Assembly: GCA_021613335.1 (NCBI GenBank)
Contig: JAJTWR010000001.1
Location: 38,501 to 102,500, forward strand
Source of the DNA: Whitmania pigra
Lineage: Eukaryota > Annelida > Clitellata > Hirudinida > Haemopidae
Length of the DNA: 64,000 nt
Direction: 5' to 3'
The position numbers and the translations under genes were made by a program. The notes under the pieces are model-generated. The model did not search any database and was not told where the DNA came from. It worked only from the letters and a program-made list of their open reading frames with translations. Position 1 is the stretch's first letter, and every line of letters begins with the position of its first letter. Of this stretch, positions 1 to 64,000 are shown piece by piece.

Positions 1-1
1 C

Positions 2-220
2 GCCCTGCTCACAGTCTATAGAGCCACCATCCGCTCCGTCCTGGATTATGGATGCGAGGTAATCGACCTGGGGCGCAAGCAGATTCGAGACACATACGAC
101 AGTCTTCAGTATCAGGCACTGAAGATCTGCTGCGGTGCCATGAAGGGCACAAGTGCCTCGTCTCTGCGGGTGGAGTGCGGTGAGCTTCCCCTAAGCTTAG
201 TTGCCATTTATCCGAAATAA
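2..220 (+). mobile_element. LINE ORF2 fragment: end of reverse transcriptase
   Basis: An open frame enters from the window edge and stops at 218-220. It contains the pattern IRSVLDYGCE followed by QYQALKICCGAM and VECGELPLSL. This is the region just downstream of the RT catalytic core in Jockey/I-type LINEs, where a 'LDYG' block, an 'LQ..ALKI..GA' block and an 'E.GE.PL' block follow each other. A second copy of this region lies on the other strand at 9909-10500. The fragment is cut at the window edge, so its true 5' end is not visible. Related pieces downstream suggest an element that also encodes RNase H. Confidence 0.75.
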
Positions 221-289
221 TTTTTCAATAATCAATTAGCTTAATTTCGTTTCTGTAATTCTGATAAGAATATTTTTTTTGAAGTTGGT

Positions 290-870
290 CGGCATCGAGC
301 GAAAGCGATTAAGGCAGAGTCTTCAAAAATGTCTTAAACCGGATGTCAAGAAACGGAAAGGTGTCAACGGGCTGCCAGGTCCCGTCCCCAGGACAGGCTC
401 AGCATCCGAAGCGTCACCAGAGGACCCATGGACAGGCTCCCGGGAACCCTCAAGGCAACGGTTCTGACAACCGGGACTAGAAGGACAACGGAGAACAAAC
501 CGCCCTGGCCAGAGGCAGCCCCAAAGGCGGTGACGATGTTGACATGCCCCTCTCTAAGTTTTTGAGGCGTAGAACACCCTTGGTAGATGGGGGGAGGTTG
601 AATACCTTCAGAGCCGTCAAAAGGAAACTATGTGACGAGATATGGGGAGAATAGCAAGAAAATAGCAGAATCTGCATACGATCTCGCCCAACAGCACTTC
701 CATATCAGGAATTGGAGTGCCGATAAACCAGTCAGGATTGAAGAGAAACGCGGGGAATACATCGATTCCTTGTTGCCTCCCGAGTCAACAGATCCTTCAA
801 GAATGACATGGTCCTTTGAAACATCTGGAGAAGGCCTTGTATCTAATAAGAGGCAAGTTGCATAAGAGTT
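290..870 (+). mobile_element. Fragment of a second retroelement ORF1-like region
   Basis: This stretch carries broken frames rich in Lys, Arg and Ser (290-467) and a later frame with IEEKRGEYIDSLLPPEST (about 740-795). The same segment recurs on the - strand at 24714-25215, with matching order and wording, so it is a dispersed repeat and not a host gene. On the - strand it lies immediately upstream of a gag-like ORF1. It may therefore be the 5' part of that element or the tail of a different one. I do not recognise a domain in it. Several stops interrupt it. Confidence 0.5.
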
Positions 871-929
871 GGGATGCCCACTCTTGTGACCCCCTTCTCA
901 AAAATCTTCTCATCGTCATAGGCGTTTTT

Positions 930-1259
930 ATCCCCAAGAAAGGAGTGGAGCTCAGTATCAGAACAGCATCTCTGCAACGGAATTAGCAGCCATAGAGGAC
1001 TGATGTTGCTAAATACCTCCTACCAGGAGAGGTCAATAATATTTTAAGCAATTCTTAGTGCAATCCAGTGCCAAGAAATCGAAACAATGCCTACCATGAC
1101 CCCGAAATTCACAGAATTTTATCTTTGATTTCAGATTTCATGGAACAAGTCACACTCGTCTGCGTACAATGGGCTTCTCCAGGTAACGAGAAGGCTGACA
1201 CCCTGGCGAAGCTTGCGACAACTCGAGGCCCGATAGATCGCCAAATCCCAGCATCTTAA
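930..1259 (+). mobile_element. LINE ORF2 fragment: RNase H domain
   Basis: The last part of this fragment (1068-1259) ends with CVQWASPGNEKADTLAKLA. This is the C-terminal signature of a retroelement RNase H domain: a GNEKAD block carrying the final catalytic Asp, followed by LA. Upstream, in another frame, are traces of an 'ELAAIEDA' type block around 980-1005. The domain is broken by frame changes. RNase H in a LINE with a gag-like ORF1 and an apurinic-type endonuclease points to the I superfamily (for example I or Nimb). The family rank is an inference. Confidence 0.7.
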
Positions 1260-1263
1260 CGAC

Positions 1264-1480
1264 GATTGTTGAGAGCTAACACAACCAGAGTCAACAAGAC
1301 CATAGGCGGAAAGAAGGTCGCCACTTCATTGTCTGTTTTGCAACACCCGCCAAAGTTAAGATTGACTATCTTAGATTTAAAGTTCAGGCGTACATACGTG
1401 AGCTGACCCGCTGCTTCAAGTTCAACATAGCCGTTAACTGCCAGCACAAGGTAAAGTGCCCTGAAAGAGTGCCAGACAAA
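1264..1480 (+). mobile_element. LINE gag-like ORF1 fragment (before the zinc knuckles)
   Basis: The short block TRVNKTIGGKKVATS is followed by 'AKVKIGYLSFKVQAFVRE'-like residues in shifted frames. It matches the middle of the better preserved ORF1 copy at 23746-24691. The segment breaks off inside the first zinc knuckle. It is one of at least ten pieces of this ORF1 in the first 25 kb. Confidence 0.6.
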
Positions 1481-1591
1481 GGAGAAGACACTGCACTGGC
1501 TACCCATCCATCTTCGCATCATATACAAAATATCTCTACTCACTTATCGCACATTAACTACATTCAACCCCCCTTATCCCACAAGCTGTTC

Positions 1592-1745
1592 AACATGAAT
1601 AATGCCATAAACATTATTCAATGGAACTGCCAAGGCATCTTTGCCTGATGTTATCTTGCTGCAAGAAACATTTCTGAAAAGCAAGCATTCCTTCAGACTT
1701 AGAGGATATCAAGTGAAGCGGTTCGACCGGCCGGATGAACAAGAA
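1592..1745 (+). mobile_element. LINE ORF2 fragment: start of endonuclease domain
   Basis: The frame opens with MNNAINIIQWNCQGI, a typical start of the apurinic-like endonuclease of LINEs (xxIxxWNxxG). In a shifted frame follow VILLQETFLKSKHSFRLRGY and a 'KRFDRPDE' block, where the Q-E pair corresponds to the catalytic Glu region. A deletion or frameshift between the two blocks (about 1645-1655) disables it. A matching piece with the same RLRGY block lies at 11587-11735. Confidence 0.7.
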
Positions 1746-1825
1746 AGGATCGACAGATGGATAGTTATTCACATTCGATCGTGCTTGAGAATTGATTTCG
1801 TGCGTTGTTGCGTAATTTGAAATTG

Positions 1826-2770
1826 AATGGACAACATGGAGACGATGGACGACGGTTTCCGAACTGTCGAAAATCGGAAGCGCATGAGGATGGAATCCTG
1901 TACCAACTGACATGTCTAGCCACCCTAGGTCAGGACCTCCCCACAGAAGATCTTGAGGAAAATGCATCCCTCATCTCTCAGGCCATTGTCCGAGCGGCGG
2001 AGGCTTGCTCTCCAAAGCCCACAAGCAGCCGCAGAAAACAATCCGTCCCTTACTGGAACGAGGACTGCAGAGCAGCAATCAAAGAAACCAGATGAGAAAC
2101 CGCTTCCTAAAGATGAAGACAGTCGATGCATTCACAGAATACAAGCTGGCGAAAGGGCGAGCTCAATGGGTTGTCAGGAAAGCCAAGAAAGACTGTTGGG
2201 AGAGTTTCTGTGCCAGCTTCAACAGGTCAACAAACCTGGGCACCCTCTGGAGAATCGTCAAGAGCATGAGCGGTCACTCTCAAGGAGCTCGCATCCCCCC
2301 GATCTCCTCTAGTGATGGATCCCCACTGGATAACTTCAGCAAAGCGGAAATCTTTGCAAAAACCTTTGTTTACGCGAGCAGCAATGCAAATCTGTCCCCG
2401 CACTTTGCAAAGATCAAGCAGAATTTCTTTCGATCTCGATCCGCAAGGCTATCCAAACTAGGCATAAAAGGAAGGATGCTTCACTGGATAAACGACTTCT
2501 TACAAGATCGAACCATGTAAGTCAGAATCGGAGCGACTTTCTCCAACCCTCTCACCCTTGACAATGGCACACCCCAAGGCAGTGTCCTTAGCCCGCTACT
2601 GTTCATTGTGATGCTCGACTGTCTGCCCCAACAAGATCAAGGTGTCTATCTACGCCGACGACATAGCCCTCTGGACGACCGGTAGCGATCTTTCCACCAT
2701 GAGGCACAGGATGCAACAGCACCTTAATCAAACAGAGAAGTTTCTTTCCAGCCATGGTTTTAAAATCTGA
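1826..2770 (+). mobile_element. LINE ORF1 start fused to ORF2 linker and reverse transcriptase
   Basis: The piece starts with the N-terminus of the gag-like ORF1 (about 1826-1900) and jumps directly to the ORF2 linker behind the endonuclease (SVPYWNEDCRAAIKETR, about 2040-2094). Then follow AKGRAQWVVRKAKKDCWESF, a 'SMSGHS' block, and after a large deletion (near 2425) the RT motifs GTPQGSVLSPLLF (2567-2605) and IYADDIALW (2650-2676). The YADD box is intact, but the palm upstream is missing and stops interrupt the frame. It is clearly a dead, internally rearranged copy. Confidence 0.8.
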
Positions 2771-2799
2771 AATTTCTAAATCTAACGGTGAGTTGCTCA

Positions 2800-3010
2800 G
2801 TCGGGCATCTCGGCACTACTCGCCAAGTTAATTTTAAAAATTTCAGAGGGCATGAACATGAGGTTCCAAGGAGGAAATCAGGACCAGATGATGGACATCC
2901 TCAACCACGTCCTCCTCCTTGTCTGCATAGGAGGAACCTATCCCTGGTGCTGCCATAGCTGCAGTCAAAAGCTGTATGGTGGCCCAAACAGTTCAACGTG
3001 GATAATGCCA
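2800..3010 (+). mobile_element. LINE gag-like ORF1 C-terminal fragment
   Basis: The text LLAKLILKISEGMNMRFQGG followed by an 'ILNHVLL' block matches the ORF1 C-terminus seen at 4063, 13130, 14160 and 15330. At 2998-3015 it runs into another ORF2 start (a NAINIIQWN block), so the ORF1-ORF2 boundary of the element is visible here. Confidence 0.65.
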
Positions 3011-3056
3011 TAAACATTATCCAATGGAACTGTAGGTAGGCGAGATGTGAAGATCA

Positions 3057-3650
3057 TTGCAAAGACAGTCAGGAAAAGCACTGGATGCGAGAGCGCATCG
3101 AGAGTTTCCAAGAAGGTCGGAGGAAAGAAGGTGGCCACTTCTTAGCTTTAAAGTGCAGGCATTTGTGCGCGAGTCGACTCGCTGCTTCAAGTGCAACGGT
3201 TATGGGCACATAGCCGTTAACTGCCAGCACAAGGCAAAGTGCCCAAAATGCCATGGGGAGCACTCCCTGAAAGAGTGCCAAACAAAGGAATTGACGGAGA
3301 AGCGCTGCGCGACTTGTGACAGTACCAGTCACTTTACTGGTCAGGCTGTCTGTCCGCAGCGCAAGATTGACAATCAGGGCCAATAAGCATATTAGTTATG
3401 CTAAAGCAGTTGAGGCGGCCACTAGCAAGGCCGCAAGAAGGGAGGCAGGGCCAGCACCGGCTCCTTCGGTCTCGGGGGTTACTCCTGTTGACTCTATAGT
3501 CAAACAGGGAAACCCTCAGAAACCAAAAAGCAAAGCGAAGAAGCGCAAAGCCCGCAGCAGTCCTCGCAACCAGCTGCAATTTCATAAGTTAATATTAACG
3601 GTGGGGCGGCCGACTCTCAAAAGGGACTCTCGACAGAACAATTATTGACT
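3057..3650 (+). mobile_element. LINE gag-like ORF1 fragment with three CCHC zinc knuckles
   Basis: The open frame 3057-3386 holds three zinc knuckles: CFKCNGYGHIAVNC, then CPKCHGEHSLKEC, then a CATC..TSHFTGQAVC block. Three CCHC knuckles are usual for nucleic-acid-binding ORF1 proteins of Jockey, I and CR1-like LINEs. After a one-base shift the reading goes on as NKHISYAKAVEAATSKAARR and a basic, Pro/Ala-rich tail up to about 3640. This is the cleanest zinc-knuckle copy in the window. It has no start and ends abruptly at the junction with a different fragment at about 3635. Confidence 0.8.
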
Positions 3651-3916
3651 TGACCTACAACCACCACGTTGTCCTGCTCGAGCCCAGGCATAACAACTCG
3701 TTATGGTCAGCTCTCTTTCGATGTCTCGACACAGCAGTCCGCCCGATCTCGATGATGTTGGCCATCTGCGCCGAGCAGGCCAGATACCATGACATGACAT
3801 GACAGGCATCACGGTCGTCAGGAGGGCTATGCAGTTGGCGCCAGATTTTTGGTGGGATGAGGCAGCCAGAATCGCAGGGGAAAGGCTGCTGCAAACGACT
3901 TTGCTCGAAAGAAGAA
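3635..3916 (+). pseudogene. Nucleoprotein-like fragment (possible endogenous viral element), copy 1
   Basis: A partial frame starts abruptly at an IIDLTY block and continues with a 'RPISM.LAIC.EQARYH' block, then an 'APDFWWDEAARIA' block after a frame break near 3800. A longer copy of the same sequence lies at 14263-14745. The Trp- and Ala-rich helical style, with an 'EQARYHGMT' type block, reminds me of nucleoproteins of negative-strand RNA viruses, which are often endogenised in invertebrates. I cannot confirm this by alignment, and it could instead be an unfamiliar retroelement protein. The copy is broken by frameshifts and ends at an rRNA fragment. Confidence 0.3.
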
Positions 3917-4013
3917 TTGTTACGACTTTTACTTCCTCTAGATGATCAAGTTCGATCGTCTTCTCAAAGAATCGCGGCAAGGCCGTTAAGCCCCGCCGAG
4001 CCTTCGATCCGAT

Positions 4014-4059
<46 letters not shown>
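3917..4059 (-). rRNA. 18S rRNA 3'-end fragment (dispersed, not functional)
   Basis: Read on the - strand, this is the decoding-site end of 18S rRNA: CACACCGCCCGTCGCTACTA, then CCGATTGGATGGTTTAGTGA, a variable helix-44 tip, then GAGGAAGTAAAAGTCGTAAC and AA. The + strand therefore shows the universal reverse-primer site GACGGGCGGTGTGTA at 4045-4059. The order and both flanking universal blocks leave little doubt. Only about 143 bp are present, with no rDNA neighbours. Both sides join LINE or other fragments directly, so it is a captured or transposed piece. Confidence 0.92.
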
Positions 4060-4062
4060 GTT

Positions 4063-4180
4063 AATTTTTAAAATTTCAGCGGGAATGAACAAGAGGTTCC
4101 AAGGAGGAAACTGTCCCAGGTGCAGTCGCTGCTGCAATCAAAAGCTGTCTGGTGACCCAAACATGGAGGAAACAAAGTTA
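4063..4180 (+). mobile_element. LINE gag-like ORF1 C-terminal fragment
   Basis: Directly behind the 18S fragment the sequence resumes with 'LIFKISAGMNKRFQGG' type coding and a following block on the CS..CSQKLSGDPN pattern. This is the same ORF1 tail found at 2800-2960. The junction is at about 4060-4064. Confidence 0.55.
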
Positions 4181-4254
4181 TTAGATGTCCTCACCCGCAT
4201 CTGCATGCTTACTCGTCTTTTTTCGCTCATCTCCTGAATCATGTCGCACTCCTG

Positions 4255-5365
4255 CAACTTCAACGGTGGACAGGTCCCGACCCAAGGACAAGCTCCCTCT
4301 GGTTCCATACTGCAAGGAGGCAGTCAAAGACAGAAATAGAAGAGAGCTGTCTACCAGCAATCAGTGTCGAGTTTTGAGGAATATAAGTGGGCAAGGGGTC
4401 AAGCTCAGTGGACCATCAAGAATGCGAAAAGAGAAAATGCTGGTGGAGTTGTTGTTGCTATCCCTAAAGAGACTCAGAATAAAAAAGAAATGCATAATGA
4501 GATGATAATGAGACACCTAAAACGATGCGTGCCAAGACTAGGAATACGCCCAGAATATTGTATATCACTTTGCATGGAGATCACATACATTACGTATCAG
4601 GTAAAAGGTATTCACCTTCATCTTCATAACGGGACTTTGTGGTCATCCTTGGACCCATGGATACATTCCCAGGATCCCTCAAAGCTGCCACTGCTGCTGG
4701 GCGCATTGTTCCGCCAAGAACGCCCACATTGTGCATGGATGAATGAAACAATCCACAAAAGGTGGCAACAGAGAAAACCACACAAGAAGGTGGACTGCCC
4801 TCATTTAGGTCTATAAAATTCTTACATTAAATACTGATTGTCTAAACGTTCTCAAGGTCACAATTTAATACTCACCAACCTCTTTAACAGAGGCGGAGAC
4901 CTCAGCAGTAGCTCAGAGTCTTGGAATAAATCCTACAAAAATGGATATGGTGTCCCATTGCTCATCCACGTGGTTCCTGCATAATGTAATAATTGCCATT
5001 TGACCATTGACAATTCAGCTAAATTTCATTCCTAATAATGAAATAAGCAATAAGTAAACAACAAGTAAAATCCTTAGCATGTTTAAGACCTCACATTCCG
5101 AGCTTCCCTACCGAACGAGCCATTGTTTTCTAAAGAACTCATTATCATAATTCCGCCGCGAAGAGAGTTCGATTCAGTATAATTTTGTAAAAGAGAATTA
5201 TAAACAATTTTTTTTAATTTTAAAGTTTCTATTTAAATATTTATTAAAAATTAATTTCACGTAACTACGTTTGGCTCTTTGTTGTATTAAAAACGGAAAT
5301 TATATTCAACGCGATTATATGGATATTTATTAATTTTCTTAAAAAACAAACGAGATATTTTCAAG
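4255..5365 (+). repeat. Chimeric dispersed repeat, copy A
   Basis: The copy begins with LINE ORF2 linker coding (EEYKWARGQAQWTIKNAKRE, about 4367-4430) and passes into a long AT-rich stretch of unknown origin. This includes a recurring 'HPRERPHCAWM' type frame near 4700-4800. It ends in a shared 3' block (about 5225-5365) containing TTTATTAAAAATTAATTTCA and an AACGCGATTATATGGATATT motif. The same composite occurs at 16674-17990 (+) and 20640-21845 (-). This copy has internal deletions relative to copy B. Because three copies share the same chimeric joint, the joint was made once and then multiplied. Confidence 0.65.
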
Positions 5366-5639
5366 ACTAGAAGAATGTTCGAAAAGTTCGAGGTTTTTCA
5401 AGAATTTACGCAGTTTGGTTCTTCTCTTGTCTTTGGCTTTGTTTGTGCTTTTGAAATTGTTTCGAGGTAATGAACTCTCTAATATTAGAGACTGCTTCGT
5501 CGTCCTTAATGGGTTGTGGGACACTGAACTTCGCCCCATAACTTCACCAGACTCAATCATTAATTATTTTTAATTTATTAATTAGGAAATTATTAATTAA
5601 TTTTTTGTAATTTTTGTTACGTAATATTCAGCATCTTTT

Positions 5640-7275
5640 GTCAATATAAAAATCAACCTCAGTGGTACTTCAGATCAGTAAAATTAACGCCTCTCACTCC
5701 AAAATAACTTCTAACTCCTACCTTGTTTGATTCTCTTCTAGCTGATCCCTTCTCATGCCATTTTGCTTTGGCCTCATTATTATAATGACGCAACAGGGTA
5801 AAGAGAGAATGTTCAACGTCTCTAATTGAGATGCTTCTTTAAAAGTTACACCCAGATATCTTTTTAATACATCGTCACTTAGTTTTCTTGGTTTGAATTT
5901 ATCCGTGACTAGACCTGGGAGGTATTAGTCCATTATCCACTTAGTTTTAAGTCCGTAATTTGGAGCAGACCGTTAACTGTCTGACTATTGATTCCTTTCG
6001 TCTGTACTGTTGATATTTAATCTCTCATCAGTACCGTATTTCTTTTTATATTAATTATGTCACTTCTTTTTTCTGCCGATGTTTTTGGCTGTTTTCAAGA
6101 AATGTTTTCTGAAAAGTTTTCAGGATCATCACCGTTCCATACTATGAAATTATCATCGAGATATCGAAAGAAAATTTTGGGATTATAACTGTAGATGAAA
6201 TCATCGATTTCTTTCATATAAAGGTTTGCTAGACCGGGTGAGTATTTTTTACCCATTGCGCATCCGCGGGGGTTTGCAGGAAAAAGTTACCTTCGAATTC
6301 GACGTCATTGTTCCTAAGAGTGAAATTAAGTAGGTTGAGGATTAAGAGGTCTGGTCTACCTATTTCTGGATTATTTTGAAAAAGATCTATGATGATTTTC
6401 ATAATTCGATCAAATTTCATGTTTGTGTATAGAGCCGTGACATCACCAGTTATTAGTGTATCATGCTGTGTTGTGTTATGTTTGTATCCTTGATTTTTTC
6501 AACGAAATCGAAAACATTCTCGCAAAAAAGATCTTAGATTCTTACTATGTCTGTTAACATAGAAGTCCATGAAGCTTGCTACTCGGTATGATTCGGTGTT
6601 CACGTCTGAAACTATTGGTCTACCTGGGGGTTGTAAAGGATTCAGCCATTTTTCTATTGGTTTATGTATTTTAGGAAGGATGTAAAATTTTCTGGTGTAA
6701 TAGTCTCCAGTAGTTTTTAAGTAGTCAGCAGTTTTTCTGTCTATTGAATTTGTTTGTAGGCCTTTATCGATGAAATCATTGATGATATTTTTGTTTTGAG
6801 GGTGTTTAGGTTCTGTAAGAGGTTCATAAAACCTTTTGTCCTCAAGCTGTTGTGTTACTTCTATTGTATATGCCGTTTTGGATAGGATGGGAAAGGTACT
6901 ACCCTTGTCCGCTTTTCTGAATAGGTATGTTTCCTATCCAGCAGTAATTTCTTTTATGGGGGATAATGAACCTATTGCTTGTTTCATCATAGAAACGTTT
7001 AAGTTTATAGATTAACTGTCGTGTCTCAGGAGATAACCCTAACCCTTCAGGAGATATTTCGATTCTGGAAGGTTCCCAATTACTTTTTTTACTGAAAGGA
7101 AGAAAGTTATTACTGATGGTACGTCCCATGAAATAATCTTTAAGTTTTATGGTCATAGTTAACCTATTAAAGAGGAGGTTAAGGTTATTTTTGTGGATTG
7201 TCGATTCTGCTGGGACAAATTTTATTCCCAAGTTCAGAATATTAACCTTTTCTGTTGTCAATTCTAGGTGTGAGA
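5640..7275 (-). mobile_element. Penelope-like element reverse transcriptase (broken)
   Basis: On the - strand the pieces appear in the order expected for a Penelope-like RT. First comes an N-terminal NILNLGIKFVPAEST block (about 7250-7200), then RKADKGST (about 6920-6895), then FYILPKIHKP (about 6700-6665), GRPIVSD (about 6625-6605), an ITGDVTALYTNM block (about 6455-6420), and the catalytic box YLDDNFIVWNGDD (about 6160-6120). The ILPKIHKP motif and the KADKG motif are characteristic of Penelope-like elements. Frame changes near 6900, 6480 and 6230 disable it. I see no GIY-YIG endonuclease downstream, so the 3' part is lost or unrecognisable; 5370-5640 shows no further motif. Confidence 0.8.
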
Positions 7276-9150
7276 GATTTAATGTTGGCCCTTGCGGGAT
7301 GCCATTGCTAAAAAATGTGGGGGCGATAGTGTGAGACCTTCAATGTTCACCAGCGGCTCCAATCTTCTAATTAGTTCAATGGGTTTTCTGTTGTTTGGTA
7401 AAATTTCTTCTTTCGCTCTCATAGTCGTTGTCTACCCTTCTCTTATGTGCACTTCTTCCCAACGATTCATCTTTCGAAACATGTGCTGAATGCATGCGTT
7501 CCACATGTTTCTTCAAGTTTGACGATGAACCTTCGAATGCTGAACACAATTTCTTTTTAGCACAGTTGCAAACTGATTCGATTTTGCTTCCTTTGATTCA
7601 AATCAGAATCTATTGCATGTTTCATCATAGAAACGTTTAAGTTTATAGATTAACTGTCATGTCTCAGGAGATATTTCGAGTATTCCTGTATTTCTGGCCA
7701 TTGATACTGTTGTAACGTCTAGTTGTCTGTGGATCAAAGTTATAATCTGATTGCATCGTATAAAGCAAACGTTATAGTTAAAATTGAATGGTACTAGGCT
7801 ACTTAGGGTTAGTAGGAAAAATCGCCTTATCCGATTATTTCCCCAGTTGTATTTGTGTTCATTGATTCTGATCAAATTGAAGTAGGTCTTTGTAACATTC
7901 CTTATTGTGGATTCTGCTGGGACAAATTTTATTTCCAAGTTCAGAATATTAACCGTTTCTGTTGTCAATTCAGGGTGTGAGAGATTTAATGTTGGCCCTT
8001 GGATCGGGCCGCCATTGCTAAAAAATGTGGGGTCGCTAGTGTTAGACCTTCAATGTTCACCAACGGCTCCAATCTTCTAATTAGTTCAATGGGTTTTCTG
8101 TTGTTTGGTAAAATTTCTTCTTTCGCTCTCATAGTTGTTGTCTACCTTTCTCTTATGTGCACTTCTTTCCAACGATTCATCTTTCGAAACATGTGCTGGA
8201 TGCATACGTTTCTTTAAGTTTGACGATGAACCTTCGAATGCTGAACACAATTTCTTTTTAGCACAGTTGCAAACTGATTCGATTTTGCTTCCTTTGATTC
8301 AAATCGGAATCTATTGCATGTTTCATCATAGAAACGTTTAAGTTTATAGATTAACTGTCATGTCTCAGGAGATATTTCGAGTATTCCTGTATTTCTGGCA
8401 ATTGATACTGTTGTAACGTCTAGCTGTTTGTGGATCAAAGTTATAATCTGATTGCATCGTATAAAGCAAACGTTATAGTTAAAATTGAATGGTACTAGGC
8501 TACTTAGGGTTAGTAGGAAAAAACGCCTTATCCGCTGTTCAATCGTATGCTAAACGTGCGAATAAACTTTATTTCTTCAGTTGTTTTGTTTTAAGATAAA
8601 GATCCTAATAAAAAGACTGGATGTAAGTTTTTTGCTTTTGTATTGTAGATTATTTCTCCAGTTGTATTTGTGTTCATTGATTCATCTTTCGAAACATGCG
8701 TTCCATATGTTTCTTCAAGTTTGGCCGTGAACCTTCGAATGCTGAATTTTTTTTGCACAGTTATATGATTTTGCTTCCTTTGATTCAAATCGGAATCATT
8801 GTGTTTAAATATGGCCACGTGTGCACTTCAATGTTGTTCCCCTTATCAGCGCTAGCTATGTTCAAATACTCGTGTATCGACGTCTATCGGACGTCCGACG
8901 GGTCGTGTAAATATAAATAACAACAAGCACCATCACACACAAGCTCTCAGTTATGAAACGGACTACAATCAAATAAATAAATAAATAAATCACACACAAG
9001 CTCCAGGCGTGTAAGACTAGGAGTAGAGTACAGACATTTAACTTCACCCCACAACTTCTCCAGGCTACAAGCGTGCAGGACAGCGACAATGTTTATTCCC
9101 AAGTTCAGAATATTAACCTCTTCTGTTGTCAATTCTAGGTGTGAGAAATA
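7222..9150 (-). repeat. Tandem 5' array of the Penelope-like element (pLTR-like)
   Basis: The 5' end of the Penelope-like element is repeated head to tail. Marker AAGTTCAGAATATTAACC occurs at about 7230, 7936 and 9099 on the + strand. The first two units are about 706 bp apart and nearly identical over most of their length; the third interval is about 1163 bp and diverged. Each unit restarts the same protein N-terminus on the - strand. Partial tandem copies with LTR-like repeats are a known habit of Penelope-like elements. Short open frames inside (for example 7428-7640 and 8135-8341) are by-products of the duplication. Confidence 0.75.
8932..9003 (+). mobile_element. 5'-truncated SINE insertion with target-site duplication
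   Basis: A 42-bp insert (8947-8988) with a tail of AAAT repeats is flanked by a perfect 15-bp direct repeat, ATCACACACAAGCTC, at 8932-8946 and 8989-9003. The insert body (ATGAAACGGACTACAATCAA) resembles tails seen at 18850-18898 and 37150-37190. Direct repeat plus short-repeat tail is the mark of target-primed reverse transcription. Confidence 0.8.
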
Positions 9151-9908
9151 TATAACCTTTTCTAAATAAAATTTCTTTAAACTTGAGACCTCATTTTGTG
9201 TTAATTTGAAAAGTTTTTACGGGAGTTTGTTTCTTATTTTTTTTCATTATATATTAAAAAACACAGTTCTTCAAAAATAGCTGATATCATCATATGCTCC
9301 ATCTACCTTTATAAAATTTAGCCACTTTCAGCATTGTAAACGCTAATATCCGTTACAATTTTAGCTATATTTAATATGCACTTGTATTATATGAGAATGG
9401 TCATATCCCCAAACAATCGGTTTAAGTTCACCCTTGCGTAGTAAATTTTATGAAAAATTGGACCCCCCTGTCAAGAAAAGTCGGCTACGCCCCTGCTCCC
9501 TGTCCGCTATTTTAGGGACAACCCAAATATTTCCTAAAAATTTATTTCAATGAATAAACAATTATTTTCGTTTCAAGGATCCAATTGTTGACGTTTAGTA
9601 AAATTTGAAACCAATAATGTATTTTTTTGGTCTTTCGTATTGATTCAGCAATGGTTTTTGTATTGTTTTTAGTGATTTGAATTCGTTTATTTGAAAATTC
9701 CGAACTAGAAACACAAAAAATGCATGCCAATGATACAGAAATTAAAAAGAAACCATTTCATTTAGTTATTTGATTATAGTCCATTGAATAACTAAGATGA
9801 TTTGGACTTTAGTTAGTGATAGTAATTAGGAATAAGTAATGATATGTATTAGAATAATAAAAATATATTGGTTAGATTAAAATTGTATAGGGCTTAGAGA
9901 AAGACCAT
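9151..9908. other. AT-rich stretch without a gene; SINE-tail piece at 9761-9809
   Basis: No coding segment can be supported here. Positions 9761-9809 match, in reverse orientation, the SINE-tail piece at 18850-18898 (shared blocks TTTGATTA.AGTCC and GATGATTTGGACTT). A 'GGCTACGCCCCTG' motif near 9482 looks like the end of some transposon, but I could not pair it with a partner end. Confidence 0.5.
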
Positions 9909-10500
9909 TTGATAGACGCAGGGATCCGGCGGTCTATCTTATCCCTTGCACAGACTGCTTTGCCAGGGCATCGGCTTTTTTGTCCGGATGGAATTGTCGA
10001 AGATGGGGTTTTTCAGTGTCCAAGGTGCTCTGATAACTTCGGCATCCAATTGTCTTGTGATGTCCTTGCGAATGATGCTGGAATTTCTGTGATCAGGAAC
10101 AAAAGTGGCCAGTGACCGGATGGCATGATTAGCGGTGAGCTTCTTTCGACAAAGGTCTAATGTGCGATTTAAATTTTTTAGGTTGTTGTCTTGTGATGTC
10201 CTTGCGAATGTTGTCAAGCAGAAGACCTGACATCGTTTCAAAAGGGCTTGGCCGATTGGTCTTCTTCATCATCCAGTGAAGCTTGCCCTTGATGCTGGAA
10301 TTCCTGAGATCAGGAACAAAATTACATTCCCTGATGGGATTATTAGAAGTGGCCAGTGACCAGATAGCATGTTTAGCGGTGAGCTTCTTTCGGCAAAGGT
10401 CTAATGGAAGTTCACTTGTAGCGAGAGATTTCCACCTCCGGGCATGCTGCCACAGCAAATCTTGAGGACCTAGAATTGGATACAGTCGTATACCTTCTTG
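9909..10500 (-). mobile_element. LINE ORF2 fragment: end of RT through RNase H, with internal duplication
   Basis: On the - strand, an 'F.VLKICCGSM' block near 10465 corresponds to the RT end seen at 2-220. It is followed by an ELPLDLCRKKLTAKHAIWSL block (about 10420-10362) and ends with DKKADALAKQSVQG (about 9977-9936), an RNase H C-terminus. The LDLCRKKLTA..AI.SLAT block occurs twice (about 10410 and 10155), so part of the region is duplicated. Frames shift several times. Confidence 0.65.
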
Positions 10501-10589
10501 TTCTGCGTGTAGCTGAGGCCAAAAGCTTCACTCCCATGGTCTGTCACAGATCTTATGTCCAGGTGAAGGCGATTATCTGTTGACAGGAA

Positions 10590-10735
10590 CTCCGACAATA
10601 CAATGATTCAAGAATGCACTGGTTGCGTCAGGGCAACTAGAGTAAATAAAAATGTTGGAGGTCAGAAGGTAGCTTCAATAATAATAAGTTCCCAGATTAA
10701 AAAAGTTAAAATAGGAACAAATATATCCTTATATT
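10590..10735 (+). mobile_element. LINE gag-like ORF1 fragment
   Basis: This short stretch encodes 'ECTGCVRATRVNKNVGGQKV' followed by an 'IKKVKIGTN' block, matching the middle of the ORF1 copy at 24300-24200 (-). It has no ends of its own. Confidence 0.6.
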
Positions 10736-10739
10736 AACT

Positions 10740-11345
10740 TTGTATTATTCGTGTCCTTCGACTATGGACAAATTTTTACTTCTAGTTTCGTAATCCTTCA
10801 ATGTTTTACATTAGTGATTTTTTAGTGCAACATTCATTTTATCATGCCAGCTAGCAAATATTTCGATTAAAAGGTTTTCATCCTCGCCGAATCTTTTTTC
10901 GAGAGTGTATTTTCACTGTTTGAGTGATTGCTTGATTTCTCTTTCATGATTGAATAAATCCTTTTCAATTTCATGAGTCTCCTGTGTTTTATATGCTGTA
11001 TCTCGTAGGTTAAGTTTGAATCTGTTCGTAGTTTCATAGTATTTTTGTACATCAGTAATTATTTTTTTTTATGTCAGTCTATATGAGCGAAGCATTCGGT
11101 TCCCATGTGCTGGGTGATTTAAAAATATTTGTGTTTTTATTATTGTTCGTGTCTCCAAAGAAATCTTAAGTTTTAAGGATCTAATAATGTTTTAGTGAGA
11201 TGTCTACTTGTTTTTTATGTAAAGAAGGTTTACTCGGGATGAATTTGATACCTTTATTTAATAAATCAAGTTCATCCTCATTAAGTAAGTAGTCTGAGAT
11301 GATGAAAACAGTTTTATTAATAAAAGAAGAATAATTGTTATTAAT
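10740..11345 (-). mobile_element. Second Penelope-like element fragment (N-terminal part)
   Basis: On the - strand the text ELDLLNKGIKFIPSKPSLHK (about 11290-11230) is the typical N-terminal block of Penelope-like proteins and is clearly different from the copy at 7200. It is followed down to about 10867 by a Lys/Arg-rich frame. The RT core is absent. It represents a second, more diverged family. Confidence 0.5.
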
Positions 11346-11384
11346 AAGAGTCGGTCCGTCGTTGGTTATCTGTCTCGGGTCCGG

Positions 11385-11745
11385 TTATGGATTTCCCGTT
11401 GGTTCCGACTCCTCCTCTAGAAAATCTTCCTCAATTCTTCTCCACCAAGAATCTCTGCCGAAAGAGGTTCCTTCCTGATATCTTCCAGGAGGTCTGCTGG
11501 AATGACAGACTCAACTTTCTCTGCCTCTCTTCAACCTACAAGGGGCAGCACAAGAGACCTCTCGATCCGTTCTGGAACAGCGACTGCAAGGGGGCAGTCA
11601 AAGCATTCTTTCAGACTTAGAGGATATCAGGTGGGGCGGTTCGACCGGTCGGACGATGTCCCTCATGGCGGCATCCTCACATGCGTCAGGGAAGGGTTGT
11701 CGTACAGCACCACGGTGGTCTGTCAAGATTCTCAGTGACAGTCGA
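11385..11745 (+). mobile_element. LINE ORF2 fragments: linker fused to endonuclease piece
   Basis: A linker block (STYKGQHKRPLDPFWNSDCK, about 11529-11588) runs into SFRLRGYQVGRFDRSDD and GGILTCVREGLSYST (about 11605-11715), which belongs to the endonuclease that should precede the linker. The order is therefore inverted relative to an intact element, which shows rearrangement after insertion. A similar 'GGAGGTCTGCTGG' lead occurs at 25424. Confidence 0.6.
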
Positions 11746-11849
11746 CAACGATCATCACGAAGTAAAGTCTAAGAACGACATGGAGAATATTTAAGCTATC
11801 TCAGATTAAGTTAATAGGCTGTATACATGCATACTACGCCACATGTCGC

Positions 11850-12115
11850 GGCTAATCAGAGGTTCTGTATCATCAGCATCCCCAAAAACGTCAATGATGG
11901 AACAGTCAGTGAATGCACTGGATGCAAGAGCGCATCCAGGGTTATTAAGAATGTTGCAGGGAAGAAGGTGGCCATGTTTGTTTTTTTTAGGGTTAGTGTT
12001 AGGTTAAGAGACGTCTCGTCCCTTACTGGAACAACGACTGCAAGGGGGCAGTCAAAAACCGAAAGAGAGCTGTCCACCGGTAATTTCGATCGGAGTTGAG
12101 TTTTGAAGAATACAA
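11850..12115 (+). mobile_element. LINE ORF1 piece joined to ORF2 linker piece
   Basis: An ORF1 block (FCIISIPKNVNDGTV followed by ECTGCKSASRV) joins at about 11990 to a linker block (SLTGTTTARGQSK in the wrong frame for 'PYWNNDCKGAVK'). This is the same style of mosaic as the neighbours. No complete domain remains. Confidence 0.55.
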
Positions 12116-12379
12116 GAAACGAATGTCTTCATCAGGATGGAGACAAAAAATCTGAACCCAGTCCGGGTTTTTTGTATTTTTTGTACAAATTTATTTTCCT
12201 AAAAATCAGTTTTAAAATATGTTCACAGTTTTTTTTGTTTACAGCCAGATCTAGAAGAATATTTCTGAAGAGATGGACCTCAAAGAAAATTCATGGACTT
12301 AACCTTGTTAAATAAAAACTTGGTCAAGTGACCAAGGAATGATAAATGGTCTTGTATTCATTGGGTGATTGAAAACATG
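12116..12379. other. Short spacer, no gene
   Basis: This is an AT-rich stretch between ORF1 pieces. A 'RMETKNLNPVRV' reading of ORF1 appears at its start (about 12138-12170) and resumes at about 12390, as if about 220 bp had been inserted into ORF1. I see no terminal repeats that would identify the insert. Confidence 0.4.
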
Positions 12380-13300
12380 GTTTTCCAGTCCGGGTTCAGA
12401 AACAGGTTAGTGCAGCGTTTGGCAGGAACGATGATAAGATCCTTGCAAGCAATATTCTTGCCAACGAGGCTGAGTTAGCCAAGCTATCTCAGATAAAGGA
12501 ACAGGACGGAGTCTCGGCCAATGTCGGTCAAGCCGAAACTGCGTAGGCGTCCCCGCCAGCACCGACGATGAGACAATACTTGAGAGTACTGGTTGTGTTA
12601 GCGCAACCAGAGTCCGCAAGACCGTAGGCGGTAAGAAGGTGGCCACTCCGGTGGTCATCGTAAATTTTGCGGGTGCAACTCCCGCGAAAGTTAAGATTGG
12701 GTATCTTAGTTTTAAAATGCACGCAAGTGCAACGGTTATGGCCACATAGCCGTAAACTGCCAGCACAAGGCAAAGTGCCCAAAATGCCACGGGGAGCACT
12801 CCCTGAAAGAGTGCCAAACAAAGGAGTTGACAGAGTAGCGCTGCGCGACTGTTGGCAGTACCAGTCACTTTACTGGTCAGGCTGTCTGTCCGCAGCGCAA
12901 ATAGAGAAGGAGGCCTTGACAATCAGGGCCAATAAGCATATTAGTTATGCTAAAGCAGTTGAGGCGGCCACGAGCTAGTTCGCAAGAAGTGAGGCAGCAC
13001 CGGCACCTTCGGTCTCGGGGGATACTCCTGTTGACTCTATAGTCAAACAGGGAAACCCTCAGAAACCAAAAAGCAAAGCAAAGAAGCGCAAAGCTAAGAA
13101 AGTTGCGGCGGGGCCGCAGACTCTCAGCATTAGTCGCCAAGTTAATTTTGAAAATTTCAGAAGGAATGAACAAGAGGTTCCAAGGAGGAAACCAGGACCT
13201 CCGAGAGTACCTGGGACCAGCGAGAATAAACATGAGGACACTCAACTGGAACATCTTCCAGTCCAAGTGCTCCTCCCTCATCCTCTACGAACAACCTGGA
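12380..13300 (+). mobile_element. LINE gag-like ORF1 copy, nearly full length but broken
   Basis: Blocks appear in order: ORF1 middle (LSQIKEQDGVSANVG, about 12485-12530), TRVRKTVGGKKVATPVVIV (about 12608-12664), zinc knuckles from about 12725 to 12895 with the first knuckle damaged, NKHISYAKAVEAAT (about 12930-12971), the basic tail (KPKSKAKKRKAKKVAAG, about 13065-13115) and the C-terminal LKISEGMNKRFQGG block (about 13147-13190). Several stops and shifts interrupt it. A closely similar copy lies at 14740-15480, so this may be a segmental duplication. Confidence 0.75.
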
Positions 13301-13487
13301 GGATAACACGAAGTTCATCACCGACTCCATCACCAGTGCAGCCACAGAGAGCTCCTCGATCTACAAAGGGCAGAGCAAGAGGCCTCTCGTCCCTTTCGGT
13401 TAACATTAACGGTGGGGCCGCAGACTCTTAGCAGGGAGTCCCGGCATTACTCGCCATGTTAATTTTAAAAATTTCAGAGACATAAGA
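13301..13487 (+). mobile_element. LINE mosaic piece (linker plus ORF1 tail)
   Basis: Contains a 'SSIYKGQSKRPLVPF' linker reading (about 13355-13398), then returns to the ORF1 tail NINGGAADS and LLAMLILKISE (about 13402-13480). It matches the start of the block at 15530. Confidence 0.5.
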
Positions 13488-13911
13488 GATGAAGTGCCAC
13501 CTCTGTTGACCGCATGCTGTCGGACATTGCAAAATTTTGTATGGTCGGCGCAGAGAGTGACATAGTTAATGACTACATTATTTCCTCACAGGAGAAGAGA
13601 GTAAAACAGGGAGCAGCCTCTGCCCACGGACAGAGTTCGAACCACTCGACGATTCCCTAGGACCATTGGCCGAGAACCCATACTCGGATTCCAACGAGTC
13701 GGTAAGTGCATCATTTAATGCTATTGAAGCACTCGTAAATAACGCAAATTACAAATTACCGGAATAGACAAGGCTCATCCGTTTATTTTGTGACTTTGAT
13801 TTAGGAGCCGGCAACACTACGCCCCCATATCAGATGTCGGACCTCATTGGAGGGCTGCTGACGTGTGATGTCATCCCCTCCAAACTCTCAGGGGAAGACT
13901 TGGGCCTTTCT
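13488..13911 (+). pseudogene. Nucleoprotein-like fragment (possible endogenous viral element), N-terminal part
   Basis: Open stretches in shifting frames include DRMLSDIAKFCMVGAESDIV (about 13500-13560), a region near 13690-13760 with an in-frame stop at about 13767, and a 'DFDLGAGNTTPPYQMSDLIG' block (about 13790-13850). None of this belongs to the LINE proteins identified elsewhere. It lies upstream of, and in the same orientation as, the fragment at 14263-14745. A LINE ORF1 tail (13912-14262) separates the two. A viral nucleoprotein origin is a guess based on overall style, not an alignment. Confidence 0.28.
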
Positions 13912-14262
13912 CAGGGCCAATAAGCATATTAGTTATGCAAAGGCAGTTGAGGCGGCCACTAGCAAGGTCGCAAGAAGTGAGGCAGCGCCAGCACCGGCAC
14001 CTTCGGGGGAGACTCCCGTTGACTCATTAGTCAAAAAGGGCAATCCTCAGAAGCCAAAACGCAAAGCGAGGAAGCGCAGCGCCAAGAAATCGGCGGCAGG
14101 CTCGCAACCCGCTGCAAATTCACCCAATAATATTAACGGTGGGGCCGCAGACTCTCAGCAGGGAGTCCCGGCATTACTCGCCAAGTTAATTTTGAAAATT
14201 TCAGAAGGAATGAACAAGAGGTTCCAAGAGGAAACCAGGACCAGATGGACCATTTTAAACCA
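13912..14262 (+). mobile_element. LINE gag-like ORF1 C-terminal half
   Basis: One continuous frame reads RANKHISYAKAVEAATSKVA, an Ala/Pro-rich stretch, a Lys/Arg-rich stretch, INGGAADSQQGVPALLAKLI and ISEGMNKRFQEET. It is the best preserved ORF1 C-terminus in the window and has no stop. It sits between the two parts of the nucleoprotein-like sequence. Confidence 0.75.
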
Positions 14263-14745
14263 CGTCCTCCTCCAAATCGGGGTTGAGGTGGACCTCGACA
14301 GGACGATCATCGACCTTACCTACTGCCACCATGTCGTTCTTATCAGCCAAAAAAACAACAATTCGACGGGATGGTCGTCGCTCTTCAAGTGCCTGGACTC
14401 CGCTGTTCGGCCGATCTCGATGAGGCTCGCTATCTGCACAGAGCAAGCCTGATACCATGGAATGACCGGCATTACAGTCGTCAGGAGGGCCATGCACCTC
14501 GCCCCCGACTTTTGGTGGGACGAGGCCGCCCGAATCGCTGGCGAAGGAGCAGCTGTCACAGCAGCCAACGAGTTTGCAAGGAACTACCCATACCATACCT
14601 ACACCGGCCAAATGGGTGAGGCCCCAGTCAAACAGGCCCTGTACCCAAACATCTTCTACGCAGTGAAACGGATACTGGTTGATGTCATTGGAGAAACCAG
14701 CATGGCCACATATGGAGGGCTGGATAGGGGCCGCAAGACCTAGGC
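14263..14745 (+). pseudogene. Nucleoprotein-like fragment (possible endogenous viral element), C-terminal part
   Basis: The frame continues from the ORF1 tail without a stop into an 'IGVEVDLDRTIIDLTY' block and ends at TGA-type breaks near 14450. A second frame (14462-14743) carries the blocks APDFWWDEAARIAGEG, NEFARNYPYHTYTGQMGEAP and a 'YPNIFYAVKRIL' block. A shorter copy lies at 3635-3916. The 3' joint to LINE ORF1 is at about 14730. If viral, it is a dead endogenous copy split by a frameshift near 14455. Confidence 0.3.
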
Positions 14746-15480
14746 GGTAAGAAGGTGGCCACTCCGGTGGTCATCGTAAGTTTTGCAGGTGCAACTCCCG
14801 CGAAAGTTAAGATTGGGTATCTTAGCTTTAAAATGCACGCAAGTGCAACGGTTATGGGCACATAGCCGTAAACTGCCAGCACAAGGCAAAGTGCCCAAAA
14901 TGCCACGGAGAGCACTCCCTGAAAGAGTGCCAAACAAAGGAGTTGACAGAGAAGCGCTGCGCGACTGTTGACAGAACCAGTCACTTTACTGGTCAGGCTG
15001 TCTGTCCGCAGTGCAAGATAGTTAAGGAGGCCTTGACAATCAGGGCCAATAAGCATATTAGTTATTCTAAAGCAGTTGAGGCGGCCACGAGCTAGGTCGC
15101 AAGAAGTGAGGCAGCACCGGCACCTTCGGTCTCGGGGGTTACTCCTGTTGACTCTATAGTCAAACAGGGAAACCCTCAGAAACCAAAAAGCAAAGCGAAG
15201 AAGCGCAAAGCTAAGAAAGCTAAGAAAGTTGCGGCAAGCACGCAGCAGTCTTCGCAACCAGCTGCAATTTCTTCAGTTAATATTAACGGTGGGGCCGCAG
15301 ACTCTCAGCAGGGAGTCCCAGCATTAGTCGCCAAGTTAATTTTGAAAATTTCAGAAGGAATGAACAAGAGGTTCCAAGGAGGAAACCAGGACCTCCGAGA
15401 GTACCTGGGACCAGCGAGAATAAACATGAGGACACTCAACTGGAACATCTCCCAACTCCCTCATCCTCCAGGAGCTACCC
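14746..15480 (+). mobile_element. LINE gag-like ORF1 copy, second half of a duplicated pair
   Basis: It has the same order as 12620-13300: TVGGKKVATPVVIV-like start, damaged first knuckle (about 14840-14880), CPKCHGEHSLKEC (about 14897-14935), NKHISYSKAVEAAT (about 15049-15090), basic tail with a tandem 'AKKAKKV' (about 15205-15235), and the C-terminal EGMNKRFQGGNQDLREYLGP block (about 15357-15416). The phrase LREYLGPARINMRTLNWNI is shared only with 13200-13260. It marks these two copies as products of one duplication or one sub-family. Confidence 0.75.
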
Positions 15481-15765
15481 ACGAACAACCTGGAGGATAA
15501 CACGAAGTTCATCACCGACTCCATCACCAGTGCAGCCACAGAGAGCTCCTCGATCTACAAAGGGCAGAGCAAGAGGCCTCTCGTCCCATACTGGAACAAC
15601 GACTGCAAGGGAGCAGTCAAAGATCGGAACAAGAAGAGAGCTGCTCACAGGCGACTGCGATCGGAATCGAGCCCAGTTGAAAAGTACAAGAGAGCGAAGG
15701 GTCAAGCCCAGTGGACCATCAAGAATGCCAAGAGGGAGTACTGGAGGCCACACTTCGCCAGCTTC
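15481..15765 (+). mobile_element. LINE ORF2 linker fragment
   Basis: Encodes, in one frame, SSIYKGQSKRPLVPYWNNDC (about 15550-15609), then an 'RAKGQAQWTIKNAKREYW' block (about 15692-15745). This region lies between endonuclease and RT in the intact element. It stops at the junction near 15765. Confidence 0.7.
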
Positions 15766-16390
15766 GACCCAAGGACAAGCTCAGGTACCGTGTACCCATG
15801 GACCAGCTCCGGCTCAACCCTCGGCTCTCCCTGTCACTCCATGGGTTCCTGTGAGCAACTCTTCGAGCTGCCAGGCACACTACTCCGCCAACAGTGCTCC
15901 CGTACAAGGATGGTACGAGCTCCATTCCAGAAAGGAGGAAGGTCATCCAGCAAGCAGACACGGACGAAATGACCATCAAAACCGGTCAAGGTCAGTGATT
16001 CTGCTATTCCTGCCAACCCGAAACCGCTTCGGAATAAACGTTAGGCTACCACTATCCAGGATATGTTACACCTATGTTGAAGCGTCCCGCTATTACGGGT
16101 AGTGCCCGTAAAAATAGAACGCCGGCTCTAGTTGAGGAAAAGAGGACGGAATACATCAACTGCTTGAATGCTCCTCAGTCCAACCATGTCAAGGAGGAAA
16201 CCTCTTGTCCCGTACTGGAACAGCGACTGCAAGGGGGCAGTCAAAGACCGAAACAGAAAGAGAGCTCCCCCACAGGCGACTGTGATCTGAGTCTTGAGGA
16301 GTATAAGCGAGCACAACCCATCGATGTCTCGCTGGCCTCACCGCATTGGAAGGTTCTCAACACAAGATCATCATCCAGATGACTACGGTC
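15766..16390 (+). mobile_element. Rearranged LINE-related pieces of unclear order
   Basis: I can place only a linker reading near 16195-16300 (a 'RPLVPYWNSDCKGAVKDRN' style block) and a 'VEEKRTEYINCLNAPQS' block (about 16130-16175) that resembles the IEEKRGEYIDSL block at 740. The rest (15766-16120) has no recognisable coding. Confidence 0.45.
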
Positions 16391-16700
16391 GGAATCGAGT
16401 CTTGAGGAGTATAAGCGAGCAAAGGGTCCAGTGGACCATAAAGAACGCCAAAAGAGAATAGTGGAGGTTGCACTGCGCCAGCTGGAAAGATACCACTACT
16501 GCAAGATCGTGGAAGAATTAGCACCTAACCTGAACCTAGTTATTTTAAACTCAGGGGAGGTTATCCACATAGCCCACAACGGCAGTCCGTCGATTTCTCG
16601 CTGGCCTCACCGCATTGGAAGGTTCTCAACACAAGCCTTGGCAGTGATCACATCATCCAGATGACTACGATCGGTGAGTCTTGAGGAGTATAAGCAAGCA
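16289..16700 (+). repeat. Tandem duplication of about 279 bp at the head of copy B
   Basis: The phrase GAGTCTTGAGGAGTATAAGC occurs at about 16289, 16397 and 16676. The last two are 279 bp apart and are followed by nearly the same 130 bp of linker coding. A 'TCGCTGGCCTCACCGCATTG' phrase also occurs twice (about 16330 and 16597). The duplicates differ at several bases, so the event is not very recent. Confidence 0.7.
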
Positions 16701-17990
16701 AAGGGTCAAGCCCAGTGGACCATAAAGAACACCAAAAGAGAATGCTGGAGGTTGCACTGTGCCAGCTGGAAAGATACCACTACTGCAAGGCTGAGCATGC
16801 TATCCCCAGGAAACAACCACAAGATGGCTCAAAACCTCAGAAATGCTAATGAGATGCCTAAAACGAAGCGATCCATGACTATTACTAAGGGCATCGCCCT
16901 GAAAATCGTGGATATGAGGAAAAAGCAATTCACTTTCCGATCGATCAAAAATAGTTTGACGCACAGGAAGATCAGATATTGCGTTCAAGCTCGAACAGCA
17001 CACCGGCCATCGTTGAGAGTGCATATGCATACTCAGAAAAATAATGGGGTATTCACATTTATCTTCATGACAGGACCTTGTGATCATCTGTGGACCCACG
17101 GACACATTCATCCCTCAAAGCAACTGCCACAGTTCCTGGAGGGTATTGTTCAGCCAAGAATGCCTCCGCTGTGCATGGATGAGGTTGTCAACCAACGAAC
17201 AGAACCATTCCCAGAAGAACCAACCTAGAAAAACACACAAGACGGTGGACTGTCCTCATTTAGGTCTATAAAAATCTTACATTAAATATTGTCTAAACGT
17301 TCTCAAGGTATCACAATTTAATACTCACCACCATCTTTAACAAAGGCGTAGACCTCAGCAGTATCCCAGACACTTGGAATAAATCCTCCAAAAAAGCCTC
17401 ACAGATCTGGTGTCCCACTGCTCATCAACAAGGTTGCAACGTTCATTTCCTACATAATGTAATAATTGCCATTTGATCAAATCAGGAATAAAAACGGTTG
17501 TAATAAATGGGCAAATACTCTAGTTTTGTGCATGATGGGTATCAAATACGAGAGAAGCAACTAAAATTATTCTAACTTAGAGTTAGTGTTATCTTCTATT
17601 TAAATAATATGAGGAATCAAATGAATTTGCAGTTATATGCACATAAGAAATCAAATCTAAAATGTTTAATGTGTAGTACAATCCTTAACATGTTTAAAGG
17701 AAATAATACCATACCTCACACTCCGAGATTCCCTCCCGAACGAGCCATGGTATTGTAAACTCATTGTCATAATTCCGCCGAGAAGTAAGTACGAATCGGT
17801 ATAATTTTGTGAAAAGAATTTAAACGATTTTTAAAAATTGTTAAATTTCATATTTCAATATTTATTAAAAATTAATTTCACGTAACTAAGTTTTGGCTCT
17901 GTTTTGTATTAAACACGGAAATTATGTTCAACGCGATTATATGGATATTTATTAATTGTCTTAAAAAAACATATTTACGAGATATTTTCA
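16674..17990 (+). repeat. Chimeric dispersed repeat, copy B (longest)
   Basis: Starts with LINE linker coding (SLEEYKQAKGQAQWTIKNTK, about 16674-16733) and stays open until 17228. From about 16800 onward there is no LINE similarity I can name. The following AT-rich part (17270-17990) carries the block TTTAGGTCTATAAAA near 17260, a 'GGTGTCCCACTGCTCATC' block near 17409, and the shared end with TTTATTAAAAATTAATTTCA near 17862. It aligns by eye with copy A and, inverted, with copy C. Confidence 0.7.
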
Positions 17991-18406
17991 AAACTTAAAA
18001 CAAAAACTAAAGACCCACATAATTGTGCATTTATTTTTTATTTAAACTTTTTTTTTTCGTTGCCAAAACAAGTGTGACGTTAAATCCTAACTAGATAGAG
18101 CTAGTACTGCCGTACTAAAAAAGTCGTCGCCGACAAGAATGAGTGCAAATTGAATTTTTATTTAAAAAAAACCCACTAAATTATGCTTGAAAATGCACAA
18201 TTACTTATGAGCATAGGTGTCATCGCGAGTTGCGCTGGCTAAGGACAAAAATAAAAGACGTCTTATCATCATCATCGACAAAGTTCCCCTCGTTTTTTTT
18301 TGTTCGTCATAAAGATTTTCGTGGAGAAATCATTTCTACTAACATTTGAATCTCGATCGATCGAGCAATTCGACGCGAGGCGAGATGCTTTTCGTTAAGA
18401 TTTGTT
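17991..18406. other. No gene seen
   Basis: AT-rich sequence with short homopolymers. No open frame, RNA or repeat structure could be supported here. Confidence 0.5.
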
Positions 18407-18422
18407 GGCTCTGAAAAGAGCC
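18407..18422 (-). promoter_or_regulatory. Histone-type mRNA 3' stem-loop
   Basis: On the - strand the sequence is GGCTCTTTTCAGAGCC: a 6-bp perfect stem with a TTTC loop, flanked by CCAAA before and AACAAA after. This is the canonical replication-dependent histone 3'-end element bound by SLBP. A purine-rich AACGAAAAG follows about 10 bases downstream, where the U7-pairing element should be. No histone coding frame precedes it. Instead a LINE ORF1 piece lies directly upstream on the same strand. Confidence 0.8.
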
Positions 18423-18452
18423 TTTGGGTGGGACCGTTATGGAAACGTTACG

Positions 18453-18690
18453 CCTAGGTGATGATTAGTTCCTTCTTCTCTTCAGACTCTCTTGGACATC
18501 CTCGTAGGCTTCTTGACCGGTGAGACTTTTTCCTTCCTCTTGGAACTGACGATCTTATTTTTGGCTGCCATAAGGGTCTAGCTAACATGCTCATTGGCTG
18601 TAATAGTGATGGCCTCCTTTTCAATCTTGCGTTGCGGACCAGTAAAGTGACTGGTACTGTCACAAGTCGCGAATCGCATCTACGTCACCC
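18453..18690 (-). mobile_element. LINE gag-like ORF1 fragment upstream of the histone stem-loop
   Basis: On the - strand an ORF1 zinc-knuckle remnant (DSTSHFTGPQRKIEKEAITI, about 18665-18606) joins at about 18590 to an unrelated basic stretch (MAAKNKIVSSKRKEKV then SPVKKPTRMSKRV, ending at about 18482). The basic stretch is of histone-H1-tail style, but it is too short and biased to call. Together with the stem-loop 60 bases downstream it could be the end of a histone-related transcript fused to a LINE piece. Confidence 0.45.
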
Positions 18691-18721
18691 CTCTAATGCT
18701 ATCCTATTTATTATCTTTTTG

Positions 18722-18831
18722 CTGCAGTGTTTTATTAACGTCTGTTTCATAGGACGGTGCTCCCGCAGTGGGGTTCGAACCCGCGCCGCAATCGCGAGAG
18801 GAGCAGCCTTAACCATTAGGACATGCGGGCA
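18722..18831 (-). mobile_element. tRNA-derived SINE (tRNA-Glu-like head) with target-site duplication
   Basis: On the - strand a tRNA-like head runs GCCCGCA (acceptor), CCTAATGGTTAAGG (D-arm with an A-box-like sequence), an anticodon-like CTCTCGC loop, GCGGGTTCGAACCCCAC (T-arm with a perfect B box) and TGCGGGA. Six of seven acceptor pairs form. A short unrelated tail ending in TTAATAAAACACTGCAG follows. The 110-bp unit is bracketed by the direct repeat TATCTTTTTG (18712-18721 and 18832-18841). A related copy lies at about 33236-33342. Confidence 0.75.
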
Positions 18832-18849
18832 TATCTTTTTGTGGCTTTG

Positions 18850-18898
18850 TTTATTTATTTGATTAAAGTCCGTTGCATGACAAAGATGATTTGGACTT
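18850..18898 (-). mobile_element. SINE 3'-tail fragment
   Basis: On the - strand it reads AAGTCCAAATCATCTTTGTC, then CATGCAACGGACTTTAATC and an AAATAAAT tail. It matches 9761-9809 and the tails at 8947-8988 and 37150-37190. It abuts the complete SINE at 18722-18831. Confidence 0.6.
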
Positions 18899-18985
18899 GA
18901 CAGAAAGCTCTTTTCGCTTTGATCCAAACCGACGAGAATGCGACTGTGTTATTAAATTTTTTTTTCAATTCTTTTATGTTTTATT

Positions 18986-19480
<495 letters not shown>

Positions 19481-19679
19481 ATTGAGCATGTCATCAGTAA
19501 GCGAGTAAGCGTCGTTAAAATCTGTTCCGTCGCATGCGTTCTTGCGCGTGACACCTCTGCTTAGTTAACTTATAGGCAATAAATTGATGGCAATATGAGA
19601 GGTCACTCTAAATCTGTAATGACTCTTAACTCTATAGTCTTTTTGGACCCGATAAGGGTTTTTACTGACCCTGAAAAAG

Positions 19680-19711
<32 letters not shown>

Positions 19712-19738
19712 GTGGTGATGATGATGATGGTGGTTGTT
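19680..19738. repeat. (GAT)n microsatellite
   Basis: About 58 bp of GAT repeats with GGT interruptions, inside a region without genes. The open frames on both strands here are repeat-driven. Confidence 0.95.
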
Positions 19739-20639
19739 AATGTGAGAGAGGGTGACATTGGTAGTACTGATGATGAATCTAGTGACAGTCATGTTTATTA
19801 TTATCATCATCATCATTATTTTTTATTAAACAAAATTGTTATAATAATAATATTATTATTATTTTGTTGTTATATTTGTCTTGAAATAAACTAAACTGAT
19901 AACATAAAACTACGATCAATTCGTAAAAAAATGTGATCTATCATTATACCGTCAGCGATTCAAAGTCGGATTCCAAACTACGTTGTATTATCATGACTTT
20001 CGAGTGTGGTTATTGCAATGAAACATATACTGCCAATGCCTAATACTTAGGCGCCATATAAGTCAAGAATTGCCAACGCTTCCATTGGGACTTAAAAGGA
20101 AAATCAATGAGGAAAATGGGTGTTGTTTCGACAATTCAGAAATCAGCTTTATTGAACAGTCCAGTTCAAGATGAACATCTGCTTGCAGTTCCAGTTGAAC
20201 AAAAGGAGGAAACTTCTGAAAGACTTAGATTAAGAAACTGGAAAAGGAAAGGCTGGACTTTGTTAAGAAATAATAACAACAAAACCCTCAACTGATCACG
20301 CTTATGAAGCGGTAGGAAACAATTTGTCCATCAATTTTGAACATTTGTACGCACGATAGCATTCCCCTGGGACAAGTATTTCTAACCTTCTGTTAAAATA
20401 TGTTTTGGTTTTTGTTTATTTGTTGAAGAAATAAAATACCTTCCTGAATTTTTGAGACCCATGAGTTTGTTTGATTAAAAGGCCTGTACTCTTTTCGTCG
20501 TTAATACTAAAAACGGTAGATCGATGGCGGTGCATGCTGATTGGCTGACAGTTTAATATTCAAATTTCTGACAGTTGATTGGATTGCAAGCTTTTTCGAT
20601 TAAGCTCCTTGTACGTACTTGTGTAGATGTCTTGAAAAT
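19739..20639. other. No gene seen
   Basis: An isolated open frame (20107-20295) has no recognisable domain and no splice or promoter context. The rest is AT-rich. Confidence 0.45.
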
Positions 20640-21845
20640 ATCTTGTTAGTATGTTTTGTAAGAAAATTAATAAATATCTATAATCGCATTAAATATAATT
20701 TCCGTTTTTAATACAACAAAGAGCCAAACGTAGTTACGTTGAAATTAATTTTTATTAAATATTTAAATATTTGTTGTGTAAATATACAATTTTAAAAAAT
20801 TGTTTAAATTCTTTTTACAAAGTTATACTGATTCGAACTCAGTTCGCGGCGGAACTATGACAAAAAAGAATGGTTCGTTCGGGAGTGAAGCTCGGAATGT
20901 GAGGTATGCTATTATTTCGCTTCAACATGTTAAGGATTTTACTTGTTACCTCATATTATTTGAATAGAAGAAGTTTTTTACTTATTGCTTGTTTTATTAT
21001 TATGGTTAGGAAATTTAACTGAATTATCATTGTATAATCTTTCAAACACCCTCATTGTGAGGTTTACATCTTATATGTCTTATAACATATACATGCAAAT
21101 TCATTTGATTTCGAATATTATTTAAATAGAAGAACTCAACTCTAATTTTTGTTGCTTCTGTCATATTTGATACCCTTCATGTTTCATTCATGTACGAATT
21201 ATATCTAATTCTAGGATTTTATTTTACCGTTTTTATTCCTGATCAAATGGCAATTATAACATTATGTAGGAAATGAACCTTGCAACCATGTTGATGAGCA
21301 ATGGGACACCAGTCCTGTGAGGCTTTTTTTGGAGGATTTATTTCAAGAGTCTGCTGGGGTGGTTAGTATTAAATTGTGACACCTTGAGAACAAAAATGAG
21401 GGCAGTCCACCTTCTTGCGTGGTTTTCTCAGTCGTCTCTTCTGGTGATGGCTCGGTTCGTTGGTTGACATCCTCGTCCATACACAGAGTGGGCGTTCTTG
21501 GCGGAACAAGCAACCATGTATGATCGCAAGGTCCTGCCATGAAGATGAAGGTTGAGCTCGAACGCAATATCTGTGATCACCACTCTCCATCGTGAATTGC
21601 TTTCTCCTCATCAACACAAGATGATTTTCTGGGTGTTGCTGGTAGTCTTATTCATGTAGCGCTTCGTTTTAGGCGTCTGATTTCTGAGGTTTTTATTTTA
21701 TTCTGAGCAACAACAGAATTATTATCCTGAGCCACCTTTCCTGGTAGTCTCCTGGGGATAGCATGCTCAGCTTTGTAGTAGTGGTTTTTTTTAACTTGTT
21801 CTTGCCCCTCAATCTTTTGTGGCCGTAAGAAAACTATAACTGATA
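20640..21845 (-). repeat. Chimeric dispersed repeat, copy C (inverted)
   Basis: This is the reverse complement of the unit at 16674-17990. The shared end (GAAATTAATTTTTATTAAAT on +) is at about 20739-20760. The middle carries the same 'FIFM.GPCDH' and 'CMDE.VNQRTEPSPEE' readings (about 21560-21430). A poly-A-like and LINE-related part lies at the far end (21650-21845). Inverted placement shows that the composite was mobile, or was part of an inverted duplication of the cluster. Confidence 0.65.
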
Positions 21846-22270
21846 TGCTTTTTATTGGCATGTTCATGGCTACTGTTCAATCTCAATCGAACAAGATGAC
21901 ATCAGGCAATGTTTTTAAAGAATTCAAAAAATTCACCGGTTTTAGGACGGATGCCCTGGCAGTTCCATTGTATAATGTTTATGCTTCCTCCTTCGAACCT
22001 CTTGTTCATCCCTTCTGCAATTTTTAAAATGCAATGCCGAGGCAAAAACTTTTTCGCTTAGGCCGATGATTTATTTAATCTTTGTGTGTCTTCTGCGAAA
22101 CCGAGGGTGCTTGTGGCCGCTTCCACCGCTTTAGCATAACTAATATGCTTAGTAGTCCTCAGCTTAATAGCCTCCTTGGCTATCTTAAGCTGTGGGCAGG
22201 CAGCTTGACCAGTGTGGTGACTGGTCCCCTCGTGTAGCAACGCTCGTCTTATCATCAACACTGTCGGGAA
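21846..22270 (-). mobile_element. LINE ORF1/ORF2 junction pieces
   Basis: On the - strand an ORF1 block (GTSHHTGQAACPQLKIAKEA then HISYAKAVEAATS, about 22225-22120) is followed, after a break, by the ORF1 C-terminal GMNKRFEGG-type block (about 22010-21985) and an ORF2-start-like 'NIIQWNCQGIRPK' reading (about 21980-21940). The knuckle wording (GTSHHTGQAA) is that of the second ORF1 sub-family at 23204-23740. Confidence 0.6.
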
Positions 22271-22370
22271 CGCAGATAATGCAGTACCTCGGTTTAGCTT
22301 CTACATGTGGCTTGGCCGAGATACTGTCCAATTCCTTAATAATAATAATAGTGATATTCCAGGAAAACCG

Positions 22371-22760
22371 CAAATCACGCGACGTAACTCGCCGACGATA
22401 GATATTCCCCTTTTATTTACCTCGAAAAAGTAAGTTGTTCACCGAAAGACAAGCTAACGGCAGGACACGAGACTGGCGTGGTTTCCAGATATTGTGAGAG
22501 AATAAAGTTTTCCTCACCTCTCTCGCAATTTTGAGGCGATCCTTTGGAGGGAGGAGCGAAAGCAGGTCTTCGCTGGTGTACCGGATAACGGCCATGTAGA
22601 TGCGGTCAACAATAACAAGATGAGTGATATTCCGGGAAAACCGCAAAACACGCGACGTAACTCGCCGACGCAAGATATTTGCCCCTTTTAATTACCTCGA
22701 AAAAGTAAGTTGTTCACCGAAAGACAAGCTAACGGCAGGGGACGCGAGCAACAGATAAAG
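22371..22760 (-). repeat. Direct duplication of about 280-bp period in a LINE 5' region
   Basis: The phrase ACGCGACGTAACTCGCCGAC occurs at about 22377 and 22657, and GTAAGTTGTTCACCGAAAGA at about 22430 and 22707. Between the copies lies a frame on the - strand (22673-22413) of the type 'DRLKIAREVRKTLF', which may be leader coding of an element. This looks like the GC-rich 5' end of one LINE sub-family, with two starts in tandem. Confidence 0.6.
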
Positions 22761-22819
22761 ACAATTCGAAAAATTGGCTTTAAATCGAGTTTTAATTGCC
22801 TAAACGCGAGAGCTTAAAC

Positions 22820-23030
22820 AAACCTCACTTATCGCCCGCAGAACATATATCAATCTGAGATAGCTTAGCTATCTCCGTGTTGTTCTTAGCTAGAATGAAA
22901 AGAATATCCTTGCTAGAAATGATCTTCGCATCTCTTCTGCCCAAAACTTCACTCACCTTTTTATGAACCAAAACTGGGTTCTTGAGCCGCCTTGACTTCG
23001 TGATGATCGTGGTCAATTGGCAATGAGGAT
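22820..23030 (-). mobile_element. LINE gag-like ORF1 N-terminal fragment, sub-family 2
   Basis: On the - strand: KNPVLVHKKVSEVLGRRDAK, then ILFILAKNNTEIAKLSQI. This is homologous to LNPVRVQKQVSGVLGRNDAK in the copy at 24691-24400, but clearly diverged. It shows that at least two ORF1 lineages are interleaved in the cluster. Confidence 0.65.
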
Positions 23031-23149
23031 CCTGACAGGTGCTGTGCGACAACCCTTCCCTTATGTAAGGATGCCGCACCGTTAGTTTTAGGAATTGCAT
23101 GAGCAGTGCGTTGCAGGGGATGCTGTGTGCTGGCTGCAGTTTTCTTATC

Positions 23150-23740
23150 GGTTTTAGGACGGATGCCCTGGCAGTTCCATTGGATAATGTTTATGGCATT
23201 ATATTATTGAACTATTTGTGAACGTGGTTGAGGACGTCCAACATATGGTCTTCGTTTCCTCCTTGGAACCTCTTGTTCATCCCTTCTGTAATTTTTAAAA
23301 TTAACTTGCAATGCCGAGATGCCCGACTGAGTGACTGCAGTCCCACCGTTAGTTTTAGGAATTGCATGAGCAACAGGCTGCTTGGTGCTAGCTACAGCTA
23401 CAGATTTCTTAGCCTTGCTCTTTCTCTTCTTGTTCTGAGGCTTGGCCTGCTTGACGGTTAAATCAGCAGGAGCCTCCTGCGAAACTGAGGGCGCCGACGA
23501 GGCTTCTTCCCTAGCGACCTTACTTGTGGCCGCTTCCACCGCCTTTGCATAACTGATATGCTTGGTGGTCTTCAGCGTAATAGCCTCCTTGGCTATCCTA
23601 CGTTGCGGATAAGCCGCTTGACCAGTGTGGTGACTGGTCCCCTCGCAGGTCGTACAGCGGCACTCGCTTTCTTTACTCTTGCACAACTTCTCTCCCAAAC
23701 ATTTTGGGCATTTGACCATAGCCATTATACTGGCAATTTT
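23150..23740 (-). mobile_element. LINE gag-like ORF1 C-terminal fragment, sub-family 2
   Basis: One frame (23725-23204) carries a second knuckle (CPKCLGEKLCKSKESEC), a third knuckle (CTTCEGTSHHTGQAAYP, where the last Cys is changed to Tyr), HISYAKAVEAATSKVAREE, and a Lys-rich tail. Just downstream (about 23200-23165) an ORF2-like start, NIIQWNCQGIRPK, is visible. This copy and the adjoining 23746-24691 copy are head to tail on the same strand but belong to different lineages. Confidence 0.7.
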
Positions 23741-23745
23741 TAAGA

Positions 23746-24691
23746 TTAATTTGGCGAGTAATGCCGGGACTCCCTGCTGAGAGTCTGCGGCCCCACCGTT
23801 AATGTTAACTGAATCAATTGCAGCTGGTTGCGCGGACTGCTTGCCGCAGCTTTCTTAGCTTTGCGCTTTTTCGCATTGCTTTTTGGTTTCTGAGGGTTTC
23901 CCTGTTTGACTATAGAGTCAACAGGAGTAACCCCCGAGACCGAAGGTGCAGGTGCTGCCTCGCTTCTTGCGACCTTGCTCGTGGCCGCCTCAACCGCTTT
24001 AGCATAACTAATATGCTTATTGGCCCTGATTGTCTGGGCCTCCTTCTCTATCTTGCGCTGCAGACAGACAGCCTGACCAGTATAGTGACTGGTACTGTCG
24101 CACGTCGCGCAGCGCTTCTCCGTCAATTCCTTCTCCGTTGCATTTGAAGCAGCGAGTCGGCTCGCGCACAAATGCCTGCACTTTAAAGCTAAGATAGCCG
24201 ATCTTAACTTTCGCGGGAGTTGCACCCGCAAAACTCACGATGACCACCGGAGTGGCCACCTTCTTTCCGCCTACGGTCTTGTGGACTCTGGTCGCGCTAA
24301 CACAACCAGTACTCTCCACTATCGTTTCGTCGTCGACGCTGGCGGGGACGCCGACGATGCACAGTTTCGGCTTGACCGCCACGCGGACATTGGCTGATAC
24401 TTCGTCCAACTCTTTTATCTGAGATAGCTTGGCTATCTCAGCCTCGTTCTTGGCAAGAACGATGAGCAGATCCTTGCACGCAATGATCTTAGCATCATTC
24501 CTACCCAATACTCCACTAACCTGTTTCTGAACCCGGACTGGGTTCAGATTCTTCGTCTCCATCCTTATGAAGACCTTCGTTTCCCTCCTCGGCCTCTCGG
24601 AGGTGGAAGAAGCCGAGAATTCCATCCTCCTGCGCTTCCGACTCTCGACGGTTCGGAAGCCGTCGTCCATCAGCTCAACGTTATCCATCAA
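23746..24691 (-). mobile_element. LINE gag-like ORF1, most complete copy (zinc knuckles deleted)
   Basis: The frame starts with MMDNVELMDDGFRTVESRKR at 24691 and runs without a stop to about 24150 through LNPVRVQKQVSGVLG, LAKNEAEIAKLSQI and GGKKVATPVVIVSFAG. At CFKCNG (about 24150) it jumps directly to the third knuckle region (KELTEKRCATCDSTSHYTGQ, another frame), so the rest of knuckle 1 and all of knuckle 2 are missing. It continues with HISYAKAVEAATSKVARSEA and the basic tail to about 23750. The deletion joins two frames, which would abolish the protein. Confidence 0.8.
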
Positions 24692-24713
24692 TCAACAAAG
24701 TTTATCGCAAAGT

Positions 24714-25215
24714 TTATCGCACTAACGACTCTCCGACGAAACCAGTCCGGGCTACGCATTGGCGGAAACCCTTTACGCTGCCTTTGTACTCGGAAATGAG
24801 ATGTTTCAACATGAAATGATTCGTTTCTCGTTGCATAATCTCATCCAAAAGGACCATGTCTTGAAGGATCTGTTGACTCGGGAGGCAACAAGGAATCGAT
24901 GTATTCCCCGCGTTTCTCTTCAATCCTGACCGGTGTATCGGCACTCCAATTCTTGATATGGAAGTGCATTTGGGCGAGATCATATGCAGATTCTGCTATT
25001 TTCTTGTGTTCTCCGCAAATCTCGTCGTCACATAGTTTCCTTTTGACGGCTCTTTAGGTATTCAACCTCCCCCAATCTACCAGGGCGTCCTGGGCATTGC
25101 CCTTCACCCTGGCGCGCTTCACAAACATGAGAGGGGTATGTTATCATTGACACCTTTCCGTTTCTTGATCCGGTTTGAGACATTGTTTTTGGAAAAACTT
25201 CTGTATTTGATTTAG
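24714..25215 (-). mobile_element. Inverted counterpart of the 290-870 fragment
   Basis: On the - strand: a 'QTGSRNGKVSM' reading near 25180, 'KRKLCDDEIC' near 25040, ESAYDLAQMHFHIKNWSAD near 24990-24935 and RIEEKRGEYIDSLLPPEST near 24930-24875. These match 322-370 and 630-795 on the + strand. It ends just upstream of the ORF1 start at 24691. Confidence 0.55.
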
Positions 25216-25319
25216 ATGCTGTTGCATCATGTGCCTCATGTTAGAAAGTGACGTCAGTACCTTGGGACTTTCTGTCCCTTCTAAGAGCATCAATTGATAG
25301 AAACGTGGGCATTGACCTC

Positions 25320-25460
25320 CTGTAAAGAGTAAGCCTCTTCTCCATCATTTCCTTTATCTGGCACTCTTTCAGGGAGTTCTCCCCTAAACACTTCGGGCAC
25401 TTAGCCCTAACTCTAACCCCCGGAGGTCTGCTGGGATGACGGACTCGACTTTCTTGTGTG
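25320..25460. mobile_element. Edge of the LINE mosaic: opposed ORF1 and ORF2 pieces
   Basis: On the - strand an ORF1 second-knuckle reading (KCPKCLGENSLKECQIKEMM, about 25404-25345) meets, at about 25420, a + strand lead identical in style to 11485 (GGAGGTCTGCTGGGATGACG). The opposed joint marks the right end of the LINE-rich region. Confidence 0.5.
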
Positions 25461-25950
25461 GGGGCTCCTCGCCTCTTATCCTCATCCTATCCATGTCTCC
25501 CAAGAGGTCTGCTGTAATGAGACTAGCTTCTTATCCTCATTCTACAGTGGAGCCTTGCTTCAGCCTGGACTTTGGTTCTGAAATAAAGTATTTATCATTA
25601 ACAGGCTCATTATTTGTAGTATATGACCTGTGGGTGTGGTATGCCTTCATGGCACCACAACAGATCTTCAGTGCCTGGTACTGGTACTGTTGCAAATATC
25701 TGTTCGCAACCACTGTCTAGGACGGAGCTGATGATATCTCTGGCTTGGCTCCTTTAATCTTATTTTTAACTTCCCTCTAATTGTAATGGCCTCCTTTTCT
25801 ATCTTGCAAAAACTGTTCTTAATGGCCATGCCATATTTATAGGTTAGTAATGGCCAAATAATAATCAGCTCAGCTTCCAAATAATAGACTTTTGAATGAT
25901 GAATTTTGCTGACACAATGTATTTTGGTTGTGTCCTTTTGTTGTTGGCAG

Positions 25951-26127
25951 ATTAAAGATATGCACATGATGTTCAAATCGAGATGTGACCCACTAAAAGA
26001 AAAGTTCCAAAAGTTCTCCAAGCAATCTAGAATGCCAATCAAGTTCAATTTCTTCCCAACAACATTTGATTGCATTCAGAAGACCATGGACAACTGGACT
26101 GGATTCTGGATGTTCATCTCCATTTAG
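25951..26127 (+). CDS. Possible terminal exon of an unknown gene
   Basis: After an intron-like TTTTGTTGTTGGCAG acceptor (ending at 25950) the frame reads IKDMHMMFKSRCDPLKEKFQ, KFSKQSRMPIKFNFF and PTTFDCIQKTM and ends at a TAG at 26125-26127. An AATAAA lies at 26169-26174. The lack of repeats, a pyrimidine-rich acceptor and a well placed poly(A) signal favour a real last exon. I do not recognise the protein and found no upstream exon; upstream sequence is the LINE mosaic. A processed fragment is also possible. Confidence 0.35.
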   Translation: MKDMHMMFKSRCDPLKEKFQKFSKQSRMPIKFNFFPTTFDCIQKTMDNWTGFWMFISI

Positions 26128-26168
26128 CAATTTTATTTGTCCTCAGATATGGAGTTTTTTATTTTTTA

Positions 26169-26174
26169 AATAAA
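26169..26174 (+). terminator. Poly(A) signal AATAAA after the 25951-26127 exon
   Basis: Lies 42 bp after the stop of the possible terminal exon; faces the signal of the GANP-like gene about 200 bp away on the other strand. Confidence 0.4.
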
Positions 26175-26368
26175 ACTTTTGAATGGCCCTTTCATTTTGT
26201 TCTTCATATGTAAAAGTGTTTTTTAATAATGTTATAATGACTTTGAATGAGTAATGTGAGATGTAATAAGTAACTTAACTTAAATTAAAAATTTAAATGT
26301 AAATTATATTTTTGCGTGTGGAGGCTCTTTAGACAAATGATATAACACTGTTTTGAATTTTTAATAAC

Positions 26369-26374
26369 TTTATT
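26369..26374 (-). terminator. Poly(A) signal of the GANP-like gene
   Basis: AATAAA on the - strand, 37-42 bp downstream of the stop codon at 26411-26413. Confidence 0.6.
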
Positions 26375-26410
26375 GAACACGAGTTTAAAAATTAAAACGA
26401 AATGGTTAAT

Positions 26411-28888
26411 TTAATAGAGTCTGGCTTTCTTAAGCTTCGGTTCAATGCTGAGAACCTCTTCTTCATCACCCAGAGCATCTTCTAAGTATCTCAGAAACAA
26501 ATCATTTGCTGCTTTTTCAGTCTTGACCTTATTGAATAAGATTTCTATGTCCTCTTTGGTGGCTCTGGTAGTAATATTGGGGACCTCGCATTGGGAATTT
26601 GTCTCAGGAATGGTTAGAGGTGGACAAACTATAGTTTGCAGTTCTGCTTCTGTTAAAAGATCTTCGAAGTAAGAGACTGTCAAAAGCCTGTCAAAATCCG
26701 AATCTCTAATATCGTGCAACTGTGATAGCTTGAAGTTAATTAACTCTGCTGCGATAGCTGCGCCGGGAAAGACAGAACTTGAAAGCTGGGGTGAGACCTT
26801 CATTTGTCTTGGTCTCTTCCAAGGTTTTACCTGAGATTTGGTCTTCTCAAGAATTTTGTTAACGTTGCAAATCAAGTTTATAGATGAAGACGAATTGTCA
26901 GTGATATTCGTGAGATATCTACTTAATGTTTGACAGGCTTCGTCCCAATTACGGTCGCTGGTATTAGGAAACGAGGGTAGGAGAATCCTGTCTTTGAGGA
27001 ATATCTCCAGAGCTTGAAGTCTTTCTTTCAAGTTCCACAACGGAGGTGGAAGGTCTTTGTCATTGAGGCAGAACTCCGCGGGTGGCCATGAAATGGCACC
27101 AAGATCGTTAAAATCGGTTACTTTACCTACGAGCCAGTTGGCGACTTTGTTGTAAGCGTTAACCAGGAAATGTAGTCCCTGAACGTTATTTTCAGCAGGG
27201 ATGGACAAAAACCTGCTAAGATATTCTTCGAAGAATTTTGAAACTATTTGAGTGCGCAGCGGAGGAGAGGGTGGTAATCTTTGGAGCAGAAGTTGCACTG
27301 TCTCGTTTAATTGGCACGATGTTTCTTTATCCCAGACGTCATCGCATGTGACCACACGGAAGGATTCAATTTGTTCCTTTTCAACGTAAGAGCTCAGTTT
27401 CAGACTCTCGGAGATGTAATCTGCTGTGCAATTTGGGTTCCTTAATGCAACGACAGTCAGCGATGGAGCCGGCAGTGAAGATCTGTTTCCGAGAAATGCT
27501 GAAAGTCTCTCTGATTCTACTTCAAGGAATTGTTTTACACTGCATGCTTCCGTCTGGTCTCTGAGAAAAAATATTACAGATGAAGCACCCTGCATAATCA
27601 TTGGATCGAATTTAATGCCTTTAGTCGATCTAATACACAGATCTACCTTACCACAATCTCTGCCAATTATTGCTGTCATTCTATGTGAATGACAAAGGCA
27701 CATGTCTGTTCCATCTTCTGGTAGTTTCTCATCGGCAATTTTAAATTTTCTTGCCAACCATTTCGTAAAACGATCCTGGCTGCAATTGAGAATCGACCCT
27801 TCAGCTGGCATAGAAATTACAATCTTCCAAAACATTTTCTTGCCCTTAGGCAAGCCTCCATTCGTATTTATTTGGTCTTCAATCATCTTACATATATTCA
27901 ATGGAGACCAGCAAAATTTGATCAGCTGCATCATTTCTACTTCTTTAAGCTTATTTTCCTCTGTTATTACATCAAGAGGTGCTGTTTGTTCGTCTTCGTG
28001 CTTTGCGCTGCATATCTCTGCATCATGAGCTTTTGATTGATCGCCCGGTAGCAGTTTTTCAGTCTCATCAAGTTTTTGACTGTCCATGGCGAGAGCGTGT
28101 TGAATTTCAATTTTCTCCGAAATACTGAGGACAGAAGAAAGGTCGCTCAGTTCGTTCATAAGTTTTTCAAATTCTCTGTTTCGCTCATTGGCGTAATCAG
28201 TTATAAAATCCATGTTTATTGGAAGCTCTCTGGGCTGTGGATCTAACTGATCTACCGATGGTTTACGATATTCCATCATGGATGGAATGATCACGGATTT
28301 TGAATTCTTTGATAGGATTCTATCGGGTTGGTTTATCTCAGAACTCGTTTCAAAATAGAAGCATGATCCGCTGCCTTGTGACACGCTTATCGACTCTTGA
28401 CACTCGTCCACGCTCACACTTTTGCTTGTGGCTCCGGCGGTGATGGATAGCTCTGAATTGATACTGTGTGAGTAAATATGGCCACCCCTCTTCGTTCTCC
28501 TGTCGATTTTCTTCGTGTTGAAGCATTTCCTATTTTGAAATGTTTTGCCAGCGAATTTTTCTTGCGCATATTTTTCATCAAACGTCGCTTTGGCATTGGA
28601 CTGAGTCGAGGCAAACGTTTGATTCGGATGCTTGATTCCTGTTTCTGGTTTGATCCTGCGACTTCGGCCATTCGGACCGCAAGAATCTTTAAAAGTATGC
28701 GCTGGGTTAGCAATGGTGGAATGACCAATTTGATTCCTCTTTACGTAGTTTTTGTTGTGTTGATATTGATGATTTTGACCCGATCTCCTTTTGTGATTCC
28801 TGTTGGTCTTTACGGGAAATTCCCGATTTGGTTCAAACGCATTGTTGGTATAATTGAAGCAATTCTGTTTGGAAACAGCAGACGGCAT
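26411..28888 (-). CDS. GANP (MCM3AP) C-terminal module protein, 825 aa, single exon
   Basis: In the TREX-2 complex, GANP scaffolds mRNA export at nuclear pores through a SAC3 domain; its own C-terminal region follows. This frame matches that C-terminal region: a GASSVIFFLRDQ block near residue 433, SLTVVALRN near 470, DLGAISWPPAEF near 595, a long helical tract, and a final EKAANDLFLRYLEDAL. Residues 1-230 are basic and Asn/Gln-rich, and 235-330 look coiled-coil forming. No SAC3 domain or FG repeats are present. The ATG at 28888 is preceded in frame by a TAA about 20 codons upstream, so either the gene is truly short or an unseen upstream exon is spliced in (weak AG at about 28944). It is divergent from ARFRP1. 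Confidence 0.7.
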   Translation of the reverse strand: MPSAVSKQNCFNYTNNAFEPNREFPVKTNRNHKRRSGQNHQYQHNKNYVKRNQIGHSTIANPAHTFKDSCGPNGRSRRIKPETGIKHPNQTFASTQSNAKATFDEKYAQEKFAGKTFQNRKCFNTKKIDRRTKRGGHIYSHSINSELSITAGATSKSVSVDECQESISVSQGSGSCFYFETSSEINQPDRILSKNSKSVIIPSMMEYRKPSVDQLDPQPRELPINMDFITDYANERNREFEKLMNELSDLSSVLSISEKIEIQHALAMDSQKLDETEKLLPGDQSKAHDAEICSAKHEDEQTAPLDVITEENKLKEVEMMQLIKFCWSPLNICKMIEDQINTNGGLPKGKKMFWKIVISMPAEGSILNCSQDRFTKWLARKFKIADEKLPEDGTDMCLCHSHRMTAIIGRDCGKVDLCIRSTKGIKFDPMIMQGASSVIFFLRDQTEACSVKQFLEVESERLSAFLGNRSSLPAPSLTVVALRNPNCTADYISESLKLSSYVEKEQIESFRVVTCDDVWDKETSCQLNETVQLLLQRLPPSPPLRTQIVSKFFEEYLSRFLSIPAENNVQGLHFLVNAYNKVANWLVGKVTDFNDLGAISWPPAEFCLNDKDLPPPLWNLKERLQALEIFLKDRILLPSFPNTSDRNWDEACQTLSRYLTNITDNSSSSINLICNVNKILEKTKSQVKPWKRPRQMKVSPQLSSSVFPGAAIAAELINFKLSQLHDIRDSDFDRLLTVSYFEDLLTEAELQTIVCPPLTIPETNSQCEVPNITTRATKEDIEILFNKVKTEKAANDLFLRYLEDALGDEEEVLSIEPKLKKARLY

Positions 28889-30729
28889 CTCAGACTTTTT
28901 GTCAAGTTTGAAGTCAGCAGAAGTTTTGGAATCGCAAAAACACTTTTATTTCAACGATTTGTAATTGTGCGACTTTTCCGATATGTTTGAATCGTGAATT
29001 ATTTTATTGCACGTGCGATAAAAGATTCTGAATATAATAGATCCGCAAATTAATTTTTTAATTAATTTCACTAACAATGTGCCAAAAATAAAACAAACTA
29101 TTAACAAATAAATGTAAATAAATAAATAATAAAGATTTTATTTATGTAATTAACTTTATTTAATTGGAATTTGTTATCCACAAAAATTATATAAAACGTT
29201 GTCTGTTATCAGAATTAAATCATTATAATGCTTGTGTGACTAATAATTATTTTTATACAAATTTTATAACTTTAGATACCTATTTAATAATTAATGTGTA
29301 TTAAATATGCCCAAACATGTGGCGTAAAAGATTGAAATAGGATATAATGGAAGGAAAAAGGAAATTTTCTCAATATAATTTCCAATTGCGGCGACAACTA
29401 TCGACGATTATTTCTGAGTTTATCGAATGATGCCATGTTATTGTAATCATTTTGCAAAATCATTTCACCGTTAATAAACTGCATTAAATAATGATTTTGA
29501 ATCTGGAAATTATTATTTTTTGTTTATGCACAAACACCACAGCCGATGAATTATTTCACGATGATATATTTATCGATACCGGGTAACACAGTCACAAAAC
29601 TGATGTTGTTTTTGGCGCCTGTTGAGGGGCGGATTTTGAAGCGAATTGTTCGTGCGGATGATTTCAGATTTTTGATTTTTTTAAATTAGTTCTTAAAATT
29701 GAAATCATAATTTATTTTTTTTTCTTTATAAAGGTTATTGATGCGTTTTAATTTGTTTAATAAAATATATTTTTCTGTTTCTGAAAGTACTCGTGAGATG
29801 TCTCTCTTGATCTAATTGTGTTTAATATATCGATGCATCTTTAAATTAACTAATTAAATAAAGTTATACGTTACCATTTATAATTTTATGTTCAACGCTA
29901 GTAACTTTATAATTCATGTTACACGTTCGTTTCTTTACTCATTTAGTCTAAATAATTTTAGTTGAGCAAAGGACTTTGTTTGTATAAAATTATCAATAAT
30001 CGCATATTATCAGATCAGCTAGATCAAAACATTGTGACAAACAGTCATTTGACGAGGCTTTCCAAGACTTGAAACTAGATTTAAAATGTAAACACATTTC
30101 ATAGGCAAGACAAAATTATCAATAATCGCATATTATCAGATCAGCTAGATCAAAACATTGTGACAAACAGTCATTTGACGAGGCTTTCCAAGACTTGAAA
30201 CTAGATTTAAAATGTAAACACATTTCATAGGCAAGACATTAATAAAATTTCCTCATTTTGATAATATTAGAAGCAATGTTCTATGCATGCCGTCTATTAA
30301 TACTATTACAGCCCTGGTGACAAAACATTAATTAGTTTGTGCAATTAAGTTTACATTTATTGCTGATCCACGACTGGATTGCCTTTTTTTTCGGGATATA
30401 CCGAGAAGCACATGAATGATGTATTTTATTTGGTTATTTTAAAGACTAGTTATTAGTTCAAGTGTGAGTTTAGTTATTATCTTCCAAGTAATGCCAAAAA
30501 TATTCGATACAATGTGTAATTAAGAACATAAAACCAATATGTTGTTTACGAAAGTTTTGTATTTTAGATTTGTACAACTAAATCGTTCGTTATCTCTATT
30601 GACATTTTAATGAAAGTGATTACCTTTTCCTTTATTTTTATTATCACTTTTAACAATAACAATCTGACAGTCAATCATGGTAATGATCATAACATCTAAT
30701 TGAACGGACGCGTCGATTTCACAGGAAAA
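28889..30729. other. Divergent intergenic region between the GANP-like gene and ARFRP1
   Basis: About 1.8 kb, AT-rich, holding the 5' flanks of both genes. No SAC3-like coding or other exon was found on the - strand. The only clear structure is the exact tandem duplication at 29986-30237. Confidence 0.55.
29986..30237. repeat. Perfect 126-bp tandem duplication
   Basis: Two adjoining copies, 29986-30111 and 30112-30237, agree at every base that I compared. The unit begins AAAATTATCAATAATCGCAT and ends CATAGGCAAGAC. Perfect identity implies a recent event or an assembly artefact. Confidence 0.95.
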
Positions 30730-33700
30730 ATGTTCACTTTAGTTTCCGGGTTTTACAAATATCTCGTTCAAAAGGAGGAATATTTTGTGCTCATACTCGG
30801 GCTTGACAATGCCGGGAAAACGGTAAGATTTACAGTTTGGAATTTGTTTACAAATCACTTTGCAAACATTCATTGTTTTCTCTCAATAAATTTTAAAGTT
30901 AAGCGTTTTACTCACTATTTATAATTTTTATTCAGTTTATATTTTTCATGTGTTTTGCATCAAAAGCTGAAAAGCTTATAAACACTTGTTCAGATATTAC
31001 ATCCACATCCTTTAATATCAGATTTATATGATTGTAGATTTATTCGCTTGATTTTATTTGTTATTGTATTAGCTTAAATGTATTAGAGGGCCTCATTTAT
31101 TCTTTAGAGGGCCTCATTTATTCTTTAGATTGCTTAAATAAGCCTTTTGATGCCTAATTTCTTGCGTTCTTGTTTGGCTTCAAATGCTAAACTGCTTTGA
31201 TTTTGCACATACTTTACAAAAAAAAATTTTTGCAATTCATTAATCAAACTTTGTTTTGCAGACATTTTTAGAACAGACAAAGACGAAGTTCAACAAACAC
31301 TACAAGGCCATAAACCCGGTGAAGATAACATCAACAGTCGGATTGAACAGTCGGCCGTTATAATTTTTAGCTTTTTCCATTCTGTTTGTTAAATTTTTAT
31401 TATCGATTCTTTATTTCGAATGCCCAGTTGGAAAAATCGACATCTCCGGCATTAGGCTGAGCTTCTGGGACCTCGGAGGACAGGAAGAGTTGCAGAGTCT
31501 TTGGGATAAAGTAATTATAAAAATTTCCATGCAACAGAGGATCTGATTTTGATTCATAAATTTAGCATTTGTTTATGGGTTTAGCATTTTTTTGCTTTTA
31601 AATGTCACTATTTTAGTCATTTTATTGAAATGAGATGGCTGTTTTGAAAATGTCATGTTTAGAATTGAAGTTGATTAATGTTTATTATTAGATTGTGGCT
31701 TATTAGCTCTTTTTTTCTGATTGAAGCATAGAAATTGTCGAATGCCATTCACTTCGTAGATGTACCAATACGTAAAAAATATCTGCTTTGTAAACGAGAT
31801 TTCTTCAAATAACAATTAATCGACGAGCGACCGACGAAGACGTCGGATTAATTAATCACGCGTACTCGTTAATTATTCATGCAGTACTACGCCGAGTCTC
31901 ACGCCGTCATCTACGTGGTGGACTCCTCGGACGAGAACAGACTCGAGGAATCGAAGAAGGCTTTCGGTGAGAAAAGAACTTCCGAGCATTGGTACGGGGA
32001 GCAAAACCCGTTTAACTGGGCTGCGATGTTCCGAAGTTGTTTTTGCAAAGCAAACATACGATACAATTGCACGAGACGATTGCACGTGACGATTGCAAGC
32101 TGGCCTGGGGGGGTAACGTGCCTGCGAACGGCGGTCAAAGCAACGGCCCCTTGGATGCGGTATGCAAATCGTTGAGCGTAGCCGATGCTTATGCTTGCAG
32201 CGGTATGCCAATAAACATACATATCATTGCATAATTGGTGACGGACAAGGGTACTTGGGACGTGTACTCGTATTTGGACGTAGAGTACTCATTCCGATTT
32301 CATTGAAAAGCTTCATGCATCTCCGCGAGTTGAAGCCACCAAATCATTGATAATCTGACGACGCCGAATCTGTTACGATTACATAATTCTTTTCGTAACA
32401 CGCATTCGCTCGAATTGTAAAATTGTCGTAAGTACGTTCACGCATCAGAACGTTTAATTTTATTTAATTTATTAGTTTAAACAATCTGAATGAATAAATT
32501 GTCATAACTAATCATTTTAATTATTAATAATTAATTAAGTATTAATTATTAATTAATTAATTATTGTCTTTAGACATCATGGTGAGCAACTCCGCTCTGC
32601 AAGGCGTCCCTTTGTTGATCGTTGCCAACAAGCAGGATTTGGAGGTCGTGATTTAGGATGACTTTTTTGAACTTGCATTCATTTACGTTGTTATTAAATT
32701 AAATTAAATTAAGTTATTAAATATTCAATTAATTAATTAATTTAATTAGCCGTAACTATTGTGTCTACGTTGAAATTAACTCCAAAAATAAACCCTACTA
32801 TGGATTTTGAAGCTGCTCGTGTATATATACATACATATATATATATACACATATATAAATTACAAGCTCATGTAATACCCCAAAAATATGCTTTAACTAA
32901 GATCTGCTATTCCTGCTATGGATATTATGCAATAATCACTCAGATGGCAAAACCCACTGAGTAGGAATGGTTATGCTTGGATGGGTTTCCATGTGGATCT
33001 GAGATCAGATGATGGTATGTACGTACGAGACCCGATATTGGATGGCTCGGAGGATGCCAATTAAATTTAATTATTGCCAGAGTTAATTAGAAAACTAAAC
33101 TTCTAAGGCCAGGGTTATTCCATGCCCCCTTCTTAAATCTGTTCATCACAAATACGTAATACTTCCAAACGTCAACCAAATGGCTCCACCTTAACTCTTG
33201 GTTTATTTTTATGACGAGATTTATATCGTCGATGTTGTTTTATTAGCGTTCGTTGCACGGACGGATGATTAGGACGGTGCGCCCGCGACGGGGTTCGAAT
33301 CCCCGCTGCCGTCACGAGGGACCCGTCAGGCCGTGCGGGCAACGTAGAAAACTTATTCCAAGTCCATAAATTTTTTTATCACACGTTTCGTGCTGCCAAG
33401 TTTTTTGTTTTTAATGATGTTTCTAATTGTCAAGAATTCTCATTTTTTTAGGGATGCGTGACATTGAACAACATCAAAGACATCTTCAAGGAGGAACACC
33501 AGAAGGTCATTTCACGAAACACGAGGGCACTGGCTGCGTCGGCTTTGACGGGGTCGAGTTTCGAGTTTCAGTTTCAATTTCAGTTTCGAAATCGGTCTCA
33601 CCGGTCGTGGCCGTTCGATTGATTTTAAATTTATTCAGGAATGAAGATGCCCAGATGCAAATGGGAAAGAATTTTGCATTATTATTTTATTACTGCTGTA

Positions 33701-33911
33701 CGACGTCAATTTTTGCGATTGCTTATTCCTTAGGAAACTCAGCTCTACAGAGAAATTAATTTTTAGATTAAGTTATGTGTTAACAAACGCCCTAGTTAAA
33801 CCTGTAATCTCTTTTTTCAGGGTTGGTGTCGACGAGGGAATACGATGGCTCGTGGACTGCGTAAAGAGAAACAGCGTGTTTCGACCGCCTACACAGAAAG
33901 ACATTAATTGA
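30730..33911 (+). CDS. ARFRP1: ADP-ribosylation factor-related protein 1 (ARFRP1), 7 exons, 202 aa
   Basis: ARFRP1 is an Arf-family GTPase of the trans-Golgi that acts upstream of ARL1 and golgin recruitment. Exons: 30730-30822, 31262-31349, 31428-31510, 31885-31966, 32574-32644, 33452-33552, 33821-33911; all junctions are GT-AG and in phase, giving 202 residues against 201 in human. The start MFTLVSGFYKYLVQK lacks Gly2 for myristoylation, as in the family. GTP-binding motifs: GLDNAGKT (residues 24-31), WDLGGQE (Q is the catalytic Gln), NKQD, and an SALTG near the end. The C-terminus FRPPTQKDIN matches the family. Its 3' end converges on the ERG gene. Odd open frames inside intron 4 (31967-32573) are not coding. 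Confidence 0.95.
31085..31126. repeat. Perfect 21-bp tandem repeat, two units
   Basis: AGAGGGCCTCATTTATTCTTT twice, in intron 1 of ARFRP1. Confidence 0.9.
33236..33342 (-). mobile_element. tRNA-derived SINE copy in ARFRP1 intron 5
   Basis: On the - strand a tRNA-like GCCCGCACGG head, a GGGGATTCGAACCCCG B-box region and CGCGGGCGCACCGTCC end, followed by CGTGCAACGAACGCTAATAA, resemble the SINE at 18722-18831. The D-arm is more decayed. I could not define a target-site duplication with certainty. Confidence 0.55.
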
Positions 33912-34105
33912 CCACAATTGGCAACTTTTTCTTTTTTCTAAAATTTTCATAAACAATATTAATAGAGAATATTTAATAATGTGGATTAAATGTGACACCA
34001 TTATTAACATTATTTGCTTTTACTAATGACTTTTATGAAATAATGCCGGCAAGAGGTTCTACATCATATAAGCCAAATCTGATTGTATAATAATTTATAA
34101 TATAT

Positions 34106-34111
34106 AATAAA
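34106..34111 (+). terminator. Likely poly(A) signal of ARFRP1
   Basis: AATAAA about 195 bp after the ARFRP1 stop, in an AT-rich stretch that offers other weaker candidates. Confidence 0.45.
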
Positions 34112-34155
34112 TAATGTATAATGTTTAATAAGACAGTATATTTTCTTTTCATTGA

Positions 34156-34161
34156 TTTATT
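34156..34161 (-). terminator. Likely poly(A) signal of the ERG channel gene
   Basis: AATAAA on the - strand about 530 bp downstream of the channel's stop codon. It lies 45 bp from the opposing ARFRP1 signal, so the two 3' ends would meet or overlap. Confidence 0.45.
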
Positions 34162-34687
34162 GACATTTTCATGTTGGACAGAATTAGTAATCACAGATGT
34201 TAAAATGTCGATGCAAAGGAATGTAAATTTGTACAGGCTATAAAATTGCAATTAAAACGACAGCTTCCACTCCGTGCCACTTCGTGCTCTCTCGGAGGCC
34301 GCAAAAGTTTTTCAAGGAATGCGAGAAATTCGATCGATTGCTGGAGACAAAATGCACCAAAAAAAAAAATGAGCAAGTATCCAATACTAAAGAACAACTA
34401 CAGACAGTCAAAAGCCGAGAAAAATGGATTGTGGATTTTTAAAAAAAATTTCAGATCGAAGTGCCATTAGATCATAAAAATTTAAATGACCTTCAAGGCA
34501 AGAAAAATGAAAAACACAGAGTGCAAAATCGAAATCAAATTCAAATTACTTTTCAGTGGCGAGCGCATTTGCAAGCTCACAGTAAGGCGAGTAAGTGAGA
34601 GACAGTCACACAAAAAAAAAATAAAATAAAATAATAAGAATCAAGAAACTTATTATCGGCATGCATATTGCAAAACTGCTTGTTCGT

Positions 34688-45242
<10,555 letters not shown>

Positions 45243-45603
45243 TGTCAAGTTTTAAAATAATTTTCCACAAACAATTTTACACTGTTTAATTCATGTCAAC
45301 GCACTAAATTCTCTTGAAATAATGCCTTAAAATATCATTAAAATAAGTTTTAAAACTTAAGTCACTTAAGATAAAATGTATTTTAATTTTTCAAAATATT
45401 CCTCAATTCAAGTCGATACTTGAGTCACAGAAACTTCATCATTTGGTCAGAATTTGGCAACGAAATACCTTCCCACTGTTCAGGGTAGTGGTTTTATAGG
45501 GAATCATTGTTAATTAGACAAATACCATACCGGAGCCAACACAACTGAATATTTTATTAGATGCAGGTGCCATTAGCTGGTCATCAAATGGAAATGCCTT
45601 ACA

Positions 45604-45645
45604 TTATTATTATTATTATTATTATTATCATTATTATTATTATTA

Positions 45646-45684
<39 letters not shown>

Positions 45685-45716
45685 TATTATTATTATTATA
45701 TTATTATTATTATTAC

Positions 45717-45764
<48 letters not shown>

Positions 45765-45765
45765 A
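45604..45765. repeat. (ATT)n microsatellite
   Basis: About 160 bp of ATT repeats, followed by a short array of ACACAATTCCA-like units (45770-45826) into which the hAT element at 45827 inserted. Confidence 0.95.
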
Positions 45766-45826
45766 AATATTACAATTCCAACACAATTATAACACAATTC
45801 CAACACAATTCCAACACAATTCTAAC

Positions 45827-47189
45827 CAGTGTTGTGCAGTATCGAATTACATGTAATTCGTTACTGTAATTAATTACATTTTTTGGTAATTTTTACTTGT
45901 AACAATTACAAAAAAAATTTTGTACTCTTACTTGTAACAAATTACTATTTTTTGTCATACTTTTAATTCGTTACCTTTTTGGCGCAAGACGTTACAAAGT
46001 AACATAAATAACATTTTAAATTAGTTTAATTTATTTAAAAAAAATTTAAATTCTAGATTGTTATTTTTTGGTTCGTTCGAGAACCTTCCCCTTCCCGATC
46101 ATCGCTCTTTTGTTATTGTGGTTATCGCCGGTCGTTTTTGTTTTAAATCGGAAATTGTTGATTAGTCATACCGAAGCTTTTTTAATATATAATATTATAT
46201 ACATATAATAATATAAGATTTAATATATTGTAGTATGGATTCATTTGAAGCCATTTTTAGTGTCGTTAGCGAAGATAAGAGGAACAAGGGTGAAGATAGT
46301 CCGTGGCCGTATTTGAACAAAATGTTCAGATTTCAATCAAAGGAAAATCATATAAGTATGCATGCCTACTCTGCCAACAGAAACAAAAACTACATGTTCA
46401 GCATATGAAGGTTCTTCATCTAACTTGAAGAAGCACGTGGAACGCATGCATCCAACAGAAGTTAAGGAATAGAGTATATCTGTTGCTAACGATTGTCAAG
46501 CTTGATGAGAAACTGGTAGCCAAAGTAGCATCTTCTAATGCAGCAAAGATGGACGAGCTTTGAGCTCTCGTTCATCTGATGCTGACAGTATTGAAGACAG
46601 TTTCTTCAATTGCAGAAGGTCAACTGATATTCTGATGCAGTACCTTCGAGACCGATTAGATGACATGAACATTATTACTGGAAGCGATACCCTGAAGAAA
46701 TTATTTATCCAGTTGAACACTCCTCTGCCAGCTAGTACAGCTGTTGAACGTTTATTCAGCTCTTCTGGTATGACAAAGAACAGCTGAAGGACCATAATGA
46801 GTGACAAACTATTCCAGGACTTAGTTATGTTAAAAATTAACAAAAATTTGTGATTGTAATGTAATAAATAAATAAAACACCAAAAGAATGCATTAGTTCA
46901 AATGTTATTACTTAATGACTGTTAGTACTAGCAGTTAATACCAGTAATTGTTTTAACGATAAGAGAAGCAATTCCTTTTAAATAATACGGAATGATGTAT
47001 GATCACAATAATGGCGGCATCAAAGTTACTTGTAATTTTTACTTAAAAGTAACTTTTAGACGCTGTAACTTTTAACTTTTACTTGAGTAAATTTTTGAGA
47101 CAATACTCTTACTTATACTTAAGTAGCTTTTTGAGGTATTACTTTTACTTGTAACTAGTTACCGAAATGAGGTAATTTTTACAACACTG
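45827..47189 (+). mobile_element. Decayed hAT element with BED finger and dimerisation remnants
   Basis: The element begins CAGTGTTGTGCAG and ends with ACAACACTG, inverted ends of about 9 bp with similar sub-terminal GTAATTTTTACTTGTAA blocks. It is flanked by the 8-bp duplication ATTCTAAC (45819-45826 and 47190-47197). Coding remnants on +: a BED-finger-like region (SPWPYLNKMFRFQSKENHI, about 46300-46356, then C..C and H...H in another frame to about 46455), and the hAT dimerisation region LNTPLPASTAVERLFSSSG (about 46711-46767) with a stop, then an 'MSDKLFQDLVMLKINKN' block. The catalytic core is missing, so it is non-autonomous. Confidence 0.93.
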
Positions 47190-47940
47190 ATTCTAACACA
47201 ATTCCAACACAATTCCAAGACAATTCTGTGCGTTCAAGAAACCAGGATGGAGATAAATTGATGATAAAATGTTGACTCAGCGCTCGACTCACAAGGATGA
47301 AATATCCAAATCAAGGCTGCCATTTTTTAACGACATCCTCGATTTTTTGCAGAACGAAAGTTTCCATTTGTAAGTTTTCAAATTCTCTGAATCGTTAAAC
47401 AATTCCAAAGGCGTGGATGTTTAATTGGTTTGTAAGTCATTACTAGAATTTTAGAATTTTCTCAAACAGGAAGAACAATAAAGATTTGTTCTTAATTTAT
47501 TTATTAATTTTCGAAAAGTCGAAATGCATTTTAAAGCGATCTTGTGAGCAAAATTTGAAATATGCCAAGTTAATTCCAAACAGTCAAGCATAAGTCAAAG
47601 CAGTTAAAACATTCGTTGAGATAAGCCGCAAGAAAACTTCTTAGAAAATGTCAACTTTTGTTTTTTTTATTTATTAGAAAAAATAAAAACAAAAACAGAA
47701 AAGAAAGCCTAATAAATAATAATTTCAATAAATTATTTCAAAACTTAATAAACGAAACAAAGATTGGGCTAGAGAAAGTAATTGTAATAAAAAATAATTG
47801 CTCATAGATTCGAACTGGTGCTACAAGTTTATTAAACATTGTTTGTCCACCACAACTTGAAAGTTATCTCTCCATCATTACATTCTTATTTCTTCTTCTG
47901 TTTAATTTTGACTTCATTGCAAAATGTCGTAAGAATATGT

Positions 47941-48160
47941 TTACAAACACTTACAATTATTTACAAACACTTACAATTATTTACAAATACTTACAATTAT
48001 TTACAAATACTTACAAATATTTACAAATACTTACAAATATTTACAAACACTTACAATTATTTACAAATACTTACAAATATTTACAAACACTTACAATTAT
48101 TTACAAATACTTACAATTATTTACAAACACTTACAATTATTTACAAATACTTGCAAATAC
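47941..48160. repeat. 20-bp minisatellite built from 10-bp halves
   Basis: Eleven 20-bp units of TTACAAAYACTTACAAWTAT, each made of two related 10-mers. Variant halves alternate in small blocks, showing higher-order duplication. Open frames here are repeat translations. Confidence 0.95.
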
Positions 48161-48225
48161 TCAGTCGGTGTAGTGCCTACTAATGGCGTTTAGAATCATC
48201 GTCTTTCTTATTTGTTTTTGCCAGT

Positions 48226-48273
48226 TCACCACCATCATCATCATCACCATCCTCATCACCATCCTCCTTCTCC

Positions 48274-48308
<35 letters not shown>

Positions 48309-48312
48309 GCCA
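48226..48312. repeat. (ATC)n microsatellite
   Basis: CAT/ATC repeats with CTC interruptions, about 85 bp. Confidence 0.93.
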
Positions 48313-48824
48313 TCGTCAACATCACAATCAAGAGTAGCAACTGCAAAACGATAAATAAAGCATGATCCAAAGATTCTTTACTTTTCCTCTGCAGAAAGTA
48401 AAAAAAAATAGAAATTAAAAATTAAGAAGTTTCTCGGGCAGTCCGAAGAAGATTCCTCGAATCTCCATTACGAAAAAAAATGATTATTTTTGTGCATTAA
48501 AGAAAAAAAATTTAAAACAAATGCTAAAATGCTTTGCACTGAAGTTTAGGTTTAATGACAATTAGCGCTGAGACGGAAAATTACGAGAAAAAAAATTGCA
48601 TCTTGATTTGAGATTTGATGAAATGAATGCAACACGAACGGGCAAGTACTTTTGAATTAGACAAGTACAGAAACACAAGTGATTTCAGTATCACACAAGT
48701 TGAATTTATTTTCCATTAAATTTCAAACTTTTAAAATCGCAAGTGGAATGAATGTTGAACCTAATAAACTTCCATAAAATCCATTAAAAGAAGAATTAAA
48801 AACAAAGTGACCCAATATAAAATG

Positions 48825-48925
48825 ATAGTACATATAGAACATATAGACCATATAGCCTATATAGAACTTGTAGAACATATAGAGCGCATAGAATATGAAG
48901 AACTTATATAACATATAGAACATAG
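48825..48925. repeat. Degenerate CATATAGAA minisatellite
   Basis: About eight degenerate units of the form ACATATAGAAC with 10-15 bp spacing. Confidence 0.6.
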
Positions 48926-49756
48926 AGAATATTAGAGATATGTAAGAATATAAAGATATTCATTTAATTAAATAAGGACAGTTTACCTTAAAAAAAACCT
49001 CAGTTTAGTTCAATGGAAATATAATAATTTACAAATAATTTAATGAATATTTCAGTACCACACAAATAGTGTAATCTCGTGTCGAAGATTGTGGCCATGA
49101 TTTTTTTGGCAAGATCTTCAAAGGTAGGCAGATGATAACATCAGCAATGAATACATCTGCAATAACACTCAAGCTTCCTGTCCTTGATAACAAAGGAAAT
49201 CTGCGCATTTGGGATTCATAAGGTGCACAAGTATGCAAGTGTGTGTGTGCATACGTGTGTTTGTGTGCATGTCTGTGATTGTTTGACGAGAAATGAAAAG
49301 AATCCAATATGAGATCGGAATGAAAATCGGAACACGAAATGCCTCATCTTCGCGCCTTTACGAGTTCATTTTTCGGACGATATTGAGTGGCGACCTTGTG
49401 CCGTCCTTTTTCTAAATCAAGGATTGCTTTGCAATAACGACCGAGTTATTATACACGTTGAGGTATAATTTTCTGAAAATATTGAAAATAATTTCGTAAA
49501 TAATAATATCGTTTGTTCAATTGTTTGTAAAGTTAATCTCAGGTTGAGTTCGATGCTAGAATCAACACTGATTCCGTGTTTTTTGAAATCGCTTTTGGAA
49601 TATTTAATTTCAGTTTTTTTTTTTAAATTAATAGTTCGAGATTAAATAATAATACTAAATACATTTTATTCTTATTATTATTGTATAATATACAAACATT
49701 CGAATCAAATCATGAAGTAAAAGATTTATTAAAATTGAACATGTCAGATTGAGAAG

Positions 49757-49912
49757 TAATAAATAAAAATTAATATTAATACAATATAATATATATAAAT
49801 AAAAATTAATATTAATACAATATAATATATATAAATAAAAATTAATATTAATACAATATAATATATATAAATAAAAATTAATATTAATACAATATAATAT
49901 ATATCAATATAT
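49757..49912. repeat. 36-bp tandem repeat, about 4.3 units
   Basis: The unit TAATATTAATACAATATAAT plus ATATATAAATAAAAAT recurs at 49771, 49807, 49843 and 49879, exactly 36 bp apart and almost identical. Confidence 0.95.
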
Positions 49913-50894
49913 ACAAATATCACGTCATAACAAGTCCATAGACATTAAGAATTCATCTACGAACGGAAGAATTATTGCTAAAAATGAAATTTTACGGATG
50001 ACTAACGCCGCTCGAAATCAAGAAAAGACAAAAAAGACAAAATTATTCATTAAATTACATTTTCTCACATTCATGAATATATATATAATAAATTTATATA
50101 ATATATAACTAAATATATATAATAAATTTATATATATTATTTATTTATTTATTATATTATATATAAAACTTTATTTTTGTCGACAAAAAACGCAAGACAA
50201 TCAAAGTGTTTTAATTCAGCAGGAAAATCATTTAAAAGTTCATGTAAATATTTCAAGTATTATTGAACGGTTGAATAGACATGGATTTGTGCGAATTAAG
50301 ACAATTAAAAATTGGCAATCAGTACCTAACAATGTCAAAGACTTTTTACACAATTTACTTAGCTAATTAAGTCAATTAGTTGAATAATAAAAGATTAATG
50401 AATAAATTCCTACAAATTCATGCGAATTCATGCAACAGCAATGGAATTGAGACTAACCCTTCTAATGAGAATGCCTGGCACACCTGCCTTTAGTGGAGTT
50501 TTTTCGTCTGCCATTATTATTGTGTTGATTCCCCAATGAATCCTGATTGCTAATTAAAAGTAATTTATTATTATTATTATTATTTAATTATTATTATTAT
50601 TATTATTATTATTAATTTATTTATCTGTTATTAAATCTTTTTAAGGACCTTATTACTTTAAAATTAATAAGGTAAATTATTATGACTAAGTTCATGTTTA
50701 ATTATTATTAAGGCATAAATTTATTTATTGTTAAGATATAAGTTTAATTATTACAAAGTAATAAAGTAGGTATGTATTATGATTGTCTTGGACTGATTTT
50801 AAAATGATATTACCCTCCATATACCGGGCATAAACAAAATTTGGCCTTGCATAAAATCTAATTTACTACTCCTATAGTTTATATAATACAAACA

Positions 50895-50963
50895 TAATAT
50901 AGTTTATATAGTTTTATGTAATACAAATATAATATAGTTTATATAGTTTTATGTAATACAAAA
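50895..50963. repeat. 35-bp tandem repeat, two units
   Basis: AGTTTATATAGTTTTATGTA plus ATACAAATATAATAT, repeated with a 35-bp period. Confidence 0.85.
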
Positions 50964-53061
50964 TATTGTAATTGAAATTGAATTGGTTGTCGATTCACAG
51001 TTGCATCATCTTCAAAATCGTCCTCACGACATGTCACACTCCAGTGACATCCAACCAATCCTATCTACCAATCCATCCTACCTAGATCACCTTATCCATT
51101 GTCACCAAACACCTGGTCTTCGTTCATCATCCAACATTCATCTCCAACCAGTCATCATAGGTCATCATTTGTCAACAGAGGCTTCTCATTATTTATTTAT
51201 TTATTTATTTAAGCTAATATTTAAAGTGACGAAAGCAGAAGTGGCAGGATTTAAAAGGCACTGTTACAACCAAAACAATTCGTTCTACAGTCGAGCAAGC
51301 TAGATTTTAAAAGAAATTTTAGATGTTAATGGGAAGGTTAAATAAATGAGTTTTAAGTTTTTTTTTGAACATCATCATCATATGCTTCTCCTATTTCCTG
51401 GATTGGACTTCCTAAAGTCTTCAAGACTCATCTCTTCAGGATTTCATGGGACAGCGAGAACACAAGGCGCCTCTGATGCACTTGGAGTATTACAAATTAA
51501 TTATTATTCATAAATCCTTAATGTTTACACGTCGTTACATATCCTATGTATTGCAGGCTCTAGTGAATAAGATACAAAATATCTTAGGTTACGTTAAGTG
51601 GTTAAGTGGTTCATTTTAAACACTAACTACGAAAAACGCGAAAACCCAAAAGACACATTTTTCCATTTCGTAATTTCAACTCAATTTTCGCTCATCGTTT
51701 CCAAAATGTCCACAAAATTGGTTTTGTTAATGCTTCAATTAATTAAGTTTTAAAGATTAGGAACAACAGAAAGCTGCCATTTTTCTACTGTCTTTTTCGT
51801 ACTGATTAACACCATGCCATTTAGTTTCCCCTCATCCTAAGAAATTAACTTTCAAATGAGACATTAACACATACTAAAATTATTGGCGAAAAGGATAATG
51901 TTTTTTACATACCTATTTTTCTTATAATTTGAATAATTAAAATTTAAAAAAATGCCAAATACTATGACCATATTTATGTCTATCAAGGTCTGTCAAACTT
52001 TTTAAGTTGCATTTAAAACTAGTATATTCTGTTAATTTAATTCTAACTAAATGATACTTGAATGTTGTCCTCAATGTTTGAATGTTCAGGTAAATTTAAA
52101 AAGTTAAAAATACATTACGAGACAGATCAATTTCTGCGAATCTAGAATCGATTCGCGAATTTATTTTTGTTTTATAAATGTAAATATCAGCGTTGTTTTT
52201 CCTTTAAACAAAAATTTGAATAAACAAATAGATTGGAAACTTCAACTTACGAAAAATTCAACAATCCACGTTTAAAAAAAAATACTCAAAACGGTTAAAA
52301 CAACCTATTTTTTAGTCGGCACAAAAAATCGTCTGCAGACGTCGTTCCATTTGCACGACTGAAATTCAGCCGGCTCCCAATTATGCCGAAATCATTATTT
52401 CTTATTGTCGGAATTTAAATTTCAAAAATTTAATTCAAATGCACCGAAAATAAGACTCCATCCCGAAGCTATATACTCCTTGTCTCGCAACGCACATTTT
52501 GTCAGGCGCTGCTCAGCGCTACCAGGTTTAACGATTGGGTCCAACGGCGTTTCTTTTACGCATGGCGCATCCTTCCTTTCCTGTTTTCCAGACGAAATTC
52601 GACAAAACGACGCTTACATTCCTGCATAATTTCATAATTAGGCTTCGAAATTGACGATTTTTCCATATTTGCTTGTTCAATTTCTCAATTGCAATAAATC
52701 GTGTTAATAATACATTTGGGATTTGGGGATTTTTCTAAGAGCGCATTTTGAGATGTGGTTAAATTTTCTAATCGTAGAGATTTGTAAGTTTAATTTAATT
52801 TGCATTAATTAGCACCGAGCGCCACAAATCAATCTCAATGCTGTTCATTGACTTGTTCGATGGTTTACCTTATTTTAAAAGTTGAACATTTTTTAACAAT
52901 TCGAGGTAATGTAATTAAACAAAATTATTTTTAGTCGAATAATAAAAATTATTCAACATTTTTCATCGCATTGAGCACCGATGTTGTCATAAATAGTTTT
53001 AGCTCTTGTAACTCTTTTCGTCATTGAAATTTTGTCGGACGGTATTTCGTGCTCGGATGCG

Positions 53062-56419
<3,358 letters not shown>

Positions 56420-56504
56420 TCCGTTCGTCGATTCTTTAGTCCTTAGAAGATTCGCGGTGCGGGATCGTCGACAAGTGTCCGCAAGCGAATGCTGATAATA
56501 AGTT

Positions 56505-56510
56505 AATAAA
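56505..56510 (+). terminator. Poly(A) signal of the PRELID3 gene
   Basis: AATAAA 86 bp after the stop codon. Confidence 0.6.
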
Positions 56511-56887
56511 GTTAACTGACAAAAAATAAATTTAGTACCAGCTCGATGTTGATAATGATCACGGCGACGATGCCGCTCACGCAAACGATTGTGAATTTTA
56601 ATAATTAATTAATTCGATTGGTCACAGATCTCTTCAGGGCTCTCTTAGCTCTGAGTGCCTTCGGGAATTTGGCCAATTGCGGACGGATCGTCTGCTTTGC
56701 CTCGAGGATTCCAGAAAGTAGACTTTTTTTAGGAAAATTTATTTAGATGCTTTAGACAAGTTGTACTTGTCGTTCTGCCTGGTTTGCGACGTGGTCTTAG
56801 CTTGTTGTTGTTATCGTCGTGGTTTCGAGTTGTTACGTTAAGACGAAGTTCAGGAAGGATCACGTTCGAGTTCGAAAATCAAGTTTT

Positions 56888-56893
56888 TTTATT
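56888..56893 (-). terminator. Poly(A) signal of the 69-aa gene
   Basis: AATAAA on the - strand, 40 bp downstream of the stop at 56933-56935. Confidence 0.55.
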
Positions 56894-56932
56894 CTGAATC
56901 AATCGACGTAACAATCGAACGCTAAATTCGAA

Positions 56933-58220
56933 TCATTGAGAGTCGCTCGCAACTTTGCTCGTAATTTCTCGGGCGCCTTCGGACTTCCGATCGTCGCTCT
57001 TCTTCTGTTGTTGTTTCTGTAGCCAAGCAATCACTTCGGGTTGTTTCAAGAGGGCCTAAAATGGAATCATTATCAAAATTCTCTTCTGAATAAGAGGCAG
57101 TTCAATGGTTAAGTTGTTGTGTGATAATATCGAAATCTGATTTCGTCAATGTCGTTTTGTTTTTGTCTCGGGTTAGAAATAAAGGTTTTAACGTAGGTCT
57201 CGAAAATTGCTTGAGCCTATTGAGAGAGATAGTGTTGAATCGTTCGTTAATCTTTGAATTTGGTTTTCAACGTAACCTCGGAGAATGCAAGGAAAAGGTT
57301 AAACTATTGAATAACAGAAAAAAGGGCTGAGTTATAGTTCCAATGAAGATTGCAGCAGGAAAACAATGCCATCATTATTCAACTGAATGAATTAAGGTCT
57401 GCCAATAGTAAGTTTGTGCCCTATATTATGTCAATTTTATGGCAAAGGATTAGCAAAAAAATTGGTCGTGGTTGTAATATTTTAAAACCTGGCTCCTTCC
57501 CTTTGGTGGCCTTAACGATAATGCAGTAAACCACTGATGACACAATTTTGGTAAAAGTTGCAATGGCATGTTTCAGTAATTGATATTTCTGATATAATTT
57601 ATAATTTGCAAAGTGTCTGAATCTCCATTGTCCTTAAGAGACAAGTATTCAGTTGATGTTCGAGCCCTTGTAAGGGAGGAAGTACATTTCAGCAGGGGGC
57701 ATATGCCAAGTTTCTAGATGAGGGTTCGCTGGTTGATAATTAGTAGTTGAGTGGTGAAAGATGAACGAAGATTAGATATATGGCAGCAGAGAATGAGATT
57801 GGAATGGATTTTGTAAGTCTTGTCATTGGGGTGATTTTGATGGTGTGATTATGAATTGCCAATTTGCTTCAGTATTACTGAGAGCTGGATTAAGGAGAAC
57901 AAATTTAGCAAGTTTATTTCGTGCTCATTGCGAGGATCGGATCGAAGATTCTGATAAAGTGTTTGAGAATCCATGTTATTGACAGAGGTTCTCAGCTGCT
58001 AATTATAACAAAAAAGTGTCGATATATCGATATATATGTCATATAAATGGCTCGGTGATATGTGCTTTCACATTCGATAAGAATACATAAAACACTCAAA
58101 AGATCAGATAAATGCAATTTAGCAGATTCCTACCAAAGTTTTATCCCATAGAACATCATCCAGAAGTTCCTGTTCGCTGCAATGACTGTTTTCCAAAGAG
58201 CAATATTTTCGTTTGGGCAT
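56933..58220 (-). CDS. Small two-exon gene, 69 aa, unknown function
   Basis: Exon 1 58220-58134 encodes MPKRKYCSLENSHCSEQELL followed by DDVLWDKTL; a GTAGGA donor follows. Exon 2 57055-56933 starts after a TTTTAG acceptor with ALLKQPEVIAWLQKQQQKK and ends SKVASDSQ with TGA. Both exons are in phase (70 codons with stop), and a poly(A) signal lies 40 bp downstream. The middle (ELLDDVLWDKTLALLKQPEVIAWL) is strongly amphipathic and would form helices; the tail is charged and probably disordered. No signal peptide or membrane segment. I do not recognise the family. Exon phase, splice sites and the poly(A) signal support a real gene, but it is small enough for chance to matter. Confidence 0.55.
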
Positions 58221-58456
58221 CTCAAAAGCAATATCGTACGTTACTCATTATGATTGAGAAACTAGGGAAATATTTTTTTTATTGAATGATGCGAAAAGTT
58301 AATTTATACAAAATAGATAGTTCTTTGTCTAACAACATTAATACCATAACAAAATAATATTACAATTGATAAAGCTTTAAGTGAAATTAAATTTTTAAAC
58401 TAAAATTTTTATGCAAAGCGAATGACGACAGCAATAACTCAGGAAAATAAACAAAT

Positions 58457-59270
58457 ATGTTGACTGTCATTGCACTCCCGCTGCTAATTTGGCAGTGCCT
58501 TATAATTATTAGCCAAATACGGGAATCATATGAAATTAATTGCTACTACTGTAGAGGTTCATCGTTCTTTAGGCACACGTGTAACGATCCACTGAACATT
58601 TCGGACCCCACATTGGCCAATTGTACAGGAGACGCATGTCAGACGGTGAAATTTAAAAGCGGAAGTATGATGAACTAACTTTGGATACATTTGATTTCAA
58701 GAATTCATTTCCAATAACTTTGAAGATGCTATAAAAAAAATTGGAATATTTTAGAGATGTAATACGATTGAATTATTTATGTAAACAGTATTTAGTAGGG
58801 CTGCAGATTGATTATTTTCTTTAATTGCGATTTATGTATTAGTCGTAGTTAATGCATTTTCCACCGCACCGTCTTATTTTCCAACTAATTTCCCAATATG
58901 CTTCCATTTTAAACAAAACAAACATCATACAAAGTAAAGTTTTTGTTTCACAGTTCAATCTCATTTTTCCTGTTAAGTTTATCCAGTTACATTATCCAGG
59001 TGTCGACTGCCTTCACGATGAATTACTATTAACAGTTAAAATTAAATCATGAAAGGTATCATCAGAACCTGTTTTTACAAGTACAGAGGACCTATGACAT
59101 GCAAGACTTACCCCGACGTAAAGATGTGTCCATGCGATACGGATTTTTGCAACAAAGACGACATCGATTCCAGACATCCGGCGACTAACATGGAGAGATT
59201 GGGCCTAATCAACTACAAAACTTACATCGCTAAGTTCTTGGACATTGTCGACTGCGCTGAATGTGGATAA
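58457..59270 (+). CDS. Secreted Ly6/uPAR-type three-finger protein, 2 exons, 140 aa
   Basis: Exons 58457-58664 and 59056-59270 join in phase (141 codons with stop). The first 24 residues (MLTVIALPLLIWQCLIIISQ) are a signal peptide. The mature part has ten cysteines in the Ly6 order: CYYC, HTC, NC, DAC, then TC, TC, CPC and the closing FCN. The closing 'CPCDTDFCN' with Asn after the last Cys is typical of the fold. The family binds receptors or channels (for example Quiver/Sleepless) or acts outside the cell; which applies here is unknown. About 40 residues follow the fold without a clear hydrophobic GPI-anchor tail. The exon 2 acceptor (ATGAAAG) has a poor pyrimidine tract, so this junction is the weak point. 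Confidence 0.7.
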
Positions 59271-62200
59271 TTTAGCAACAAAAATAAAAAATTAATTGAG
59301 ACACGAAAAAAAGCGCTAACATGTGTGGTAAATATTGCCACCCGTTCAATATATAAATGTATGACTCTGTAAAGAAGTAACATTTTGATTCAGACTTGAA
59401 TTTCATGCAATTATTAATATTTTTATATACTTTCTGGTAGAATAAAGTACTGCGAAAATATTCTGACTTAATTAGGAAACTAGTGTTTATTTATACAGAT
59501 TTTTATAAAAAGATTGCGCTGATATAAAAATATGTAAGCTATTGAATATCAAACCAGAATGAAACTGATTTTGTGTAAACAAACCTTAACTACTGCCTGA
59601 TAAAACATTACTGTATATTACGATTTATTTAACAATGATTATAATTAATAAATATAATAATTAATGTAATAACAATATTAATAATAACAATAATAATATT
59701 AATAACAGTAATATTAATACTAATAATGATAAAATATTTTTCGATTTGTTCATCCGAACCTATTTTCGGAGAGAAGAGGCAGAATTCATCCAATTACATG
59801 GAACAGTGCGACTTGTCTCTTGGAAAGAATGAATTATAAATTGAAAATTTATTTATAACCATTTCACAATGATTTTAAAATAATTCAGTAATTATAATGT
59901 TTGCAGCTGTGATAATAGTTTTTATTGTCGTCATTATTATAACCATCTCACAATGAATATAAGATAATTCATTATTTGGAATTATGGTAAGTTATAAAAG
60001 TTACATGTTGAATGAATTATAATTTTTTTTTTTTTGAAAATAGAAAAAAAAATCTCCAAATTTATGTTCCTTAATGTTTCAGGTTAACCTGCGCACATTT
60101 TGAGCATTTTAAATTTTATTTCGTGAAATTCGGACGAAATATTGATCTGAATTTAATAAATTTGATAATCTACGATTCAGGTTACCTTTAATACATGCAT
60201 GAAAATTATTTGACTATTAATAGCTATTTTCACCCACGAGGATTGACAAAAAACTATTTATAATTTTTTTTTATGCTCTGATGATTCAGATCCTAACACA
60301 CAACCAGTTAGATTTTAATCCTAAAAAATAAAAATAAATCGAAAAAAAAATATTCCACTATGTTACGCCACGTGTGGCTCCAATCGGAGAAAGTTTTAAA
60401 TTTCCAGGATTAGAGAAAATCGTAAGATAAGTTCCCTTTTCGTCATAAATTTCGTTTATTGCAGCACATTTTTTGGCATCGACGGTCGTTTAAATTTAAG
60501 TCTGTTTCACATCTAAGAGGAAGTAACAGCTACTGGGATTTAATTTTAATTTTTGTTTTTTTTTGAATTTATCTTACACGAAGAAATGTATCTGTCCACG
60601 ATTACCGAAGTTTTTGACTGGAAATATTACATGAGCATCCTTTACTCTGCTAGTTATCTTCCTGTTTATTTACCATGTACTATTCTTACGCAACTCGGAT
60701 CTATTTGGAAGAAACTTTGTCAGATGATTATTCGTTGATGCTTTGTGTTCTGGAAGTCATTTAACCATTTTTTTCAAATAGTACTGGGATTTAATTTTAA
60801 TAGTTAACATTTTAGAAAATTATCCCTTTATTTAATGATTAATTTCTTTTAAATCAAAACTATTATTACAGTTCACAAATTTATGATTTATCAATTAAAA
60901 TTCTGTAAAAAAAACCCCAATAAAAATGCACAATGTTTATTCTGCTCAAGTTTCTTCAGATAATAACCAACTGTTTAGGTGGACTAACTTTTCTGAAAAG
61001 CAGGGTTCAAGTGAAACTGACGGATTCAGTAAAGATGAGAATAATATTAAAATGCATTTTGTGAACAACATAACGTAAATAAAAAAAAAACTAAATAATC
61101 ATACCTAGACAGCTGCTATGCACAGCACAAACCTTGCAAATAATTTTTAATTTCTACGTTCCAACTTCGAACATTGCAATGGATCAACTGATTCAGCAGC
61201 AGTTTTCTTCACTTGAAAATGTTGCATTTCAACAAAGCAAATATCTGCAGCATCTTGTGGGTACGCATCAGGATCAATCAACTATATGTGTATACTCCTT
61301 TCCCCATGTTCACATAGTGATTTATTTGTAATGTCATTATCATAAACTGCTATTTGCTGTTTAATAAGTGACCAAGCTTGTTCTTTTGAATTATCATAAG
61401 CAATGCTGACTGTTGTTTTTATGCGTTAGGCTGTGTACTATAATATAATATAATTTAATATAAGAGATAGAAAAGGAAATAGAAAGAGTATATTGCTAAA
61501 CTCTTTTCTGAAAATCTATTAATAGTTAAACAAAAATATAAAAAAAAAACAATTTATTACGTTAACAATATAGCACAATTTTAAAGTCTGAAATAATGTA
61601 ACCAATGTTAATAATTAAGTGAACTTAACAATTTTCAATTAATTTTCTGTTATTAATAATTGATAACTTTTGTCAAGTTACTATTTTCAGTCAGCCTGAG
61701 CTGATCATGCTAGCGATTTAAAAGTATTATTCAAAATTATTCACTTAGAAATAATTCAAAATAAAGAGGACAAAAATGGTTTTAATGCTTACAAGCTCTT
61801 TAAAACATTCCCTCTGTCCATTTCGTTTGAAACCTTAAAAAACATGACGTAAATATGAAGATGTTGTTTATTTTTTGTTAACAAGCCTTTCTCAAGTTAT
61901 AATTCAAAAGACAACAAGCTTTTTATTGAAATTTTATCTTTCTGAATGATCGACTTTTTTTGAGTAAAATTACGAAAATTCATATCTTCATCAAAGATGT
62001 CAGTACGTATGAAATTGTAAGTTCCAACTTCTTTAAATTTGTTCTCTGATTTGATCTAGGTCGGCAGCTCAGCTAATAGTTTACAAAAACACCAACTTAA
62101 TATTAATATTATTTATTTACTTATAATGACTAATTTAGAAAATATAAACTCTAACAATGAACAACGAATAAATCAATGAACGAATCAATTCACAAAGTAC

Positions 62201-62291
62201 TAACCATTTCTACTGATCGTGCTCTTAAAGGTCCGACATTGAACATAGGGAATCGAGAATAAGACCCGGCTCTAGGAGCGTTTTATCAGTC
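59271..62291. other. Intergenic region without a gene
   Basis: AT-rich sequence. A poly(A) signal that could serve the Ly6 gene lies at 59441-59446. Short open frames (60553-60738, 61134-61331) have no recognisable domain or splice context. The last 100 bp should contain the promoter and 5' UTR of the gene starting at 62292, but I see no TATA box. Confidence 0.5.
59441..59446 (+). terminator. Candidate poly(A) signal of the Ly6 gene
   Basis: AATAAA 171 bp after the stop; earlier AATAAA-like runs near 59283 are possible alternatives. Confidence 0.4.
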
Positions 62292-64000
62292 ATGGCTGGA
62301 CGCCTGGCCAGCATAAGAGCGGCTAGGAGCGAAAGTGCAGAAGAAGAATCTGACTTTGAAGATTTTCAGGAAACGCTGAAAAAATATTCGCACCTGTCGG
62401 AAGAATTAGACCCTCTAAAATTCGGCGGTAAAAACAAACTATTAAAAGAGCTAAAAGATCTCGAGGATGTCATCAACGAGTACTCGGAGGGGTACGACGA
62501 AGAGAAGGCAGTGAGAGTGAACATGCTGGTCGGCGCCATTTCCATGGGTATGGGCGAGTTGATGAGCTATCTGTTCAATTCTCGTCAGAACATCGAATCC
62601 ATCAGAACGCCGATAGCAGCAATTTCGACGGCCATTTCTCAGAAAGTAGCAGAAATCAGTAAGGAGGCCGTAAAAGATTCTCCGGAAGTCTGCCATCTAG
62701 ACGTCCAGCAGAAAAGATTAGGCCAGCAACTTGCTGCTCTCAATGACGAATTACTTCAAGCATCCAAACAGACGGCGGAAGCAGAGATGGCGACTTTAGA
62801 TGCACAAAAAGTATGCGCCGAGACTTGTGCAATTGCCGAAAAACTGAAGGAAGAAATGGAATTAAAAAAAAAGGAAATGGCGGAGGCCGCTCTGCGGGTG
62901 GAATTGGAAAAACAAATGGCATTGGAGCGAGAGTTAGAAGAAAGGAAGAAACAAGAAGAACTGGAAGCTCTGCAAAAGTTGAAGGAATTGGAGCTCCAAG
63001 AGGAGGCATTCTTATGGCCGACCTTCCCACTGAACATCGAATCTGTTAACGAATTTGACGGAGGAGTAGGCTGTCTCGTGAAGACGGATCCGGCGATTTT
63101 GTACGAACGCGACATAAACTGCCAAGTCATGGATCCGAACGAATTGAATTACAACTTCTTGGACGACGAAGAGCTGGTCAGCAACATCTTGAAAGTTTAC
63201 ATGACAAATTGCGATTGCAACGATGGGGCAGTTATGTTCAACCCCGGTCTTTGTCTCTCATTTCCTCACTGCATGCCAAAACAGCAAAACAGTACCAGAG
63301 AAGTTATCGTCAAACTGTTGACACATCCAGAGATGCCCTGGGTTGAGCTTAAGACTAGCGATAAAATATTTGAAACCTACAAGGACATAAGATTTGCTCA
63401 GGCACAAACGACATTTATTGGAACGTTCATGGTCATTTCCAGAAACAAGCAAGCTACCATAAGATTCAAACGAAAAGGTGGTAAACGTACAACAACTTTA
63501 GATTCAAAGATACTCATCAAAGCCTCGGCAGATACCTTCGCAAAGCCTGAAAAGTTAATACTCCAACTGCACCCGATAGACCAACCCAGCATGAAGCAAC
63601 TTAGAAAAGCTACGGTCCTGGCACTCAACTTAATTTCCTCGAGCGCAGTGTACAGCATGTCGTGGGTCAACAAGCAATTTAGCGAACCGGTCAAAATAAA
63701 CGTCCCTCTACCTCCGAACCCTGCCATCTTGAAAAAACTGGCCAAAAACAAGCCAATGAAGGATGATGACAATAAAAGAATAGAAGGCGAAATGAAGAGT
63801 GAATCGAAAATTCCCGAGTCGAGGACGAGAGTTGGTATGGACGCGAGTCTCGAACACGACGAAGATGCCAAGACGTCTGCTCTGAACAAACCGATCAATT
63901 GGTACCTCGGCATCTACGATTTGGAGGCCGAAGATGAGAGTGACACCATCTTCCTTCTGAGAAAGAAGAAAGACAAATGGGTCACTGAAAACGTTCCCGT
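62292..64000 (+). CDS. Coiled-coil plus ZU5-like protein, resembles DTHD1 (partial, runs off the window)
   Basis: A single frame runs from ATG 62292 to the window end without a stop (569 codons so far, no intron needed). Start MAGRLASIRAARSESAEEES. Residues about 125-240 form a long Glu/Lys/Leu-rich coiled coil. From about 245 to 480 a globular part follows with FPHCMPKQQNSTREVIVKLL, FIGTFMVISRNKQATIRF and a closing PVKINVPLPPNPA block (about 466). This rhythm, including the 'F.KPV.I.LPLPP.P' end, is that of ZU5-type regions in ankyrin, UNC5, PIDD and death-domain-containing protein 1. A death domain would lie beyond the window. The DTHD1 assignment is by resemblance only; the coding nature is certain. 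Confidence 0.6.
   Translation, partial: MAGRLASIRAARSESAEEESDFEDFQETLKKYSHLSEELDPLKFGGKNKLLKELKDLEDVINEYSEGYDEEKAVRVNMLVGAISMGMGELMSYLFNSRQNIESIRTPIAAISTAISQKVAEISKEAVKDSPEVCHLDVQQKRLGQQLAALNDELLQASKQTAEAEMATLDAQKVCAETCAIAEKLKEEMELKKKEMAEAALRVELEKQMALERELEERKKQEELEALQKLKELELQEEAFLWPTFPLNIESVNEFDGGVGCLVKTDPAILYERDINCQVMDPNELNYNFLDDEELVSNILKVYMTNCDCNDGAVMFNPGLCLSFPHCMPKQQNSTREVIVKLLTHPEMPWVELKTSDKIFETYKDIRFAQAQTTFIGTFMVISRNKQATIRFKRKGGKRTTTLDSKILIKASADTFAKPEKLILQLHPIDQPSMKQLRKATVLALNLISSSAVYSMSWVNKQFSEPVKINVPLPPNPAILKKLAKNKPMKDDDNKRIEGEMKSESKIPESRTRVGMDASLEHDEDAKTSALNKPINWYLGIYDLEAEDESDTIFLLRKKKDKWVTENVP

Follow-up and report, generated by a model that had tools for sequence, protein, structure and literature searches.

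Same-ended fragments of 18S rRNA and 5'ETS in an animal genome, one of them within a LINE ORF1-like copy

Tailless retropseudogenes are retrocopies of structural RNAs that have no A tail, carry target-site duplications and show preferred truncation in single-stranded regions (PMC5322556, Genome Biol Evol 2015). As presented in the available part of that paper, they derive from tRNA, spliceosomal, 5S, 7SK and other RNAs of therian mammals; the human cases include two from 18S and ten from 28S, and internal priming is the favoured explanation. In chimeric LINE-1 insertions, fragments of 28S, 5S, tRNA and U3 are recurrently joined to LINE sequence, for which the authors suggest processed RNA fragments together with RNA ligation or template switching (PMC13174262, Cell Genomics 2026); the main text of that paper, as available, has no occurrence of '18S'. 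The bipartite and tripartite chimeric retroelements of Magnaporthe arise by template jumps, double jumps included, which fuse copies of different RNAs in one insertion, and they are flanked by repeats of 10-20 bp (14 bp for the tripartite form), with no occurrence of rRNA in the available text (PMC2104539).

Here we describe a piece of 18S rRNA found in a 64-kb stretch of DNA (the window, meaning the whole stretch analysed), together with rRNA fragments elsewhere in the 178-Mb genome. Like the tailless retropseudogenes, as far as PMC5322556 presents them, the helix-44 copies have no A tail, and their shared ends are unpaired in the predicted fold of one copy (L002). Repeats resembling target-site duplications are present at L002 (74 bp) and L078 (24 bp, 11 bases off on one side), whereas at the window and at L003 target bases are missing instead. 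The recurrent sources are also different from those in the available part of PMC5322556, being an 18S helix-44 unit and a 5'ETS unit in what is apparently another organism. In contrast to the mammalian L1 chimeras, as given in PMC13174262, the LINE at the window is the target and the partner of the 18S piece is a nucleoprotein-like piece; compared with the Magnaporthe chimeras described in PMC2104539, the window insert shows a target deletion, not flanking repeats. Against the texts available, the genome-wide pattern points to the known tailless or chimeric kind of retropseudogene, with nucleolar source units as its unusual part.

The 18S piece and the LINE copy that holds it

The features concerned, in window coordinates, are the following.

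3051 to 3637, forward strand: left part of a degenerate copy resembling LINE ORF1, with the zinc-knuckle region and the basic tail, from zf-CCHC and alignment to 17 other LINE copies.
About 3630 to 3914, forward strand: nucleoprotein-like piece (label of the sequence-only reading) with a broken reading frame, abutting the 18S piece; 74% nucleotide identity to 14290-14555.
3917 to 4059, reverse strand: helix-44 region of 18S rRNA, antisense to the LINE; RF01960, 92.9 bits; 3' boundary common to eight more loci.
4060 to 4163, forward strand: right part of the LINE ORF1-like copy, which takes up again with 11-20 bases missing, from repeat matches and LINE alignment.
14290 to 14740, forward strand: related, longer nucleoprotein-like piece inside another LINE ORF1-like copy, from nucleotide and protein similarity.

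The sequence-only reading had described a 143-bp antisense piece of the 18S 3' end at 3917..4059 with no further rDNA near it, and both statements hold. A cmscan search at gathering thresholds matched 3917-4052 of the reverse strand to RF01960, eukaryotic 18S rRNA (92.9 bits, E 1.4e-23), as the sole RNA family match across the window, and the 18S letters, followed by eye in the sequence, extend beyond the cmscan end at 4052 to 4059. A complete or collapsed rDNA unit in the window was rejected, as cmscan gave one 18S piece only. The piece has its 3' end, ...GUAACAA, at 3917 and its 5' end, UACACACC, at 4059, and its helix-44 region spans UACACACCGCCC to ...AAGUCGUAACAA; by the usual naming of 18S helices, the two ends presumably fall in a strand of helix 28 and in the helix 44/45 linker. 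Since the 18S goes on after AACAA as GGTTTCC at L089, and different copies go on past the other end as CAAAGGGCAG, the 18S sequence stops at once at both joints of the window. The fold predicted for the helix-44 unit, using the L002 copy, is a single long hairpin with unpaired ends (z -2.99).

The right joint, which had been put at about 4060, lies at 4059/4060. Many LINE copies contain the 52 bases that start at 4060, and at the 13 compared loci the sequence in front of them is LINE, ending GCCAA, and not 18S; the stretch 4060-4360 has 51 genome matches in all. An alignment of 17 LINE copies was assembled from these 13 loci and four other copies in the window, cut out by a word spanning the junction, and the LINE runs uninterrupted across the insertion site in the copies elsewhere. 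According to this alignment, the window copy tracks the LINE until the similarity fades at 3627-3637 and does so again from 4060, with 11-20 LINE bases absent; the zf-CCHC match in the left part scores 19.1 bits, slightly below the cut-off of 20.8. Because LINE copies elsewhere cross the site uninterrupted, the target is the LINE, interrupted here by roughly 430 bp of inserted sequence (about 3630-4059), namely the nucleoprotein-like piece and then the antisense 18S. No flanking repeat longer than 6 bases was found at this insert. The proposal that 18S had been spliced into LINE sequence thus stands for the position within the LINE and for the right joint, but not for a simple 18S-LINE fusion, with the LINE serving as target and the insert made of two parts.

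The nucleoprotein-like piece makes up the left two thirds of the insert and, by eye, ends at about 3914, where it meets the 18S piece directly. That such a neighbour exists and is repeated was borne out: a protein search with the longer copy at 14290..14740 gave 6 genome matches, counting the query and the piece at about 3630-3914. The label itself gained no support, as no family or viral protein match was found in PDB, Pfam, the protein database or viral contigs, and the predicted fold of one such piece was poor (mean pLDDT 45.8). Two nucleoprotein-like copies on one contig (L066 and L067; G000:C5:1071-1307 and 29823-30059) have equal scores and one stop each, and are probably a segmental duplication.

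Elsewhere in the window, nested or tandem LINE ORF1-like fragments occupy 1282-4163 and 11902-15400, some with a spacing of about 1.1 kb and with nucleoprotein-like pieces among them; as a guess, these nests could be a small-RNA-producing cluster. A tract of about 1.3 kb at 7197-8502 consists of direct repeats with a period of 701-710 bp.

Ends and flanks of rRNA fragments across the genome

With the window 18S piece as query, 15 places were found in the genome, the window included. Further queries gave 30 matches for other stretches of 18S, one of them a bacterial 16S, 19 for ETS plus 18S and 14 for 28S, with overlaps between the searches. For the analysis of ends, 41 loci were mapped onto two references, an 18S-3' frame and a 5'ETS frame. 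Duplicate names of places (e.g., L033, L035-L037, L040, L043-L049, L051-L054, L056, L061, L062, L070, L075, L082 and L086), the bacterial 16S locus (L060) and the 28S matches were left out of the mapping, and the pairs L013/L014 and L042/L043 were each entered once.

The search for further copies with the same joints, which the sequence-only reading had proposed as a check, found an 18S piece with the same 3' boundary at eight more loci. Nine of the 25 18S-3' fragments (L001-L009, where L001 is the window), on nine contigs, have 3' ends at 802-808, i.e., within 7 nt, with AACAA ending at 804; the shared end is ...GUAACAA, directly before helix 45. Five of the 25, all among these nine, also share a 5' end at 650-653. 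A second unit corresponds to the last ~90 nt of the 5'ETS: 6 of the 16 5'ETS fragments end at 379-383, and mature 18S begins at 384. In yeast, a pre-rRNA processing site lies ~90 nt upstream of the 18S start. When ends were simulated as uniform and independent, with window sizes set post hoc, 0 of 20000 trials placed nine 3' ends within 7 nt, 2 of 20000 placed five 5' ends within 4 nt, and 0 of 20000 matched the clustering of 5'ETS ends. The weak piece at L071 (73%) was left out of the 18S-3' simulation and L063, the reference itself, out of the 5'ETS simulation, while L073 and L074, which have the same ends, were both counted in the 16. A later insertion interrupts L012 at 785, and this position was taken as its end; for L006 and L008, the ends were followed beyond an insertion of this sort.

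Scars of insertion are present at several loci. At L002, the helix-44 piece stands alone between 74-bp direct repeats that are 98.6% identical. Two-part fusions within one insertion occur at L081, where an ETS piece, a SINE-like head and a short A-rich tail come one after another, the whole lying between exact 14-bp repeats, and at L080, where an ETS piece is followed by the retroposon-like tail GTCTAAATCATCTCAGTTATGCAAAGGACTATAATCAAATAAATAAATAA between 14-bp repeats (13/14); by 'SINE-like' we mean tRNA-like heads recurring at other loci, a reading of our own. The ETS piece of L078 is enclosed by 24-bp repeats (23/24), with the left repeat 11 bases off. At L083, the tail seen at L080 directly follows the ETS end, and at L077 and L084 (ETS) and L079 (18S) a SINE-like head begins 0-10 bases downstream of the rRNA piece; none of these four loci showed a repeat.

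Among the other helix-44 copies, L003 lies within a reverse transcriptase gene (RVT_1, E 0.0038, a match below its cut-off). When the flanks of L003 were joined, 35 of 41 matches crossed the joint, and because 13 of the 35 are exactly 17 bases longer, the sequence comparison suggests that the insertion lost about 17 target bases. No repeats could be placed at the insert ends of L003, L004, L005, L006, L008 and L009, and the only flanking repeat at L007 is 15 bp long and AT-rich. Directly beside the helix-44 piece, L001-L009 have neither an A tail nor a retroposon tail; at L009 there is only a partial tail about 350 bp away. The copies at L006, L007 and L008 are interrupted by what look like later insertions. 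In L007 (1645-1856), an element of about 200 bp with inverted-repeat ends sits in the 18S copy at TACA, the place where the window 18S piece ends, which is probably a coincidence.

Three further loci deserve separate mention. At L076 (1501-1634), an 18S fragment lies inside a (GATT)n microsatellite. L063 (1495-2530) comprises about 380 nt of 5'ETS and the first 600 nt of 18S, antisense, beside a retroposon-like tail (GGACTCTAATCAAATAAATAA). L060 (609-2155; G000:C360 near 2095340) holds a complete bacterial 16S rRNA (1574 bits), two tRNAs and the start of a 23S; this contig is bacterial, from a symbiont or a contaminant in the assembly.

Candidate origins of the copies

Because the shared ends, the flanking repeats and the retroposon parts point that way, our data suggest that definite, discrete rRNA fragments were repeatedly reverse transcribed in this animal. 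At the window, a LINE-type reverse transcriptase likely made a retrocopy of one such discrete piece of 18S rRNA, the helix-44 hairpin and the short single-stranded arms beside it, either along with a nucleoprotein-like sequence or immediately next to one, and the product entered a LINE ORF1 copy that lost 11-20 target bases. By this route, the fragment would have existed as an RNA with its 3' end at GUAACAA, and the reverse transcriptase would enter at this true 3' end; the fragment could be copied alone, giving tailless copies such as L002, or after a jump from another template, as at L080 and L081. At the window, the nucleoprotein-like template would have been copied first, followed by a jump to the 3' end of the helix-44 RNA, and the product would then have entered a pre-existing LINE ORF1 copy with loss of target bases. 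Such a jump fits because the 18S 3' end faces the nucleoprotein-like piece. The single-hairpin fold of the helix-44 unit and the largely private changes of the 18S copies speak for the retrocopy reading as well. Against it we count the want of flanking repeats at the window and at L003, L004, L005, L006, L008 and L009, the want of a retroposon tail joined to any helix-44 copy, and the five changes that some 18S copies have in common. The earlier suggestion of template switching during LINE reverse transcription agrees with the RNA-like uniform ends, flanking repeats and retroposon junctions found genome-wide, but not in the form of a plain 18S-LINE chimera, the LINE being the target.

An alternative at the level of DNA, in which the repair of double-strand breaks used broken rDNA as filler and so scattered pieces over many places, is unlikely, although it has several observations on its side. 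The genome contains 18S, ETS and 28S pieces of many kinds at scattered places, and end joining would suit the window and L003, where small target deletions are found but no repeats. L089 runs through the GUAACAA point to the 18S 3' end and beyond, and it and the ETS-bearing L063 are longer rDNA pieces that the DNA route would fit equally; we count both against the retrocopy reading. It is not apparent, however, why DNA fragments should stop at the mature 18S start or just before helix 45, and end clustering of the kind seen occurred in 0 of 20000 simulations (with uniform ends and post hoc windows). The SINE-like fusions and the flanking repeats of 14-74 bp also point to target-primed reverse transcription.

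It is very unlikely that the helix-44 piece is a mobile SINE-like family spreading from master copies. Five loci with the same two ends would suit such a family, as would five changes common to two to four 18S copies in a comparison of the 14 other 18S loci with the window copy. In that comparison, 54 changes are private. The shared changes link L003 with L010; L008 with L009, L013 and L041; L009 with L013; L007 with L015; and L008 with L009. The five two-ended copies, however, have none of these changes in common, and no common sequence stands beside the helix-44 piece; the master family was rejected for this and for want of a common 3' part. L009 is the most diverged 18S copy. The sequence-only reading had expected divergence to date or source the window piece, and a foreign source is not indicated: taking the majority of copies as a stand-in for the functional 18S gene, the window copy looks native and fairly recent on sequence grounds, since at no column does it differ from the majority of the compared copies.

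An assembly error, with rDNA reads misjoined into a repeat-rich contig, is highly improbable. The region is a nest of LINE repeats, and the rDNA array was not found in the assembly and seems to be missing from it (one match each to the 18S 530-loop and to the 18S 3'-end pattern, with at most 3 mismatches). Against this, the boundary is common to nine loci on nine contigs, one of which (L002) has its 74-bp repeats, and three (L006, L007 and L008) bear apparent later insertions. Finally, an 18S rDNA-specific LINE that moved flanking rDNA to new places, also raised in the sequence-only reading, is scarcely credible: the window 18S piece does adjoin LINE sequence, but the shared 3' boundary faces a different sequence at each of the nine loci, with no common neighbour and no single LINE end at a fixed rDNA site as in R elements, and the LINE at the window and at L003 is a target that is uninterrupted in other copies.

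Source RNAs and significance

Reverse transcription of discrete rRNA fragments, the reading preferred here, leads to a wider interpretation, which we put forward as possible and no more than tentative. The insertions would be a fossil record of specific rRNA cleavage products, namely a stable helix-44 fragment, cleaved close to the 3' strand of helix 28 and in the linker between helices 44 and 45, and the final ~90 nt of the 5'ETS, both of which would be discrete germ-line RNAs serving repeatedly, via their true 3' ends, as templates for the resident LINE reverse transcriptase. The window insert would then be helix-44 RNA joined to a possibly viral RNA in a single double-template event. Because the 5'ETS unit ends at a real RNA-processing end, a truncated source RNA is favoured here over the internal priming preferred in the available part of PMC5322556.

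A known cleavage of helix 44 was considered as the source of the 18S end and set aside, as the cleavage described in the available part of PMC7707567 is in 26S helix 69, with no evident internal ends in 18S, and does not explain it. Among the matches listed in a literature search of partial coverage, no recurrent 18S helix-44 or 5'ETS retrocopies were recognised by title or start of abstract.

Should the helix-44 and 5'ETS units prove real, they would be relevant to a question posed in the available text of PMC5322556, namely whether truncated retropseudogenes stem from broken RNA or from internal priming, and nucleolar products would join the RNAs mobilised by LINEs. Retrocopies of conserved 18S primer regions could mislead rRNA surveys. 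Same-ended genomic insertions of this kind may show which fragments of rRNA were accessible to reverse transcriptase in germ cells.
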